NCBI GenBank assembly: GCA_910574865.1
Contig: CAJTDN010000008.1
Location: forward strand, 124,001-188,000
Direction: 5' to 3'
Origin: Lachnospiraceae bacterium
GTDB taxonomy: Bacteria; Bacillota; Clostridia; Lachnospirales; Lachnospiraceae
DNA: 64,000 bases
The position numbers were made by a program, and so were the translations under genes. The notes beneath the pieces are model-generated. The model was not told where the DNA came from and did not search any database. It saw only the letters and a program-made list of their open reading frames with translations. This document shows, in pieces, positions 1 through 64,000 of the stretch (position 1 is its first letter; each line of letters starts with the position of its first letter).

Positions 1-1
1 C

Positions 2-601
2 GTAATTACTCTCCAAGAGAAGGATATTCGTCATGGCAAGTTCCGCCAGCTTTGAAAATAAAAGCCCCAAAACAAGTCCCGCCGTCATGGAAAGCACGGC
101 GATAATCAGGCTTTCCCAGCATAAAATCCAAGACAAGCTCCTCTTCCCCATGCCGAGGATGTTGTATAACCCGAACTCTTTCTTCCGCCTTTTGATCAAA
201 AACGAGTTCGTGTAAAACAAAAAGATAACCGAAAAAACGCAAATCACCCCGCACCCTAGTATCAGCAGGCCCCGCATGATGGTTCCGCCAATCATCTGGT
301 CAAACAACGGGTTCGTCGTCAAAAACGAGATGATATAGTATATCGCCACCATCGCCGAACAAGTCAGGATGTACGGCAGGTAGAATCTCCGGTTATTCCG
401 GATTCCCGTCCACGCCAGTTTCACGTAAAAACGGTTACCGCTTACGGGGTGTACGTCTTTTCGCCTTTGTCGCGTATTTTTCCCCTGCCATGAACCACCT
501 TGCCCGCGCCCCGGACCATTCTGCCCCTGCAACGAATCTTGTCCTTGCAAATGGCCAGACGGGCTTTCTCCCAGCATCACCATCTTCATATACCCGCTCA
601 T
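2..601 (-). CDS. Bce-type ABC transporter permease, N-terminal part (cut by window edge)
   Basis: This open frame starts at an ATG at 601 and runs off the left edge, giving about 200 residues. After a Gln/Gly-rich stretch it reads FYVKLAWTGIRNNRRFYLPY, followed by hydrophobic segments and KRRKKEFGLYNILGMGKRS, which is typical of the FtsX-like permeases that pair with BceA-type ATPases. Such permeases export or detoxify cell-wall-active peptides such as bacitracin and also act as the sensor for the partner kinase. Its start overlaps the stop of the upstream ATPase gene by 4 bp, so the two are translationally coupled. The roughly 45-residue hydrophilic extension before the first membrane segment is unusual; family members normally begin close to that segment. 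The C-terminal half and the large extracellular domain are outside the window. Confidence 0.8.
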   Translation of the reverse strand, partial: MSGYMKMVMLGESPSGHLQGQDSLQGQNGPGRGQGGSWQGKNTRQRRKDVHPVSGNRFYVKLAWTGIRNNRRFYLPYILTCSAMVAIYYIISFLTTNPLFDQMIGGTIMRGLLILGCGVICVFSVIFLFYTNSFLIKRRKKEFGLYNILGMGKRSLSWILCWESLIIAVLSMTAGLVLGLLFSKLAELAMTNILLLESNY

Positions 602-1362
602 GCCCGCTCACCTCCCGTCGTCAACACGGTCAACGTTTCTGAAATTTTCTGGTACATTTGCTCGTAAGACGCGTCACCGCGGTAAATCTGGTGATAGACC
701 TCGCCGTCCTTGATGAACAGCACGCGCCCCGCGTGGCTGGCCGCCTTCACGGAATGCGTCACCATCAGGATGGTCTGCCCCGCCTTGTTGATGGCCCCGA
801 ACAGCTTCAACAGTTCGTCCGTCGCCCGCGAGTCCAATGCTCCCGTGGGCTCGTCGGCCAGGACCAGCCGGGGATTGGTAATGAGCGCCCTCGCCACGGC
901 CGCCCGCTGCTTCTGCCCGCCCGACACCTCGTACGGATACTTTTTCAGGAGACTCTTGATTCCCAGCTGCTCCGCAATCGGATCCAGCCTCGCCTTCATC
1001 TGCGCGTGGCTTTTCCCCGCCAGCACAAGCGGCAGATAAATATTATCCTCCAGAGAAAATGTATCCAGTAAATTGAACTCTTGAAATACAAATCCCAGAT
1101 GGTCGCGGCGAAAATTGGCCACCGCCGATTCCTTGATTTTTGCCAGGTCCTGCCCGTCAAGCAGCACGTTTCCGCCGGTCGGCTTGTCAAGCGCCGCCAA
1201 AATGTTGAGCAACGTCGTCTTACCCGATCCGGACTCGCCCATGATGGCGATGGACTCGCCCTCCTCCACGCTAAACGTCACGCTTTTTAACGCCTCTACT
1301 TTATTTCCGCCAAAACGGGTGGTGTAAACCTTTTTCACATGGTTGACTTCCAACAGATTCAT
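598..1362 (-). CDS. Bce-type ABC transporter ATP-binding protein
   Basis: Cytoplasmic ATPase of about 254 residues that would power the adjacent permease. It has a Walker A motif (GESGSGKTT), a Q-loop (FVFQEFNLL), the signature VSGGQKQR and a Walker B motif (LVLADEPTGALD), the arrangement of the MacB/LolD/BceA group. I start it at the ATG at 1362, which reads MNLLEVNHVKKVY and has AGGAGG about 9 bases upstream; the longer frame back to 1425 has no ribosome site and reads through promoter-like sequence. Together with the permease and the kinase/regulator pair about 0.6 kb upstream it forms a peptide-antibiotic resistance module. The real substrate cannot be told from sequence. Confidence 0.9.
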   Translation of the reverse strand: MNLLEVNHVKKVYTTRFGGNKVEALKSVTFSVEEGESIAIMGESGSGKTTLLNILAALDKPTGGNVLLDGQDLAKIKESAVANFRRDHLGFVFQEFNLLDTFSLEDNIYLPLVLAGKSHAQMKARLDPIAEQLGIKSLLKKYPYEVSGGQKQRAAVARALITNPRLVLADEPTGALDSRATDELLKLFGAINKAGQTILMVTHSVKAASHAGRVLFIKDGEVYHQIYRGDASYEQMYQKISETLTVLTTGGERA

Positions 1363-1395
1363 GATTGATGTCCTCCTAATCAACTTGATAATGCT

Positions 1396-1472
1396 ATTAT
1401 AGAAAAAAAGAAGATTAATTTCCATCGAATCGGCTTACATTTTTTATCGAATTTCTTACGTACCCGTAAGAA
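1396..1472 (-). promoter_or_regulatory. Candidate promoter and BceR-type operator of the ABC operon
   Basis: On the minus strand TATAAT lies at 1401-1396 with only a poor -35 (TGGAAA, 1424-1419), as expected for an activated promoter. Upstream, 1453-1472 is an inverted repeat with 7-bp arms (TTCTTAC, 6-bp spacer, GTAAGAA), centred about 70 bases before the expected start. A further CTTCTTAC half-site lies near 1481-1488. BceR-type regulators bind inverted repeats at about this distance; assignment to the nearby regulator is inference. Confidence 0.45.
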
Positions 1473-1994
1473 GTCCGTCACTTCTTACAAAGTTCACATA
1501 GATTCACGCAATTCCACATATCCTTGATTTTACGCTGTTCTACGAGGTTTATGACATGCGCAGATATCGCGTCAATCTTATGTCGGCAGGCCGACATTGA
1601 CATCATGAAAAAAGTCATCACGGAACATGGCAAGGACATATTTTAACACCCCCAAGACTTTGGAGGAATTGCCGCTTGCGGCAAGAGAAGGTACCCCGGG
1701 TCATGACTTTGGCCCGTTGCCCACGGAAAAAAGACTTTACACACCCCTGATGATTGGTTGCCATATGGTTACGCTAGCGTCGGTGTCGCCTTCTGTACAC
1801 CGACGCTATTTTCCCATATCATAACGAATACATTGGAAGGTGTAAAGCCTTTATTATTACCAATGCGCCTCTTCATAACGTGAGTTGTAACGGGCATCAC
1901 CCGCATTTTTAATTTGCTTTCAGCGAAGCAGGTGACGCATTGGCCGATTTACGCGCACCCTTCCGGCCAATCGGCTTAGGTGATTGGCCGGGAG
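1426..1994. other. Gene-free stretch between ABC operon and its two-component system
   Basis: I see no convincing gene in these 569 bases. They contain the operator described above, a short palindrome TGTCGGC-AG-GCCGACA near 1592, a 12-bp-arm palindrome at 1775-1808 that matches the ends of a larger element near 62.8 kb, and several GGCCAAT/ATTGGCC inverted segments at about 1935-1990. The last group sits just past the kinase stop codon and may act as a transcription end on the minus strand. Confidence 0.5.
1775..1808. repeat. Palindromic repeat, short relative of the 62.8-kb element
   Basis: The arms TAGCGTCGGTGT (1775-1786) and ACACCGACGCTA (1797-1808) are exact inverses around a 10-base loop. 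Bases 1788-1807 (gccttctgtacaccgacgct) are identical to 62955-62974, the right end of the palindromic element near the CRISPR array. It looks like an internally deleted copy. Confidence 0.7.
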
Positions 1995-2984
1995 CTAATC
2001 AATGACCTCATGCTGCTTTAAATCAATCCGAATGGCCGTTCCCTCGTCCAGGCACGAAGTCGCGCTGATTTTGTGTCCCAGGTTGTTGCAAATGCGGCGG
2101 CAGAGGTACAATCCCAAGCCGCTTGCCTTCTTGTCGCTCCTTCCGTTATAACCGGTGTATCCTTTTTCAAACACGCGCGGCAAGTCCTCCGGGGCAATCC
2201 CAATGCCGGTATCCCGAATCAAAAGCGTCTTGGGGGATTCCAGTTCAACCGTGACGGTACCGCCTCCTCGCGTATATTTGATCGCGTTGGACAAAATCTG
2301 CTCGACCACGAACAAAAGCCACTTTTCATCGGTGACGACCGTGGCCTCAAGCGGCTTGTAATCCAACCGGATTCCAAGCATGACGAACTGCCCGGCAAAC
2401 TTACGGACCGCCTGGCGCACGACCGCGTCCAAGTCCACCCGGCAAAGCACGTAATCCGTGGAATCGGAATCCAGGCGCAAATAACAAAGCACCATGTCAA
2501 CGTACTGCTCAATCCGCTGCAATTCCGTCATCAACCGTCTCGACAATTCGCTGTCCTCACCCTGCAACGTCAAACGCATGGAGGCTATCGGGGTCTTGAT
2601 TTGATGCACCCACGTCGTATAATAATCAATCAAATCCGTGAATCTCTTTTCCGCCCCCTCGCGCAGTTCCATGTTTTCGTCCCGGATGACGGAAATCAAA
2701 CACTGGTAATCCGCCTCTTCCCACGATTGAACCTCTGGCAATTCGTCCATCAACTCGGCCGTCAATTTCCCCATCTCCCTAAGCCGCTTGTGTTTCCCGC
2801 GCGCCTGCCGGTAATCCAGCACCACGAATACGCCTCCCACGAAGGCGCACAAAAGGGCCGGATAATAGGCGGCCTCCAATGGCAGGTGGTACATGGCAAA
2901 TACGCCCAGGAAAATCAGGCAAAACAAAAGGAATACAAAAATTTCCTTCCGTCTCCGCTTCCAATATTGTATAAAAAACTCCAT
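1995..2984 (-). CDS. BceS-like intramembrane-sensing histidine kinase
   Basis: A histidine kinase of about 329 residues with two closely spaced N-terminal membrane helices and almost no extracellular loop, the hallmark of intramembrane-sensing kinases that read the state of a BceAB-type transporter. The phospho-acceptor lies in WVHQIKTPIASMRL (His about 127), and the ATPase domain shows NAIKYT (N box), DTGIGI (G1) and GLGLYLCR (G2). Two starts are possible: the ATG at 2999, which overlaps the regulator stop (ATGA), or the ATG at 2984, with GGAGG six bases upstream. I prefer 2984. It would phosphorylate the regulator encoded just upstream, and the transporter downstream is the expected partner and target. 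Confidence 0.9.
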   Translation of the reverse strand: MEFFIQYWKRRRKEIFVFLLFCLIFLGVFAMYHLPLEAAYYPALLCAFVGGVFVVLDYRQARGKHKRLREMGKLTAELMDELPEVQSWEEADYQCLISVIRDENMELREGAEKRFTDLIDYYTTWVHQIKTPIASMRLTLQGEDSELSRRLMTELQRIEQYVDMVLCYLRLDSDSTDYVLCRVDLDAVVRQAVRKFAGQFVMLGIRLDYKPLEATVVTDEKWLLFVVEQILSNAIKYTRGGGTVTVELESPKTLLIRDTGIGIAPEDLPRVFEKGYTGYNGRSDKKASGLGLYLCRRICNNLGHKISATSCLDEGTAIRIDLKQHEVID

Positions 2985-2995
2985 CCCCGTCCTCC

Positions 2996-3667
2996 TCATT
3001 CCACCAGGTACCCGACCCCGAACTTCGTCTCGATGGCGTTTTTTAGCCCCGCGGCCTCCAATTTCTTCCTTAGACGATTGATATTGACCGTCAAGGTGTT
3101 TTCATCAATATAGTCATCCGTCTTCCAGAGCGTCTCCATCAATTTCTCCCTGCTGACCACGCTCCCCTTGTGTTCCAGCAAGGTAAGCCAGATCCGGTAT
3201 TCGTTTTTGGAGAGGGAAATCTGCTCGCCGTCATACGTCATGGTCTGATCCCCCGTGTTTAAAATGGAACCTTTATATTCCAGCACGGAAACCGTTGACG
3301 CGAAGTCGTAGGTGCGCCTAAGCATCGCCTGCACCTTGGCAATCAATACCCCTTGGTCGAACGGCTTGGCGATAAAGTCGTCCCCGCCCATGTTCATCGC
3401 CATCACGATGTTCATGTTGTCGGAGGCCGAGGAAATGAATATCACCGGCACCTTGGAAACCTTGCGAATCTCCGTACACCAATGGTAGCCATTATAAAAT
3501 GGCAGGGCGATGTCCATAAGCACCAGATGCGGGTTGTATGCGGCGAATTCAGCCATCACGTCACGGAAGTTCTGCACGCACTCCGCTTCCAGCCCCCACG
3601 CCACGGCCTGTTCCCTGACCGCCTGGGCAATTCCCCGGTCGTCCTCCACGATTAAAATCCGATACAT
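2996..3667 (-). CDS. BceR-like OmpR-family response regulator
   Basis: A 223-residue regulator with a receiver domain (acidic pair in VEDD, phospho-acceptor Asp52 in LVLMDIALP, conserved Lys in AKPFD) and a C-terminal winged-helix DNA-binding domain (LSKNEYRIWLTLLEHKG, then TLTVNINRLRKKLE). Length and layout fit the OmpR/BceR group exactly. It is first in the two-gene unit, with the kinase following directly. The likely target is the inverted repeat at 1453-1472 ahead of the ABC operon. Confidence 0.92.
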   Translation of the reverse strand: MYRILIVEDDRGIAQAVREQAVAWGLEAECVQNFRDVMAEFAAYNPHLVLMDIALPFYNGYHWCTEIRKVSKVPVIFISSASDNMNIVMAMNMGGDDFIAKPFDQGVLIAKVQAMLRRTYDFASTVSVLEYKGSILNTGDQTMTYDGEQISLSKNEYRIWLTLLEHKGSVVSREKLMETLWKTDDYIDENTLTVNINRLRKKLEAAGLKNAIETKFGVGYLVE

Positions 3668-3688
3668 GCAAATCCCCCTTTCCCGCCA

Positions 3689-5626
3689 TCAGCCTACATA
3701 TCCTACCGTACTTGCAATTGGCAGCGAATTTCCTTCCATGTCAATTGCGTACACTTCAATATAATACGCACCTTCACGATACCAGAATTTCTCCAACGGA
3801 ACATCAAGGCGGAATGCTCCATCCCCCGCCTCGTATCCCCAAACCCAGACGGCGTCACTTCCGTCCGCGTTCAACGAAACGCGCGCATACACGGTGCATC
3901 CTTCATTTGCCAAGTCCCCCATGCCGCGAACCGTTACCGGCAGGAAACCCTCGCCCGCCTGCACCTTCCAGGCCTTGAGCCACACCGTCGCATAATCCTC
4001 CTGCAGGTAGTTCTCGTCAACCACCTGCAGCCCGGACACGAGACTCTCCACCATCCTCGTCCGCTTCGACAATTCGGCCCGCACGTAATTCAGGCCGAAA
4101 CGCTCGGCCAACGTCTCCGCGCCCGAAAAAAGGTCCGTTCCCAGCCCCAGGCGGTTTCCCTCAATCTCCACGCCGAGCGCCGCGAGGGTGGTCGGGAAAA
4201 GATCCAGCGTCGTATATGTCCTATATTCCCCGGAAACCGCCTCCACGGCCGGATTAATAATGTTCACGTACGTCTTTCGCTCATACTCCGAATCCACGTC
4301 GTCACAGAAATCGGCATCCATCGTCGGATGGTCGCCGGCCAACACGATGGTCGTGTTTTCATAAAAATCCTGTTCCTGCACCCACTCGACAAACTCCGCC
4401 ACCTGCCTGCTCGAACACGCCATGACGTCGGCATACACGTTTCCTTCAAACTCTTCCTCGCACCGTTCGCAATAATATCCGTCCTCGAAATGCGTGTCCG
4501 CCGTCAGCATCGTCAGGTTGAACGGTTCTCCCGACGCGGACAATTCCTCCAATTCCCATTTTGCAAATTCAAACAGCTTTTGGTCTTCGTATCCCCACCA
4601 GACCCTATAGTCCTCCGGAATCCACCCCTGCTCCTTCGCGTACTCGTAATCCTTGATTTGGTAATCCCCGTGCTCCGTATACAGCGTCCTGCGGCTCCCG
4701 AACGTCGCGTCCGATCCGATCAACAACGTCTGCACATACCCCTGCCCATTCAGAACATCGCCAATCGTCGTGGTCTGCGGCATGAACGAAGCCTCCTCGG
4801 CTTTCGCCGTCCCGCCGATGGACGTGACCAGCGGCAACCCGGAAGACTGTCCATACATGGCCGCCGCCGTCCAGGTGGTGTTTGGCATCACGTACCCGCC
4901 ATTCAGCATTTCCTCCGTTCCCGAAAAGTCCTCGTGTTCCCGCGCCAGCTCGGTCAATTCCGGAATGCAGTCAAACTCGAACCCGCCGCCGTCTTCCTCG
5001 TCCGCGAACGTGACCTCCATGGACTCCAGATATATATAAATCAAGTTCCGCTTCTTTTCCGGGAACACCATCGCCGTCTCCTGCGGGTTCGCGTAATAAA
5101 CGCTGATAAAGTCCGAACCCATGGACTGGTTATTGATATAATTGCCGATGTCCAACCGCTCCCAAGTGACACAAAATGTCAGGCCGAGCACCGCCGCAGT
5201 GGACGCCAAGATTCCCCCGACCACTTTCTTATATCCCTTTTTACGCGCCGCCGTCAAAAGTATTAGCATGAGTGCCAGAACCAGCACGTCCGTCGGGACA
5301 CAAGAAATAACGTAGTCCTCGATCATCTCCATGTTGGTCCCCTCAATTGGCGCATTCAACTGATAAAGCAGCTCCTCCATCGACAAATGCTGCCATGTGT
5401 CGAACATCCATGCGGCGCTGGTACAAAGAACCGTTGACAACATGCCAAAAAGAACCGTGGCCGCGGCAAGCAGGATTCGTCCCGCGACACCGGTTCGCTT
5501 ACGACGGTTCGGGCCATTCCCGGCATTTTGCCTTTTCCGGCCTCCCCTCTTCTTCCGGCCGTATCGGCTTTCTTTCTCAAATTTTGAAATTTTATTGCCT
5601 TTGTCCGTCATTTTATCTGGAGTCAT
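3689..5626 (-). CDS. LTA-synthase-like membrane phosphoglycerol transferase
   Basis: A polytopic membrane protein of about 645 residues with an extracellular alkaline-phosphatase/sulfatase-fold domain. After a very basic N-terminus come membrane segments (about residues 50-150), then the catalytic domain: metal-ligand Glu in NLIYIYLESME, candidate nucleophile Thr in NTTWTAAAMYGQ, and the metal site AGDHPTMD. Family members move phosphoglycerol from phosphatidylglycerol onto lipoteichoic acid or other envelope glycans. The frame is open to 5821, but its first 65 codons overlap the upstream gene, so I start at the ATG at 5626 (30 bp after that gene's stop); the ATG at 5611 is an alternative. 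A C-terminal segment of about 120 residues follows the catalytic domain and may bind its product. The acceptor polymer is unknown. Confidence 0.85.
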   Translation of the reverse strand: MTPDKMTDKGNKISKFEKESRYGRKKRGGRKRQNAGNGPNRRKRTGVAGRILLAAATVLFGMLSTVLCTSAAWMFDTWQHLSMEELLYQLNAPIEGTNMEMIEDYVISCVPTDVLVLALMLILLTAARKKGYKKVVGGILASTAAVLGLTFCVTWERLDIGNYINNQSMGSDFISVYYANPQETAMVFPEKKRNLIYIYLESMEVTFADEEDGGGFEFDCIPELTELAREHEDFSGTEEMLNGGYVMPNTTWTAAAMYGQSSGLPLVTSIGGTAKAEEASFMPQTTTIGDVLNGQGYVQTLLIGSDATFGSRRTLYTEHGDYQIKDYEYAKEQGWIPEDYRVWWGYEDQKLFEFAKWELEELSASGEPFNLTMLTADTHFEDGYYCERCEEEFEGNVYADVMACSSRQVAEFVEWVQEQDFYENTTIVLAGDHPTMDADFCDDVDSEYERKTYVNIINPAVEAVSGEYRTYTTLDLFPTTLAALGVEIEGNRLGLGTDLFSGAETLAERFGLNYVRAELSKRTRMVESLVSGLQVVDENYLQEDYATVWLKAWKVQAGEGFLPVTVRGMGDLANEGCTVYARVSLNADGSDAVWVWGYEAGDGAFRLDVPLEKFWYREGAYYIEVYAIDMEGNSLPIASTVGYVG

Positions 5627-5655
5627 TCCGCTCACGTCTTCTTCCGTTCCCTTTC

Positions 5656-6852
5656 CTACTCTTCTGCGTAATCTTCCATGATGCGCCGGATCCGCTCCCT
5701 CTCCCGCCTTGCCTGCCGGAGTTTCCTCACCCGCTCCCGGCGGATGGCCTGGAGCCTCCAATACGTCAAGGCGGCCATTACCAGAACCACGGCCGCCACG
5801 ATTGGCAATACCAGCTTCCATCCTATTTCAAATGGCACCGGACTTGCATTTTCCACCGCCGCCACGTCATTTTCCACGTCGTTTCCCACGCCTTGTCCCG
5901 AATCTTCCAGCGGATCCTTTGCCGTTTCCCCGCCATCAATCATGTCCAACGGAATGTCATAGGGAACCATCGTCTTGTACACGCAGGCCGTCCTTCTCCC
6001 GTCTTCATAATTCACGTTGACGACCGCCGCGAAGACGCCCGGTTCCAACTCGCAGATTCCTTCCGGCTCGTCTTGTACCACGCCCTCGAACTGAAAATCC
6101 AACAATGACTCCGACACCAACGCCCGACGGGAAATGGAATACATGTTGACATAATCCCCGATTCCCATGAACAAGGTCAGTGGAAAATTGATAATATAGT
6201 CGCCGCTGACGCACAAGTCTTGGAAATTATCCCCCCGTGCCGTTCCCTGGTACTGCCCCAAATCCTCGACGAGCTGGAACTGGTTGTCGAGAATCTTGAA
6301 ACTATAACCGTCCTCGTCGTTCGTCTGGATGACATAACGGTCGTTCCCCTCGTCATAACCAATTCCCAGTATATTGTAATGGTCGGAAACCTGCACCCTC
6401 GACTTGAAGGTGAGCGTGTTCGCGTCCATCAGGTAAATGCATCCCCGGTTCTGCCAGTCATTGCTCGTGTACAAGGCGACCGCGATTTCCCCGGTGTTCG
6501 GGTTATACGCCATCCCGTTCGCGTGCTCGTAATCCGTGTCCGCCATGCGCCTTGCCGGGGAATACCGCTCCACCGGATTTCCAAGCTCGTCAACGTCGTT
6601 GCGGTAATATGCCTTGATGACGTCCGGCGCGTTGGTGTCGTCCCCGGTATTTTCAATGCATATGATATAATGCTCCGTGGCACATATGGATTGCACGACG
6701 CCCGCCCCCGCCTCAATCGGATCCTCTATGATTTTTTCCCACTTTGCCCCTTCAAACGCGTTGTCTGACGCAATCTGCGCATGAACAGTACCCTCTCCCC
6801 ACATGCCGGACAACAGACAGACAAGGCACAAGGCCATGATCCCCTTCTTCAT
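5656..6852 (-). CDS. Secreted, C-terminally membrane-anchored protein of unknown function
   Basis: A 398-residue protein with a clear signal peptide (MKKGIMALCLVCLLSGMWG, cleavage near VHAQ), about 280 exported residues, then one membrane helix (LVLPIVAAVVLVMAALTYW, about residues 335-355) and a very basic cytoplasmic tail (RRERVRKLRQARRERERIR). The exported part has recurring blades such as EIAVALYTSNDW and DRYVIQTNDEDGY, suggesting a beta-propeller-like fold; this is inference. It ends 30 bp before the LTA-synthase-like gene and is probably co-transcribed with it, so it may help recognise or regulate that enzyme. I cannot assign a named family. Confidence 0.65.
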   Translation of the reverse strand: MKKGIMALCLVCLLSGMWGEGTVHAQIASDNAFEGAKWEKIIEDPIEAGAGVVQSICATEHYIICIENTGDDTNAPDVIKAYYRNDVDELGNPVERYSPARRMADTDYEHANGMAYNPNTGEIAVALYTSNDWQNRGCIYLMDANTLTFKSRVQVSDHYNILGIGYDEGNDRYVIQTNDEDGYSFKILDNQFQLVEDLGQYQGTARGDNFQDLCVSGDYIINFPLTLFMGIGDYVNMYSISRRALVSESLLDFQFEGVVQDEPEGICELEPGVFAAVVNVNYEDGRRTACVYKTMVPYDIPLDMIDGGETAKDPLEDSGQGVGNDVENDVAAVENASPVPFEIGWKLVLPIVAAVVLVMAALTYWRLQAIRRERVRKLRQARRERERIRRIMEDYAEE

Positions 6853-6970
6853 CCCAATTGATACTCCCCGAAAACATGACTGGCAGCCTGCTTCCCCGTA
6901 CGAACAAACAAAGGGCTCCGCCAGATGAAACCTTCGTTACGATTCTAGCGCGCCCCGTCGCACGGCCCAA

Positions 6971-7993
6971 TCACTCAATCACGTGAATCCATCCTTCCGG
7001 CGCCTCCAAATGCCCCATCTGGATACCGGTCAACGTGTCATACAGCTTCTGGGTAATCGGTCCCATCTTCTCCATGCCGCTCGGCAGGCAGATTTCCTTT
7101 CCGTGGTCGACGATTTTCCCTACCGGAGAAATCACCGCCGCCGTCCCACACAAGCCGCACTCGGCAAAATCCTTCACCTCGTCAAAATACACTTCCCTCT
7201 GCTCCACCTCAAGCCCCAGGTAATGCTCTGCCACGTGCATGAGCGAACGCCTGGTAATCGAGGGAAGAATCGTGTCGGACTTCGGGGTCACCACCTTGCC
7301 GTCCTTCGTCACGAACAAGAAATTCGCCCCGCCGGTCTCCTCCACCTTGGTCCTGGTCGCGGAATCCAAATACATGTTCTCGTCAAACCCATTGGCATGC
7401 GCCGTCACGATTGCATGCAGGCTCATCGCGTAATTCAGTCCCGCCTTGATATGCCCGGTTCCCCTCGGCGCGGCACGGTCAAAATCCGAGACGCAAATGG
7501 TAAGCGGCCTTGCGCCTCCCTTGAAGTACGGGCCGACCGGCGTGGTAAATATACGGAACTGGTATTCATCCGCCGGCTTCACGCCAATGACCGGATTGAT
7601 ACCGAACATGTACGGCCTGATATAGAGGGACGCGCCACTGCCATATGGCGGCACGTACTCGCTGTTCGCCTTTACGACCCGCGTCACCGCGTCAACAAAG
7701 CGAGCCGCCGGGAACCTGGGCATCTCCAACCTGTCCGCCGAATCCAGCATCCTCTGCGCGTTCAAGTCCGGCCGGAACGTCACGATGCGTCCGTCCTCGG
7801 TCGTATACGCCTTCATCCCCTCGAAAATCGTCTGCGCGTACTGCAAGACGCCCGCGCATTCGCTCATCACGATATTGGCGTCCCCGGTAATGCATCCCTC
7901 GTCCCACGCCCCGTCCTTAAAATTGGAAACGTAACGCTTCTCCGTCTGGATATAGCCAAATCCAAGGTTCTCCCAATCAATGTTCTTCTTCAT
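6971..7993 (-). CDS. ilvE: Branched-chain amino acid aminotransferase
   Basis: A PLP-dependent class IV aminotransferase (340 residues) performing the last step of valine, leucine and isoleucine synthesis and the first step of their breakdown. The PLP lysine lies in GHIKAGLNYAMSL and the cofactor phosphate region in TKVEETGGANFLF; AVISPVGKI near the C-terminus is also typical. I chose the ATG at 7993 (MKKNIDWENLGFGY) because GGAGG lies 8 bases upstream; the longer frame to 8059 reads through a repeat-like 5' leader. ilvN and ilvB follow upstream on the same strand, but a strong promoter at 8070-8098 suggests it can be transcribed separately. Confidence 0.95.
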   Translation of the reverse strand: MKKNIDWENLGFGYIQTEKRYVSNFKDGAWDEGCITGDANIVMSECAGVLQYAQTIFEGMKAYTTEDGRIVTFRPDLNAQRMLDSADRLEMPRFPAARFVDAVTRVVKANSEYVPPYGSGASLYIRPYMFGINPVIGVKPADEYQFRIFTTPVGPYFKGGARPLTICVSDFDRAAPRGTGHIKAGLNYAMSLHAIVTAHANGFDENMYLDSATRTKVEETGGANFLFVTKDGKVVTPKSDTILPSITRRSLMHVAEHYLGLEVEQREVYFDEVKDFAECGLCGTAAVISPVGKIVDHGKEICLPSGMEKMGPITQKLYDTLTGIQMGHLEAPEGWIHVIE

Positions 7994-8027
7994 CTGCATC
8001 TCCTCCATTCCATGTAATGATGCTGGG

Positions 8028-8053
8028 GTCAAAAGGTGTTTCGACCCTGGCAT
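8028..8053. repeat. Imperfect palindrome with GGGTC/GACCC borders in the ilvE leader
   Basis: TGCTGGGGTC at the left and GACCCTGGCA at the right form imperfect inverted arms in the 5' leader of ilvE. The same (G)GGGTCAAAA / TTTTGACCC(C) border recurs near 31.5, 34.7 and 55.8 kb. Its function is unknown. Confidence 0.5.
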
Positions 8054-8069
8054 TATCATATAATGTCAA

Positions 8070-8109
8070 ATTATATTACTTCTCCCGGCAAAAATCAAGA
8101 GCGCGCTCT
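8070..8109 (-). promoter_or_regulatory. Promoter of ilvE with palindrome over the -35 box
   Basis: On the minus strand TTGATT (8098-8093) and TATAAT (8075-8070) are separated by exactly 17 bases. The perfect palindrome AGAGCGCGCTCT (8098-8109) abuts the -35 box and could be a regulator site. The transcript would start about 70 bases before the ilvE start codon. Confidence 0.65.
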
Positions 8110-8196
8110 GTTTTGTTTCCACCTTGTCATTTTGCCGTTCACGGCAACTTGCCCTCCAGCTGCGAAACCAGCCGCTTGCGCGTCTGCCGCCGCCCT

Positions 8197-8217
8197 TAAG
8201 GAAGTTCTTTTCGCCAA
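8197..8217. repeat. Dispersed 21-base repeat, copy 1
   Basis: The 20 bases AAGGAAGTTCTTTTCGCCAA (plus one preceding T) recur exactly at 13140-13160. This copy lies 14 bases past the ilvN stop codon. I see no hairpin in it. Confidence 0.6.
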
Positions 8218-8230
8218 GCTCGTCTTTCGG

Positions 8231-8740
8231 TCATCTCTCCATCATGCTAATCGACTCTATTCCCACGCTGCCGCCGCGCACGACCTCGATATCCTTGAAT
8301 TCCTCCTTCAAAAGCTTGATTACCGCGTCGTTCTTGGTCGCGGTCTGCACGAACTCCAAAAGCAGGCTGTCCCGGCCATAGTCAATCACCCTCGCCTTGA
8401 AAGTCTCGGCAATCTGGAAAAGTTCCGCCTTGTCCTCGCGGCTGCACTTTTTCACCTTGACGTACAAAATCTCCTTCATCCGCACGAAGACGTCCGTAAA
8501 GTCAATCACCTTGATGACTTCCACGAGACGGTTCAGCTGCTTCTTAATCTGCTCGAACGTCTCGTCGTCGCTGACCGTGGCAATCGTCATCCGCGAAACC
8601 GTCGGATCCTCCGTCGTCCCCACCGTCAGGCTGTCCAGGTTATATGATTTCGCGGAAAACAAGCCGGAAATCTTTGACAAGACTCCCACCTGGTTCTCCA
8701 CGTATAAAGAAATCCATCGTTTTTTTATCGTATTGTCCAT
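8231..8740 (-). CDS. ilvN: Acetolactate synthase small (regulatory) subunit
   Basis: Regulatory subunit of about 169 residues with an N-terminal ACT domain (RWISLYVENQVGVLSKISGL, then SYNLDSLTVGTTEDPTVSRM) and the C-terminal acetolactate synthase domain (SREDKAELFQIAETFKARVID). In this family it activates the catalytic subunit and confers valine feedback inhibition. I start at the ATG at 8740, which has GGAGGG four bases upstream; the frame continuing to 8791 has no ribosome site. The catalytic subunit gene ends 73 bp upstream on the same strand, so the two form an operon in which large precedes small. Confidence 0.93.
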   Translation of the reverse strand: MDNTIKKRWISLYVENQVGVLSKISGLFSAKSYNLDSLTVGTTEDPTVSRMTIATVSDDETFEQIKKQLNRLVEVIKVIDFTDVFVRMKEILYVKVKKCSREDKAELFQIAETFKARVIDYGRDSLLLEFVQTATKNDAVIKLLKEEFKDIEVVRGGSVGIESISMMER

Positions 8741-8813
8741 TTTGCCCTCCACTTGCAAATTTGCATGCGACTTCCCTGCCAATCCCTTCACTAACCGACT
8801 AGAACCCGAAAAA

Positions 8814-10532
8814 TCAGCAGTCCAGAATCATGTCCTCCAGCGTGCCGCCCGGCCGGATCATCGGGTACACCATCTCCTCCGGGTCAATGATAAACTCGAT
8901 CAAGGTCGGCGCCTTCGTGTTTTTCTTCGCCTCGGCGAACGCCGCCGCGATTTCCTCGCGCCGCGTGACGCGAACGCCCTTCGCCCCGTAGCTTTCCGCC
9001 AGTTTCACGAAATCCGGCGTGTACTCCGGCATTTCCTCTCCGTTCGTGCGCCTCCACAACGCGCCCGAGCGCAAATTCGTCATGCTGTAACGCTTTCCAT
9101 AAAACAGCTTCTGCCACTGCCTCACCATGCCGAGGTAGGAATTATTGAACACGCACAGCACCAGCGGAAGCTCTTCCAGCACCGCCGTCGCAAACTCCTG
9201 TATATTCATCTGCATGCCGCCGTCGCCGGAAATCATGATAACCGGCTTGTCCGGGTTCCCAAGCTTCGCCCCCACGGCCGCCGGAAATCCGTAGCCCATC
9301 GTCCCCAGGCCGCCGGACATAATCATCTGCTTCTTCCCCGTGACCTCCACGTACTGGGCGGCGAACATCTGGTGCTGCCCGACGTCGGTGACGACGATGG
9401 CCTCGTCATACTGGCGGTTGATTTCGTCGATGATGTCCTTCGGTCCCAGACCCGCGTGCTCCCGCATCTTTAACGGATGTTCCTGTTTCCAGTCCTCAAT
9501 CTGTTTCAGCCACTTTTTGCCGCCACACTCTTCCACGTATTCGTTCATTTTCTCCAACGCTTCCCTGGCGTCCGCCACGATGGGCACGTCCACGGAAATG
9601 TTCCTGGAAATGGAAGCCGTGTCAATGTCGATATGCACGATTTGCGCCTTCGGGGCAAACTCATGCAGCTTTCCGGTAATGCGGTCATTGAAACGCGTGC
9701 CGATGGAAAACAAAAGGTCACACTCGCCAACCGCCATGTTCGAGGCGTATGCCCCGTGCATCCCCAAATTTCCTATATATAACGGGTGGTCCGTGGGAAG
9801 CGACCCGCGGCCCATGACGGTCGTCACGACCGGCACGCCGGTCTTTTCCACCACCTCGCGGAAAATGTCGTGGGCCCCGGAAATCACCACGCCGCCGCCG
9901 GCCAAAAACAACGGCCGCTGCGCCCGCGAGAGCATCTTGACGGCGCGCTTCAGTTGGCCGATATGTACGCCGCCGGCCGGCTTATAGCCGCGGATGTTGA
10001 CATTCTTCGGGTACTCCGCGCTGCCAAGCTCTGCCATCACGTCCTTCGGCAAATCGATGAGCACCGGCCCCGGCCGTCCCGTCCTGGCAATGTAAAACGC
10101 CTCCTTGACAATCCTTCCCAAGTCGGCACGGTTGCGCACGGTCACGCCATATTTCGTGATGCTGCGGGTGATTCCGACGATGTCCACCTCCTGGAACGCG
10201 TCATTTCCAATCAAGTGCTTCGCCACCTGCCCCGTGAAGCACACCAGCGGCACGCTGTCGTAATTGGCCGTCGCCAGCCCCGTCACCAGGTTGGTCGCCC
10301 CCGGCCCGCTCGTGACCAGGCAGACCCCCACCTTCCCCGTCGTCCTCGCGTAACCGTCCGCGGCATGCACGAGCGCCTGCTCATGGCGCGGCAAAATCAC
10401 GCGGATGCCCTCCTGCTTGTACAATTCGTCACTAATATCGATCGTGCACGCCCCCGGATACCCGAACAGCGTGTCCACCCCTTCTTCCTTCAACGCTTTC
10501 ACCAACAATTTATTTCCCGATATCTGTCTCAT
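8814..10532 (-). CDS. ilvB: Acetolactate synthase large (catalytic) subunit
   Basis: A thiamine-diphosphate enzyme of 572 residues that condenses pyruvate into acetolactate or, with 2-oxobutyrate, acetohydroxybutyrate. The catalytic Glu is in [14 protein letters not shown]...[16 protein letters not shown], and the ThDP/Mg motif reads [14 protein letters not shown]...[12 protein letters not shown]. Length is normal for the family. An AGGAGG lies 13 bases upstream of the ATG, a little far, with a closer GGCGGG. It precedes ilvN and likely shares its transcript from a promoter near 10.64 kb. Confidence 0.96.
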
Positions 10533-10647
10533 CCCGCCTGATCATCCTCCTTTATATGTCCCTCGAACCGTTACTTTCCTTTCCCGTCCGAAGCCAAACA
10601 GTAACGATATTTCTACTAATATATCACAAACGTGGCACGGCCTGCAA
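10533..10647 (-). promoter_or_regulatory. Possible ilvB promoter and structured leader
   Basis: On the minus strand TTGCAG (10647-10642) and TATATT (10623-10618) are 18 bases apart. The leader that follows contains an inverted pair CGTTACT ... AGTAACG enclosing about 24 bases, ending near the ribosome site. No T-box core (AGGGTGG-ACCGCG) is visible, so any amino acid control must work another way. Confidence 0.4.
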
Positions 10648-10740
10648 CCAGAAATTTTTCGAGATATTATCAAAATTTTCCATTCGCCGCTTTTCACGGA
10701 CACGGGAAACGCCAAGGCTCGTTTGCAAGGCACGTCCCGT

Positions 10741-11787
10741 TCAAGGTACCAGACGCGAAACGACGGGAATTTTCTTCATCACCGCCACCAGCCCCGCCGT
10801 CACCGAATAAACTAAAAGCCACCCGAACGCCCGCCACTGCCACGCTCCGCCGTCTATCCGAAACCAATCCGGCACGAAGCACAAAACATAATAATGTACC
10901 AGGAACACGCCAAAGCTTAAGCTGGAAAGCTTCCCCAACAAGCTGCCAAATTTCTTTTCCAGCCAGGACAGGTCCATCTGCTTGAAAAACACGAAAACGG
11001 CTACCGACTGTAGCACGCAAGGAACATTGAGATAAAAATCGAACGTTTTGTCCAAGACCCCCGCCTGGGCGGACAAGTACCAACCGCCAAAGAAACGCAT
11101 CCCCCATCCCACGACGCCAAGCAGGTAGATGACGTATCGTTTCCATCGCGGAAAGTCCGTATTCCACAACACGTACCCCAGAAGCACATATGGCAAATAT
11201 CCACCACATATGGGGCTTATCCATCCGGAATTCAACCCGATGCCAAGCATCCCCAAAAAGAAAGGAATCGCGCCCATCGTAAGAAACCCGTACACCGACA
11301 TATAAAGGAATGCCCGCCGCCTTTTTTCCTCTTCTATCAGGCTCAAAACGGGAATTGACAAATACACGGAAAATAATGCGGGGAAAAACCAGTAAATCAT
11401 CATCCCCCTGCAGTTGATAATCATGTCAAGCATGGAAAGTGCCGATATTTCCGTATCCGACGGAAGATTGCCGACAATATGTATCGCCCAAAATATGGAA
11501 ACGACAGACCAGAACAGAAATGGGACGAATGTCTTGACTACCCGTTTCTTCATGAACGTCTTCGTGTCGTACCGCTTTCTGTAATCCAGAAGCGTGATGC
11601 CCGAAAGCATGAAAAAAACCGGCACCGGCCAGTACAACAACGTTTCCAAAAGCCAGCTTCCGACCCATGTCCTGGAATCCTCAAAAATCCATACCGCGCC
11701 GTTGGCATGCAGCCACACCACGCCGATACATGAAACCACGTTTAAAAAATCGACAAGGAAAACCCGGCCTCCCCTCTTGTCCTCCAC
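10741..11787 (-). CDS. Membrane acyltransferase (acyltransferase 3 family)
   Basis: A 348-residue polytopic membrane protein with about ten hydrophobic segments. The N-terminal region shows the family pattern: a buried basic/aromatic start (VDFLNVVSCIGVVWLHANG, with His in the first helix) followed by FFMLSGITLLDYRKRYDTKTFMKKR, comparable to the FF-SG and K-R motifs of the family. Such enzymes O-acylate extracellular sugars in cell-wall or exopolysaccharide metabolism. The acceptor cannot be predicted. It lies alone between ilvB and the YhhN-family gene, on the same strand as both. Confidence 0.8.
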   Translation of the reverse strand: MEDKRGGRVFLVDFLNVVSCIGVVWLHANGAVWIFEDSRTWVGSWLLETLLYWPVPVFFMLSGITLLDYRKRYDTKTFMKKRVVKTFVPFLFWSVVSIFWAIHIVGNLPSDTEISALSMLDMIINCRGMMIYWFFPALFSVYLSIPVLSLIEEEKRRRAFLYMSVYGFLTMGAIPFFLGMLGIGLNSGWISPICGGYLPYVLLGYVLWNTDFPRWKRYVIYLLGVVGWGMRFFGGWYLSAQAGVLDKTFDFYLNVPCVLQSVAVFVFFKQMDLSWLEKKFGSLLGKLSSLSFGVFLVHYYVLCFVPDWFRIDGGAWQWRAFGWLLVYSVTAGLVAVMKKIPVVSRLVP

Positions 11788-11878
11788 GGCCTAAGCCACC
11801 CCCTTCTCCTAAACATATGCCCCCCACGGATCCGCCTTGTCCTTTGCGACAATCATGGGCCGTCCACCCGCTTGCCCC

Positions 11879-12508
11879 TCAATATAATCCGGCTGCCAAG
11901 AGGTACAAGGCGGCATAATATAACGATAACAATAAGACGCTGCTGCTCTTCGTACGTTTCCGGCGCAGGTAGTTCCACCCGATAATGCCGTCGGAAATAA
12001 GGAAACAGACGCTCCCAATCGCCCGCAGGAGCGTCCCGGCGCAGAAATTCCGAACCGTCATCGAAATGGCCATCGAACTCATCAGGCACAATATACCGGC
12101 ATACCCCGCGGCAACAGGCAAAAGCCGCTTCATTTTCGGCAAATAACGGCCAAACAGCCATAAAGCGGCGCCCACCAGCAAGGCAAATGCCACGAGCGTG
12201 TCCACGCCAATCTTCACTTCCGTCAACATTCCCACGGCCAGGCAGACATGCCCGACGGCGAACAAAGACATCCCGTACAAAAACTTGATTTCCAACGCCA
12301 CGTCCGCGCAAGCATAAAAAAAGATGCCGGCCACGAACCACCACGCGAGTGCCCTGCCCGATTGCCGGGCAAACCCAAGCGCCAGAAAATCCGCCACCAG
12401 CGTCGCCAATGCCTTAAATGCCAAAACCTTCTTCTTATTGCGCTCCCGCCCGGCAATGTAAACCGCGCTCAAGGCCACCATCAAAACCAACGCGACAACC
12501 AGCATCAT
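11879..12508 (-). CDS. YhhN-family membrane protein
   Basis: A 209-residue integral membrane protein with about eight short helices, matching the YhhN/TMEM86 family in size and in patterns such as KALATLVADFL near the N-terminus, FYACADVAL, and SDGIIGWNYL near the C-terminus. Some members are lysoplasmalogenases that hydrolyse the vinyl-ether bond of lysoplasmalogens, lipids found in many anaerobic Clostridia. Whether this one has that activity is inference. Upstream on the same strand is folA, 90 bp away. Confidence 0.7.
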   Translation of the reverse strand: MMLVVALVLMVALSAVYIAGRERNKKKVLAFKALATLVADFLALGFARQSGRALAWWFVAGIFFYACADVALEIKFLYGMSLFAVGHVCLAVGMLTEVKIGVDTLVAFALLVGAALWLFGRYLPKMKRLLPVAAGYAGILCLMSSMAISMTVRNFCAGTLLRAIGSVCFLISDGIIGWNYLRRKRTKSSSVLLLSLYYAALYLLAAGLY

Positions 12509-12598
12509 TTCCTCCCCATGTCATCCACCGCGGTGCCCGAGACGGCCGGCCTTCCCAACCGCCAAGCCCCCGCGGCCTTTGCCAAACGTATGCCCGGC

Positions 12599-13105
12599 TC
12601 ATTGCCCGGGGGAATCGACCCGCTCGTATTTCGTAAACCGATACTCCAAGTCGGAACACGCCCGCGTCTCGCCCTCCTCCGTCCGTTTCCATTCCGGAAG
12701 TTCGTCCAAATTCGGAAAATGCGCGTCGGCGTCAAATTCCCCATCCACCTTCGTGACGTACGCCGTGCCACAGTACGGCAAAAACTGCCGGTAAACATCC
12801 TCCCCGCCAATCACGTACACTTCCGCGGAATCAAATTTTTCCAACAACAGCTTGATTTCCTCGTCCGTATGCGCGACCAGGGCTTTTTTCACCCGATACC
12901 CGGCCTGGCGTGACAACACGATGTTGACCCTGTCCTTCAAAGGCCGTCCGTCCGGAAAACTCTCCATCGTCTTCCTGCCCATCACCACCACGTGTCCCGT
13001 CGTCTTCTCGCGGAAGAACTTCATGTCCGCGGGAATGCTCCACATCATCTTGTTATCCTTCCCGATTCCCCAATTTTTATCCACTGCCACGATTAGATTC
13101 AACAT
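12599..13105 (-). CDS. folA: Dihydrofolate reductase
   Basis: A 168-residue enzyme reducing dihydrofolate to tetrahydrofolate with NADPH. The start MLNLIVAVDKNWGIGKDNKM, the catalytic-region acid in WSIPADMKFF, the NADPH loop VVVMGRKTMESF and VIGGEDVYRQF are all family hallmarks. Thymidylate synthase, which produces dihydrofolate, is encoded 150 bp upstream on the same strand, so the pair forms a small dTMP/folate recycling unit. Confidence 0.95.
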   Translation of the reverse strand: MLNLIVAVDKNWGIGKDNKMMWSIPADMKFFREKTTGHVVVMGRKTMESFPDGRPLKDRVNIVLSRQAGYRVKKALVAHTDEEIKLLLEKFDSAEVYVIGGEDVYRQFLPYCGTAYVTKVDGEFDADAHFPNLDELPEWKRTEEGETRACSDLEYRFTKYERVDSPGQ

Positions 13106-13139
13106 GCTTGTACCCTCTTTCTTTAAAAGTCCTCCTGCC

Positions 13140-13160
13140 TAAGGAAGTTCTTTTCGCCAA
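13140..13160. repeat. Dispersed 21-base repeat, copy 2
   Basis: Exact second copy of the repeat at 8197-8217, here between thyA and folA, 94 bases past the thyA stop. Both copies lie in the same orientation relative to the flanking minus-strand genes. Confidence 0.6.
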
Positions 13161-13254
13161 ATTCGGCCTGCGTCCTCATTAATCTCGGAGAACGCCCCGC
13201 GGCAGGTTCATCCTTCGCCATGCCCGGATCCGCCAAGCCGCTTTCGCCCTCCCG

Positions 13255-14103
13255 TCATACCGCAACCGGTATGTTTTTTATCTGTGGGTGCGTCTGGTAG
13301 CCGTCAAGACGCACGTCATCCGGCGTAAATTGATAAAAGTCCTTGATTTCCGGGTTCAGCCAGAACGTCGGTGCCGGATACGGCTCCCTGGAAACCAATT
13401 CTTCGACCAACGGCACATGCCGGTCATAGATATGGGCGTCCGCGATCACGTGTACCAGTTCCCCCGCCTTCATGTCGCACACTTGTGCCAACATGTGCAA
13501 AAGCACCGCGTATTGGCAAACGTTCCAATTGTTGGCCGTCAGGACATCCTGGGAGCGTTGGTTCAAAATGCCGTTCAGCGTCAGTTTTCCACAGCCCTTT
13601 TCCTTTGTCACGTTGAACGTCATGCTGTAAGCGCACGGATACAAGTTCATCTCGTGCAAGTCCTGGTGCACGTAGATGTTCGTCATGATGCGGCGGCTGT
13701 ACGGATTATGCTTCAAATCATAAAGCACCCGGTCCACCTGGTCCATCATGCCCTCCTTGTACTGGTGCTTCACCCGCATCTGGTAACCGTAGGCCTTGCC
13801 AATCGAGCCTTCCGCATCCGCCCAACTGTCCCAGATGTGGCTGCCAAGCTCATGGATGTTGTTGGACTTCTTCTGCCAAATCCACAAAAGTTCGTCCGTG
13901 CAGCTCTTAATCCCGGTACGCCGAAGCGTCAACGCCGGAAACTCCTTCGCCAAGTCGTAACGGTTGACCACGCCAAACCGCTTTATCGTGTAGGCGCTTG
14001 TCCCGTCCTCCCAGACCGGGCGCACCTTCTCCCCCTCCGTGCTGGTGCCGTTCTTGATAATGTCACGGCACATGCCTATGAACACCTTGTCCGCATAACT
14101 CAT
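13255..14103 (-). CDS. thyA: Thymidylate synthase
   Basis: A 282-residue enzyme that methylates dUMP to dTMP using methylene-tetrahydrofolate. The catalytic Cys157 lies in LYPCAYSMTFNV, the phosphate-binding segment in NQRSQDVLTANNWN, and the C-terminal substrate site in HVIADAHIYDRHV. The usual PCH triplet is PCA here, which marks a divergent subgroup I associate with Clostridia rather than a defect. The gene precedes folA on the same strand. Confidence 0.93.
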   Translation of the reverse strand: MSYADKVFIGMCRDIIKNGTSTEGEKVRPVWEDGTSAYTIKRFGVVNRYDLAKEFPALTLRRTGIKSCTDELLWIWQKKSNNIHELGSHIWDSWADAEGSIGKAYGYQMRVKHQYKEGMMDQVDRVLYDLKHNPYSRRIMTNIYVHQDLHEMNLYPCAYSMTFNVTKEKGCGKLTLNGILNQRSQDVLTANNWNVCQYAVLLHMLAQVCDMKAGELVHVIADAHIYDRHVPLVEELVSREPYPAPTFWLNPEIKDFYQFTPDDVRLDGYQTHPQIKNIPVAV

Positions 14104-14235
14104 GCCATATCCCCCGTTTTCCCTGCCTGCCCTGTTTCATTTCAAGACGCGGCCGACAACCGCCTCCTGCGTGCTTGCGACCCGGCCGCCTCACTGCGCG
14201 CCCATGCCCTTGCGGCTTCCATCCTCCTGCCACGC

Positions 14236-14670
14236 TTACGGTTCCGCGATATTGTGCAACACTTTCCTAAGTCCCCGCGCCAGCGAGGCAATCTCCCTCT
14301 TCGTCATCCCCCGCGTCAACTGCTTGTCGAGCTTGCGCCGGTCAAGCTCCATGCGCCGCTGGATGTCGTACGCCTTTTCCGTAAGGTAAATGTTCTTCCT
14401 CCGCTTGTCCTTCGCATTGGGAACGCAGAGGACGAACCCCTTCTCGTCAAGACGTTTCAAAATCCCCGTCACCGTCGGGTTCTTAAGGCTCAGCGCCCTC
14501 TCCACGTCCCGCTGGTTAACCTCGTCCTTGTTGGTGTGGAACAGATAGTTCAAGACCGCGCACTGCGAGGAAGTGACACCCAGCTTTTTTAATTTTTCAT
14601 TTAAATCCTTTTCATAAAGGTTATTAATCTGCTTTACGACGAAGCCGATTGGTAATCCCGCTCTCTCCAT
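14236..14670 (-). CDS. MarR-family transcriptional regulator
   Basis: A winged-helix regulator of about 144 residues. The core reads TSSQCAVLNYLF, VNQRDVERALSLKNPTVTGI (recognition helix region) and KGFVLCVPNAKDKRRKNIYLTEK (wing), the standard MarR layout, flanked by helical dimerisation segments. I use the ATG at 14670 (MERAGLPIGF), preceded by GAGAG; the ATG at 14685 is possible. Its 5' end overlaps the 3' end of the upstream AAA-ATPase-like gene by about 47 bp, so they may be co-transcribed. The target and ligand are unknown. Confidence 0.88.
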   Translation of the reverse strand: MERAGLPIGFVVKQINNLYEKDLNEKLKKLGVTSSQCAVLNYLFHTNKDEVNQRDVERALSLKNPTVTGILKRLDEKGFVLCVPNAKDKRRKNIYLTEKAYDIQRRMELDRRKLDKQLTRGMTKREIASLARGLRKVLHNIAEP

Positions 14671-16348
14671 GACACACTCTCTCAATCATACAACTATGCG
14701 GCTTATTTTTATCATCCTTGTCATAATTCACGCCAACTAGCAAAATTTCTCCCGAATATCCTTCCAACGCCCGCGTGTATTCCCTCTCTTTCACCTGTTC
14801 GATGGCCGTACGGGCGGACTTGTCATACTTCAGTTCGACCACCATCGCGGGCTTTCCACTAAACGGCAGCGGCAGGAACACGACATCGGCAAAGCCCCGC
14901 CCCGTCGGCAATTCCCGAATCATCTTATAATCCTTGCGCGCACTATAATACGCGAGCCCGATGGCACAACCGAGGGAATTTTCATCATTATAGGTCAATA
15001 TCGAGGCCACTTCCATGTGCGCCATGTCCAAACCTTTGGCGACCTTTTCCTCATCACGACGAAGCGTGTCCTCAAGAAGCCGTTCAGACGCCTTCAAGAC
15101 CTTCATGACTTCCGGCCAGCCACCGACACTCATGGCATTTTCAAACTCTTCGACAATCTCTTTATTCGGGATAAACGCTTCCCTGGCCTCGGAATCATAT
15201 CCAAGATATCCAAGATGAACGAGCAAAGTCAAAACGTCATCCTTTGTCTTGAAATTCTTCATATCATTCTGAAAGCTACGTGTGTTCACTTTGACACGTT
15301 CCCCCCCAAGCATTTTCACGATGTCGGTACGAAGCCCGTCAAAATCCATCTCCATGTAAACCTTTAGTGCCTCGTAAGTCTCCGTCGAAGTCCAATAATT
15401 TGAAAATTTTCGATGCTTCATGGATTCCACGACCGATTTTGGATTATAAATATGGGAAAAACGTGTCAATTGATAGCCATCGTACCAACTGCCCACCTGG
15501 GCAAAATCCATTCTGAAACGATGGCACAGCTCTTTGACCTCATCTTCCGTAAAACCGGTATACTCTTCAAAAATCCCCTGATCCGTCATCGAATATTCCG
15601 AAAACATATTCAACGCGGAATGCTTCCCGTACTTTTTCACGGGCAATATCCCGGTCATATAGGCAAGCGCGACAAATGTCTGATCTTTCAGGAGATTTCG
15701 CAGGAAATCAAGATATTGCTTTTGTAGCGCCTCTGATTCCTGGTGCTCCCTCATCACGCAGTCCCATTCGTCAATCAGGAAAACAAATTCCTTCCCGCTT
15801 TTCGCGTAAATTTTCCGCAGCGTATCGGCCAGCCCCATATCATGCCTTTTTAATAAATATCCATACTCTTCCAGGAGTTCCTCCAAAACCTCCTGTTCCA
15901 AATATTCCGTGATTTCCTGCTTTTTTGCCCCAATCAAAAATTGCTGCATGTTCAAATAAATCACGTCATACCGGTTCAAATGTTCCTCAAATGAAGATAC
16001 GCTTTCGATTTTCAGTCCGGCAAACAATTCCCGGGAATCACAGCCACGACCATAGTAAGCGGATAACATTTGCAACGCCATGGACTTTCCAAAACGTCTC
16101 GGCCGGCTGATGCAGACATATTTTTCCTGTGTATTGAAAAGTTTATTCGCACACGCGATTACGCCTGTTTTGTCCACATATATTTCAGAACGAACGGCTT
16201 CCTTAAAGCCTTTGTTTCCCGGATTTAAATAAACGCCCAAAGAAGCGCCTTCTTCTTTATGGGGATAATTTCCGAGAAATGCCCATAGATAGGAAAGACG
16301 CGGCATTATAACAAATACCCCGTCTTGCAATTTCCTTATTCTATCCAT
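14624..16348 (-). CDS. AAA-ATPase-like protein with C-terminal PD-(D/E)XK nuclease-like domain
   Basis: A protein of about 574 residues of the family common in Clostridia and Bacteroidetes that begins near GVYLNPGNKGFKEAVRSEIYVDKTG. The ATPase region has the family P-loop variant SRPRRFGKSMALQML and a Walker B FVFLIDEWD. The C-terminus carries a PD-(D/E)XK-like motif (FADVVFLPLPF...MVVELKYD). The in vivo role is unsettled, with mobile-element or defence roles suggested for relatives. The frame is open to 16429, but that part overlaps the tRNA-Ala gene, so I start at the ATG at 16348; the start is weakly supported, as there is no strong ribosome site and about 40 residues precede the family's usual beginning. 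Confidence 0.75.
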   Translation of the reverse strand: MDRIRKLQDGVFVIMPRLSYLWAFLGNYPHKEEGASLGVYLNPGNKGFKEAVRSEIYVDKTGVIACANKLFNTQEKYVCISRPRRFGKSMALQMLSAYYGRGCDSRELFAGLKIESVSSFEEHLNRYDVIYLNMQQFLIGAKKQEITEYLEQEVLEELLEEYGYLLKRHDMGLADTLRKIYAKSGKEFVFLIDEWDCVMREHQESEALQKQYLDFLRNLLKDQTFVALAYMTGILPVKKYGKHSALNMFSEYSMTDQGIFEEYTGFTEDEVKELCHRFRMDFAQVGSWYDGYQLTRFSHIYNPKSVVESMKHRKFSNYWTSTETYEALKVYMEMDFDGLRTDIVKMLGGERVKVNTRSFQNDMKNFKTKDDVLTLLVHLGYLGYDSEAREAFIPNKEIVEEFENAMSVGGWPEVMKVLKASERLLEDTLRRDEEKVAKGLDMAHMEVASILTYNDENSLGCAIGLAYYSARKDYKMIRELPTGRGFADVVFLPLPFSGKPAMVVELKYDKSARTAIEQVKEREYTRALEGYSGEILLVGVNYDKDDKNKPHSCMIERVCHGESGITNRLRRKAD

Positions 16349-16371
16349 TTCTTTTCCCGAACCGCCATAAA

Positions 16372-16444
16372 TGGAGCATACGGGACTTGAACCCGTGGCC
16401 TCCACACTGCCAGTGTGGCGCGCTCCCAACTGCGCTAATGCCCC
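16372..16444 (-). tRNA. tRNA-Ala (anticodon GGC)
   Basis: 73-nt cloverleaf on the minus strand. The 7-bp acceptor stem pairs GGGGCAU with AUGCUCC, the anticodon stem is CCACA/UGUGG around the loop CUGGCAG (anticodon GGC), and the T arm contains GGUUCAAGUCC. The discriminator is A, and CCA is not encoded. Confidence 0.95.
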
Positions 16445-16639
16445 TAAAAATCAATGCCTTGTCCATCAACTTTTCCTATTATACCACAAGACGATGACAG
16501 ATACAATAGGAAATTTTTATTTTTTTCCCATATTATTTCTTCGGTAAACAAGATATAATATGAATAGCCGATTTATCATCACTTTACTTAAATTTCTTAA
16601 TTATTAATCTTATTTTTTAAAAATTAGGAGGGATTCACT

Positions 16640-19357
16640 TTGAAATTTCACACGGGAACCAAAGAAGAACTGTTAAGCCGTCTCGGCTCAGATGCCAAGA
16701 ACGGCCTTACCGAGGAAGAAGCGGCGGCCCGCCTCGGCAAGTATGGGCCGAATAAATTAAAGGAAGGGAAGAAAAAAACATACCTGCAGCGTTTCCTCGG
16801 GCAGTTTGCGGACGTGATGATTCTCATCCTGCTCGCCGCCGCGGCAGTCTCCTTCGTCATAGCCGTCATGGAGGGCGAGACGAAGGGCTTTTTCGAACCG
16901 TCGCTCATCCTTCTCATCGTCATTCTGAACGCCCTGATGGGCGTGATGCAGGAAAGCCGCGCGGAAAAAGCGTTGGACGCCCTGAAAAACATGTCGGCCC
17001 CCCACGCGAAAGTAATCCGAGGCGGAAAAGAACAAATCATAGACGCCTCCGGCCTGGCTCCGGGCGATGTCATCCGTCTGGAGGCGGGCGACTTCGTCCC
17101 GGCCGACGCGAGGCTCATCAAAAGCGCCAGCCTAAAAAGCGAAGAATCGGCATTGACCGGCGAATCCGTCCCTTCTGAAAAGGATGAAAATGTCAAGGTG
17201 CCTGACAATGCTCCCTTGGGCGACTGCGCCAACATGGTGTTCTCCGGGTGCAGCATCACCTACGGGACGGCCACGGGCATGGACACGGAAATGGGACAGA
17301 TTGCCAATCTGCTGGAAGGCGCGGAGAATGCGCAGACCCCGTTGCAGGCCAAACTGGCGCAGCTCGGCAGATACCTCGGCATCATGGCGCTCGTGGCCTG
17401 CGCGATTATTTTCGTCATCGGCCTCGTAAACGGCATTCCGCTTTTGGAAATTTTCATGACGGCGGTCTCCCTGGCCGTCTCCGCCATCCCCGAGGGCATT
17501 CCGGCCATCGTCACCATCGTCCTCTCCATCGGCGTGCAGCGGATGGTGAAAAAGAACGCGCTCATCCGCCGCCTGCCCGCCGTCGAGACCCTGGGCAGCG
17601 CCTCCGTCATCTGTTCCGACAAGACCGGGACGCTCACACAAAACCGCATGACTCTCATGAAGGCCTACCTGGACGAAAGCACGGCGGCCGAAACCGGGGA
17701 GAGCGAAGTCCCTCCGCTCAAAAGCACAGCGACTGATGCCCGCACGCCCGAAAATATGGCATCAAAAACCCGGCCGCCGCAAAGCGCGGCGGCTGGAACC
17801 GGACGTTTTGAAGACATTGGCACACATAATTCCGAAGCCGTAAAAAAATTGCTGCTTTACGGCACACTCTGCTGCGACGGCTCCCTCTCCTTCCAGGCGG
17901 ACGAGGTGACACATATCGGGGATCCGACCGAGACTTCCATCGTCTTCGCCGCCTGGCAAAACGGGATGGAGAAAAACACGTTATTGCGGGAATATCCGCG
18001 CCTGGCCGAACTGCCGTTTGACTCGGACCGCAAGCTGATGAGCACCGTCCACCAAATAGATGGAAAATATGTCGTCATCGTCAAGGGCGCGTTCGACGTG
18101 ATGGCCTCGCGCTGCATCACCGGCGACCTGGAAGCGGCGCGAACCGCCACGGAACAAATGAGCGCCGACGCGCTCAGAGTCCTGGCCATCGGCTACAAGG
18201 AAATCGACCGGCTTTTGCAAAATCCCACTTCCGAGGAATTGGAAAACGGCCTGACCTTGATGGGCTTAGTCGGCATGATTGACCCGCCGCGTCCCGAAGC
18301 AAAGGCAGCGGTCGAAACCTGCAAAAAAGCAGGCATCAAGCCCGTCATGATTACGGGGGACCATATCGTGACGGCCTCCGCAATCGCATCCGAACTCGGC
18401 ATCCTGTCAAAAGATGATAAAGCCATCACCGGCACCGAGCTGGACACCCTGACCGACGGGGAGTTGGACGACGCGGTAGAGCATATCGCCGTCTACGCCC
18501 GCGTATCGCCGGAGAACAAAATCCGCATCGTGAAATCCTGGCAGCGCAAAGGCCATGTCGTCTCCATGACCGGGGACGGCGTCAACGACGCCCCCGCCCT
18601 CAAAGCTGCCGACATCGGCTGCGCGATGGGTATTACCGGCACCGACGTGGCCAAGGGCGCCGCCGACATGACGCTGACGGACGACAACTTTGCCACCATC
18701 GTGGACGCCGTGCGCGAAGGACGCGGCATTTACGCCAACATCCGCAAGGTGGTCGGGTTCCTGCTCGGCACCAATATCGGCGAAGTGGTCCTGGTATTCA
18801 TTTCCATGCTGCTCTGGCACAAGACACCGCTTCTCTCCATGCAGCTCTTGTGGATTAACCTTGTCACGGACAGCCTGCCGGCCATCGCCCTGGGCATGGA
18901 GGCCGTGGAAGCAGACGTCATGGAGCAGCCGCCAAAACCAAAGAACGAAAGTATTTTCGCGCACGGGCTTGGCGTGAGGATCGTCCTGCAGGGATTCATG
19001 TTCGGCATTTTGTCACTGATTGCCTTTAAACTAGGTGAAAGCTCGACCGGCCTGCTCGCCGGCGGACAGACCATGGCCTTCATGGTGCTTGCCCTATCGC
19101 AGGTCATCCAGGCCTTCAACATGCGCTCCGACCGCTCGCTGTTTAAAATCGGGCTGTTCGGCAACCGGACTCTGAACCTTTCCGCGCTGGTTTCCATCCT
19201 GATGGTGGCGCTGGTTTTGTTCACACCGGTTCGGATTGTATTCGGATTAGTCTTGCTGCCGACCAAACTGTATTTGCTCGGACTTGTGTTGATTCTCGTT
19301 CCGATGGTAATTATGGAAGTATCCAAGGCCTGTGGATTGATTAAACACCAGCATTGA
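16640..19357 (+). CDS. Calcium-type P-type (P2) cation ATPase
   Basis: A 905-residue membrane pump. It has the N-terminal cation ATPase domain (LTEEEAAARLGKYGPNKLKEG), the actuator motif LTGESVPSEK, the phosphorylation site CSDKTGTLTQNRMT, the KGAFDVM nucleotide pocket, the hinge TGDGVNDAPALKAADIG and ten predicted helices, including PEGIPAIVTIVLSIGV and NLVTDSLPAIALG, the pattern of SERCA/PMCA-like calcium exporters. The start codon is TTG at 16640, with AGGAGGG eight bases upstream. Directly after the DKTGT region is a low-complexity Ser/Thr/Ala/Pro-rich insert of about 45 residues (about 343-390). It is the only plus-strand gene in this part and is closed by a strong terminator. Confidence 0.93.
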   Translation: MKFHTGTKEELLSRLGSDAKNGLTEEEAAARLGKYGPNKLKEGKKKTYLQRFLGQFADVMILILLAAAAVSFVIAVMEGETKGFFEPSLILLIVILNALMGVMQESRAEKALDALKNMSAPHAKVIRGGKEQIIDASGLAPGDVIRLEAGDFVPADARLIKSASLKSEESALTGESVPSEKDENVKVPDNAPLGDCANMVFSGCSITYGTATGMDTEMGQIANLLEGAENAQTPLQAKLAQLGRYLGIMALVACAIIFVIGLVNGIPLLEIFMTAVSLAVSAIPEGIPAIVTIVLSIGVQRMVKKNALIRRLPAVETLGSASVICSDKTGTLTQNRMTLMKAYLDESTAAETGESEVPPLKSTATDARTPENMASKTRPPQSAAAGTGRFEDIGTHNSEAVKKLLLYGTLCCDGSLSFQADEVTHIGDPTETSIVFAAWQNGMEKNTLLREYPRLAELPFDSDRKLMSTVHQIDGKYVVIVKGAFDVMASRCITGDLEAARTATEQMSADALRVLAIGYKEIDRLLQNPTSEELENGLTLMGLVGMIDPPRPEAKAAVETCKKAGIKPVMITGDHIVTASAIASELGILSKDDKAITGTELDTLTDGELDDAVEHIAVYARVSPENKIRIVKSWQRKGHVVSMTGDGVNDAPALKAADIGCAMGITGTDVAKGAADMTLTDDNFATIVDAVREGRGIYANIRKVVGFLLGTNIGEVVLVFISMLLWHKTPLLSMQLLWINLVTDSLPAIALGMEAVEADVMEQPPKPKNESIFAHGLGVRIVLQGFMFGILSLIAFKLGESSTGLLAGGQTMAFMVLALSQVIQAFNMRSDRSLFKIGLFGNRTLNLSALVSILMVALVLFTPVRIVFGLVLLPTKLYLLGLVLILVPMVIMEVSKACGLIKHQH

Positions 19358-19407
19358 CGGGTATCCTTGGCTCTTGAAAACTGTCGCGTGCTTTGCGCTT
19401 CCACTAT

Positions 19408-19458
19408 AAAAGGGAATGGATTCGCTTCTTCGGTTTTTACCGAATTCCATTCCCTTTT
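19408..19458. terminator. Bidirectional terminator between the P-type ATPase and MATE genes
   Basis: Left arm AAAAGGGAATGGATTCG and right arm CGAATTCCATTCCCTTTT form a long hairpin, with T-rich ends in both directions. It separates the convergent ATPase (plus) and MATE (minus) genes. Confidence 0.85.
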
Positions 19459-19469
19459 CTTAATTACGT

Positions 19470-19516
19470 TGTTACTTATTTTATTACTCATTTTATTACT
19501 CATTTTATTACTTATT
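19470..19516. repeat. 12-bp tandem repeat
   Basis: About four copies of the 12-base unit TTATTACTCATT (with TTATTACTTATT variants) follow the terminator, just before the MATE stop codon. It looks like a simple-sequence expansion with no evident function. Confidence 0.7.
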
Positions 19517-19537
19517 AACAGAATTACGTCATATTTC

Positions 19538-20887
19538 TCATAATTTCCGTGAAACGTCCCTGATTACATAAAAATACATTGCAATCAACAGCGCTCCCGC
19601 CAGCACCCACGCCGCCGGGCTCGCCAGGCATACGCCCACGTAACTTTTCTGGTATGTCGCCACGATGGCCGCCAGCCCACGCCCGAACAATTCCGCCACG
19701 CCGGCCAGCATCGGGAGCACGCCGTAACCCATCCCCTGGATCCCGTTGCGGTATATATTTACGACCGCAAGCGGAATGAAGAAAATTCCCACGCACTTCA
19801 AATAAATGTCGACTTGTCCCATGAGACTTGTCACATCTCCGGATACAAACAGATTCGTCATATATTTTCCCGCCGTCATCACGATGACCGCCGTCACGAC
19901 AGCATAAATGCTCCCCATCACCGTCGCCGCCTTAAATCCCTGCCGGATGCGCGACACCTTTCCGGCCCCCATGTTCTGCGCGCAGTAGGTGGCCATGGTC
20001 GTTCCCAGCGCCACATATGCCTGTGTCACGACCTGCTCTATCTTGCTGGCCGCGGTAAACGCCGCCACCTGCAAGGAACCGAGAAGGTTCAGCGAAGTCT
20101 GCACCATCATCGTTCCCAGGGCGGTAATGGAATACTGCAGCGCCATCGGGAACCCCATCATCAACTGGTGCTTCACCAAAATCCCCCGCAGTTTCCAGTC
20201 TTCCTTTTCAAGCCACAGGACCGGAACCTTTTTCGCGATATACACCAGGCACAAAATTCCCGCGACTCCCTGCGCGGCCACCGTCGCGTAAGCCGCGCCG
20301 GCCGCGCCCATCCCGAACACGATAATGAACACCATGTCCAGCACGATATTCAGCAACGCCGACAGCACGAGAAAATACAACGGCACCCTGCTGTTTCCAA
20401 TCGCCCTCAAAACGCTCGCCAGCAAATTGTACAGCATCTGCGCGAAAATTCCCGCGCAAATGACCATGATATAGGCATACGCGTCCGCGAATATGTCCCC
20501 CGGCGTGCGCATGACATGCAAAAGCGGTTTCATAAACGCCATGCTCACGGCCGTCAACGCCACTGATATGATGACGGACAACACGGCCGCGTTGCCCACC
20601 GTCTGGCGCATCGCCTTCATGTCACCGGCCCCGAATTTCTGCGCGGTCAGCACGGTGAACCCCGCGCTCATCCCCCAGACGAATCCAAGAACCAAAAACA
20701 TTATGGTTCCCGTGCTCCCCACGGCCGCCAGCGCCTTTGTCCCCACGAATTTTCCCACGATTACCGTGTCCGCCATATTATAAAACTGCTGGAACACGTT
20801 CCCTATGAATATCGGCACCGTGAAATCCAAAATGATTTTTCCCGGCTTTCCCGTTATCATGCTTTTCTGTAACACCCGCATTGCCAT
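19538..20887 (-). CDS. MATE-family efflux transporter
   Basis: A 12-helix multidrug/metabolite exporter of about 449 residues. The start MITGKPGKIILDFTVPIFIGNVFQQFYNMADTVIVGKFVG is typical of MATE proteins of the DinF/NorM-like group in Clostridia, and the second half repeats the pattern (GFPMALQYSITALGTMMVQ). I choose the ATG at 20887, preceded by GGAAGG five bases upstream; the longer frame to 20959 lacks a site. Substrates cannot be predicted. It is probably transcribed alone. Confidence 0.88.
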   Translation of the reverse strand: MAMRVLQKSMITGKPGKIILDFTVPIFIGNVFQQFYNMADTVIVGKFVGTKALAAVGSTGTIMFLVLGFVWGMSAGFTVLTAQKFGAGDMKAMRQTVGNAAVLSVIISVALTAVSMAFMKPLLHVMRTPGDIFADAYAYIMVICAGIFAQMLYNLLASVLRAIGNSRVPLYFLVLSALLNIVLDMVFIIVFGMGAAGAAYATVAAQGVAGILCLVYIAKKVPVLWLEKEDWKLRGILVKHQLMMGFPMALQYSITALGTMMVQTSLNLLGSLQVAAFTAASKIEQVVTQAYVALGTTMATYCAQNMGAGKVSRIRQGFKAATVMGSIYAVVTAVIVMTAGKYMTNLFVSGDVTSLMGQVDIYLKCVGIFFIPLAVVNIYRNGIQGMGYGVLPMLAGVAELFGRGLAAIVATYQKSYVGVCLASPAAWVLAGALLIAMYFYVIRDVSRKL

Positions 20888-21013
20888 TCCCGCCTTCCTT
20901 GTCAACCGCGCCATAAAACGCATAGCCGCAATTATAAAAAAAACGGGGCAAAAATGCAATAGTTATTTTTACAGAAAATCACGGGCGGTCCGCTTTCATT
21001 TTCGTGATAATTG

Positions 21014-21634
21014 TTATATCCCGTATTTGTCCAAATCCACCCTGCCCTTTGTTACTTCCACGCCCTCGGCCCGCAGCAAGTCCTCCTGGCTTACTCCCCC
21101 CTCGAACGCAAATCCGCCGACCAGCTCGCCCCTGGCGTTGACCACCCGGTGGCAGGGAACTTCTTCCCCCCACGGGTTTTTGCGCATCGCGTTCCCGACC
21201 GCGCGCGCCATCTTCTTATCCCCCGAAAGCCCCGCAATCTGCCCGTATGTCGCCACCTTGCCCGCGGGAATTTTTTTAACGGCCTCGTAAATGCGCCTCG
21301 TGGGGCTGTCCGTCACCAAGTCATAGCTCTCCGCAATCATCCTTTTAACATCCCCGTCCGAAACCGACCCGTCCAGGATAACCGTGTTCCAATGCTCCTT
21401 GTTCTGGTGGTACGCGGCCGTCACCGCCGGATAGGTGTCCCGCCAGAAATCCCGCCACTCGGGGGACACCTTCACGTTAAGGTTGACGTGCCCGTTCCGC
21501 TCATACGTCCAGAGAAACGCCTTTTTCGTCCCCTTCACCCTGACAAGCTGCCAGTTCGGGTCATGGAACGGGGCCTCCTGGTATGTATCTGGAAATGACA
21601 ATCCATAAGATAACGCCTCTTCTCTTGTTTTCAC
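21014..21634 (-). CDS. YjbR (MmcQ)-like domain fused to methylated-DNA cysteine methyltransferase domain
   Basis: A two-domain protein. Residues about 1-100 resemble the YjbR/MmcQ fold (EEALSYGLSFPDTYQEAPF, then WNTVILDGSVSDGDVKRMI). The C-terminal part (RRIYEAVKKIPAGKVATYGQIAGLSG ... EVPCHRVVNARGELVGG) is the DNA-binding methyltransferase module with its PCHRV active site, which resembles the alkyltransferase-like/MGMT fold. I propose the GTG at 21634 as start (VKTREEAL), with a GGTGG six bases upstream; an ATG-started frame to 21694 would add 20 atypical residues. It could repair O6-alkylguanine. A second MGMT gene lies at 63.4 kb. Confidence 0.8.
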   Translation of the reverse strand: MKTREEALSYGLSFPDTYQEAPFHDPNWQLVRVKGTKKAFLWTYERNGHVNLNVKVSPEWRDFWRDTYPAVTAAYHQNKEHWNTVILDGSVSDGDVKRMIAESYDLVTDSPTRRIYEAVKKIPAGKVATYGQIAGLSGDKKMARAVGNAMRKNPWGEEVPCHRVVNARGELVGGFAFEGGVSQEDLLRAEGVEVTKGRVDLDKYGI

Positions 21635-21793
21635 GTCCAACCACCGCCTCGCCTTTCTTTTAAGATTAGCCAACCAAAACAAACACCAGGCCATTTTTCA
21701 GCATCTTTCGAAATTATATATATAATCATCTCTTTTGTCAACTTCAGTTCGACAACTCATTTCTTTATTCTCTTGTCAAAAAATGGGTTAATC

Positions 21794-21843
21794 AAAAACC
21801 GCCACACCAGATTGGACGTTCAAAATGGTGCGGCGGTTTTTTT
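21794..21843 (-). terminator. Rho-independent terminator after tRNA-Gly
   Basis: AAAAACCGCCACACCA pairs with TGGTGCGGCGGTTTTTTT around a 16-base loop. T-runs occur on both strands, so it may act both ways. It lies about 80 bases downstream of tRNA-Gly on the minus strand. Confidence 0.8.
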
Positions 21844-21925
21844 GCGAGGGGCAAAGCACGTTTTATCCCTCGTATCATCATGAAATATAAAAAGCCAGTA
21901 CCTTTCTTGGTCTCTGGCTTTCAAG

Positions 21926-21998
21926 AGCGATAGACGAGACTCGAACTCGCGACCTCCACCTTGGCAAGGTGGCGTACTACCAACTGTACTACTATCGC
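21926..21998 (-). tRNA. tRNA-Gly (anticodon GCC)
   Basis: 73-nt cloverleaf on the minus strand. The acceptor stem is GCGAUAG/CUAUCGC, the anticodon stem CCACC/GGUGG encloses the loop UUGCCAA (anticodon GCC), and the T arm contains GAGUUCGAGUCUC. The discriminator is U, and CCA is not encoded. Nothing else is seen between it and aspS. Confidence 0.95.
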
Positions 21999-22199
21999 AT
22001 GTATTAGGTGTTCCGTATCAGGACAATACATACTATACTACAAGAACACCTAATTGTCAACGCTTTTTTTTATTTTTTTGTGTCTGAATTTTTCCAAACT
22101 TTTCAGACAATTCAAACAATTCGCCCAAATGCTTGTCACCGCCATTCGCATGCCGACCAACAAACGTATGGCGAAGTGCACGCACCACCAATCACAAGG

Positions 22200-24008
22200 C
22201 TATCGTTGCCGCCCCGCCGCCGGATCGCCGACCCGCAACAAAAGCCCTAATTCCTCAAGCTGCTTGTCGTCGGCCTGGCTCGGTGCCTCCGTCATTAAGC
22301 AAGAGGCATCCTTCACCTTCGGGAACGCCATCACGTCACGGATGTTGTCCGTCTTCGCCATCAGCATCACCAGCCGGTCAAGCCCGTACGCCAGCCCCGC
22401 GTGCGGCGGAACGCCATATTTGAACGCATTGAGCAAAAATCCGAACTGGCCGTAGGCCTGCTCCTTCGTAAAGCCCAACACTTCGAACATTTTCTCCTGA
22501 ATGTCGTTCTGATGAATACGGATGCTGCCGCCGCCGATTTCATTGCCATTCAGCGTGATGTCGTAAGCCTTGGCGCGCACCCTGCCCGGATCCGTGTCAA
22601 TATATTGCAAGTCCTCCTCCATCGGCATCGTGAACGGATGGTGCATCGCCGTGTAACGGTTCTGCTCCTCGCTCCACTCAAGAAGCGGGAATTCCGTAAT
22701 CCAAAGGAACTTGTACTCGTTTTTGTCCGTCAGTTCCATCTGTCTGGCCAATTCTAAACGCAGATTTCCCAGCACGTCCCACACGACTTTGTTCTTGTCG
22801 GCGGCAAAAAGCAACAAATCCCCGTTCTCGCCATCCATCGCCCGAACAAGGTTCTGCATCTCTTCCTCGCCCATGAACTTGGCAAACGAAGATTTCACCG
22901 TACCGTCCTTTGCAATGGCGACGTAGGCCAGGCCCTTGGCCCCAAAGTCCTTGGCAAAGTCCACCAGCTTGTCAATCTTCTTACGCGGCATGCCGCCTTG
23001 TCCCTTGGCGTTGATGCCGCGAACACTGCCGCCATTTTCAATCGCCCCCTTGAACACGACAAACCCGCAATCCTTGACCACCTCCGTCACGTCTTGAAGC
23101 TCCATGCCAAAACGGACGTCCGGCTTGTCCGAGCCGAAGCGGTCCATGGCCTCCTGCCAGGTCATCCGCGGAATCGGCAGGGACACCTCCACGCCGGCCA
23201 CTTCTTTAAACAGCTTGGCCAGCAGCCGCTCGTTCACCTCGATCACGTCATCCACGTCCACGAAGGACAGTTCCATGTCTATCTGGGTAAATTCCGGCTG
23301 CCTGTCCGCCCGCAAGTCCTCGTCGCGGAAACATTTGGCGATCTGGAAATAACGGTCGTATCCGGAACACATCAAAAGCTGCTTGTACAACTGCGGGGAC
23401 TGTGGCAGGCCGTAAAAGCTGCCTGGATGGATGCGGCTCGGCACCAGGTAATCCCGCGCCCCCTCCGGCGTCGTCTTGCCCAGTACCGGCGTCTCGATTT
23501 CCAAAAATCCTTCCTCCGTCAAGAACTGGCGCGTGAGCATGGCGATTTTGCTCCGCATCATCAAAATACGTTGCAAATCCGGCCTCCTCAAATCCAGATA
23601 CCGATATTTCAGACGCAGTTCCTCCTTCGTCTTGGAATTTTCCTCAATCGGGAACGGCGGCGTCTCCGATTCCGATAAAATGCGCAGGGCGTTCGGAACC
23701 ACCTCAATCTCGCCGGTCGCGAGATTTGCATTGACCGCCCCCGAACGCCGCTCGACCACTCCCGTCACGGCAACGACATACTCCGCGCGCAAAGAGGCCG
23801 CCTTGGCAATCAAATCGGCATCCGACTTGCCCTCCTCGAACACCACCTGTATGATGCCGGAACGGTCACGGACGTCCACGAACACCAATCCACCCTTGTT
23901 CCTGTTTTTCTGCACCCATCCCATGACGGTGACGGTCTCGCCGACATTTGCCGCCCCAAGTTCCCCGCAACGACACGTGCGGTGCAATCCATTCATTGAT
24001 TCAGCCAT
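22200..24008 (-). CDS. aspS: Aspartyl-tRNA synthetase
   Basis: A class IIb synthetase of 602 residues, the usual bacterial length. It has an N-terminal OB-fold anticodon domain (GETVTVMGWVQKNRNKGGLVFVDVRDRSG), motif 2 (CFRDEDLRADRQPEFTQID), the bacterial GAD insertion domain, and motif 3 (GLAYGLDRLVMLM). It charges tRNA-Asp with aspartate. The ATG at 24008 has GAGGTG eight bases upstream. hisS precedes it by 14 bp on the same strand, the common hisS-aspS operon. Confidence 0.96.
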   Translation of the reverse strand: MAESMNGLHRTCRCGELGAANVGETVTVMGWVQKNRNKGGLVFVDVRDRSGIIQVVFEEGKSDADLIAKAASLRAEYVVAVTGVVERRSGAVNANLATGEIEVVPNALRILSESETPPFPIEENSKTKEELRLKYRYLDLRRPDLQRILMMRSKIAMLTRQFLTEEGFLEIETPVLGKTTPEGARDYLVPSRIHPGSFYGLPQSPQLYKQLLMCSGYDRYFQIAKCFRDEDLRADRQPEFTQIDMELSFVDVDDVIEVNERLLAKLFKEVAGVEVSLPIPRMTWQEAMDRFGSDKPDVRFGMELQDVTEVVKDCGFVVFKGAIENGGSVRGINAKGQGGMPRKKIDKLVDFAKDFGAKGLAYVAIAKDGTVKSSFAKFMGEEEMQNLVRAMDGENGDLLLFAADKNKVVWDVLGNLRLELARQMELTDKNEYKFLWITEFPLLEWSEEQNRYTAMHHPFTMPMEEDLQYIDTDPGRVRAKAYDITLNGNEIGGGSIRIHQNDIQEKMFEVLGFTKEQAYGQFGFLLNAFKYGVPPHAGLAYGLDRLVMLMAKTDNIRDVMAFPKVKDASCLMTEAPSQADDKQLEELGLLLRVGDPAAGRQR

Positions 24009-24022
24009 TGTTTTTCACCTCA

Positions 24023-25270
24023 TTATTTGTACATCTCCACAAATTCTTCGTATCCCACTTGTGCCAGTTGTTCCTTCTGGAACTTTTTATTCTTCTTCAT
24101 GTTGACCATCATCACCTGCATCCCCGCCGCGCGGTCGGCCTTTGCCCGCTCAAGGACTTCCAGGACCTTCTCTTTCGGGAGGTTCTTGTCCAGCAAATAT
24201 GCCTTTCTCGCCTTGCCGGTAGGAATCCGGAAGCCGCGCTCCAATAGCAGCATGACGATTCGCTCGAAACCGATGGAAAATCCCACGGCCGGGGTATTTT
24301 GCCCGGTAAAGCGGCCAATCATCTCGTCATAACGTCCGCCGCCGCCCACGGAACCGCCGAACTCGTCCATCGAAATCTCGAAAATCGTCCCCGTGTAATA
24401 GGACATCCCCCGCACCAGGGTCGGGTCAAAACGCATCGTAAAATCCGCTTCCTTCGCGCTCTCGACGCTTTCGATGATCATTTCCAGAGAGTCCGCCGTC
24501 TCCGCCGCAAGATAGCCGCCAAGCTCCTCTTTACACTGGCGCACGCCCTCCACGTCGTTCGAAATCGTTTCAAATAGACGAAGATACCTTTCGACTTTTT
24601 CTTTTTCATGTCCGCACTCCTCCAATTCCTTTCGCACGCCGTCAAGGCCAATCTTGTCCATCTTGTCCAAAATGATGAACACGTTCTCATAATCCTCTTC
24701 CGCGAAACCGCTGTAGGCCGCCATCGCTTTCAAAATCCGGCGGTCATTGATGCGAATCGTAAAGTCATGAAAATCCAACCGTCCAAGGAGCGTCGTAGTG
24801 GCTAAAACCAACTCAATTTCCGCCAGGTTGGACGGTTCCCCGAGAATGTCGATGTCGCACTGCATGAACTGGCGGAAACGCCCCCTCTGCGGCCTGTCCG
24901 CCCGCCACACGTTACCCATCTGCAGCGCCTTGAACGGCGAGGGCAATACGTTCGCGTTATCGGAATAATAACGGGAAAGCGGCACCGTCAAATCATAGCG
25001 AAGCCCGCCGTCAACGAGGTCGCCCTCCCCCTTGGCGCTTTCCAGCTTCAGCTTTTCCCCCCGCTTCAAAATCTTGAAAATCAGCTTTTCATTGTCCCCG
25101 CCCTGCCTGCTGCACAAATTCTCAATGTGCTCCACGCACGGGGTCTCAATCGAGGAGAAGCCAAACGACTTGTACGTCTCCTTGATTAACGCGATCACGT
25201 AATCGCGAATCTCCATCTCCTCCGGCATCATGTCCTTCATGCCGGTGACCGGTTTCTTTTTCAATGCCAT
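24023..25270 (-). CDS. hisS: Histidyl-tRNA synthetase
   Basis: A class II synthetase of 415 residues. Motif 1 is near SIETPCVEH, motif 2 is MGNVWRADRPQRGRFRQFMQCDID, the histidine-specific loop is near LVRGMSYYTGTIFEI, and GGRYDEMIG and VGFSIGFERIVMLL follow. The motif 2 sequence (WRADRPQRGR) is typical of the clostridial type. It is probably co-transcribed with aspS. No T-box leader is visible in the 255 bases upstream. Confidence 0.95.
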   Translation of the reverse strand: MALKKKPVTGMKDMMPEEMEIRDYVIALIKETYKSFGFSSIETPCVEHIENLCSRQGGDNEKLIFKILKRGEKLKLESAKGEGDLVDGGLRYDLTVPLSRYYSDNANVLPSPFKALQMGNVWRADRPQRGRFRQFMQCDIDILGEPSNLAEIELVLATTTLLGRLDFHDFTIRINDRRILKAMAAYSGFAEEDYENVFIILDKMDKIGLDGVRKELEECGHEKEKVERYLRLFETISNDVEGVRQCKEELGGYLAAETADSLEMIIESVESAKEADFTMRFDPTLVRGMSYYTGTIFEISMDEFGGSVGGGGRYDEMIGRFTGQNTPAVGFSIGFERIVMLLLERGFRIPTGKARKAYLLDKNLPKEKVLEVLERAKADRAAGMQVMMVNMKKNKKFQKEQLAQVGYEEFVEMYK

Positions 25271-25525
25271 CTTCTTGCTCCCTTCTGCTTTCCGAACATT
25301 ATCATAATTCGAAATTTCTGTTCATTTAATTGAATTCTCCAATCATATATCTTTTTCAAAATAAATCCCTTTAAAGCAACCTTAAAAGTTGTATGAGCTC
25401 ATGCGAATTGTCCTGGCCTGCCACGGCTTGTCTGGTGTCAAACTGTGAAAAACGGTTAGTTCGATAAAAAGACAACAACTTTTTCTTCGTGGTCTTGCCA
25501 ACTCATATTCGTGTTATACAAGTTA

Positions 25526-27079
25526 CTATTCACGGAACAACTCCCGCTTGCGCCCTATCATCTCGTCAATTCGTTCCATATATTGGGAAACATTTTTCAC
25601 GTTCTCGCAGCGCCGGATGTTCCCGTCAGGATAAATCCTCTTTGAAATGCTCCCCGCCCCGCAGGCTACTATGGTCTGCACTTCCTCCATAATAAGTATA
25701 TTGTAAATTCCCGCTTTGTCAACCTTTGCATAACCAACATTTTCAAAGTTTCCGGCAATATCCTTCTGCCGGTACAGATAATACGGCAAAAGTCCCATGC
25801 GCGAGGCGGATACCGCCCCCGCCTCCACCATCGCCTCGATTTCATCTTGCAGCCCTGCATCCGGCACTCTCCCGTCCTGCCCCATGCGCGCGGCGCGCTT
25901 GATGGCCAGCGAATGCACCGTCAGGCTGTCCGGCCCAAGTTCCTCCACCTGGCGCAGGGTATCGCGCACGTCCTCTATCCGCTCGCCCGGAAGCCCCACG
26001 ATCAAATCCATGTTAATATTGTCAAATCCCTGCTTCCGCGCCATATGGAAGCCATCGCGCACGTCCTGCACGGTATGCCGCCTGCCAACCAAATCAAGCG
26101 TCTTTTGCTGCATTGTCTGTGGATTGATGGAAATCCGGCTCACCGGGTGCGAGCGAAGCACTTCCAGCTTTTCCCGCGTGATACTGTCCGGCCGCCCCGC
26201 CTCCACCGTATATTCCAGCAAACCGCCCGCGCCCATGTGGAAGGAAAATGACTCGTCAACCTGACGCAACAGCCGCTCCAGCTGCCCCGGTTCCAGCGTG
26301 GTCGGCGTGCCCCCGCCAACGTAAACCGTGTTCAGCCGCTGCCCCCTCATCTGCGCGGCAACGACCGACAATTCCTTGCACAACACGTCCAAATACGCGT
26401 CCACTTGCCCTTTCCACAAATCGAGGGGCGACGAGCCAAAGGAACAGTAGGAGCAAATGCTCGGACAAAACGGGATGCCCACGTAGAGGCTGAAACCATG
26501 CCGAACGTCCAGCGGTGCAAGCAACGCCTTCTCGCGCCCCGCGATTTCCACCGCCAGCCTGGCTTTTGACGGCGCGACGGCATAGTCTTGCCGCAACACG
26601 TCCACCGCCCGTTCCTCGCTTCCTTCCCGTACGACGAGCTGCGTCGCCAGCTTCGTCGGGCGCACGCCCGTGAGCACCCCCCAGGCCAGCTCCTTCCCCG
26701 TCGTCTGGGACAAAAAACGATAGACGAGGCGCGTCACCTCGCGCTTTTGCGCCTGCATGGCCTCCTTCTTGCAAACGGCCTCCTCCTTTCGCGCAATTCC
26801 ACCCGGCCGCAAGTCGCCGCGAGTATCCCCAAGCTCCCGCATTCCCGCAGTTCCACCCGGCCGCAAGTCGCCGCGGGCATCGACAAACTCCACCGTTCCC
26901 GCGCACTCCCGCACGTCGGCGGGCGAAATGCAAAAACAAGAACCCCCGTCCAAATCCAACTTCACAAGAGGTTCCTGCCCCGTATCCACGCGCTGCTCGA
27001 TTTCCGCCTCCGGGAAGAAAGCCTTTACCGTGTGATACACATTATACGTAAACAACGTTTCCTTACAACTGATTTTCAT
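25526..27079 (-). CDS. hemZ: HemZ-like coproporphyrinogen III dehydrogenase (radical SAM)
   Basis: An oxygen-independent radical-SAM enzyme of 517 residues. The iron-sulfur cysteines are C205, C209 and C212 in PFCPSICSYCSFG, followed by YVGGGTPTTLEP and the HemN/HemZ features NINMDLIVGLPGE and TVHSLAIKRAA. The N-terminal domain preceding the radical-SAM core is typical of HemZ. Residues about 67-110 form an unusual insert in which RGDLRPGG occurs twice (DNA repeat at about 26805-26830 and 26860-26885). The gene follows the MBL hydrolase gene by 77 bp, and the relA-MBL-hemZ order is common in Lachnospiraceae. Confidence 0.88.
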   Translation of the reverse strand: MKISCKETLFTYNVYHTVKAFFPEAEIEQRVDTGQEPLVKLDLDGGSCFCISPADVRECAGTVEFVDARGDLRPGGTAGMRELGDTRGDLRPGGIARKEEAVCKKEAMQAQKREVTRLVYRFLSQTTGKELAWGVLTGVRPTKLATQLVVREGSEERAVDVLRQDYAVAPSKARLAVEIAGREKALLAPLDVRHGFSLYVGIPFCPSICSYCSFGSSPLDLWKGQVDAYLDVLCKELSVVAAQMRGQRLNTVYVGGGTPTTLEPGQLERLLRQVDESFSFHMGAGGLLEYTVEAGRPDSITREKLEVLRSHPVSRISINPQTMQQKTLDLVGRRHTVQDVRDGFHMARKQGFDNINMDLIVGLPGERIEDVRDTLRQVEELGPDSLTVHSLAIKRAARMGQDGRVPDAGLQDEIEAMVEAGAVSASRMGLLPYYLYRQKDIAGNFENVGYAKVDKAGIYNILIMEEVQTIVACGAGSISKRIYPDGNIRRCENVKNVSQYMERIDEMIGRKRELFRE

Positions 27080-27111
27080 ACTTCACTCTCTTCATTCGGA
27101 TTTCGCAATTC

Positions 27112-27135
27112 GTGGCGGATTCCCTTATCCGCCAC
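27112..27135. other. Short perfect hairpin between MBL hydrolase gene and hemZ
   Basis: GTGGCGGAT and ATCCGCCAC form exact 9-bp arms around TCCCTT in the 77-base gap. There is no T-run, so it is more likely an RNA-processing or stability element than a terminator. Confidence 0.5.
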
Positions 27136-27156
27136 GGGCCACGTCCGCACTGATTT

Positions 27157-27777
27157 CTATATGAACGGGTTATGCCTTTTTTCATACTCGATCGTCGTCT
27201 CCTCCATGTGTCCCGGCAAGACCCTCGTCTGCCCCGGCAACACGAAGAGCTTCTCCCGCACGGAACGCACCAGTGTCCCCGCGCTCCCCGTCGGCAGGTC
27301 GGTACGCCCGATTGAGGCGCAAAACAGCGTGTCCCCGCTAAAGAGCACCTTCTCCTCCTCACAATAGTAGCAACACCCACCGACCGTATGTCCCGGCGTA
27401 TACAGGATTTTCCACTTCTTCCCTATAAGTTCCAGTACCTGCCCGTCCTTCACGTACACGGCGTTTGAAAAAGTATATCCGCTCCCATACATCGCCGACA
27501 CGTTGAGGGACGCGTCATTTAACAGCGCGGCCTCCTCCTCGTGCGCGTAAACCGGCACGTCAAACTCCTTCACGTACCCGTCAATTCCCATGACGTGGTC
27601 AAAATGCCCGTGCGTCAAAAGGATTGCCTGCAAACGAAAACCGCCCTCCCGGATATGGGAAACAAGTTTTTGCGAATACTCCGCCGCGTCAACCAAGAGG
27701 CACTCCCGCGTCTCTTCATCGCTCACGAGGTAACAGTTCGTCCCGATCATCCCGATCACGAAAGTCTCTATCTTCAT
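27157..27777 (-). CDS. MBL-fold metallohydrolase (glyoxalase II-like)
   Basis: A zinc hydrolase of about 206 residues with the metallo-beta-lactamase motif LTHGHFDHVMGI, a downstream His in YTPGHTVGGCCYY, Asp in LFSGDTLFCASIGRTD and a final His in VLPGHMEETTI. The single-domain layout resembles glyoxalase II-like proteins such as YcbL, but the substrate is unknown. GGAGG lies just upstream of ATGATG; I take the second ATG (27777), with the first at 27780. It sits between relA and hemZ on the same strand. Confidence 0.87.
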   Translation of the reverse strand: MKIETFVIGMIGTNCYLVSDEETRECLLVDAAEYSQKLVSHIREGGFRLQAILLTHGHFDHVMGIDGYVKEFDVPVYAHEEEAALLNDASLNVSAMYGSGYTFSNAVYVKDGQVLELIGKKWKILYTPGHTVGGCCYYCEEEKVLFSGDTLFCASIGRTDLPTGSAGTLVRSVREKLFVLPGQTRVLPGHMEETTIEYEKRHNPFI

Positions 27778-27878
27778 CATCGTCCTCCATTCACCGCCTG
27801 CCAACCCGGTTCCCATCACTTGCGAGGCCGTTTCTTTGCTTCTGTCGCTCGCGCGGCCGTCCACCCGGCATCCGCCAC

Positions 27879-30221
27879 TTACCCCGCCGTCCGCTCGATG
27901 TCCATCACGCCCTCCAGCTGGCGCAGCTTCTCAATCACGCGGGTCAGCTGCTCACGGCTGGTGACGATAAAGCCCATGTCTATCGTGGCGGTTCCTTTCT
28001 TACTGGTACGGATGTTCATCGACTTCACGTCAATCTTCGCCTCCGCCAACAACCTGCTGATTTCCATCAAAAGCCCCCGGCGGTCGTCGGCGTACATTTT
28101 CAATTCTGCCAAATATTCCCCGCCCTTGTCGTTGACCGCGCTTTCCTCCCACTCGGCGTCAATCAGCCTTCCCCGCTCCGTCTCCGTCAAATGGAGCATG
28201 TTGACGCAGTCCGTGCGGTGGATGGACATGCCCCGCCCGCGCGTCACGAACCCGACAATCTCGTCCCCCGGCACCGGGCTGCAACACTTGGAAAAGCGCA
28301 CCGCGATGTCGTCGATGCCTTTCACCACGATACCACTGTGCGACTTGGCGATGTGCACCTTGTTGTTGCCCGCCCCGGACAAAGTCTCCAAAATCGTCTC
28401 GTCGGTAATCTCCTTCTTGTGCTCCTTCTCATATTCCTCCACAAGGCGGTTGACGACCTGGCCTTCCTTCAAGCCACCATGGCCGACGGCCGCCAGGACG
28501 GAATCCCAATCCCGGAACCCGTACTTCTTCTGCACGGTCTGCAAATATTTCGGCTTGCTGACGTCCGTCGCCTCGATGGACTTCGAACGGCAGTAGGCAT
28601 ATATCAGTTCCCGCCCGCGGACGATGTTCTCCTCCTTGAACTCCTTCTTGAACCACTGGTTAATCTTGTTTTTCGCCTGCGTGCTCTTGGCGATGGCCAG
28701 CCAGTCGCGGCTCGGCCCCCTTGAATTTTGCGACGTGAGGATCTCGATACGGTCGCCGTTTTGAATCTTGTAGTCAATCGGCACCAGTTTCCCGTTCACC
28801 CGCGCCCCGACCATCTTGTTGCCCACCGCGCTATGGATGGCATAGGCAAAGTCCACCGTCGTGGAACCGTTCGGCAAGTTCTTGACGTCGCCGTTGGGCG
28901 TGAAGCAGTACACGTCCTCCGCGAACAAGTCCAAGTCCCCCTTAAGCAAGTTCAAAAATTCCCGGTTGTCCGACATGTCCCGCTGCCATTCCAGAATCTG
29001 GCGCAGCCAGCTTAACTTCTCCTCCTCCTGCGCCTTGATGCTCTTGGTCGCGTCCTTGCCCTCCTTGTATTTCCAATGGGCGGCAATTCCGTATTCCGCC
29101 GTCTTGTGCATCTCCTCCGTACGAATCTGGATTTCGAAAGGCTGCCCCGACGGCCCGATCAGCGTCGTGTGCAGGGACTGGTACATGTTGCTCTTGGGCA
29201 TCGCGATATAGTCCTTGAAACGCCCCGGAATCGGCGTGTACATCTCATGAATCACACCAAGTGCCGCATAGCAGTCCTTGACGCTCCCCACGATGATGCG
29301 CACGGCAAACAAGTCCAACACCTGGTCAAGCGTCTTGTTCTGGTTCACCATCTTCTTGTAAATGCTGAAAATGTGCTTCACGCGCCCGTATACCTTGGCC
29401 TTGATGCGGGCTTTTTTCATGTGCTGCGAGACCCCGGCCACGATTTGCTGCACGAACTCCTCCCGCTGGGTCTTGCGCTCGTTCAAATCCTGGACGAGTT
29501 GTTGGTAGACCTCGGGCTGTAAATATTTTAACGACAAGTCATCCAGTTCCACCTTTATCTTGGAGATTCCCAGCCGTTGCGCGATGGGGGCGTAAATGTC
29601 CATCGTCTCGCGCGCCTTCTCCTGCTGCTTGGCCGGAACCATGTACTCGAGCGTTCGCATGTTGTGCAGGCGGTCCGCCAGCTTGATGATGATGACACGG
29701 ATGTCCTTTGCCATGGCGAGGAACATTTTCCGCAAGTTTTCCGCCTGCACCTCCAGCTTATCCTGGGAATAGGACAACCGTCCCAGCTTTGTCACCCCGT
29801 CCACCAGGAGGGCCACCTCGTCCCCAAATTCCCGTGCAACGTCCTCCTGAGACAACTCGGTGTCTTCCACCACGTCGTGCAGCATCCCGGCCACGATGGT
29901 CTCCTTGTCCATCTCAAGTTCCGCCAGGATGATTCCCACCCAGAGGGGATGGATGATATAAGCTTCCCCCGACTTGCGCCGCTGCTCCTTGTGCGCGTTG
30001 CGCGCGGTCTGGTAAGCTTTTGACAAAAGGGAGAGGTCCGCCGACGGATGATACTTCATCACGCGCTCCACCAGCACCTGGTACAACTGTTCCGGCTCCT
30101 GGTAGTCAAACGGATCCTTCACGGCATGCCCGTCGATAATCCTTGATACCCCGCCAGGCAACGGACAATCCTTTACCGTGTCCGGCAATTCAAAATCCTT
30201 AGGCACGTTCACATTTGTCAT
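27879..30221 (-). CDS. relA: RelA/SpoT bifunctional (p)ppGpp synthetase/hydrolase
   Basis: A Rel enzyme of 780 residues. It has the HD hydrolase domain (AYIIHPLWVGIIL, GMLHDVVEDTELS), the synthetase domain (VYGRVKHIFSIYKKM, DLFAVRIIVGSVKDCYAALGV, KDYIAMPKSNMYQSLHT), TGS (CFTPNGDVKNLPNGSTTVDFAYAIHS), a CC/ZFD-like region (RFSKCCSPVPGD) and a C-terminal ACT domain. It makes and degrades the stringent-response alarmones. Intact HD residues suggest both activities. It probably heads the relA-MBL-hemZ transcript. Confidence 0.95.
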   Translation of the reverse strand: MTNVNVPKDFELPDTVKDCPLPGGVSRIIDGHAVKDPFDYQEPEQLYQVLVERVMKYHPSADLSLLSKAYQTARNAHKEQRRKSGEAYIIHPLWVGIILAELEMDKETIVAGMLHDVVEDTELSQEDVAREFGDEVALLVDGVTKLGRLSYSQDKLEVQAENLRKMFLAMAKDIRVIIIKLADRLHNMRTLEYMVPAKQQEKARETMDIYAPIAQRLGISKIKVELDDLSLKYLQPEVYQQLVQDLNERKTQREEFVQQIVAGVSQHMKKARIKAKVYGRVKHIFSIYKKMVNQNKTLDQVLDLFAVRIIVGSVKDCYAALGVIHEMYTPIPGRFKDYIAMPKSNMYQSLHTTLIGPSGQPFEIQIRTEEMHKTAEYGIAAHWKYKEGKDATKSIKAQEEEKLSWLRQILEWQRDMSDNREFLNLLKGDLDLFAEDVYCFTPNGDVKNLPNGSTTVDFAYAIHSAVGNKMVGARVNGKLVPIDYKIQNGDRIEILTSQNSRGPSRDWLAIAKSTQAKNKINQWFKKEFKEENIVRGRELIYAYCRSKSIEATDVSKPKYLQTVQKKYGFRDWDSVLAAVGHGGLKEGQVVNRLVEEYEKEHKKEITDETILETLSGAGNNKVHIAKSHSGIVVKGIDDIAVRFSKCCSPVPGDEIVGFVTRGRGMSIHRTDCVNMLHLTETERGRLIDAEWEESAVNDKGGEYLAELKMYADDRRGLLMEISRLLAEAKIDVKSMNIRTSKKGTATIDMGFIVTSREQLTRVIEKLRQLEGVMDIERTAG

Positions 30222-30265
30222 CGCGGCTTCCCCCTTTCATCAAATATTGACGTTGTCCGATAATA

Positions 30266-30316
30266 CCACGAATTGCTCCGCACCACGTGCTCCCGCAATT
30301 CTAAAGCACCACAAAT
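30266..30316. repeat. Diverged fragment of the 167-bp rseP/dxr repeat
   Basis: AATTGCTCCGCACCACGTGC followed by tcccgcaattctaaagcacc closely resembles bases about 31524-31570 of the tandem repeat downstream of dxr (attgctacgcactacgtgct, then cccgcaatcctaaaacacct). It lies in the gap between relA and rseP. Confidence 0.6.
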
Positions 30317-30374
30317 ATTTCTTAATTATATACACTAATGCAGAAAATGTAAAGCCCATCTTTCACGGAGACAC

Positions 30375-30414
30375 AAAAAAGTTATCCATGGTGAAGCCAC
30401 TTCTCACGGATAAC
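30375..30414 (-). terminator. Rho-independent terminator after rseP
   Basis: On the minus strand GTTATCCGTG pairs with CATGGATAAC around a 14-base loop and is followed by TTTTTT. It ends the uppS-cdsA-dxr-rseP direction of transcription 8 bases past the rseP stop. Confidence 0.85.
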
Positions 30415-30421
30415 CTTTTCC

Positions 30422-31456
30422 TCAAAACAGCCGCATCACGTCGTTGAAAAGCACCACCACCATCAGCACCATCAACGCCGCGAGGCCGACAAAGTGCACC
30501 ATGCCCTCCTTGTCTGGCGGGACGCGCTTGCCCCTGACGGCCTCGATTGCCAAAAACACCAGCCGTCCCCCGTCAAGGGCGGGAATCGGAAGCAGGTTCA
30601 TGATCCCTAAATTGGCCGTCACCAGGATGGCCAACGTCATCATGCTCAAAACCGTGGTCTGGATGTTGATGGCAATGGACTGCTGGTACGTTTCATCCAC
30701 CATGTTGACGATGCCCACCGGGCCGGACATCTGCTGGATGCCGACCTTTCCCGTCACCAGCATCTTCAAGCTCTCAAACGTATAATTGACCCAGTAGCGC
30801 ACCGTGTACAGCGCATACTGCATCGTTCCCAGGATTCCCGGCCGCTCACGTTCACCCTCCCCCGTGATGCCCAGGCGCGGGTAAGCGTCGTCCCCCAGCA
30901 TCCTCGGCTCAAGGACGACCGTCGTCTCCTCCCCGCCGCGCTCGTAAGTGATTTCCATCTTTTCCCCGTCCATGTTCAAGATATTGTAGAGGCTAATCTC
31001 ATCCCACAAGTACACGTGCCTGCCGTTGACTTTCGTGATCACGTCCCCTTCCCGCATTCCCGCCTCCTCGGCCGAATACCCTTCCTGAGTGCCGCTGATC
31101 ACGGTGGGATGGTAACCAACCCATGCCACCATGATAAAGCACAGTATCCACGCCAAAACCAGGTTGAATATGGGACCCGCAACGATAACGGAAATACGCG
31201 CCCACACGGACTTGCTGTTAAAACTGCCCTCGGACACGTCGTCGGCGTCGTCCTCGCCCATCATGCAGGCGCCGCCAAACGGCAAAAGCTTCAGCGAAAA
31301 CTTGGTCTCGCCGAACTTCCTGCCGATGATCGTCGGCCCCAGCCCGAGCGAGAACTCATCGACCCGGATCTTGTTCGCCTTCGCCAGCAGAAAATGTCCC
31401 AATTCATGAAAAATCACGATTGCACTAAACAATAAAACCGCAATGATAATACCCAT
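30422..31456 (-). CDS. rseP: RseP-family site-2 zinc metalloprotease
   Basis: A 344-residue intramembrane protease. The first helix carries HELGH (residues 18-22), the last part carries NLLPIPALDGGR, which supplies the third zinc ligand, and a PDZ domain lies between (about residues 125-200: SAEEAGMREGDVITKVNGR). Such enzymes cleave membrane-embedded anti-sigma factors and leftover signal peptides. It normally follows dxr in one operon; here two and a part copies of a 167-bp repeat separate them. Confidence 0.93.
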   Translation of the reverse strand: MGIIIAVLLFSAIVIFHELGHFLLAKANKIRVDEFSLGLGPTIIGRKFGETKFSLKLLPFGGACMMGEDDADDVSEGSFNSKSVWARISVIVAGPIFNLVLAWILCFIMVAWVGYHPTVISGTQEGYSAEEAGMREGDVITKVNGRHVYLWDEISLYNILNMDGEKMEITYERGGEETTVVLEPRMLGDDAYPRLGITGEGERERPGILGTMQYALYTVRYWVNYTFESLKMLVTGKVGIQQMSGPVGIVNMVDETYQQSIAINIQTTVLSMMTLAILVTANLGIMNLLPIPALDGGRLVFLAIEAVRGKRVPPDKEGMVHFVGLAALMVLMVVVLFNDVMRLF

Positions 31457-31493
31457 CCGTCTACCACCTTATAATATTAATATTGGGGTCCCA

Positions 31494-31848
31494 TTTTGAC
31501 CCTGGTATCAACATGATTCCCACGGATTGCTACGCACTACGTGCTCCCGCAATCCTAAAACACCTCAAATCCGCTCATTTTTCTACGAAAAATGGCTACT
31601 TTTCGGTGTTTTGCGGGTCCCAAAGTCATGTATTGACATGCAAGCATGTCATACATGACCTTTTGACCCTGGTATCAACATGATTCCCACGGATTGCTAC
31701 GCACTACGTGCTCCCGCAATCCTAAAACACCTCAAATCCGCTCATTTTTCTACGAAAAATGGCTACTTTTCGGTGTTTTGCGGGTCCCAAAGTCATGTAT
31801 TGACATGCAAGCATGTCATACATGACCTTTTGACCCTGGTATCAACAT
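31494..31848. repeat. Two full tandem copies plus a part copy of a 167-bp repeat
   Basis: The unit starts with TTTTGACCCTGGTATCAACA and recurs at 31494, 31661 and 31828, a period of exactly 167 bases. The two full copies look identical, while the third stops after about 20 bases, where dxr sequence begins. Each unit ends in a palindrome (GTCATGTATTGACATGC / GCATGTCATACATGAC). A diverged piece lies near 30.3 kb. There is no open frame of note inside. Confidence 0.92.
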
Positions 31849-32971
31849 ATTCATAGGTCTCCCGCTCCGTGGCGAGAATGTCGTCCACGCTTGGATTTTC
31901 GATGTTCTTATGGCGCCCCATGCACTCCGCGATGATGTCGGTAATCGCGAGGTAGCCAACCTTCCTCTCCAAAAACAAGGCCACCGCCCGCTCGTTGGCC
32001 GCGTTCAGGACCGTCGGAAGCGACCCTCCCTCGCGTCCCGCCCGTATCGCCAGTCCAAGGCCGGTAAACGTATCCAGGTCCGGCCGCTCAAACGTAAGCC
32101 GCGACAGCTTGAAAAAGTCCAGCCGCTCCCCGGGCAAATACCTTCTTTCCGGATAATACAACGCATACTGGATTGGCAGCTTCATGTCTGGGGTGCCAAG
32201 CTGCGCGACGACCGCCCCGTCTGCATACTCCACCATGGAATGGATGACGCTTTGGGGCTGCACGACGACCTCGATTTGCCCCACGTCGACACCGAACAGC
32301 CACTTCGCCTCGATGACCTCCAGCCCTTTGTTGACCATCGTGGACGAATCAATCGTAATCTTCCTCCCCATCTCCCAATTCGGGTGCTTTAAAGCGTCCT
32401 CCACCTGGACGTTTTGAAGCTCCCCCCGCTTCCTGCCCCGGAACGGCCCGCCCGAGGCGGTCAGCCAAATCTTGGCGAGCGCCCCCTCCTGCCCGCCCTG
32501 CAGGCACTGGAAAATCGCGCTGTGCTCACTGTCCACGGGCAGGATGGACACTCCATATTGTTTCGCGAGCGGCATGATAATATGCCCCGCCGTCACCAAC
32601 GTCTCCTTGTTTGCCAGGGCGATGTCCTTGCCCGCCCTGATGGCCTCGATGGTGGGCAAGATGCCAATCATCCCAACGATGGCCGTAACCAGGACGTCAG
32701 ATTCCTTCATGGCGGCCACTTCCAAAAGTCCGTCCATGCCAGATATGACCTTCACGTCAAGGTCTCGCAGGTTCTGCCGCAATTCCTTCGCCTTTTCCCC
32801 GTCCCACACCGCCGCCAGGCGGGGACGAAACTTTCGCACCTGCTTTTCCAGAAGCCGGATGTTACGATGCGCCGAAAGCGCCACCACCTCGAGATCGCCG
32901 TTCGTCCTCGCCACCTCCAGCGTCTGCGTCCCGATTGACCCGGTAGAACCCAGAATCGCTATCTTTTTCAT
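31793..32971 (-). CDS. dxr: 1-deoxy-D-xylulose 5-phosphate reductoisomerase
   Basis: An enzyme of about 392 residues converting DXP to MEP in the non-mevalonate isoprenoid pathway with NADPH. The start KKIAILGSTGSIGTQTLEV is the nucleotide-binding region, and the metal/substrate regions are LPVDSEHSAIFQ, LTASGGPFRG and MGRKITIDSSTMVNKGLEVIEA. I use the ATG at 32971 with an upstream AGGAGG. The native sequence reaches about ATERETYEY; the final 15 or so residues (from VDTRVKRS on) and the stop are supplied by the 167-bp repeat. The catalytic core is intact, so activity is likely retained. Confidence 0.94.
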   Translation of the reverse strand: MKKIAILGSTGSIGTQTLEVARTNGDLEVVALSAHRNIRLLEKQVRKFRPRLAAVWDGEKAKELRQNLRDLDVKVISGMDGLLEVAAMKESDVLVTAIVGMIGILPTIEAIRAGKDIALANKETLVTAGHIIMPLAKQYGVSILPVDSEHSAIFQCLQGGQEGALAKIWLTASGGPFRGRKRGELQNVQVEDALKHPNWEMGRKITIDSSTMVNKGLEVIEAKWLFGVDVGQIEVVVQPQSVIHSMVEYADGAVVAQLGTPDMKLPIQYALYYPERRYLPGERLDFFKLSRLTFERPDLDTFTGLGLAIRAGREGGSLPTVLNAANERAVALFLERKVGYLAITDIIAECMGRHKNIENPSVDDILATERETYEYVDTRVKRSCMTCLHVNT

Positions 32972-33081
32972 TTCCTCATGACCTCCTCTGAAAAACCACG
33001 CGCATGTCAAAACGGCAAATCCGTTTTTCCCATGCGCGATTTTGCGCGGCACGCTTCCCATGCCCCGACCCAGGGCACGAT

Positions 33082-33936
33082 TTATAGCACGATTGCCAAA
33101 AAATAAATGGCTGGCGCCGTGAATATCACGCTGTCAAAACGATCCATGATGCCGCCGTGCCCGGGAATCAGCGTGCCATAATCCTTGATGTCATAGTTCC
33201 GCTTGATGGCCGATGCCGCCAGATCCCCGATTTGGGAAACCGCGCCGCCAACCGCCCCGATGATGGCGAACCTAAGCACGCCCACGTCCGCCCCGCCCCA
33301 GCGGTTGATTGCCAGCGCGTACAAGCAGCCAATCAAGGCCGCGCCCGCGATGCCGCCGATGCCGCCCTCCACGGACTTTTTCGGGCTTAGCGCGGGAGCC
33401 ATCTTGTGCCTGCCAATCAAGATTCCCACGCAGTAGGCACAAGTGTCGCATCCCCACGAACAGACGAAAATCAGCCAGACCGTGAACGCGCCGCCCGCGA
33501 GCATGCGAATCTGGTAAATGTAGGACAACATCACCGCCACGTAAAACAAGCCGAAAAATGCCGCCACCGCTTCCCTCGCATGGTATTTCGGATAAGAAAG
33601 CACCATGATTGCCAACAAGCAAACGAGGAACGCGACGAACAAGAGCATAAATAAATCCAACTCCCGCCCCGCCGGCCAAACGCCTTGTACCACGCCTTCT
33701 TCCATGTTTTCCATATTCTTGTTTTTCAATAAAAGCATTCCATAATAAAGTGCCGCGAAAAGATACCCGCAAATTCCCGGAGCCTTTTTTTCGATTCCGA
33801 ACACCCGGTACAATTCGTACATCCCGACCAGACTGATGGCCGCCGTCACGAAAAACGTGACGTAACCGCCGCTAACCAGCGTGGCCAGTGCCAGAATTAC
33901 GAGCAGGATGCCGCTTAACAACCTCGTCCTAAACAT
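33082..33936 (-). CDS. cdsA: Phosphatidate cytidylyltransferase
   Basis: A membrane enzyme of about 284 residues that makes CDP-diacylglycerol from phosphatidate and CTP. Multiple helices are followed by the C-terminal signature (SAIKRNYDIKDYGTLIPGHG...MDRFDSVIF). I start at the ATG at 33936 (MFRTRLLSG), preceded by GGAG; the 8-bp overlap with uppS supports coupling. It lies between uppS and dxr in the classic envelope cluster. Confidence 0.93.
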   Translation of the reverse strand: MFRTRLLSGILLVILALATLVSGGYVTFFVTAAISLVGMYELYRVFGIEKKAPGICGYLFAALYYGMLLLKNKNMENMEEGVVQGVWPAGRELDLFMLLFVAFLVCLLAIMVLSYPKYHAREAVAAFFGLFYVAVMLSYIYQIRMLAGGAFTVWLIFVCSWGCDTCAYCVGILIGRHKMAPALSPKKSVEGGIGGIAGAALIGCLYALAINRWGGADVGVLRFAIIGAVGGAVSQIGDLAASAIKRNYDIKDYGTLIPGHGGIMDRFDSVIFTAPAIYFLAIVL

Positions 33937-34648
33937 CTCCCGACTCCTCCCCGACCCCGCCGTATCTCCTGTCTCTGCTATTATACTGTTCAATGGCCCG
34001 TACCAATTCCTCTTTTGTGAAATCCGGCCACAAAACGTCGGTAAAATAAAACTCGGAATACGCCAGCTGCCACAGCAGGTAATTGGACAGCCTCTGCTCC
34101 CCGCTCGTGCGGATCAAAAGGTCGGGATCGGGCAACTCGCAAGTGTCCAGGTACGACGCGAACACCTTCTCATCAATCACGTCCGCCGCAAGCTTCCCGG
34201 CCGTGCAGTCTGCGGCCATGCGCCTTACCGCCCGCGTCATCTCGTCACGACTGCCATAATTCAGGGCAATCGTAAAATTCAAACCGTTATTGTTCTTGCT
34301 GGACTCCACCAGTTCATGGATGCGGCTTTTGATATCGTCGTCGAGCGGCGCCAGATTCCCGATGACCCGGATTTTCATGTCATTCTTCTCCGCGGTCTTC
34401 AAGCATGTCTTCATATAATTGCGCAAAAGCGCCATCAAGGCGTTCACTTCCGACTGCGGACGGTTCCAGTTCTCCGTGGAGAACGCGTACACCGTCAGGT
34501 ACTTGATTCCCATCCGCCACGCCTCCTCGCAGATACGCTCCACGTTCTTGCTGCCCTGCGCGTGTCCATAATTTCGCGGCATCCCCTTGGATTTTGCCCA
34601 ACGGCCGTTACCGTCGAGAATAATCGCGATGTGCTGGGGTACGTTCAT
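33929..34648 (-). CDS. uppS: Isoprenyl transferase (undecaprenyl diphosphate synthase)
   Basis: A cis-prenyltransferase of about 239 residues that builds the lipid carrier for cell-wall synthesis. Hallmarks are HIAIILDGNGRWAKSKGMPR with the catalytic Asp, LTVYAFSTENWNRP, ALNYGSRDEM, and the C-terminal DLLIRTSGEQRLSNYLLWQLAYSEFYF. I use the ATG at 34648, eight bases after GGAGG, rather than 34666. It lies upstream of cdsA in the envelope cluster. Confidence 0.95.
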   Translation of the reverse strand: MNVPQHIAIILDGNGRWAKSKGMPRNYGHAQGSKNVERICEEAWRMGIKYLTVYAFSTENWNRPQSEVNALMALLRNYMKTCLKTAEKNDMKIRVIGNLAPLDDDIKSRIHELVESSKNNNGLNFTIALNYGSRDEMTRAVRRMAADCTAGKLAADVIDEKVFASYLDTCELPDPDLLIRTSGEQRLSNYLLWQLAYSEFYFTDVLWPDFTKEELVRAIEQYNSRDRRYGGVGEESGDV

Positions 34649-34671
34649 GTCCTCTTCCTCCATCAAAAGAC

Positions 34672-34762
34672 GTTGGGGTCAAAAAACATTCCATCTGTGC
34701 GGTTGGATGCTCTGAAGGAGCATCCAACCATTCATACAGCCGGAAAACATTTTGACCCCTCA
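34672..34762. repeat. Nested palindromic element bordered by GGGGTCAAAA/TTTTGACCCC
   Basis: Outer arms GGGGTCAAAAAACATT (from 34674) and AAAACATTTTGACCCC (to 34759) enclose a perfect 12-bp-arm hairpin, GGTTGGATGCTC / GAGCATCCAACC (34700-34728). It lies between frr and uppS. The borders recur near 8.0, 31.5 and 55.8 kb. It looks like a small non-coding mobile repeat. Confidence 0.65.
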
Positions 34763-34798
34763 ACATCTAATACAAATTTGCCATACCATTCCCGCTAA

Positions 34799-34872
34799 GC
34801 TCGCAAAACACCTCGCCAAGCGCTCAGGTATGTATTCACACCAGGCTCGAAAACACCTCGCCAAGTGTTCAT
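34799..34872. repeat. Short direct repeat between uppS and frr
   Basis: GCTCGCAAAACACCTCGCCA at about 34799 recurs with small changes as GCTCGAAAACACCTCGCCAA at about 34849, just before the frr stop codon. The shared AAAACACCTC also occurs in the 167-bp repeat. Confidence 0.5.
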
Positions 34873-34874
34873 AA

Positions 34875-35426
34875 CTATACCGTCATGACTTCCTTCGTCT
34901 TCACCTCGACGGCCTTGTCCACTTCTTTCACGTACTTGTCCGTCGTCTTTTGTAATTCTTCCTCCAAATCCTTGATTTCATCCTCGGAAACGTCGGTTCC
35001 CTTCAATTTCTTCAACGCGTCGTTTCCGTCGCGGCGGATGTTCCGAACCGCCACCTTGGCCGCCTCGCCCTTTTTCTTCACGTCCTTGGCCAGTTCCTTC
35101 CTGCGCTCCTCCGTAAGTTCCGGGAAAATCAGCCGGATGCTCGAGCCGTCGTTGTTCGGGTTGATGCCAATGTCCGACATCTGTATGGCCTTCTCGATTT
35201 CCCGGATCATCTTCTTTTCCCACGGCTGGATCACGATCATGCGGGCCTCCGGCACGGACACGTTCGCCACCTGCTGAATCGGCGTCGGGGACCCATAATA
35301 GTCCACCACCAGCTTGTCCAGCACGTGAGGGTTGGCACGACCCGCCCGGATTGCCGCCAAATCCGCGTCCAAACTCTTCATCGTCTTCTGCATCTTCTCC
35401 TCGTACATTTTCAGTCTTTCATTCAT
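34875..35426 (-). CDS. frr: Ribosome recycling factor
   Basis: A 183-residue protein that, with EF-G, splits post-termination ribosomes. The sequence ERLKMYEEKMQKTMKSLDAD, AIRAGRANPHVLDKLVVDYYG, QPWEKKMIREIEKAIQ and the Lys/Glu-rich helix at the end is typical. It lies 37 bp after pyrH on the same strand, the usual pyrH-frr pair. Confidence 0.96.
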   Translation of the reverse strand: MNERLKMYEEKMQKTMKSLDADLAAIRAGRANPHVLDKLVVDYYGSPTPIQQVANVSVPEARMIVIQPWEKKMIREIEKAIQMSDIGINPNNDGSSIRLIFPELTEERRKELAKDVKKKGEAAKVAVRNIRRDGNDALKKLKGTDVSEDEIKDLEEELQKTTDKYVKEVDKAVEVKTKEVMTV

Positions 35427-35463
35427 GGCCTGAAACCTCCTATGTTCTATTTATTATCATGTA

Positions 35464-36159
35464 TCAAACGGTCACCTTCGTCCCGTTAAAATGCCCTCCC
35501 ATCGTCCGGACGATGCTGTTTTCCTCATTCAGCCCGAACACCAGCATCGGCATCTTGTTTTCCATGCAAAGAATCGACGCGGTCATGTCCACCGCCGCCA
35601 GCTTGCGGTCAATCACTTCCTGGATGGAAATCTCGTCAAACTTCTTCGCCTGCGGGTTCTTCTTCGGGTCGCTGTCGTACACCCCGTCGATGGCCTTGGC
35701 CAGAAGCATGGCATCCGCCTCGATCTCGATGGCCCGAAGCACCGCGCCGGTATCCGTCGAAAAGTACGGATGCCCCGTCCCTCCCGCGAAAAAAACCACC
35801 TTGCCCGCGTTTAGCGCCTCAAGCGCCGCGTCCTTGGAAAACAAGGAAGTGAACGCCCCGCACACGAACGGGGTAAACACCTCCGTCCTCATCCCCGCAT
35901 GGCGGAAAATGTCCGACACGTAAATACAGTTCATCACCGTCGCCAGCATCCCGATTTGATCCGCCTTCGTGCGGTCTATCGTCTCGCTCGTGCGCCCCCG
36001 CCAGAAATTGCCCCCGCCGGTCACGACGGCAACCTGGTGTCCCTCGTCCACCAGGCTTTTCACCTGCCTTGCCACGCCCATGCAGGTCGCCTCGTCAAAA
36101 CCCGTCTTCTTGTCCCCGGCGAGCGCCTCGCCGCTCAATTTCAACAACACTCTTTTCAT
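35464..36159 (-). CDS. pyrH: Uridylate kinase (UMP kinase)
   Basis: A bacterial UMP kinase of 231 residues phosphorylating UMP to UDP. Visible motifs are VLLKLSGEALAGDKKTGFD, VVTGGGNFWRGR, DQIGMLATVMNCI, FFAGGTGHPYFSTDTGA and AKAIDGVYDSDPKKNPQAK, all typical of the amino acid kinase family. It is the first gene of the minus-strand pyrH-frr-uppS run and is divergent from aroF. Confidence 0.96.
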   Translation of the reverse strand: MKRVLLKLSGEALAGDKKTGFDEATCMGVARQVKSLVDEGHQVAVVTGGGNFWRGRTSETIDRTKADQIGMLATVMNCIYVSDIFRHAGMRTEVFTPFVCGAFTSLFSKDAALEALNAGKVVFFAGGTGHPYFSTDTGAVLRAIEIEADAMLLAKAIDGVYDSDPKKNPQAKKFDEISIQEVIDRKLAAVDMTASILCMENKMPMLVFGLNEENSIVRTMGGHFNGTKVTV

Positions 36160-36273
36160 AATCTACCTTACGCTCCTTCAAATATTCACAATGAAGTATA
36201 ACACAGATTTTCTGATTTGTCATGCATATCTGTGATTTTTCGCTTTCCTGGCAAAAATCCATAAAATGAAACA

Positions 36274-36302
36274 TTGACAATCCTATCTGAATGTTTTAAA
36301 AT
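36274..36302 (+). promoter_or_regulatory. Promoter of the aro genes
   Basis: TTGACA (36274-36279), a 17-base spacer and TAAAAT (36297-36302) lie about 50 bases before the aroF start. This is close to consensus for the housekeeping sigma factor. Confidence 0.75.
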
Positions 36303-36353
36303 AGGTTCGTTTTTAGGGGGAGCCACGCGCTCATGCAAGGAGGATTTTCTATT

Positions 36354-37367
36354 ATGATTATCGTATTAAAACCGCGTACCACGGAGGAAAACGTTTCCCG
36401 CGTGGTGCACTTGATTGAAAACAAGGGACTGGACACCCATATCGTCCGCGGCTCGGAAATGACTATCATCGGCTGTATCGGCGACACCACCGCGGTCGAC
36501 CCGAAGCTGTTCGAGGTCGACTCCTCGGTTGACAAGGTCATGCACGTGCAAGAGCCTTACAAGCTGGCGAACCGCGCCTTCCACCCGGAAAATTCCGTCA
36601 TCGAGGTGTCCGGCGTGAAAGTCGGCGGCGGCCACATGGCCATGATTGCCGGGCCATGCTCCGTGGAATCCTACGAGCAGGTGCTGGAAATCGCCAGGGC
36701 CGCCAAGGCATCGGGGGCCAACATGCTGCGGGGCGGCGCGTTCAAGCCGAGAAGCAGCCCGTATTCTTTCCAGGGGCTGGGCCTTGAAGGGCTTGACATC
36801 CTCTGCGCCGTCAAAGACGAGGTAGGGCTTCCCATCGTCACGGAGCTGATGTCCGACAAGTACCTGGACATTTTCAGTGAGAAGGTGGACCTGATTCAAA
36901 TCGGGGCCCGTAACATGCAGAACTTCGACCTGTTAAAGCAACTCGGCCAGGTGAAGCGGCCGATTTTACTCAAACGTGGGTTAAATGCCACCTACGAAGA
37001 ATGGATCATGGCCGCCGAATACGTCATGGCCGCCGGAAATGAAAACGTCATCCTCTGCGAACGGGGCATCCGCACGTTCGAAGCCTTTACCAGGAACACG
37101 CTGGACTTGCAGAGCATCCCGGTACTAAACCGCAAGACGCATCTGCCGGTCGTCATCGACCCGAGCCACGCGGGTGGGAAATGGTGGCTGGTGGAACCGA
37201 TGGCCAAGGCCGCCATCGCCGCCGGGGCGGACGGATTAATCATCGAGGTGCACAACAACCCGGAGTGCGCGCTGTGCGACGGGGCGCAATCGCTAAAGCC
37301 CGCCAAGTTTGACACCCTGATGAGGCAAATCACGCAAATCGCGCAAGTGGTGGGAAAGACGCTCTGA
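36354..37367 (+). CDS. aroF: 3-deoxy-7-phosphoheptulonate (DAHP) synthase
   Basis: Catalyses the first step of the shikimate pathway, joining PEP and erythrose 4-phosphate. The N-terminal ferredoxin-like regulatory domain (MIIVLKPRTTEENVSRVVHL) precedes the barrel (AMIAGPCSVESYEQ, LRGGAFKPRSSPYSFQG, QIGARNMQNFDLLKQLG, LPVVIDPSHAGGKWW), the layout of the AroA I-beta/Thermotoga type. I use the ATG at 36354, ten bases after AGGAGG. aroB and aroE follow on the same strand. Confidence 0.95.
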   Translation: MIIVLKPRTTEENVSRVVHLIENKGLDTHIVRGSEMTIIGCIGDTTAVDPKLFEVDSSVDKVMHVQEPYKLANRAFHPENSVIEVSGVKVGGGHMAMIAGPCSVESYEQVLEIARAAKASGANMLRGGAFKPRSSPYSFQGLGLEGLDILCAVKDEVGLPIVTELMSDKYLDIFSEKVDLIQIGARNMQNFDLLKQLGQVKRPILLKRGLNATYEEWIMAAEYVMAAGNENVILCERGIRTFEAFTRNTLDLQSIPVLNRKTHLPVVIDPSHAGGKWWLVEPMAKAAIAAGADGLIIEVHNNPECALCDGAQSLKPAKFDTLMRQITQIAQVVGKTL

Positions 37368-37508
37368 CGCGTGCGGGGCAAATAGCAGGAAACGCGTTTT
37401 GACACGCGCGGCGCAAATGCGCAAATGTATAGAAGAGACACCCTGACACGCACGGGGCGGGATATCGTGCCGAAGCAAGACATTACATGCCAGAAAGGAA
37501 TACGCATC

Positions 37509-38564
37509 ATGAAGCTGACCGTGAACCTCGGGGAGCACAGTTACCCGATTTATATAGAAAATCATATCCTCGCCGGAGCCGGCTCTTATATTTCGCAGGT
37601 TTTTAAAGGACGGCGAATCATGATCGTCTCCGATGACAACGTGTTTCCATTATATGGGGAAACGTTGCTTTCCTCCTTGTCGGGCTACGACTGCCACACG
37701 CTCGTGCTGCCGCACGGCGAACCGACCAAAGGCTTTCAAAGTCTGCCGACGATTTACGGCGCCATGCTGAAAGCCAGGATTTCCCGCAGCGACCTTGTCA
37801 TCGCGCTGGGCGGCGGGGTCATCGGCGACTTGGCCGGATTCGCGGCGGCCAGCTATCTGCGCGGCGTCAAACTGGTACAGATTCCGACATCCTTACTGGC
37901 GCAGGTGGATTCCTCCGTCGGCGGCAAGGTGGCGGTGGACTTGCCGGAAGGCAAGAACCTGGTCGGCGCGTTTTACCAGCCCAAACTGGTACTCATCGAC
38001 CCGACGGTGCTCGACACGTTACCAGAACATTTCATCCATGACGGCATGGGCGAAATCATCAAGTACGGCTGCATCAAGGACGCCTCCCTTTTTGAAACGC
38101 TAAAATCCCACTCTTCCTTCGCGGATTTAAAGCCGGAACTTAAGGATGTCATCGCCCGCTGCGTCGACATCAAGCGCGTCGTCGTGGAACACGACCAGTT
38201 CGACACCGGGGAGCGCATGCTTTTAAACTTCGGCCATACGCTGGGACATACGATTGAACAATACTACCACTACGAGCGGGAAAGCCACGGCGAGGCGGTC
38301 GCCATCGGCATGTACCAGCTTTGCCTGGCCGCGGAAACCAGAGGCCTGACAAAAAAAGGATGCGCCGCGCGAATCCTGGACGTGTTACGGATTTACGGGC
38401 TTCCGCATGCATGCGGATTGCCGATAGACGCCTTGACGGAAGCCGTCACGCTGGACAAGAAGAACCTCAACAACAAGTTGAACCTCGTGCTGCTGCACGA
38501 CATCGGGGATTCTTACGTTTACCCGGACGGGGTGGAATTTTTTGAAGGGATGGGAAACGTCTGA
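37509..38564 (+). CDS. aroB: 3-dehydroquinate synthase
   Basis: An NAD-dependent, metal-dependent enzyme of 351 residues for the second shikimate step. Visible motifs are VLPHGEPTKGFQSL, VIALGGGVIGDLAGFAAASYLRG, VQIPTSLLAQVDSSVGGKVAVD, LNFGHTLGHTIE and SHGEAVAIGM. I take the ATG at 37509 (MKLTVNLGEHSYPIYI), preceded by GAAAGGAA; the earlier ATG at 37425 would add 28 atypical residues and has no site. Its 3' end lies 34 bp before aroE. Confidence 0.95.
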   Translation: MKLTVNLGEHSYPIYIENHILAGAGSYISQVFKGRRIMIVSDDNVFPLYGETLLSSLSGYDCHTLVLPHGEPTKGFQSLPTIYGAMLKARISRSDLVIALGGGVIGDLAGFAAASYLRGVKLVQIPTSLLAQVDSSVGGKVAVDLPEGKNLVGAFYQPKLVLIDPTVLDTLPEHFIHDGMGEIIKYGCIKDASLFETLKSHSSFADLKPELKDVIARCVDIKRVVVEHDQFDTGERMLLNFGHTLGHTIEQYYHYERESHGEAVAIGMYQLCLAAETRGLTKKGCAARILDVLRIYGLPHACGLPIDALTEAVTLDKKNLNNKLNLVLLHDIGDSYVYPDGVEFFEGMGNV

Positions 38565-38598
38565 TAACGGACTGCCAGCCGCAGGAAAGGAATTGACC

Positions 38599-39438
38599 AT
38601 GAGCATTTTCACAAATGACACGAATAGCATATTGCGCCTCGGCGTGCTGGGTGGCAAGCTCGCCCACACCCTATCCCCAAAAATCCACGCCGATTTGCTG
38701 AAACAACAAGGAATCCGCGGGACTTATGAAAAATATGAAATGACGCGCACGGAAGTGGACGGACTGTTTTCCTTCATGGATGAAAACGGCATCACCGGAC
38801 TCAACGTCACGCTTCCCTACAAGGAAGTGCTTTACCACATGGTGGACGTGCCAGACGACGCGGCGGAAAAAATCGGCGCGGTCAATACCATCCTGCGAAA
38901 GGACGGCGTTTCCTACGGGTACAACACGGATTATATCGGGGTTACGAGCATGTTTGCAAAAGCCGGCGTGGACTTGTCCGGCAAGGACGTCGTCATCCTC
39001 GGCTCCGGCGGCGCCAGCAGGGCCTTGATTTACGGATTCCACCAAAAGGACGCGAAGACCATCACCATCGCCGCCCGCAACGAGGCGGCCAAGCGGGCGT
39101 TAAAAGAATCCTTTCCATATATTGAGACGAGCACGCTCGAAAATATCCCCTCCGGCGACGTCATCATCAACGCCACGCCGGTCGGCATGTACCCGAACAC
39201 GGGAAAAAGCGCGGTGGACGCCCCGGTCATTTCCCGCTTCGCGATTGCCGCCGACATCGTGTACAACCCGCTGGTGACGGAATTTTTGCGCATTGCCGAA
39301 GAAAACGGCCTGAAAATCGTCACCGGCTTAATGATGCTCGTCGACCAGGCCATCGGCGCGGAAGAAATCTGGCTGGAAAAGAAACTGGATTACCATATGG
39401 GAAACAAGATACACGACGAACTGGCGGGGCGGTTTTAA
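38599..39438 (+). CDS. aroE: Shikimate dehydrogenase
   Basis: An NADP-dependent enzyme of about 279 residues reducing 3-dehydroshikimate. It shows GKLAHTLSPKIHADLL, GLNVTLPYKE with the catalytic Lys, GAVNTILRKDG, NTDYIG, the nucleotide-binding VVILGSGGASRALIYGF and GLMMLVDQA. The start at 38599 is preceded by AGGAAAGGA. It completes the aroF-aroB-aroE run for aromatic amino acid synthesis. Confidence 0.94.
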   Translation: MSIFTNDTNSILRLGVLGGKLAHTLSPKIHADLLKQQGIRGTYEKYEMTRTEVDGLFSFMDENGITGLNVTLPYKEVLYHMVDVPDDAAEKIGAVNTILRKDGVSYGYNTDYIGVTSMFAKAGVDLSGKDVVILGSGGASRALIYGFHQKDAKTITIAARNEAAKRALKESFPYIETSTLENIPSGDVIINATPVGMYPNTGKSAVDAPVISRFAIAADIVYNPLVTEFLRIAEENGLKIVTGLMMLVDQAIGAEEIWLEKKLDYHMGNKIHDELAGRF

Positions 39439-39557
39439 TACCGCCCCCTTTCATTTTTTTCAAACCGCCAAATGGTTAAGCGACGAACCCCCGCCGCCCT
39501 TTTGCATATAATATCCTACACGACGCGCGACGTCCCACGTCCTGAAAGGATATCGAC

Positions 39558-40433
39558 ATGAAAGAAGCCAAAGTCACGGCAAACAAGGTAGCCATTATCA
39601 CCATGCTGGGAAACACCATGTTGTCCGCCCTCAAATTTCTGGCCGGTACCGTGGCGCATTCCAATGCCATGATTAGCGACGCCATCCACTCGGCATCGGA
39701 CGTGTTCAGCACGATCGTGGTCATCATCGGTATCAAATTCGCCTCGAAGAAATCCGACAAAGGGCACCCTTACGGACACGAACGCTTTGAATGTGTGGCG
39801 GCCATCCTCCTCTCCATGCTTCTTTTCATGACGGGAATTGGCATTGGCGGCGACGCGTTGCGGACGATTTTGCATGGCAACCATGAAAGTTTGCAGGTTC
39901 CCGGAACCTTCGCGCTAATCATGGCCGTGGTATCCATCACCAGCAAGGAAGGAATGTACTGGTACACGAGACATTACGCAAAAAAACTGGATTCCTCCGC
40001 CCTGATGGCCGACGCGTGGCACCACCGCTCGGACTCCCTCTCCTCGGTCGGCGCCCTTGTCGGAATCGGTGGCGCCCGGCTTGGATTCCCGCTGATGGAT
40101 TCCATTGCCAGCCTGGTCATTTTCATATTTATTGCCAAGGCGGCGTTCGATATTTTCAAAGACGCCATGGATAAAATGGTGGACCACTCCTGTGACGAGG
40201 ATACGGAACGACGGGTTTATGAATGTATCACACAAAATGAAAACGTAATAGGCATCGACTTGCTACAGACCCGGATTTTCGGAAACCGGATTTATGCGGA
40301 CGTGGAAATTCGGATGGACGCGTCATGCACGTTGCGAGATGCGCACGACGTTACCAAGGCCCTGCACGATGAAATCGAACAAAATTTTCCCAAAATAAAG
40401 CATGTCACGGTGCGGGCAAATCCCGCACCGTGA
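39558..40433 (+). CDS. Cation diffusion facilitator (CDF) metal exporter
   Basis: A 291-residue transporter with six membrane helices and a C-terminal cytoplasmic dimer domain. The helix II site SDAIHSASDVFST and helix V site ADAWHHRSDSLSS (His/Asp residues) are the metal-transport sites, comparable to the Zn/Fe/Mn members of the family. ESISNEL-type details do not allow the metal to be told. It follows aroE by 119 bp, probably with its own start signals. Confidence 0.88.
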   Translation: MKEAKVTANKVAIITMLGNTMLSALKFLAGTVAHSNAMISDAIHSASDVFSTIVVIIGIKFASKKSDKGHPYGHERFECVAAILLSMLLFMTGIGIGGDALRTILHGNHESLQVPGTFALIMAVVSITSKEGMYWYTRHYAKKLDSSALMADAWHHRSDSLSSVGALVGIGGARLGFPLMDSIASLVIFIFIAKAAFDIFKDAMDKMVDHSCDEDTERRVYECITQNENVIGIDLLQTRIFGNRIYADVEIRMDASCTLRDAHDVTKALHDEIEQNFPKIKHVTVRANPAP

Positions 40434-40470
40434 CACGCGTTCTGCCAGGCATCTGCCCGGCACGACTTTC

Positions 40471-41322
40471 TCATGATGCTCCAGGTACTCCTTCCCCATC
40501 CTTTTCTTCGCCACCCGGCGTCTTTTCGCCTTCCCCAGCCTTTTCGCCACCTGCCGCATCCCCGCCGTTCCCGTCAGGCGTTTCCTGCTCCTTTTCCGCT
40601 TCCTCGCCGGCCTTCAACAGCTTTTCCTGGGAAACGAGCTTGGAATCAAGCATGCGGATGTCATCTGCCGGAATTTCGTACGTACCTTTCTCCGTCTTGT
40701 TGACGTGGATCCGCACGGTCTCGGATTTCCCATATTTAAGACCCGCGTCCAGTTCCGCCTTTAAAATGTCGTAATAAAGCTGGTAGACCGCCTGCTGCAT
40801 CTCCTCTTCCGTCGGCACCGGCGTCCCCTCCATCACGCTGTTGCTCAAATTCACGGCATATTCGGCAGATTTTTCCCGAAACGTCTCGTACGTGTCGTCA
40901 AACAACGTCATCGGTTCCACCGACACGTCCACGACATAATTTCCATCTTCGTTCTTCGTCGCCTCCCCCACCGTGTAGCGTACCCGCAAAATAATGTCCT
41001 TGAACAGCTGGTTATAATTGTTTTCCAACTCCTCCGGCAGTTTCGCGTTTTTATAAATCTTGGAAGTCAATTCCAGATTGCTTTCAAACACCTGCTTCGC
41101 GTCTTCTTCCGTGGCCCCGGTCAGTTCTATGTACTGTTCCGTTTCATTTTTATAGGTCACGTCTAAAACAGCCTGCGTGTAGGCGACCGGGTCAATCATG
41201 CGGATACAGCTGCAGACGCATAATGCCACGCCCAGCAACAGCGCCGCCCCCAACACGTACCTTCCCTTACGGTATTTTTTTCCTCTTTCGTCCGATACCG
41301 TTTTCTTCGTTCGGCTCCACAT
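40471..41322 (-). CDS. Putative lipoprotein/secreted protein of unknown function
   Basis: A protein of about 283 residues with a basic N-terminus, one hydrophobic stretch (YVLGAALLLGVALCVCSC) ending in a possible lipobox cysteine, and an exported, acidic helical region. The C-terminus is a disordered Gly/Glu/Asp-rich tail. I start at the ATG at 41322, eight bases after GGAGG. I do not recognise a named family with certainty. It may interact with the envelope. Confidence 0.6.
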   Translation of the reverse strand: MWSRTKKTVSDERGKKYRKGRYVLGAALLLGVALCVCSCIRMIDPVAYTQAVLDVTYKNETEQYIELTGATEEDAKQVFESNLELTSKIYKNAKLPEELENNYNQLFKDIILRVRYTVGEATKNEDGNYVVDVSVEPMTLFDDTYETFREKSAEYAVNLSNSVMEGTPVPTEEEMQQAVYQLYYDILKAELDAGLKYGKSETVRIHVNKTEKGTYEIPADDIRMLDSKLVSQEKLLKAGEEAEKEQETPDGNGGDAAGGEKAGEGEKTPGGEEKDGEGVPGAS

Positions 41323-41550
41323 AAAAAGTTCCTCCTTATTTTGCACCTTCTGTCATATTCTTTGCCCAGCGTCAACGTGCAAATGGCATTGCCCCATGCA
41401 AGCCACCCTGCACCGAATAGAATATAACACATTTTTTTTGCAAAAAAAGGAGAAACTTGTCCACTTAATTGAAATGTCGTGATTTGCGCCAACCTACTTG
41501 GTAAAGCGTCAACGACCGCCATATACCGATGCCAATGCCGGCAGATGCGC

Positions 41551-41862
41551 CTAGCCGTCCACGTACGGCGCGCCGTCCTCCACCATAGTTTTCAGCCGCG
41601 CGTATTCCTTTTGCAGCATTTCACGCCCGGTATCCGTGATAATGTAGGATTTCCTGCGTCCTTCTTCCGCGGTGCGCAGGATAATCCCCTTCTCCTCAAA
41701 ACGGGAGAGCATGGCGTAAAGCGTTCCCGGGCCGACTTGCACGCGTCCCCCGGAAAGCGTTTTCACCTTGTCCATGACGTCCACGCCGCAGCACTCCCGC
41801 GTCAGTGCTAAAAGAATATAATACATCGGCTCCGTCAAAGTCTGCAATTGTTCCCTCGCCAT
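41551..41862 (-). CDS. PadR-family transcriptional regulator
   Basis: A 103-residue winged-helix regulator: EPMYYILLALTRECCGVDVMDKVKTLS, VGPGTLYAMLSRFEEKGII, and GRRKSYIITDTGREML, the standard PadR N-domain with a short C-terminal helix. It lies 91 bp downstream of the DUF2812 gene on the same strand and probably on the same transcript. It is the obvious candidate to bind the twin palindromes in the promoter at 43.4 kb and so control itself. Confidence 0.92.
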   Translation of the reverse strand: MAREQLQTLTEPMYYILLALTRECCGVDVMDKVKTLSGGRVQVGPGTLYAMLSRFEEKGIILRTAEEGRRKSYIITDTGREMLQKEYARLKTMVEDGAPYVDG

Positions 41863-41953
41863 GTCCGCTCCTTCCCGTCAGCCTTCCCGCGCCGACCTAC
41901 CTCATTCCCCCGCCAAACATCCACCCCGCACATTCGCCATTTCCATCCGCGCG

Positions 41954-43327
41954 TCATTTTCGTGTCGGCGACTCGTGCGGCGCGTCCCGGCCGGCCTTCT
42001 CAAGTTTTTCCCGCAGGATTTCCACCTGCCCGTCGGAAAGCCGCTCCCCGGTGTCAACCATCCACACCGCATCCTCATATTTCACATAATAACATCCTCC
42101 CCCTTCCCAATATCCGGCATAAACCGCGTCCCATTGCGCCGTGCACTCCTCCAACTCCCGGTCTTTCACCGTGACGTCCCACGTCCTTTCCACTATCCAC
42201 GGATACAGGCTTTGATAAACCTCGTAGCGCAGAAAATCCGTCTCCTCCCATTGCCACGCTTCCCACCGTTCCGCCTCCTCCCCGGACATGCCCGACCGTT
42301 CCTCATTCGAAAGTTCGTCCTCCGGTACATATCGAATCCAAAAACTAAACATTTCCCCGAACACGCCCTTTTGATGAAAATAATCCTCGATTTCCATTTT
42401 CCCCGGCACGTCCTTATAGTCCTCCTGTAAAAGAGGAACTTCTCCCCCCGCCGACCATTCGCCAGTCTCAAAGCCCCCGTCGCCGAGCACGATGGCCACG
42501 ACCACGACCGCCATGAGCAAAGTGACTAAGCCAATCCCTAATTGCGTCATCCATGTTTCCCCTTTATCCGGCCGCAGATAAGAAATCAATGCCTCCGCAC
42601 CGACAAGCACTATCATGAACAAGAGAAACCCTATCGCGATTCCCCCGTACCCCGCCTGGATGGCAAGCAAAAAAAGGATTCCCAGGCACAAATCCTCCCG
42701 CAGGCTCACCAGGATATTTTTTTGCATTCCCGCCCTATCGTACGTGATCGCCTCGCCGTCCGCCAGTTTTTTCTTCTGCCCGTGCGCCCACCATGACAGC
42801 CAAATCCCGTCCGCGACACGCCAGAGCAGGCGAATCACCGCGATACAAACGATGAACATAATCATGTTATTATAAAAATGCATCGCCGACACCGGCCACA
42901 AAATATATTGGCACAAGAACAAGCCCGCCAGCAGCGCATAACTTAGGCTTTCCCGCAGCCACTGTTTCCGCTCCGCCGTGCAAACATTTTTAAGCTTCTC
43001 CTCCTCGGTGACGATGGGAACCACGTCCTCGCCATGCCTGCGGAAAATGCAAAAACGCCTTTGCCCGTCCACCAGTTCCCAGCCCGCCACCTCGCAGTAA
43101 TCTGAATACTCTTCGTCCGCCGCCGGCGTATAGTCATTTTCGGAACCCTCGGGAAACACTTGCACGTCGTACACGACATCCCTTTTCTCACCCTTCTCGA
43201 AGACGAGTCCCATCTTCCATTCCTTGAAATGCCATCCCTTAAGGGACTGCCCGCGCAAAAATGCGGCGAACCTGTCGCACTCCCGGTAGCTGAATTTCCG
43301 AAAAACCCTTTTTTGATTCCTCACCAC
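41954..43327 (-). CDS. DUF2812-domain membrane protein
   Basis: A 457-residue membrane protein. The N-terminal cytoplasmic part (FRKFSYRECDRFAAFLRGQSLKGWHFKEWKMG ... KRDVVYDVQVFPEG) resembles the DUF2812 domain, and four or more membrane helices and a large acidic C-terminal domain follow. DUF2812 genes in Firmicutes are almost always paired with a PadR regulator, as here; the biochemical role is unknown. The promoter at 43.41-43.44 kb drives it. Confidence 0.8.
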   Translation of the reverse strand: MVRNQKRVFRKFSYRECDRFAAFLRGQSLKGWHFKEWKMGLVFEKGEKRDVVYDVQVFPEGSENDYTPAADEEYSDYCEVAGWELVDGQRRFCIFRRHGEDVVPIVTEEEKLKNVCTAERKQWLRESLSYALLAGLFLCQYILWPVSAMHFYNNMIMFIVCIAVIRLLWRVADGIWLSWWAHGQKKKLADGEAITYDRAGMQKNILVSLREDLCLGILFLLAIQAGYGGIAIGFLLFMIVLVGAEALISYLRPDKGETWMTQLGIGLVTLLMAVVVVAIVLGDGGFETGEWSAGGEVPLLQEDYKDVPGKMEIEDYFHQKGVFGEMFSFWIRYVPEDELSNEERSGMSGEEAERWEAWQWEETDFLRYEVYQSLYPWIVERTWDVTVKDRELEECTAQWDAVYAGYWEGGGCYYVKYEDAVWMVDTGERLSDGQVEILREKLEKAGRDAPHESPTRK

Positions 43328-43376
43328 GAAAACCTCCCTTCACGTATCGGCACGTTCCCACGATCATCACGGCCAC

Positions 43377-43437
43377 AATATCGAGTCTCGATATTTCTTC
43401 CTGTCCCCATTATAATATCGACACTCGATATTGTCAA
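43377..43437 (-). promoter_or_regulatory. Consensus promoter with two palindromic PadR-type operators
   Basis: On the minus strand TTGACA (43437-43432) and TATAAT (43414-43409) are exactly 17 bases apart, a perfect consensus. Palindrome 1 (43414-43432, AATATCGA/TCGATATT arms of 8 around CAC) fills the spacer. Palindrome 2 (43377-43395, AATATCGAG/CTCGATATT arms of 9 around T) lies near the expected start site. Binding to either would block polymerase. Confidence 0.85.
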
Positions 43438-43540
43438 GAGGTTTTTGCTTTAAAGAAGACGCTTTCCACTAAAGCAAAATAAGGGGCGGCCGGCATTCAC
43501 ACCGACCGCTCCGTTTCATCTTTCTATAATCCTTAAACCA

Positions 43541-43670
43541 CTGCCTGCCAACACACTTTCAGCCCCTAGTTCAGCCTCATCGCGTCGCCGGCACATTTCC
43601 AGGCCCTAAATCAACCCCGTCGCGTCGCCGGCACATTTCCAGGCCCTAAATCAACCCCATCGCGTCGCCG
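43541..43670. repeat. 40-bp tandem repeat copied from the radA 3' end
   Basis: CGCGTCGCCGGCACATTTCC recurs at 43581 and 43621 with a 40-base period. The same sequence begins again at 43661, inside the last codons of radA, and a more diverged unit precedes at about 43541. It seems to be stepwise duplication of the gene's 3' end. Confidence 0.8.
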
Positions 43671-45010
43671 ACGTTCTTCACCCCGATTAACTTGATTCCC
43701 TTCACGTCATCCACCTGGGCAAGCGACACTTGTGGCAACACGCAAGCCTCGAACCCCAGCTTCTTCGCCTCCAGCACCCGCTGCTTGGGCATGCTCACGG
43801 CCCGCACCTCCCCACTTAGGCCCACCTCCCCGAAGACGATCATTTTCTCGTCCAACGGACGGTTCTTATAGCTGGAGACGATGGCCAGCACGATTCCCAA
43901 ATCGATTGCCGGCTCGTTCATGCGGATGCCCCCGGCAATGTTGACATAAGCGTCACAGTTCGACATATGCAGGCCAATCCTTTTCTCCAACACCGCCATC
44001 AAAAGGTTGACCCGGTTATAGTCCGTCCCGGTGGCCGTGCGTCTCGGCATCCCGAAATTCGTCTCGCAGACCAACGCCTGGATTTCAATCAGTAGCGGGC
44101 GCGTTCCCTCCATCGAACAAGCCACCACCGACCCGGAAGCATTTTCCGGCTTGCCGCTTAACATATACTCGGAAGGGTTCTCCACCTCCACGAGCCCGCT
44201 CGCTCGCATCTCGAACACCCCGATTTCATTGGTGGAGCCAAAACGGTTCTTGACCCCGCGCAGGATGCGGTAGGACGCATGGCGGTCGCCTTCGAAATAA
44301 AGCACCGTGTCCACCATGTGCTCCAAAACCCTCGGCCCCGCCACCGTGCCCTCCTTGGTCACGTGGCCGACGATGAAAATCGTGATGCCCAATCCCTTGG
44401 CAAGCTGTAGGAACACGTTGGTGGACTCCCTCACCTGCGACACGCTGCCGGGGGCGGAAGAGACCTCCTCACTGTACATCGTCTGAATCGAGTCGATGAT
44501 GACCAAATCCGGCCTCTTGTTTTCAATCACGCCGCGCACCGTATCCAGGTTCGTCTCACACAAGAGCTTCAAATTCTCACAGAATTCCCCCATACGGTTT
44601 GCACGTAGCTTGATTTGCGACAAGGATTCCTCCCCGGAAATGTAAAGCACGCCCCGTCCTTCGGCCAAATGCCGGCACACCTGCAGAAGCAGCGTGGACT
44701 TTCCAATGCCCGGGTCGCCGCCGACCAATATGAGCGATCCTGGAACGAGGCCGCCGCCCAGCACGCGGTCAAGCTCCAAAATGCCCGTCTTCAGGCGCGC
44801 ACGGTCATCCGCACTGACCTCCGACAAGGAAACGACGTTGACTTCCCTGCGTGCCGTGCCCGAACCCTTCGCCGTCTTTGAGGACGTGGCCACCACCTTT
44901 TCCTCCACGAACGTGTTCCATTCCTTACACGCGGGACACTGCCCCAGCCACTTCGACTCTTCGTTCCCACAATTCTGGCAAAAATATACGATTTTCTTTC
45001 CCTTCGCCAT
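43646..45010 (-). CDS. radA: DNA repair protein RadA
   Basis: A RecA-like ATPase of about 454 residues in homologous recombination and branch migration. It has an N-terminal zinc finger (CQNCGNEESKWLGQCPACKEW), Walker A (GGDPGIGKSTLLL), the RadA motif KNRFG, and a C-terminal Lon-protease-like domain (GIRMNEPAIDLGIVLAIVSS). I start at the ATG at 45010 (MAKGKKIVYFC); an in-frame ATG at 45019 is possible. It overlaps the neighbour only if the latter start is used, and follows it immediately. Confidence 0.95.
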   Translation of the reverse strand: MAKGKKIVYFCQNCGNEESKWLGQCPACKEWNTFVEEKVVATSSKTAKGSGTARREVNVVSLSEVSADDRARLKTGILELDRVLGGGLVPGSLILVGGDPGIGKSTLLLQVCRHLAEGRGVLYISGEESLSQIKLRANRMGEFCENLKLLCETNLDTVRGVIENKRPDLVIIDSIQTMYSEEVSSAPGSVSQVRESTNVFLQLAKGLGITIFIVGHVTKEGTVAGPRVLEHMVDTVLYFEGDRHASYRILRGVKNRFGSTNEIGVFEMRASGLVEVENPSEYMLSGKPENASGSVVACSMEGTRPLLIEIQALVCETNFGMPRRTATGTDYNRVNLLMAVLEKRIGLHMSNCDAYVNIAGGIRMNEPAIDLGIVLAIVSSYKNRPLDEKMIVFGEVGLSGEVRAVSMPKQRVLEAKKLGFEACVLPQVSLAQVDDVKGIKLIGVKNVGDAMGLI

Positions 45011-45012
45011 AA

Positions 45013-45423
45013 TCAGCACTTCTCGACCTTCACCGTCGCCCGCTCGTCGGGGCTTAGCTCGGCACTGACGCTCAACTTGCCGCTCAAATTGGTGCGCATC
45101 GCCCCGGCGGACTCGCCATTTACCACTACCATGTACTCGCTCTCCGGCTCCAGTCCCAACGTGAACTGCACGTCGCCCGCGGCGGCCACCTCGAAGCCCA
45201 CGCCCCGCGCGTCCTCCTTGAAATGTCCCACCGCGCTCCCCGGAACGGATTCATAAACGAACATTCCGTTCTTCTCCAGTTTGGTAATCTCCGCGAAAGT
45301 CTTCACCTTGTAAATGTCGCCCCCAAACTCGAAATTGTCCAGCTTGGTCTTGGAGGACAACGTATAGTCCCCAAAGCTTAGCGTCCCATCTTTCTCCGCA
45401 AATAATAACTCCTTCGCCGCCAT
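45013..45423 (-). CDS. Small conserved protein (labelled 'endosialidase' in relatives)
   Basis: A 136-residue soluble protein rich in beta-strands (MAAKELLFAEKDGTLSFGDY ... VYESVPGSAVGHF ... EYMVVVNGE). I recall proteins of this length and start in Lachnospiraceae genomes under the label endosialidase, but nothing here supports a sialidase function. It lies between clpC and radA, just 2 bp from the radA start, so co-expression is likely. Confidence 0.6.
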   Translation of the reverse strand: MAAKELLFAEKDGTLSFGDYTLSSKTKLDNFEFGGDIYKVKTFAEITKLEKNGMFVYESVPGSAVGHFKEDARGVGFEVAAAGDVQFTLGLEPESEYMVVVNGESAGAMRTNLSGKLSVSAELSPDERATVKVEKC

Positions 45424-45467
45424 TTTAAAATTCCTCCTTCGTGTATATAATATTTTGAATTTTTAAC

Positions 45468-47912
45468 TCATACCTGGTAAAATTTAATCACGCCTTTCGC
45501 CAGCCCGGCCTCCACGGTCGTCCCCGCCTGCACCTCGCCGTTTAGCACGGCCTCCGCCAGCTTATCTTCCAGCTCCGTCTGCATCGCGCGCCGGAGCGGC
45601 CTCGCCCCATATTTGGCATCGGTTCCCTTCTCCACGATGTGGTTTTTCGCCGACTCGCGCAATGTGAGCGAGATGTCCATCTGCTCTTTCAACCGCTTCG
45701 TGAACTCCCTGCACAACAATCCCACGATTTGCTTCAAATGCTTCTTCTCCAACGCGTGGAACACGATGATTTCATCAATACGGTTCAAAAATTCCGGGCG
45801 GAAAATCTGCTTCACCTCGTCCATGACGTCCTGCTTCATCTTCTTGTAATCGCCCTGCGCGTCCTCCCGTGTCGCGAAACCCAGCTTCTTCGGCTCCACG
45901 ATGGCCTTCGCCCCGGCATTGGAAGTCATGATGATGACCGTATTGCTAAAATCCACGGTCCGTCCTTGCGAATCCGTGATGCGCCCGTCATCGAGCACCT
46001 GCAACAAAATGTTGAACACGTCGGGATGCGCTTTCTCAATTTCGTCAAACAGCAGTACCGAATACGGGTGCGTCCGCACCTTGTCGCTCAACTGCCCGCC
46101 CTCGTCATGCCCGACATAGCCCGGGGGGGATCCTATCATTTTCGCCACGGAATGCTTCTCCATGTACTCCGACATGTCCACGCGTATCATGGAATTCTCG
46201 TTGCCGAACAACGCTTCCGCCAACGCCTTGGATAATTCCGTCTTGCCGACGCCTGTCGGCCCTAGGAACAAGAACGAGCCGATGGGGCGCCTAGGATTCT
46301 TCAAGCCCACGCGTCCACGCTTGACCGCCCGCGCCACTGCGCCGACCGCCTCGTCCTGGCCGATGACGCGCTGGTGCAGTTCATGTTCCAATTTCTTAAG
46401 CCGCTGCGTGTCGCTCTCGCGCAGCTTCTGCACCGGAATTTTCGTCCATGCCGAAACGACGGCCGCGATGTCCTCCTCCCGCAGCGAAAGCCCGGACGCG
46501 GCGTTCTTTTTTTGTAGGCGTTTCTTCAACGTCTCCAGCTTCTTCTCCGCCTCCTGCTGCTCTTTCTGGATTAACGAGGCCTCCGCAAAATCCCCGCCCT
46601 TGATGCTCTCCTCCTTTTGCCGGACAAGTTCCCGAATCGAATCTTCCAGCTTCGTCACGTTTTCCGGCATCTTGTACCCTCCGAGGCTTAAGCGGGCGCA
46701 CGCTTCGTCCAACACGTCAATCGCCTTGTCCGGCAGGTTGCGGTCCGTGATATACCGCTCGGACAGTTCCACCGCCGCCCGCATCGCGTCCTCACCGATG
46801 GAAAGCTTATGATGCTGCTCATATTTTTCACGCAGTCCTTGTAAAATCCCCAGACACTGCGCCTTGTCCGGCTCCTCCACGGTAATCGGCTGGAACCTGC
46901 GCTCCAGCGCCGCGTCCTTCTCAATATATTTGCGGTACTCCGCAATCGTGGTGGCGCCAATCAACTGCATCCGCCCCCTGGCCAATGCCGGCTTGAGGAT
47001 GTTGGAGGCGTCCATCGCCCCCTCCGCCCCGCCCGCGCCAATCATCGTGTGCAACTCGTCCATGAACAAAATGACGTTGCCATCCGACTCCACCTCGGAA
47101 ATCAGGCCCTTAATCCGCTCCTCGAACTCCCCGCGGTACTTCGACCCGGCAATCAGCCCCGGCAGATCCAGCGTGTAAATTCGCTTCCCCTTCATGCTCT
47201 CCGGCACGGCCCCCGTCGCCAGGCAAGCCGCCAATCCCTCGATAATGGCCGTCTTTCCGACTCCCGGTTCCCCGATCAGGCATGGGTTGTTCTTCGTCCT
47301 GCGGCTCAATACCTGCATCAGGCGGAAAATCTCTTCCTGCCGGCCCACCACCGGGTCAAGCCTCCCGTCCTCCGCCTCGGCGGTCAAATCCTTGCAATAC
47401 TGTGACAAGGCGCCGCCCCCGCCATGCAGGGAATCCTGCAATTCTTCCTGATACTCCCGCGCGTCGATTCCGGCGACATGCAAAATGTCCTGGAACATCT
47501 TTTGCAAATGAATGTCCAGCGTCGTCAACATCCGGGCCGCCACGCAATCCGTCTCCCGGATGAGGGAAAGCAGCAAGTGCTCGGTACCGACCATGTCCGA
47601 GTGCAACCGCGCCGCCTCGTGCACGCTCTCCTCCATGATGAACTTCAACCTCGGGCTTTCCTGCAGGCCCCTCGACTTGCCCTCCTGCGCGGGCGCGATT
47701 AATTCATCCATCAATTTCAAAAGCTTTTCTTCCTCCACGCCGTACTGCGTCAGAATCTGTCCCGCCACGCCGGTCGCTTCCTTCAAAAGCCCCAGCAAAA
47801 GGTGCTCGGTACCGATATAAGGATGTTTCAACTTTTTCGCCGCCTGCGCGGCCCCCTCGATGGCGCGCCGTGCCTGTATCGTAAACCGTTCCCGCATAAA
47901 CTCTTTCTGCAT
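45468..47912 (-). CDS. clpC: ATP-dependent Clp protease ATP-binding subunit ClpC
   Basis: An AAA+ unfoldase of about 814 residues that feeds proteins to ClpP. It has two N-terminal Clp repeats ([30 protein letters not shown]), AAA1 with [14 protein letters not shown], a UVR-containing coiled middle region, and AAA2 with [15 protein letters not shown] and a C-terminal D2-small domain. I use the ATG at 47912, preceded by GGAGGA; the earlier ATG at 47957 overlaps the GntR gene's border. It follows the GntR-family gene. Confidence 0.94.
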
Positions 47913-47957
47913 AAATTCCTCCTTGATTTCTTCGATTTCCAAATTGCTTTCCCGCAA

Positions 47958-48326
47958 TCAGCAATAATCCTCGTAAATCTCATCCACCAACGCATGCACT
48001 TCCTCGCAAGAAATGTTTTTGCAACGGGCCGTCGCCAAAATCATCGTCATGCGCTCGCGCACTTCCTGCAACGCCCGTATCCGGTCATGATCCAAGGACA
48101 CGATGGCCCCGTGCCTCCTGTCCATCGTGATGAACCCCTCCTGCCGAAGCACGTGGTAGGCCTTGTTGACCGTGTGCATGTTGATTCCGATCGTGCCCGC
48201 GAGCTGGCGCACGGACGGCAGGGAATCTCCCTCGCGAAGCCTGGACGTGGCCACGCCCAGGACGACCTGGTTGCGTATCTGTATATAGATGGCTTCCTCA
48301 CTGTTCAAATCAATCTCAATTCTCAT
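47958..48326 (-). CDS. GntR-family regulator (YtrA-like)
   Basis: A 122-residue regulator with a GntR winged helix (IYIQIRNQVVLGVATSRLREGDSLPSVRQLAGTIGINMHTVNKAYHVLRQEGFI) and a short C-terminal helical tail instead of a large ligand domain, the YtrA subfamily pattern. Members usually control neighbouring transporter genes, but none is adjacent here; clpC follows directly, with its start 46 bp downstream. The target is unknown. Confidence 0.9.
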   Translation of the reverse strand: MRIEIDLNSEEAIYIQIRNQVVLGVATSRLREGDSLPSVRQLAGTIGINMHTVNKAYHVLRQEGFITMDRRHGAIVSLDHDRIRALQEVRERMTMILATARCKNISCEEVHALVDEIYEDYC

Positions 48327-48549
48327 ATGTATCCCACCACCTTACCTTCATCCGGCGCGTCCCTTTGCCCGTCATGCCGACCCCGTTGGCATTTTCCAGG
48401 CAAATCCGCCCCAACCTGGATGCTTCCCCAGTGTTACACCTATACTAGCACATCCACGGGTTCTCTGCAAGCATAGATTTTAAAATTTTACCGCCGCATC
48501 CATTCCCCGGGCCGGCCACCGCGCCGATTGGCCCGGGGATACGCGGACG

Positions 48550-50199
48550 CTACCCTTTTACTTCGACAATCCGGGTCGCTATTCTTTCACAAAACCGGAC
48601 GTCATGCTCCACGACGATCATCGTCGGCTGGAATTTCAGCAACAAGTTCTCTATCTGCATCCTGGAAAACACGTCGATATAATTGAGCGGTTCGTCCCAG
48701 ACGTACACATGTGCCGGAGTCATCAGGCCGACGGCAACCAGCACCTTTTTCTTTTGCCCCTCCGAGTAGTCCTCCATCGGCTTCACGAACTGTTCCCGCC
48801 CCATGTCCAACTGCCGGAGTATCGCGCAAAACAAGCTTTCGTCCAGCCCCCGCGCCCTACAAAACGCTTTCATGTCCCCTTTCAGGAAACTGGTGTCCTG
48901 GTTAATATAGGAAACCTTCAGTCCCGTGCCGACCGCCAGCGTCCCCCGCACGAACAAGCCCGCTTCCATGTCCTGTCCCATACGGCTTAAAACGGCCTTG
49001 AGGAAGCTCGACTTTCCACACCCGTTTCGACCACGCAGGGCAATCCGCTCCCCTTGCCGCAATTCAAAGTTGAATCCGCGCAAGACGGTTCTCTCGCCTT
49101 CCCCCATTTCAAAGCCAGGTTCCCCCGGAATCACCCGCTCTCCGCCCGGCGCAAAGTCCCCTTCCAAGTCCCCCGCACCCGGCGCACCCCGCCCAGGCGT
49201 CTTCCACCTGGCGGGCACGACATACCCCACGGTACAGTCCCGCGCCAAAACCAGCACGTCCTTATGATAGGAAAGCGGCGTGATTTTTAAATCCACCACC
49301 TCTTCCACGTCCTTTAGCAGCCCTTCCTTTTCCTCGATTTCCCGCTCCATCCTGCGCTCGTACTGTTTCACGCGGCTCTGCATCTTCTTCGTCTTCGCGC
49401 CGATATACGCCCGGCTTCCGTTTTTATAATCATGGTCCTTGATTGGGTCGCGCCCGATCTTCGTACTTTCGTTTTTTTGCGCCCACCGGTCACTTTGCCT
49501 CGCCGACTGCCGCAGTTGGCCGATTTCCCGCAAGTGCTTTTCATTTTCCTTTCTCGAAAAATTGTCGCGCCGGCTCTTGTTCTCCCACCAACTGGAAAAA
49601 TTCCCTTTCTGGATTTCTATCGTCTTCCGGTTCAGCACCAGGACGTGGTCTATGCAGACATCCAGCAAATCCCTGTCATGGGAAACGAGGATAAATCCCT
49701 TCTTCTGCCGCAGGTAATTCTTGACAACGTCTTTCGCCTCCTGGTCGAGGTGGTTCGTCGGCTCGTCAATCAACAGGAACGCGTTCTCGCCCGAAAAGAG
49801 AATCGCCAGCATCACCCGGGTCCGCTCTCCATGGCTCAGCGTGGAAAACGGCCGATAAAGCACCTCCTGCGGAAGCCGCAATTTGTCCAGTTCACAAAAC
49901 ACCCGCCAAGGTTCGCAGCCCGCCTTCAAATCACCCATGAAATCAACCGCCGGGGAGGCTTTCTGCCCTTCGCTCAATTGATACGGAAAATAGTCGAACA
50001 CCATCTGGGTGCAAATGTTCCCCGAATACTCATATTTTCCCAACAGTAGGTTTAGAAACGTCGTCTTGCCCTTTCCGTTCCTGCCTATAAATCCTAATTT
50101 CCAATCCGTGTCAACAGAAAAAGAAACGTCCTCAAAAACATTGTCAAAACTGCCGTCATAACAAAATGTAAGGTTCGTCACGTTAATTTGCGCCATCAT
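48550..50199 (-). CDS. ABC-F protein, Lsa-like antibiotic resistance type
   Basis: A 549-residue protein with two ATP-binding cassettes and no membrane helices. The first has GRNGKGKTTFLNLL, LSHGERTRVMLAI and LLIDEPTNHLDQ; the second has RGRNGCGKSSFLKAV, YSEGQKKKVLVAV and VYVWDEPLNYID. The start MMAQINVTNLTFCYDG...TDWKLGFIGRNG resembles Lsa-type proteins, which bind ribosomes and displace lincosamides, streptogramins A or pleuromutilins. The second half has a Gly/Pro/Glu-rich insert (about residues 330-370). The upstream leader looks like an antibiotic-responsive attenuator. Confidence 0.85.
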   Translation of the reverse strand: MMAQINVTNLTFCYDGSFDNVFEDVSFSVDTDWKLGFIGRNGKGKTTFLNLLLGKYEYSGNICTQMVFDYFPYQLSEGQKASPAVDFMGDLKAGCEPWRVFCELDKLRLPQEVLYRPFSTLSHGERTRVMLAILFSGENAFLLIDEPTNHLDQEAKDVVKNYLRQKKGFILVSHDRDLLDVCIDHVLVLNRKTIEIQKGNFSSWWENKSRRDNFSRKENEKHLREIGQLRQSARQSDRWAQKNESTKIGRDPIKDHDYKNGSRAYIGAKTKKMQSRVKQYERRMEREIEEKEGLLKDVEEVVDLKITPLSYHKDVLVLARDCTVGYVVPARWKTPGRGAPGAGDLEGDFAPGGERVIPGEPGFEMGEGERTVLRGFNFELRQGERIALRGRNGCGKSSFLKAVLSRMGQDMEAGLFVRGTLAVGTGLKVSYINQDTSFLKGDMKAFCRARGLDESLFCAILRQLDMGREQFVKPMEDYSEGQKKKVLVAVGLMTPAHVYVWDEPLNYIDVFSRMQIENLLLKFQPTMIVVEHDVRFCERIATRIVEVKG

Positions 50200-50317
50200 G
50201 CATCCCTCCTAAATATCGAACTGCCGCCAAAAAACATGCCTTTCCCCGCATTTTACAAAAGTACGCGAAAGCATCGCGCCCCGCGTCAGCCACCGCCGCC
50301 GTTGACGACGCGCAAAA

Positions 50318-50465
50318 AGGGCGGGAAGATGAGTATAACCTGTTTTTGGCGACACGAATCCACGCACCATCTGTCGGATGATGCCACTTCCAAAATCGTC
50401 ACCCTTTACGGCAACGAAAATCGTCATGTCTCAAAAGCAGGTCATTTACTCATCTTCCCACCCCT
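50318..50465 (-). promoter_or_regulatory. Probable transcription attenuator upstream of the ABC-F gene
   Basis: Inverted arms of about 28 bases (50432-50459 and 50323-50348; core GGGAAGATGAGTA) with a few mismatches enclose about 85 bases. Read on the minus strand, the second arm is followed directly by CCCTTTTTG, as in a weak rho-independent terminator. ABC-F resistance genes are often induced by ribosome-mediated attenuation in such leaders. Confidence 0.6.
50442..50453 (-). CDS. Three-codon upstream ORF in the ABC-F leader
   Basis: ATG AGT AAA TGA (Met-Ser-Lys) lies seven bases after AGGGG, inside the first arm of the attenuator hairpin. A ribosome stalled here by an antibiotic would prevent the arm from pairing and so allow read-through into the ABC-F gene. 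The interpretation is inference. Confidence 0.5.
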   Translation of the reverse strand: MSK

Positions 50466-50587
50466 TTCATGTCTCATTCTAATTCTTGGCGCTTTCGCGG
50501 TGCCTGAACTGAAGGTTCCGCTTGCGAAATTCCACGCCGGGCGCGGCCGCCCTTGCGGCGATCCCTTTTTCGCGCCGCCGCCCGCGC

Positions 50588-51478
50588 TTACGCCGTGCGT
50601 TCCTTTCCCCAGAAAAACAACGCCACCGTCCCCGGCCCCGTATGGCTGCCTATCGTGGTGCCGATATTGTTAATCTCCACCTTTCCATTCAACCGTGGAA
50701 ACCGCTCCTCGACCAAATCCGCCACCGCCCGCGCGTCCTCGCCACACGCCGAATGAGAAATATAGCACTTCCCGTCATAATCCGTCCCGCCGGCCGCGCA
50801 TTCCTCCATACGCTTCACGATTTCCTTGATGACGGCGCGCTTGCCACGAATCTTGTAACGGGGAACCAACGCCCCCTTGTCATCCATGTTGAGCAGCGGG
50901 CAAATATGTAACGCCGTGCCAAACCACCCGGAAGCCTTGGAAATGCGGCCCCCTTTCACGTAAAACGTAAGGTCCGTGGAAAAAAACCAATGGTTCAGTT
51001 CCAAACGGTGGGCCACCGCCCAGTCATGCAGCTTATCAACCGGCATCCCGCCATCGCGCAGGTCGGCCAGTTTATCCATGAAAAGCCCGAACCCGGAAGA
51101 CGCCCCAAGCGAATCCACGATGAAAATCTTCCGATTCGGATAATCCTCCAAAAGCTCCTCCCTGGCAATGTTGGCCGAGTTGTAAGACCCGGAAATCCCG
51201 CTGGACAGGCTGACATGCAAAATGTCCCTGCCCTCCTCCAGAAAGGGAGTAAAATATGCAATGTATTCTTCCACGTTCACTTGCGAGGTGCCCGTCTCGG
51301 CACCGTCACTCATCGCCTGGTAAAAGTCGGCGCTGGAAATGCTTTTTCCCAAATCATCCGCATATTCCTTCCCATCCAGCGAAAAGTGAAAACACACATA
51401 ATGAATGTCCCTCTCCTTCATATGCGTTTCCGTCAAATCCGCCGTTGAACAACAGCTTAATACATATCCTCCACCCAT
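50588..51478 (-). CDS. DegV-family fatty-acid-binding protein
   Basis: A 296-residue protein of the DegV/FakB type, which binds one fatty acid for phosphorylation by FakA. Visible are the N-terminal Ser-containing CSTADLTETHM segment, TSQVNVEEYIAYFTPFLEEG, LHVSLSSGISGSYNSA, the hydrophobic pocket region and the C-terminal HTGPGTVALFFWG. I start at the ATG at 51478, which has GAGGAAGGAAA upstream. FakA is not in this window. The ABC-F gene lies downstream. Confidence 0.88.
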   Translation of the reverse strand: MGGGYVLSCCSTADLTETHMKERDIHYVCFHFSLDGKEYADDLGKSISSADFYQAMSDGAETGTSQVNVEEYIAYFTPFLEEGRDILHVSLSSGISGSYNSANIAREELLEDYPNRKIFIVDSLGASSGFGLFMDKLADLRDGGMPVDKLHDWAVAHRLELNHWFFSTDLTFYVKGGRISKASGWFGTALHICPLLNMDDKGALVPRYKIRGKRAVIKEIVKRMEECAAGGTDYDGKCYISHSACGEDARAVADLVEERFPRLNGKVEINNIGTTIGSHTGPGTVALFFWGKERTA

Positions 51479-51536
51479 GTTTCCTTCCTCTTTCTTATTT
51501 GGTTTCACGCCGCGTCACGCGACACTTCGCGGCGCG

Positions 51537-53171
51537 CTACACGTTCAGCACTTCCTCCGCGATATTCCTGGAATGATCCGAAATACGCTCCAAACCCACC
51601 AGGGCGTCCAAAAAGACGATTCCCGCGTCCGTATCGCACTGGTTTGCCGCCAGGCGCATCATGTGCTCGCTGCGCATACGGATTTCCAAATCGTCGGCCT
51701 GGCTCTCCTTCTCGATGACTTTCAGCGCTTCCGCCTTGTCGTTGCCCGCAAACGCCGCGACCGCATGGCAATAACTGTCCGCGCAGACGGAAATCATTTC
51801 CTCCAGCTGCATCTTTCCAACCTCGGAAAATTCCGCCCCCCGTTCCGACATCGTCTGGGCGTACTCGGAAATATTTTCACAGTAGTCGCTGATACGCTCC
51901 ATGTCGGAAAGCGTCTGCAAAAGGCTCGCCACATGCTTGTGTTCCCGCTCGTTCAACGCCAGAGCGCTTAACTTGACCAGGTATCCCGTGATACCGCTGC
52001 AAAGGCGGTCCACCGTCTCTTCCTCGTCACGGATGGCGTCAATCAGCCTTTCATCCCTCGAAAACAACACCGTCCGCGCCTTGTCGATGGAACGCTCCAC
52101 GATCTGCCCCATGCGGCTGATTTCGCTCACCACGGACTCCAGGGCGATTCCCGGCGTTTCCAACATACGGTCGTCCAACAACACCTTGCTCTCCTCGTTT
52201 TCCGTTTCCTCTCCTTTTTGCAGCTTCTCCGCCAGCTTGATAATCAGGTTCGAGAACGGGAACAAAAGTACCGTCGTGCCAATGTTGAACGCCGTGTGCA
52301 CGGCACTAATCTGCGTCTGCGTGATCGGCCCCTCCCCCGCGTCCGGAAACAGCACCGAGAACAGCAAGATGGCCACCACGCTGAAAATCACGGTACCGAT
52401 AATGTTGAACAAAAGGTGCATCCGTGCCGCCGTCTTGGCCGTCTTCTTGGCACCGATACCGGACATGATGGCCGTCACGCAAGTACCGATGTTCTGTCCC
52501 ATGATGATGTAAACGGCCGCGTTAAAGGGCACCAGCCCGGCCGCCGACAAGCTCTGCAAAATGCCGACCGAGGCGGACGAACTCTGGATGACCGCTGTCA
52601 CGACCGCGCCCGCGATGATTCCAAACAACGGGTTCTCGCCCAACACGACGAAAAGGCCGCGAAACGCTTCCGACTCCCGCAGCGGGGACACCGCCGAGGA
52701 CATCGTCGTGATTCCCACGAACAGAAGGCCGAACCCGATGATGATGCTGGACACGTCCTTGGTCGAACGCCGCGTCCCCGTCAGCATCACGATTACGCCG
52801 GCCATGATGGCAATCGGGGCAAGGTTTGACGGGCTCAAAAACTTCGCCCATTCCACCGCGGACACGAGCCACCCGGTGACGGTCGTGCCGATATTGGCCC
52901 CCATGATGACCCCCATCGCCTGACTCAAGTTCATGATGCCGGCATTGACGAAACCGACCACCATGACAGATGTCGCGGACGAACTTTGGATGACCGCCGT
53001 GATAATCGCCCCCAGCATCACACCCATGAACTTGTTGCGCGTCAAAGCCTCCAAAAGGCTCTTCATCTTGCTGCCGGCCGCGTTCTCCAACCCCTGCGCC
53101 ATAATCTGCATCCCATAAATAAACATGCCGAGTCCCCCCACGAAGGGGATGATAATACCAATATAATCCAT
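51537..53171 (-). CDS. Na/Pi cotransporter family protein with PhoU-like C-terminus
   Basis: A 544-residue membrane protein with the duplicated Na/Pi-II repeats (MGVMLGAIITAVIQSSSATSVMV and AGAVVTAVIQSSSASVGIL) and a cytoplasmic PhoU-like helical domain (EISRMGQIVERSIDKARTVLF...). It probably moves phosphate with sodium. I use the ATG at 53171 (MDYIGIIIPFVGGLGM), with GGAGG upstream, rather than 53270, which adds non-homologous residues. It is followed by the DegV gene. Confidence 0.9.
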   Translation of the reverse strand: MDYIGIIIPFVGGLGMFIYGMQIMAQGLENAAGSKMKSLLEALTRNKFMGVMLGAIITAVIQSSSATSVMVVGFVNAGIMNLSQAMGVIMGANIGTTVTGWLVSAVEWAKFLSPSNLAPIAIMAGVIVMLTGTRRSTKDVSSIIIGFGLLFVGITTMSSAVSPLRESEAFRGLFVVLGENPLFGIIAGAVVTAVIQSSSASVGILQSLSAAGLVPFNAAVYIIMGQNIGTCVTAIMSGIGAKKTAKTAARMHLLFNIIGTVIFSVVAILLFSVLFPDAGEGPITQTQISAVHTAFNIGTTVLLFPFSNLIIKLAEKLQKGEETENEESKVLLDDRMLETPGIALESVVSEISRMGQIVERSIDKARTVLFSRDERLIDAIRDEEETVDRLCSGITGYLVKLSALALNEREHKHVASLLQTLSDMERISDYCENISEYAQTMSERGAEFSEVGKMQLEEMISVCADSYCHAVAAFAGNDKAEALKVIEKESQADDLEIRMRSEHMMRLAANQCDTDAGIVFLDALVGLERISDHSRNIAEEVLNV

Positions 53172-53331
53172 GCCTTCCTCCCATCCATGCCCGTGGACAT
53201 GGTATACCACGAAGACGAACCATGTGCGGGCAAGCCCACATTCCTTATTCGTATGAAAAAACTTTGCCAAGCACTTCCTACTATACCATTATTTTAGAAA
53301 AAAGACAATCAGTTTTTTAGCGTCGGCATCA

Positions 53332-53688
53332 TCACTTCTTCATCTTTGGGTCAAAAATCCACGACGCTATATAGGAAAATATCAAGGCCGCCGAGATTCC
53401 CACCGCACTGGCCTTGAACCCGCCCTGGAAAATGCCCAGGAAACCGTTCTTGTCCACGGCCTCCTTCACGCCCTCCCAAAGGATGTTTCCAAATCCCAGC
53501 AGCGGGACGCTCGCCCCCGCCTTGGCAAACTCCAAAAACGGCTTATAAATATTTAAAAATCCCAGGACCGCCCCCGTGCACACCAAAAGCACCATGACGC
53601 GCCCTGGCATCATCTTCGTCCGGTCAAGGAGGATTTGCACCAACGCGCAAACCAGCCCCCCGACCCAAAAAGCATTTACATAATCCAT
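53332..53688 (-). CDS. spoVAE: Stage V sporulation protein AE
   Basis: A small membrane protein of about 118 residues (DYVNAFWVGGLVCALVQILLDRTKMMPGRVMVLLVCTGAVLGFL ... GFGNILWEGVKEAVDKNGFLGIFQGGFKASAVG) matching the SpoVAE/SpoVAEB type. With SpoVAC and SpoVAD it forms the channel that loads and releases dipicolinic acid in spores. The ATG at 53688 has AGGAGG nine bases upstream. spoVAD precedes it by 128 bp. Confidence 0.92.
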   Translation of the reverse strand: MDYVNAFWVGGLVCALVQILLDRTKMMPGRVMVLLVCTGAVLGFLNIYKPFLEFAKAGASVPLLGFGNILWEGVKEAVDKNGFLGIFQGGFKASAVGISAALIFSYIASWIFDPKMKK

Positions 53689-53816
53689 GATAAAAAACCT
53701 CCTGCTATGAGCACTTGGTGACCGTCCTTTGGTCACTTACGTGCGAATGTACTCCGCGCACCCTGGCGAGGTTCATCACGAGCCTGGTTAAGCGGAGTTT
53801 CCGTTTGCTATAAGCA

Positions 53817-54851
53817 CTAACAATGTTCCAGCACGATCGCGTGCGCAATTCCCGGCACACTTGATCCCTCGTTAAAACTGACCGTTGACATCAATGCCCC
53901 GGTCGGCACGAACAGCACCCGCTTCCACTCTCCCTTTTGGATCTTCGGCAATATATACGACGCCAGCGTCACCGCCGCACAGCCGCAGCCGCTTCCCCCG
54001 GCATGCGTGTCCTGGCTCTTCTGGTCAAAAATCGTCATGCCGCAGTCCATGTGTCTCGACGCGACGTCATACCCCCTCTCATTCATCAAGTCTATCAAAA
54101 TGTCCCGCCCGACATATCCCAGGTCCCCGGTGACGATACGGTCATAATAGTCCGGCTTCCTCTTGAAATCGGAAAGGTTCTGGATAATTGTGTCCCTCGC
54201 GGCCGGAGCCATGCAGGCTCCCATGTTTTGCGAATCCTTCAATCCATAATCCACGATTTTCCCAATCGTCACGCCCGAGATTCGGACATGGCCCTTTTTC
54301 TTCCCGACCAGGAAAGCCCCGCTCGCCGTCACCGTCCATTGGGCGGACGGCGGCCGTTGGTTCGCATATCCAAGAGGAAAACGAAACTCCTTCTCCGCGC
54401 TCCCGAAGTGGCTCGACGTCACCGCCAACGAAAGGTCGGCATAATCCGCCGCCACGCTCATCGCCGCGAGCGCCAACGCCTCCCCGGAAGTGGAGCATGC
54501 CCCGAATAACCCGAACATGGGAATCTGCAAGGCCTCCACGCCAATCGAAGTGGCGATCCCCTGCCGGAGCAAGTCTCCGCCATACAAAAAACGCACGTCC
54601 CCCGGTTCCACCTTCGCCTTCCCCATCGCCAGCACGCAGGCTTCCTTTTGCATGTTGCTCTCCGCTTCCTCCCACGTCTTCGCGCCGAACAGGTCGTCCT
54701 GTCCGGTCACGTCGAACAGTTTTCCCAACGGTCCCTCCGACTCCTTCTTACCTGCAATCGAACCCGCGCTGATAAGAAACGGAGCCACCGCGAAACAGAT
54801 GCTCTGTTTCCCCGCCATCTGCTTTTTTTCTTGTTCTTTCTCCTGTTCCAT
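53817..54851 (-). CDS. spoVAD: Stage V sporulation protein AD
   Basis: A 344-residue, thiolase-fold protein that binds dipicolinic acid on the inner spore membrane. Visible motifs are AGSIAGKKESEGPLGKLFD, FGLFGACSTSGEALALAAM, TSSHFGSAEKEFRFPLGYANQRPPSAQWTVT, and the C-terminal FVPTGALMSTVSFNEGSSVPGIAHAIVLE. Presence of spoVA genes indicates an endospore former. In most genomes spoVAC lies directly upstream on the same strand; here it is divergent. Confidence 0.95.
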   Translation of the reverse strand: MEQEKEQEKKQMAGKQSICFAVAPFLISAGSIAGKKESEGPLGKLFDVTGQDDLFGAKTWEEAESNMQKEACVLAMGKAKVEPGDVRFLYGGDLLRQGIATSIGVEALQIPMFGLFGACSTSGEALALAAMSVAADYADLSLAVTSSHFGSAEKEFRFPLGYANQRPPSAQWTVTASGAFLVGKKKGHVRISGVTIGKIVDYGLKDSQNMGACMAPAARDTIIQNLSDFKRKPDYYDRIVTGDLGYVGRDILIDLMNERGYDVASRHMDCGMTIFDQKSQDTHAGGSGCGCAAVTLASYILPKIQKGEWKRVLFVPTGALMSTVSFNEGSSVPGIAHAIVLEHC

Positions 54852-55060
54852 CCTTCACCCCGTTCCGCCGCCATTGCTGCTTTCATCACATAACGCGGCA
54901 TTTTTCATTATTTCTTTATGCGGCTGTGCGCATCCTCGTATGCCACGGGGCAAATATCTTTGCTCCGCAGTATAACTTATGAATCGTTGCAACCCACGGA
55001 AAATAGTATGACAAGGATTGGGCGAAAATATTCCCTTGATAAGAACACCATTGAAAATGA

Positions 55061-55091
55061 TGCATATTTTTCTGAATTATTCCGAATACTA
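55061..55091 (+). promoter_or_regulatory. Possible SigG-type promoter of spoVAC
   Basis: TGCATA (55061-55066) and AATACTA (55085-55091) with an 18-base spacer resemble the forespore SigG consensus (-35 gHATR, -10 CATnnTA), about 140 bases before spoVAC. The first -10 base differs. Confidence 0.35.
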
Positions 55092-55233
55092 TTCGCCATG
55101 AATACGCTGACCGTCATCGCGCACTTTGCATGGTACGCTCCCAATTCATTTAAGACGGCCATAGCGACACACGATTACAACTTTACAGTATCACGGCATT
55201 ACATTACTAATTATATGAACGAGGTGAACATTC

Positions 55234-55746
55234 ATGGAAAAGAACGTCACGAACGAAACGTCACGAAATGAAATCGCACGAAATGAAATGGAAAAGAAAA
55301 AAAAGGAACAGCGGTACGAATCCTACGTCAAGCAAAAAACGCCCGTACACAAATTATTGCCGGACATGGCAAAGGCATTCTTAGTTGGCGGGATCATTTG
55401 CACGGTCGGACAATGCATTTACAATTTCTGCCAATTCCAGAACTTGTCCAAGGACGAATGCAGCGGCTGGACTTCCATGCTCCTGGTTCTCATAAGCGTC
55501 GTCCTGACCGGCATCAACGTGTACCCCTCCATCGCCAAGTGGGGCGGTGCCGGCGCGCTCGTGCCCATCACGGGATTCGCCAACTCCGTGGCCTCCCCGG
55601 CCATCGAATACAAAAAGGAGGGTCAGGTTTTCGGAATCGGGTGCAAAATATTCACCATTGCCGGGCCGGTCATATTGTACGGGGTGTTTACCAGCTGGGT
55701 GCTGGGATTACTGTATTGGCTCGGAGGGATACTAGGTATCATTTGA
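55234..55746 (+). CDS. spoVAC: Stage V sporulation protein AC
   Basis: A 170-residue membrane protein. The N-terminal 35 residues are Lys/Glu/Asn-rich, then YESYVKQKTPVHKLLPDMAKAFLVGGIICTVGQC and TSMLLVLISVVLTGINVYPSIAKWGGAGALVPITGF are typical of SpoVAC, the mechanosensitive channel component of the DPA transporter. It is on the plus strand, 383 bp from and divergent to spoVAD. AGGTG lies upstream of the ATG. The stop codon is part of a long palindrome. Confidence 0.93.
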   Translation: MEKNVTNETSRNEIARNEMEKKKKEQRYESYVKQKTPVHKLLPDMAKAFLVGGIICTVGQCIYNFCQFQNLSKDECSGWTSMLLVLISVVLTGINVYPSIAKWGGAGALVPITGFANSVASPAIEYKKEGQVFGIGCKIFTIAGPVILYGVFTSWVLGLLYWLGGILGII

Positions 55747-55789
55747 GTTACAATTCAGCCTGCGCTGGCGCGGCGCTGAATTGTAACTC
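55745..55789. repeat. Perfect 15-bp-arm palindrome over the spoVAC stop codon
   Basis: GAGTTACAATTCAGC (55745-55759) and GCTGAATTGTAACTC (55775-55789) are exact inverses around a 15-base loop, and are followed by ATTTGACCCCAAAAA. There is no T-run after it on the plus strand, so it is not a standard terminator. The TTTGACCCC tail links it to the repeat family elsewhere in the window. Confidence 0.75.
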
Positions 55790-55881
55790 ATTTGACCCCA
55801 AAAACAAAAAATAAATTGTAATTTTCTGGAAAATAAGATAAAATATAAAAGGAGCGTAAAATGCATGAACTTTTTTATCGT

Positions 55882-55980
55882 AAAAAGAAAAAGGCTTTAT
55901 ACAGCCTCTTTCTTTCTGCACCATGCAGAGTCTTTCGACGATTACGGTTAAACCTTATTTGCACTCGTCTTGTTAATTCA
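55882..55980 (-). ncRNA. tracrRNA of the type II-A CRISPR system
   Basis: Read on the minus strand: the anti-repeat AAUUAACAAGAC pairs perfectly with repeat bases 9-20 (GUCUUGUUAAUU), followed by a bulge and a lower stem CAAAU with GUUUG of the repeat 5' end (one G-U). The conserved nexus AAUAAGGUUUAACCGU follows, then small hairpins GUC-GAAA-GAC and UCUGCA-UGG-UGCAGA, and a terminator AGGCU-GUAUAA-AGCCU with a U-rich tail. The length is about 99 nt. It is divergent from cas9, as in Streptococcus type II-A loci, and is needed for crRNA maturation and Cas9 guide binding. Confidence 0.9.
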
Positions 55981-55986
55981 GGATTT

Positions 55987-56016
55987 ATAATAACATTCAA
56001 TGGACGGACTTGTCAA
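55987..56016 (-). promoter_or_regulatory. Promoter of tracrRNA
   Basis: On the minus strand TTGACA (56016-56011) and TATTAT (55992-55987) are 18 bases apart, placing the start near 55980, just before the anti-repeat. The -35 box overlaps that of the cas9 promoter on the other strand. Confidence 0.75.
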
Positions 56017-56038
56017 TAGGGGAGAAAAAAATTATATA
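56010..56038 (+). promoter_or_regulatory. Promoter of cas9
   Basis: TTGTCA (56010-56015) and TATATA (56033-56038) are 17 bases apart; GGAG lies eight bases before the cas9 ATG. Bases 56010-56016 (TTGTCAA) serve as -35 in both directions. Confidence 0.7.
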
Positions 56039-56066
56039 AAACCTTACACGTAATGGAGAAAAAGAG

Positions 56067-59000
56067 ATGAAGGACAAAGAATATTATTTGGGGTTGGATA
56101 TGGGAACTGCTTCTGTAGGTTGGGCCGTCACGGATGAAAACTATCACCTTATTCAGAAAAAAGGAAAAGACTTATGGGGAATCCGAGAGTTTGAAGAAGC
56201 CTTAACTGCAGTTGACCGACGTACAAAACGTACCAGCAGGCGGAGACGTCAAAGAGAAACGGCCAGAATAGGCCTATTAAAAGAATATTTTCACGACGCG
56301 ATTACCCAGAAAGATGAAATGTTCTACTCAAGATTGGAAAACAGCAAGTACCATATCGAAGACAAGGATGAAAACGTAAGATATAAGAACGTTCTTTTTT
56401 GTGATGCAGATTATACGGACAAAGACTATTTCAAAGAATTTCCTACCATCTTCCATCTAAGAAAGGCTCTTCTTGCCAGCCCCGACACTCATGCCGTAAG
56501 GCAAGACATACGATTGGTATACTTAGCTTTGCTAAACATGTTTAAACATAGGGGACATTTCCTCAATACTTCCTTGTCGGAAGACGGCGGCAATCGAAGA
56601 CTCAGCGAGGCTTATACAGATTTGCGCAATATGCTCATCGAGGAACTGGGAATATCTTTCCCCGAAGCAAACAGTGACCAAATGCTGGACATTCTCACGA
56701 ACAAAGAACTTTCCCGAACAAGAAAAAAGGAAGAACTCGCCAAACTGTTAGAAATTGAACGAAAAGATAAATATAAGATGGAATTCGTAAAAGCAATTTG
56801 CGGGTTAAAGGCAAATGCCAAGCTTCTTTTCGAAAATTTCGAAGCGGATGGAAATGAAAAAATAGAAATCTGCTTCGCAGAGTATGGATATGAAGAAAAG
56901 GCCGCCGACATTTCTGCGACTCTGGGCGAAACATATTATGGCGTGGTAGAATTACTAAAAGAAATTTACGATATTTGTACATTGGCAAATATCATGAAGG
57001 GATATTCCTATTTATCAGAAGCAAGGGTCGCTGAATACGAAAAACACGGTACGGATTTAAAAATTTTAAAAAGAACGCTCAAACGATATAGGACAATAAA
57101 AGAATATAATAATTTTTTTAGGGAACACAAAGAAGGTACTTATTGCGCTTATATCGGTTCCGTAAATTCCAAAAAGAAATTGAGAAGGAACATAAAGGAA
57201 CGCAAACAAGATGATTTATACAAATCCATAAAACGCCTATTAAGAGGGTTACCCGAAAGCGATACTGACGTGGCATATATTTTGGGCGAATTGGACAAAG
57301 GTAGTTTTTTACCCAAACAACTGACTCCGTCCAATGGAGTTATTCCCAACCAGGTACATATAAAAGAAATGAAGAAAATTTTAGAAAACGCCGAGACCTA
57401 TCTTCCTTTCCTAAAAGAACGGGACGAGTATGGGCTGACCATAAGCGAACGAATACTAAAATTATTTTCTTTCCAGATTCCTTACTATATAGGCCCTACC
57501 ACGGAAAAAAGCAAAACCGGCTGGGTCATTCGGAAAGCTCCCGGCCCGATTTTACCATGGAACATCGAAGAAAAAATTGATGTCAAAAAAACATCGGAAG
57601 AATTTGTTTCAAAAATGGTTCGGAGATGCTCCTACATTAACGGGGAAAAAGTTCTGCCCAAAGCTTCCTTGCTTTATGAAAGCTTTTGCGTGTTAAATGA
57701 AATCAACACCATTTCCATTGACGGAGAACGGATTCCCGTGTCCCTAAAGCAAGGCATTTATACCGCCCTATACAAAAAAGGCAAAAAAGTAACCCGAAAG
57801 CAACTGGTGAACTATTTACGCGCCCAAGGAGCTCTAAGCGATGAATCGCAACTTTCCGGAATTGACGTGACGCCAAATAACACGCTCTCCACTTATGGTA
57901 AATTTAAAGCAATACTAGGTGAAAAAATAGACGAAGACGACGGGAAACAAATGGTTGAAAACATTGTTTTCTGGTGTACGATATATGGCGATTCCAAGCG
58001 ATTTTTAAGAGAAACTTTGAGCGAACACTATGGGAATGTGTTATCAGCAGAACAGATAAAAAGAATCGCAGGCATCAAATTCAAGGATTGGGGTCGATTG
58101 TCAAAAGCGTTTTTGACATTGCCCGGCTGTCAAAAATCAATCGGGGAAAATACTTCCTTGATACGCATGATGTGGGAAACTAATTTCAATTTAATGGAGC
58201 TTTTAAACCATCCCGACTATTCCTACCATGAAGAACTTGATGCAAGACAAGAAAACGGACTCAAGCCACTTTCACAATTGCAGGCAGAAGATTTGGACGA
58301 ATTTTCCTTCTCGGCCCCGGTCAAGAGAATGGTTTGGCAAACGTTACTTGTCATCCGGGAATTAGAAAACGTACTGGGTGCACCGCCCAAACGTCTATTT
58401 GTTGAAATGACGAGGAAACCTGATGACAAGAAGGGACGTACCATTACCAGAAAGCAAAAATTTCTGAATTTATATCATAATATAGATAAAGAAATAAAAG
58501 ACTGGAAGGAAGAAATCGAGAAGGCAGATGCCAACGGTACTTTAAAAAGCAAGAAAATGTATTTGTATTTTACACAAATGGGACGATGCATGTATACCGG
58601 CGAAGAAATTGAATTATCCCAGCTTTTTAATGATAATATATATGACATAGACCACATATATCCAAGACATTTTGTTAAAGATGACAATCTGGATAACAAT
58701 TTGGTATTGGTCAAGAAAACTGTAAATGCGCATAAAAGTGATATTTATCCTTTAGAAGCTTCCATTTATGAAACACAAAAAGAAAATTGGAAGAGACTTT
58801 ACCACGCCAATTTGATTACGGAAGAAAAGTATAAACGCTTAATGGGAAGAACCCCCTTTACGGACGAACAAAAAGCTGATTTTATTGCCAGACAGCTTGT
58901 AGAAACAAGACAAGGAACAAAAGGCGTGACGGACATTTTAAAAGATTTGCTGCCGAACACGACAATCGTATATTCAAAAGCCTCCAACGTGTCTGAATTC

Positions 59001-59939
59001 AGACAAAAACGAGATTTGATTAAATGCAGAAGCATAAACGAGTTCCACCATGCGCAAGATGCCTACTTAAATATTGTTGTCGGCAACGTATACTATGTGA
59101 AATTTACACAAAATCCGCTCCATTTTATACAGAAAGAATATTCCCGAAACGCCACGCAATATCAATATAATCTCAGCCGGATGTTTGACCGTGATGTCGT
59201 GAGGGGCAATGAAACGGCATGGATCGGTTCTAAAAATGACAAAACTCCGGGCACAATCGCAACAGTCAAAAAAATGATGGCGAAAAACACCCCCTTGATG
59301 ACAAGGCGGAATTTTGAAGGGCATGGCGGCATTGCCGACGAGACCCTATATGGTGCCCAAAAGGCGACGGCCGAGAAGTATATTCCATTAAAGAGTTCGG
59401 ACACAAAACTGGCTGATGTCACGAAATACGGCGGTTTTAGCAGTGTTTCAACGGCATATTTCTTTTTGGTCGAACACGGGACCGCAAACAAAAGAACACG
59501 GACGTTGGAAACCGTGCCTATTTATATGAAAGAAAAAATAAACGACAAGGAGGAACTCTTATTAAAATATTGCACGGACGTATTAAAACTGACAAACCCA
59601 TGCATCCGATTGCCAAAAATCAAACTGCAATCCCTGATAAAAAAAGATGGCTATTTCATGCATATTTCAGGGAAGACCGGCAATCAAATCGCACTTCGGA
59701 ATGCGGTGAATCTTTGCTTGCGGCAGGAATGGATTTCCTATATCCTAAAGTTGGAAAAGCATCAAGATTCAGGTGGCAACTGCCTCTGCACGGAAAAAAC
59801 ATTGAGCTTTACTTATTGCTGCTCAACAAACATAAAAACAGCATATATGCAAAACGTCCCAATCCGTTTGGCGAAAAACTTGCCGCCTCGTTGGAGAAAT
59901 TTAAAGGCCTGGCTCTTTCGGAACAATGTGAAGTGCTGA
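56067..59939 (+). CDS. cas9: CRISPR-associated endonuclease Cas9 (type II-A), frameshifted near the 3' end
   Basis: An RNA-guided DNA endonuclease. RuvC I carries Asp11 (YLGLDMGTASVGWAV), the Arg-rich bridge helix is RRTKRTSRRRRQRETARIG, RuvC II has Glu780 (LFVEMTRKP), HNH has His863 (DIDHIYPRHF) with NNLVLVKK, and RuvC III has His995 and Asp998 (HHAQDAYLN). All catalytic residues are intact. The frame as it stands gives 1290 residues, but from about codon 1244 its last 46 residues are unrelated, because a one-base loss in the A-run at 59794-59799 shifts the frame. The true C-terminus continues in another frame to 60121, giving about 1351 residues if repaired. As read, most of the PAM-interacting domain end is missing. 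Base composition is visibly lower in GC than in neighbouring genes, suggesting transfer. Confidence 0.9.
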   Translation: MKDKEYYLGLDMGTASVGWAVTDENYHLIQKKGKDLWGIREFEEALTAVDRRTKRTSRRRRQRETARIGLLKEYFHDAITQKDEMFYSRLENSKYHIEDKDENVRYKNVLFCDADYTDKDYFKEFPTIFHLRKALLASPDTHAVRQDIRLVYLALLNMFKHRGHFLNTSLSEDGGNRRLSEAYTDLRNMLIEELGISFPEANSDQMLDILTNKELSRTRKKEELAKLLEIERKDKYKMEFVKAICGLKANAKLLFENFEADGNEKIEICFAEYGYEEKAADISATLGETYYGVVELLKEIYDICTLANIMKGYSYLSEARVAEYEKHGTDLKILKRTLKRYRTIKEYNNFFREHKEGTYCAYIGSVNSKKKLRRNIKERKQDDLYKSIKRLLRGLPESDTDVAYILGELDKGSFLPKQLTPSNGVIPNQVHIKEMKKILENAETYLPFLKERDEYGLTISERILKLFSFQIPYYIGPTTEKSKTGWVIRKAPGPILPWNIEEKIDVKKTSEEFVSKMVRRCSYINGEKVLPKASLLYESFCVLNEINTISIDGERIPVSLKQGIYTALYKKGKKVTRKQLVNYLRAQGALSDESQLSGIDVTPNNTLSTYGKFKAILGEKIDEDDGKQMVENIVFWCTIYGDSKRFLRETLSEHYGNVLSAEQIKRIAGIKFKDWGRLSKAFLTLPGCQKSIGENTSLIRMMWETNFNLMELLNHPDYSYHEELDARQENGLKPLSQLQAEDLDEFSFSAPVKRMVWQTLLVIRELENVLGAPPKRLFVEMTRKPDDKKGRTITRKQKFLNLYHNIDKEIKDWKEEIEKADANGTLKSKKMYLYFTQMGRCMYTGEEIELSQLFNDNIYDIDHIYPRHFVKDDNLDNNLVLVKKTVNAHKSDIYPLEASIYETQKENWKRLYHANLITEEKYKRLMGRTPFTDEQKADFIARQLVETRQGTKGVTDILKDLLPNTTIVYSKASNVSEFRQKRDLIKCRSINEFHHAQDAYLNIVVGNVYYVKFTQNPLHFIQKEYSRNATQYQYNLSRMFDRDVVRGNETAWIGSKNDKTPGTIATVKKMMAKNTPLMTRRNFEGHGGIADETLYGAQKATAEKYIPLKSSDTKLADVTKYGGFSSVSTAYFFLVEHGTANKRTRTLETVPIYMKEKINDKEELLLKYCTDVLKLTNPCIRLPKIKLQSLIKKDGYFMHISGKTGNQIALRNAVNLCLRQEWISYILKLEKHQDSGGNCLCTEKTLSFTYCCSTNIKTAYMQNVPIRLAKNLPPRWRNLKAWLFRNNVKC

Positions 59940-60121
59940 ACCAGATACTACGCCTGACATCAATCGGCATCACATGCGCCGATTTGACCTTGTTGGGTGA
60001 ATCGCCAAACAGCGGCAAAATGCTCATGTCAAAAAACATCGGCAAGTCGAAGGAATTATTGTTGCTTAATCAATCGGTTACCGGAATTTTCGAAAGCCGT
60101 ATTGATTTACTGACGGTATGA
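59798..60121 (+). pseudogene. cas9: Displaced C-terminal part of Cas9 (frame shifted by one base)
   Basis: Read from AAC at 59798, this frame gives NIELYLLLLNKHKNSIYAKR followed by PNPFGEKL and continues to a stop at 60121, matching the C-terminal PAM-interacting region of type II-A Cas9. Adding one A to the run at 59794-59799 joins it in frame to the upstream part as ...TEK-NIELY.... Its stop overlaps the cas1 start (ATGA at 60118-60121), the same overlap style as the other cas junctions, supporting this as the original cas9 end. Confidence 0.9.
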
Positions 60122-60990
60122 GCTGGCGCACGGTGGTCATAGCGAGCAGTGCAAAGTTAGATTACCAATTAGGTTTTCTGGTGATTCGTAAGGAGGACAC
60201 AGTAAAAATACACCTTGGCGAGATTTCCATGCTGATTGTCGAAAACACTTCCGTCTCCTTAACCGCAGCATTGTTGAGCGAATTGACCAAAAAGAAAATA
60301 AAAGTAATCTTCTGTGACGAAAAAAGGAATCCTTCTTCCGAATTGGTTTCTTATTACGGCTGTCATGACACCAGTTCAAAAATCCGCAGGCAACTAAATT
60401 GGACAGAAGATGCCAAAGCAAGCATATGGACAAATATTGTTCGCGAAAAAATTCACAAGCAAGCAGAACTCCTTGAAAGGTACCGCCTCGCCGAATCTGC
60501 AATGCTATACAAATACATGGACGAAGTACGGCCCAACGATGACTCCAACCGGGAAGGTCATGCAGCGAAAGTGTACTTTAACGCCTTATTTGGCAAGGAT
60601 TTTACCAGAAGTTTAGAAAACAGTACGAATGCGGCACTTAACTATGGTTATGGAATCATTTTGTCCGCCTTCAACCGTGAAATCGTTGCGAATGGATACA
60701 TCACGCAACTGGGATTGTTCCATGACAACATGTTCAATCAATTCAACCTGGGTTCCGACCTTATGGAACCCTTCCGCGTCCTGGTGGATTGCGCCGTAAA
60801 AAACATGATGCCGCAAAAATTTGAACATGAAGAAAAGGTTACGATTTTAAAAATACTACAACAAGAAGTTCGTATCGGAAACAGAAGGGAATACGTCAAT
60901 AATGCCATTAAAATATATTGCCGGAGTGTTTTTGACGCACTTAACGAAAACGATGCGTTATTGATAAAATTTTACGAAAATGAGTTATAG
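60118..60990 (+). CDS. cas1: CRISPR-associated integrase Cas1 (type II)
   Basis: A 290-residue metal-dependent integrase that, with Cas2, inserts new spacers. The N-terminal beta domain ([20 protein letters not shown]...[14 protein letters not shown]) is followed by the catalytic helical domain with probable metal ligands Glu146 ([10 protein letters not shown]), His202 (GLFHDN) and Glu217 ([10 protein letters not shown]). Its length is typical of type II Cas1. It overlaps the restored cas9 end by 4 bp and cas2 by 11 bp. Confidence 0.95.
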
Positions 60991-61300
60991 ATATATGCGA
61001 ATCATTGTATTTTTTGACCTTCCTACATTAACAGCAAAAGACAAAAAAGAATATCGAAATTTCAGAAAACACTTGATAAAATCAGGTTTTTTAATGATGC
61101 AAGAATCCGTATATTGCAAATTAGTACAAAATACTACCGCCGCCGATGCAATGATTGACAATTTGAAGAAAAACAAGCCCGACAAAGGACTTGTTCAACT
61201 ACTAAAAGTAACGGAAAAACAATATGCGAAAATGGAATTCGTCGTCGGCAAAACCACCTCAAACGTTTTAGATTCTGATGAAAGGCTGGTCATCCTATGA
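60980..61300 (+). CDS. cas2: CRISPR-associated protein Cas2
   Basis: A 106-residue ferredoxin-fold protein ([23 protein letters not shown], with the conserved Asp in FFDLP) that bridges two Cas1 dimers in the spacer-integration complex. The ATG at 60980 overlaps cas1 by 11 bp. An internal ATG (MRIIVFF, 60995) after the cas1 stop is a possible alternative start. Confidence 0.95.
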
Positions 61301-61989
61301 ACCTGGCATACCCAAGCTACAATGTTATGCTGACCTTATGTGAAAACAAAATAACTGTTTTATCTATTGAAAATCCGCAGGCATATTCCCAAATTCTTTC
61401 TGATATTTGGAACCAGTGCCAAGGTGGCGATGGAGAATTTATCTTGTCCCATCATGCGACAATAAAAAGCATCTCCAAAGAAATCGCATGTATTTTTAAT
61501 CCCTTTGTTCTGAATAGTGGAGATAAAAAAATTCTCAACAAACTCTACTCCATACTGCAGGAGCAAACAAACGAATGGCTCATCCATGAAAGCGCCTCAT
61601 TAAACAGAAACATCATCGATTTTTTTGACAAATTATCGCAACACGTTCCGTATGCCTTGGAGTATAACTTAAATTTAGATATTGTGAATTTATTTAAGTC
61701 GTATGATGTAAAACCCGAAAATTTTGGTGAAAGCTTGTTAGAGAGAATCGTCGAATATTTGAGAATCCAAAGCCAACTGTGCAATCTCAAAATATTTGTG
61801 TTTATCTCTTTAAAACAATATTTAACAACTGACGAGCTTAAACTGTTATATGAATTTGTCTTTTATGAGAAAATACACCTAATCATCATCGAACCCATAC
61901 ATTCACCTCAAATTTATGGAGAAAAAGGTTGCATTATTGATAAAGACTTGTGTATAATTGATATTGACGAATTAACACCACTTTCGTAA
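61297..61989 (+). CDS. csn2: Csn2-family adaptation protein (type II-A)
   Basis: A 230-residue protein following cas2 with a 4-bp overlap (ATGA). In type II-A loci Csn2 forms a DNA-encircling tetramer needed for spacer acquisition. This one starts [37 protein letters not shown] and contains the alpha/beta core later ([25 protein letters not shown], then HLIIIEP). Sequence similarity within the family is low, so assignment rests on position, size and these patterns. Its 3' end carries the probable array promoter. Confidence 0.88.
61929..61958 (+). promoter_or_regulatory. Probable promoter of the CRISPR array inside csn2
   Basis: TTGCAT (61929-61934) and a perfect TATAAT (61953-61958) are 18 bases apart. 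Transcription would start about 65 bases before the first repeat. As only 43 bases separate csn2 from the array, the promoter must lie within csn2. Confidence 0.6.
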
Positions 61990-62025
61990 AGTGGTATGCT
62001 TGGTGAGAACCTCACGTTTCGCCTG

Positions 62026-62032
62026 ATTTGAG
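62026..62032 (+). promoter_or_regulatory. Leader-anchoring sequence ATTTGAG
   Basis: ATTTGAG directly precedes the first repeat. The same heptamer is known from Streptococcus type II-A loci as the leader-end motif recognised by Cas1-Cas2 to direct integration at the leader-proximal repeat. It fixes this end as the leader side. Confidence 0.85.
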
Positions 62033-62656
62033 GTTTGAGAGTCTTGTTAATTTGTAAGGGAATGAAGCAAAATCAAGGTTTTTCATGGATTGACCGTCGT
62101 TTGAGAGTCTTGTTAATTTGTAAGGGAATGAAGCGATTGGAGCGCATACACGCTATGGCGAAAGTTTGAGAGTCTTGTTAATTTGTAAGGGAATGAAGCC
62201 CTATCACTGATGAAGAGTTAAACTATATAGTTTGAGAGTCTTGTTAATTTGTAAGGGAATGAAGCATTTATGGAACATTCCGTAGTTCTGTAAGGTTTGA
62301 GAGTCTTGTTAATTTGTAAGGGAATGAAGCGAACTAAAGACAGCGTATCTTATGCGACAGTTTGAGAGTCTTGTTAATTTGTAAGGGAATGAAGCTGGTC
62401 AAAATCTGCATTGTATCTGCGCCAGTTTGAGAGTCTTGTTAATTTGTAAGGGAATGAAGCTCAAAATCTTCGATAGTTTTTGTTTCATTGTTTGAGAGTC
62501 TTGTTAATTTGTAAGGGAATGAAGCTTCTGTTTTGTAAAAAATTTGTGTCCCGCAGTTTGAGAGTCTTGTTAATTTGTAAGGGAATGAAGCAAACATATG
62601 TCAACTCGCGCTCCTGAATAGTTTGAGAGTCTTGTTAATTTGTAAGGGAATGAAGC
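62033..62656 (+). CRISPR. CRISPR array, ten 36-bp repeats and nine spacers
   Basis: Repeats start at 62033, 62099, 62164, 62230, 62295, 62360, 62425, 62490, 62556 and 62621. Each is 36 bases, beginning GTTTGAGAGTCTTGTTAATT and ending GGGAATGAAGC, and I see no differences between copies, even at the trailer end. Spacers are 29 or 30 bases and all differ. The leader side is at the csn2 end. The repeat pairs with the tracrRNA at 55.9 kb, tying the array to this cas operon. Confidence 0.98.
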
Positions 62657-62776
62657 AGATAATACACCGAGGCACTGGCAACGGGGCTTGAACTGTCTGA
62701 CATAATAGAAGTAGTCCCAACGGATGAAGAAAAAATATTTTTTTAACTCTAAGTTTAATGTTTATAAGCAATCTAT

Positions 62777-62974
62777 AGCGTCGGTGTACAAAAGGCAATA
62801 CGGTCGATGAAGGGCATATTTCCCCTCTTTCATCGTTACTTTCACTCCGCGTACGTCCTTGTACGCGTCGCTTAAGTGCCTTGAAAGAGGGGAAATATGC
62901 CTCTTCACGACTCTGCGACCCCACCCATGGGGATTTCAAGGGTTGAGGCGCGTTGCCTTCTGTACACCGACGCT
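62777..62974. mobile_element. Palindromic MITE-like element of 198 bp
   Basis: Terminal inverted repeats AGCGTCGGTGTACAAAAGGC (62777) and GCCTTCTGTACACCGACGCT (62974 end) match except one base. Inside, GAAGGGCATATTTCCCCTCT and its near-inverse at about 62880-62912 form a second stem. No coding frame is present. The right end is repeated at 1788-1807. I see no clear target-site duplication. It lies about 120 bases beyond the CRISPR array and could fold into a strong hairpin. Confidence 0.7.
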
Positions 62975-63041
62975 TAAATGCTATTATATAATTGTCCAAA
63001 GAGAACAAGGACAATAACCCGGAAGGGAGAAAGGAGAACAC

Positions 63042-63197
63042 ATGGAACAAATGAACATGTAGGAAAACGCAAGACTAGTTTTGGATTTAAGAGCCGCCGG
63101 ATGGACAGGAAAGAAAATCAATGATTTTATCCTTTACATTGAGACCGGAGAAGATTAATACAAACCGGAACCGGACGTAAAAGAAAAGGCGGAATAA
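63042..63197 (+). pseudogene. Small gene remnant with two in-frame stop codons
   Basis: After AGGAG and ATG at 63042 the frame reads MEQMNM-stop-ENARLVLDLRAAGWTGKKIN, then DFILYIETGED-stop-YKPEPDVKEKAE-stop. The stops are TAG at 63060 and TAA at 63156. The coherent protein-like segments between them resemble small (about 50-residue) proteins seen in Lachnospiraceae genomes, so I read it as a gene with two nonsense mutations. Its function is unknown. Confidence 0.6.
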
Positions 63198-63365
63198 ATC
63201 AGCCGGGAAATAGAAAAGGGTAGCGGAACAAAAGCCTGATTCACAAAAAAGATGTTAAAACCTCAATTTCTGACGCCTGATTTATCATTTACAGTTAGAA
63301 AAAGGGCAAAAACCCAAGATGTTGCGGAAATACCGATTTTTGATATAACAATGGAGAGGGGCGAC

Positions 63366-63872
63366 TTACGTCGCCTCGCCCTCCCCCCTCTCCATCGCAA
63401 GCAGCCATTCCTTTTTATCCATGCCGCCCGCATAGCCGGTCAGGCTCCCGTCCGTCCCCACGACCCTGTGGCACGGTATAATCAGGGACATCGCGTTATG
63501 GGCCACCGCGTTGCCGACCGCCTGTGCGGACATGCTGGGAAGCCCCCTCTTCTTCGCGATTTTCTCCGCGATTTCCTTGTACGTCATGGTTTGCCCAAAA
63601 GGTATCGCGAGCATGATTTCCCACACGTCCTTTCGAAACGGCGTGGTCTTCATGGACAACGGCGGGGTGAATCCCGGTTCCTTCCCGCCAAAATAAATGT
63701 CAAGCCACCGCTTGGCCTGCTCAAAAACGGGAAGCTCCTTTTCCTCATGATTCTCGCCCAGCGTGGCGGCAAAATATTTCTGGCCTTCAAACCACACCCC
63801 CGTCAAGGCCTCCCCGTCACTTGCCAGTGTAATCCCGCCAAGCGGCGAGTCATAATGATACGTATATTCCAT
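63366..63872 (-). CDS. ogt: Methylated-DNA--protein-cysteine methyltransferase
   Basis: A 168-residue suicide repair enzyme that removes alkyl groups from O6-alkylguanine. The N-terminal domain (EYTYHYDSPLGGITLASDGEALTGVWF) is followed by the DNA-binding/active-site part (FRKDVWEIMLAIPFGQTMTYKEIA ... SAQAVGNAVAHNAMSLIIPCHRVVGTDGSLTGYAGG) with the acceptor cysteine in PCHRV. GGAGG lies 11 bases upstream of the ATG. It follows an unidentified gene by 6 bp, probably as one operon. Confidence 0.95.
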   Translation of the reverse strand: MEYTYHYDSPLGGITLASDGEALTGVWFEGQKYFAATLGENHEEKELPVFEQAKRWLDIYFGGKEPGFTPPLSMKTTPFRKDVWEIMLAIPFGQTMTYKEIAEKIAKKRGLPSMSAQAVGNAVAHNAMSLIIPCHRVVGTDGSLTGYAGGMDKKEWLLAMERGEGEAT

Positions 63873-63878
63873 CTTCCT

Positions 63879-64000
63879 TCACCTCCTCAAATACTTGTAA
63901 AACATGTCGGCCGCGAGGTTTTTTCCCCGCCCTTTGTCCGAGACAATCTCTATGGAACGTTTCGGAATCCCACAGTCCGTCCGTATTTGTACCAGCTTCT
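63879..64000 (-). CDS. Unidentified gene, C-terminal end only
   Basis: The last 40 or so codons of a minus-strand gene entering from the right edge. It ends LVQIRTDCGIPKRSIEIVSD, then KGRGKNLAADMFYKYLRR and a stop (63881-63879), and the downstream ogt ribosome site lies in its last codons. The fragment is too short to assign a family. Close spacing suggests co-transcription with ogt. Confidence 0.6.
   Translation of the reverse strand, partial: KLVQIRTDCGIPKRSIEIVSDKGRGKNLAADMFYKYLRR

What the first reader, a model, noticed from the sequence alone, without database searches (positions are those of the whole stretch)
59790..59802. One-base frameshift in an A-run removes the end of the Cas9 PAM-interacting domain
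The Cas9 frame is coherent to ...CTEK (59798), then turns into unrelated residues and stops at 59939. The family-like C-terminus (NIELYLLLLNKHKNSIYAKR...) continues in the frame one base back and stops at 60121, exactly overlapping the cas1 start. Adding one A to the six-A run at 59794-59799 restores about 1351 residues. All RuvC and HNH residues are intact, so the locus may be only recently broken, or still expressed by slippage, or simply mis-sequenced.
Basis: partly seen in the sequence, partly recalled or inferred. Interest (0 to 1): 0.75.

Follow-up and report, generated by a model that had tools for sequence, protein, structure and literature searches.

The report
Frameshifted Cas9 in a bacterial CRISPR locus
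A bacterium's Cas9 gene has slipped out of frame near its end, so the protein loses much of the part that recognises targets and the CRISPR system is probably switched off, an ordinary kind of gene loss; the same genome carries mobile elements that match one of its CRISPR spacers.

Summary
The frameshift is real in the given sequence. The cas9 frame (56067-59939, 1290 aa) follows Cas9 up to the A-run at 59794-59799. The last 107 residues of the PAM-interacting domain lie in the next frame, ending at 60121 and overlapping cas1. Pfam splits the domain there: profile positions 1-147 in one frame, 164-264 in the other. Of 33 related loci examined, 29 read through in one frame, three are cut by contig ends, and one, same genus, is interrupted by a multi-copy element just before the same tail. 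The tail shows no clear decay, so the break is recent if real. An assembly error is not excluded, but none of 55 comparable genes in the genome shows a frame break. A six-A run is short for slippage. New: spacer 2 matches a relaxase gene of three mobile elements in the same genome, two exactly, but the flanks differ from those of two viral protospacers, so self-targeting is unproven. Best reading: a natural loss-of-function cas9 allele, with precedents in Mycoplasma gallisepticum (PI-domain frameshift) and M. arthritidis (frameshift with self-matching spacer).

The parts
55881..56000 (-). likely tracrRNA region upstream of cas9, with anti-repeat and terminator-like hairpin plus T-run
   Evidence: 12-base core GTCTTGTTAATT of the repeat occurs in the window only here (55967) and in the ten repeats; hairpin and T-run in the fold. 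The duplex energy (-21.5) is not exceptional: the five best of 3,530 control segments reach -26.3 to -28.1, so the call rests on position and the 12-base core
56067..59939 (+). cas9 first frame, 1290 aa: REC, HNH, RuvC and the first half of the PI domain, then about 46 out-of-frame residues
   Evidence: Cas9_REC, HNH_4, Cas9_RuvC, Cas9_PI 1-147/265; bridge helix below its cut-off; TIGR01865 positions 1-971 of 1070
59794..59799 (+). six-A run where the family frame passes to the next frame (site of the lesion)
59798..60121 (+). orphan end of the PI domain (107 aa) in the second frame, stop overlapping cas1 start
   Evidence: PF16595 164-264/265, E 8.4e-26
60118..60990 (+). cas1, open and complete
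   Evidence: TIGR03639, type II Cas1
60980..61300 (+). cas2, open and complete
   Evidence: TIGR01573
61297..61989 (+). csn2, open and complete (type II-A marker)
   Evidence: TIGR01866
61990..62032 (+). leader, ending in ATTTGAG before the first repeat
62033..62656 (+). CRISPR array: ten identical 36-base repeats, nine spacers of 29-30 bases
62135..62163 (+). spacer 2, identical to 29 bases of a relaxase gene at two places in the same genome and 28/29 at a third

Best explanation
A recently arisen natural loss-of-function allele of a type II-A cas9. A one-base shift in an A-run removes the last 107 residues of the PAM-interacting domain and replaces them with about 46 unrelated ones (shown in the sequence). 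The truncated protein should keep its nuclease domains and guide-binding lobe but fail to read the PAM, so it should neither cut invaders nor pick PAM-flanked DNA for new spacers (inferred from Cas9 biology). The early stop also leaves ribosomes 178 bases short of the cas1 start, which the second frame overlaps, so cas1-cas2-csn2 translation may fall as well (inferred). The array is then a frozen record, and the genome can carry mobile elements that match it.
For: Frame change located by homology. 29 of 33 examined relatives read through in one frame. Tail identity to five outgroups is close to that of intact L012: higher for L004 (41.5 vs 38.7) and L007 (43.0 vs 42.1), lower for L003 (43.9 vs 44.9), L005 (43.9 vs 50.5) and L008 (30.4 vs 34.6), so no clear decay. 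Genome control: no frame break in 55 gene comparisons. Three places carrying the spacer-2 target sit in the genome. A same-genus genome, G008, has cas9 interrupted near the same tail. Precedents: M. gallisepticum Cas9 form V3, a frameshift losing the last 120 residues within the PI domain in seven isolates (PMC11893278, passages); M. arthritidis cas9 frameshift with a self-matching spacer (PMC6882279, passages).
Against: One sequence of one genome and no reads, so a consensus error of one base in a run cannot be ruled out. Everything else in the locus looks fit (ten identical repeats; cas1, cas2, csn2 and leader), which is what an error would also give. The self-match may lack a PAM and then says nothing about Cas9 activity.
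Confidence: 0.7

Rival explanations
1. Assembly or consensus error: the living strain has an intact cas9 and the A-run is one base short only in the record.
For: Homopolymers are a common place for such errors (general knowledge); the frame on both sides is undamaged and the rest of the locus looks intact.
Against: No frame break in 55 gene comparisons with G010. From 56067 to 61990 there are 18 other A or T runs of exactly six and six of seven; the coding frames there run on across them.
Confidence: 0.22
2. The frame is recovered by transcriptional or ribosomal slippage at the A-run, giving some full-length Cas9.
For: The frame change falls on an A-run; slippage at poly-A does rescue an interrupted gene in Citrobacter rodentium tssM, with eleven A (PMC4256274, abstract and passages).
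Against: Only six A; selection against A/T runs is evident at nine in a large share of bacterial genomes (PMC1088944, abstract and passages). The downstream region folds weakly (-7.8 and -9.6 for two stretches). None of the 29 read-through relatives needs a shift here, and the seven relatives whose junction DNA was printed do not share the run as such, though L007 has six A before a T.
Confidence: 0.05
3. cas9 was lost because the array targets integrated conjugative elements of the same genome (escape from autoimmunity, or a price for keeping the elements). This is a cause for the best explanation, not an alternative to it.
For: Spacer 2 is 29/29 at two and 28/29 at a third relaxase gene in the genome. 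Small contrast: both broken-cas9 genomes hold spacers matching their own genome (in G008, one 26/29 match, E 1.8e-4, and one 20-base match, E 0.026, the latter possibly chance), while two intact-cas9 genomes (G010, 7 spacers; G095, 29) show none. Deactivation or deletion of CRISPR was judged the most likely way a targeted conjugative plasmid is acquired (PMC3784566, abstract and passages).
Against: Flanks of the self sites (TCTTCC) share nothing at +4 to +6 with the two exact viral protospacers (AAAAAT, TACAAT); the AAT lies on the opposite side in 11 of 12 relaxase sites, as if spacer 2 were inserted the wrong way round (read by eye). The PAM and the order of events are unknown. G008's 26/29 match has its mismatches on the PAM side, and G008 is listed at 8% contamination.
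Confidence: 0.15

Closest known systems
Mycoplasma gallisepticum MgCas9 form V3 (PMC11893278, passages seen)
   Same: cas9 frameshift that removes the last 120 residues within the PI domain, read as loss of function
   Different: Distant host; seen in seven dated isolates, whereas here there is a single genome
Mycoplasma arthritidis 158L3_1 cas9 frameshift with a self-matching spacer (PMC6882279, passages seen)
   Same: Disrupted cas9 offered as the reason a self-matching spacer is tolerated
   Different: Stop at residue 394; the target is a phenylalanine-tRNA ligase gene, here it is a relaxase of mobile elements
CRISPR loss on acquiring a targeted conjugative plasmid, Staphylococcus epidermidis (PMC3784566, abstract and passages seen)
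   Same: Loss of CRISPR function lets a targeted conjugative element in
   Different: Shown by experiment in another system; here only co-occurrence is seen

Membership tests
Type II-A CRISPR-Cas locus | cas9 with REC, HNH, RuvC and PI domains | tested here: met
   with the PI domain split over two frames; TIGR01865
Type II-A CRISPR-Cas locus | cas1, cas2 and csn2 downstream of cas9 | tested here: met
   (TIGR03639, TIGR01573, TIGR01866)
Type II-A CRISPR-Cas locus | repeat-spacer array with leader | tested here: met
Type II-A CRISPR-Cas locus | tracrRNA with anti-repeat | tested here: inconclusive
   unique 12-base core upstream of cas9, but duplex energy not exceptional against controls
Functional Cas9 effector | PI domain complete in the same reading frame | tested here: not met
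   PF16595 1-147 in one frame, 164-264 in the other; 29 of 33 examined relatives have it in one frame
Programmed frameshift or slippage gene | slippery site conserved in relatives, with stimulating signals or a long run | tested here: not met
   run not shared as such by seven relatives printed, six A only, weak structure, 29 of 33 relatives in one frame
Self-targeting CRISPR system | spacer matches own genome with a usable PAM | tested here: inconclusive
   match exact at two sites; flank unlike those of two viral protospacers; PAM unknown

The most novel reading that the evidence does not exclude
Repeated loss of the same Cas9 tail in one genus (a frameshift here, an element insertion in G008) under pressure from integrated elements that the arrays match: the break spares the guide-binding and nuclease parts and removes only PAM reading, so the cell keeps the locus and tolerates the elements.
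Probability: 0.1. Interest if true: 0.5.

Novelty: new member of a known kind. Interest (0 to 1): 0.3.

Why it matters
It is a clean case of a CRISPR-Cas9 system apparently caught soon after failing, with the other parts intact and with mobile elements it has a spacer against in the same genome. If confirmed in strains, it would help test whether conjugative elements drive cas9 loss in such bacteria. It also warns against counting this locus as active immunity or as a source of a usable Cas9.

Tried and rejected
PAM from more protospacers: 22-23-base PAM-side pieces of eight spacers (all but spacer 2) were scanned in IMG/VR; 2 of 8 hit, spacers 1 and 8, both 30/30 over the full spacer. Phage and plasmid collections gave only weak matches (best E 0.7). 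Eight spacers against 397 family genomes gave no exact match outside the own array (at most two candidates per genome were scored, and the list was cut). Spacers of the closest relative G095 gave no phage match and one partial match, 25/31, in 368 genomes. So the PAM stayed unsettled.

Autoimmunity as the main explanation was lowered after the flanks were read. Programmed frameshifting was rejected (short run, not conserved, weak structure). Anti-CRISPR genes in the mobile elements, reads, other strains of the species and a structure prediction were not tested.

Genome control mended on re-check: one search counted 57 of 57 comparisons without a second frame, but its test (90% of the query in one hit) would have passed a late break like this one, which loses 8%. 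A stricter test (hit within 30 aa of both ends, open frame at least 93%) passes 50 of 57. The other seven were read: two are antisense shadow frames, not genes, and were dropped; one has a stop only in an upstream extension of the frame; four differ in length at an end with no stop inside. That leaves 55 with no frame break seen.

Full report
Observation. The window holds a type II-A locus on the + strand: cas9 56067-59939, cas1 60118-60990, cas2 60980-61300, csn2 61297-61989 and an array 62033-62656 of ten identical repeats and nine spacers. The cas9 frame is 1290 residues. It matches Pfam Cas9_REC, HNH_4, Cas9_RuvC and positions 1-147 of the 265-position Cas9_PI profile. The frame that ends at 60121 matches positions 164-264 of the same profile (E 8.4e-26). 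The out-of-frame end has no significant match in the 11 relative loci then held, while the 107-residue tail matches 6 of the 11 at 41-55% identity. The aligned residues place the shift in the A-run 59794-59799: the 'EK' of the family motif is in the first frame and the following 'N' in the second, overlapping by one base.

Relatives. A search of 397 family genomes found cas9 matches in 34, including the window's own. Of the other 33, loci were read for 29; four rows (G206, G119, G166, G267) were given no locus and were not examined. Adding L003, L006, L012 and L013, 33 loci were read. Of these, 29 run in one frame through a family-type C-terminus (L013 lacks its start); three (L191, L197, L204) are cut by a contig end; one, L006 in same-genus genome G008, is interrupted. 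In 22 of the 29 the bases after the frame are TGAG(C/T)T, as in the window's ATGA overlap with cas1; in five a cas1-like start follows within about a dozen bases; in two (L203, L207) it was not evident. L012 and L013 are near-identical in the part compared, so the 29 are not all independent. Weak matches to other cas9 types (L009-L011, two genomes) were left out.

The G008 case. Contig C80 ends soon after the residues that precede the tail. The tail (40% identical, open frame 128) is at the end of contig C77, beside frames that look like cas1, cas2 and csn2 (labelled by eye, no family search) and an array. The last 121 bases of C80 recur at the first bases of four other G008 contigs and once in C19, so a multi-copy element, probably an insertion sequence, appears to split cas9 there; the element was not assembled. 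Both breaks lie in the variable linker before the tail. With two cases this may be chance.

Real or an error? There are no reads. As a control, 557 ORFs of at least 200 aa from 901 kb of same-genus genome G010 were compared with 828 kb of the window's own genome. 61 non-overlapping targets had a best hit at 45% identity or more; four had low coverage and were dropped; the remaining 57 showed no second-frame hit. That test could miss a late break. A stricter one passed 50 of 57; of the other seven, two are antisense shadow frames and were dropped, one has a stop only in an upstream extension and four differ in length at an end without a stop inside. So no frame break was seen in 55 gene comparisons. 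The window agrees letter for letter with the genome contig, which is the same data and not independent. The tail shows no clear decay: against five outgroups it is closer than intact L012 for two and further for three, most for L005 (43.9 vs 50.5). So the break is recent, or an error. I put a real allele at about 0.7.

Slippage. Six A is short. Selection against A or T runs becomes evident at nine in a large share of bacterial genomes (PMC1088944, abstract and passages), and the tssM rescue uses eleven A (PMC4256274, abstract and passages). The downstream sequence folds weakly, the run is not shared as such by the seven relatives printed and none of the 29 relatives depends on a shift here.

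Consequences (inferred). The PI domain reads the PAM. In type II-A systems the Cas9-tracrRNA complex also chooses PAM-flanked DNA for new spacers (PMC6546361, passages). Loss of the tail should stop both interference and useful adaptation. The early stop lies 178 bases before the cas1 start, which by eye has no clear ribosome-binding site of its own, so coupled translation of cas1-cas2-csn2 may drop.

Self-matching spacer. Spacer 2 (62135-62163) is identical to 29 bases at G000:C13:51153-51181 and G000:C2:28069-28097, and 28/29 at G000:C4:44853-44881. All three lie in a 546-residue frame with the MobA/VirD2 relaxase domain (PF03432). A DUF4368-type serine recombinase was found by Pfam in the C2 stretch, TrbL_2 and PrgI in the C4 stretch; the C13 stretch has, beside the relaxase, a 146-residue recombinase-like frame by eye. 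Blocks longer than 1.8 kb are 84-91% alike between the three. I infer integrated conjugative elements, perhaps not all complete. The same 29 bases occur exactly in four of the 396 other family genomes searched and with one mismatch in two more (at most two candidates per genome scored).

Would Cas9 cut there? The 3' flanks are TCTTCCCC (two sites) and TCTTCATC (one). The two exact viral protospacers, for spacers 1 and 8, have AAAAATGA and TACAATAC. The AAT shared at +4 to +6 is absent from the self sites but present, reversed, on the other side in 11 of 12 relaxase sites (read by eye). These sites are homologous, so this counts about once. Two protospacers cannot fix a PAM, but they give no support to autoimmunity and hint that spacer 2 was inserted the wrong way round.

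A small contrast. In G008 two of eight spacers match the own genome in part: 26/29 with the mismatches on the PAM side (E 1.8e-4), and 20 PAM-side bases exact (E 0.026, possibly chance). In two intact-cas9 genomes, G010 (seven spacers) and G095 (29), no spacer matched outside the arrays at the limits used (E 1 and 0.01). Two against two is only a lead.

Known or new. cas9 loss by frameshift is known, including one in the PI domain (MgCas9 V3, PMC11893278, passages) and one beside a self-matching spacer (M. arthritidis, PMC6882279, passages). CRISPR loss on entry of a conjugative plasmid is known (PMC3784566, abstract and passages). Two searches for cas9 frameshift terms were made: the first listed 15 of 29 papers, among them these two Mycoplasma papers, the second two unrelated ones; nothing closer was seen in those listings. 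The closest solved structure by sequence is 9jwk_A (1372 residues); its organism was not shown, and FrCas9 of Faecalibaculum rodentium is a recalled guess.

Host.

Noticed in passing
L030, L031, L032 (G000:C13, C2, C4): Three related mobile-element stretches in one genome carry similar relaxase genes that match spacer 2; near the relaxase the C13 copy has a short recombinase-like frame.
   Followed up: partly
L006/L016 and L015 (G008:C80 and C77): A same-genus genome has cas9 split by a multi-copy element just before the same C-terminal tail; two of its eight spacers partly match its own contig C21.
   Followed up: partly
window 62135-62163: Spacer 2 may be inserted in the wrong orientation: the AAT seen beside the protospacers of spacers 1 and 8 lies on its opposite side.
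   Followed up: partly
L092 1323-1352: Spacer 8 matches 30/30 a viral contig, inside a minus-strand frame (1123-1629) that looks like a phage holin (label recalled, no family search).
   Followed up: no
window 62780-62980: Imperfect inverted sequence downstream of the array (GTCGGTGTAC ... GTACACCGAC), seen by eye.
   Followed up: no
window 53817-55746: SpoVAD (minus strand) and a SpoVAC/SpoVAEB-type gene (plus strand) lie near the CRISPR locus on opposite strands.
   Followed up: no
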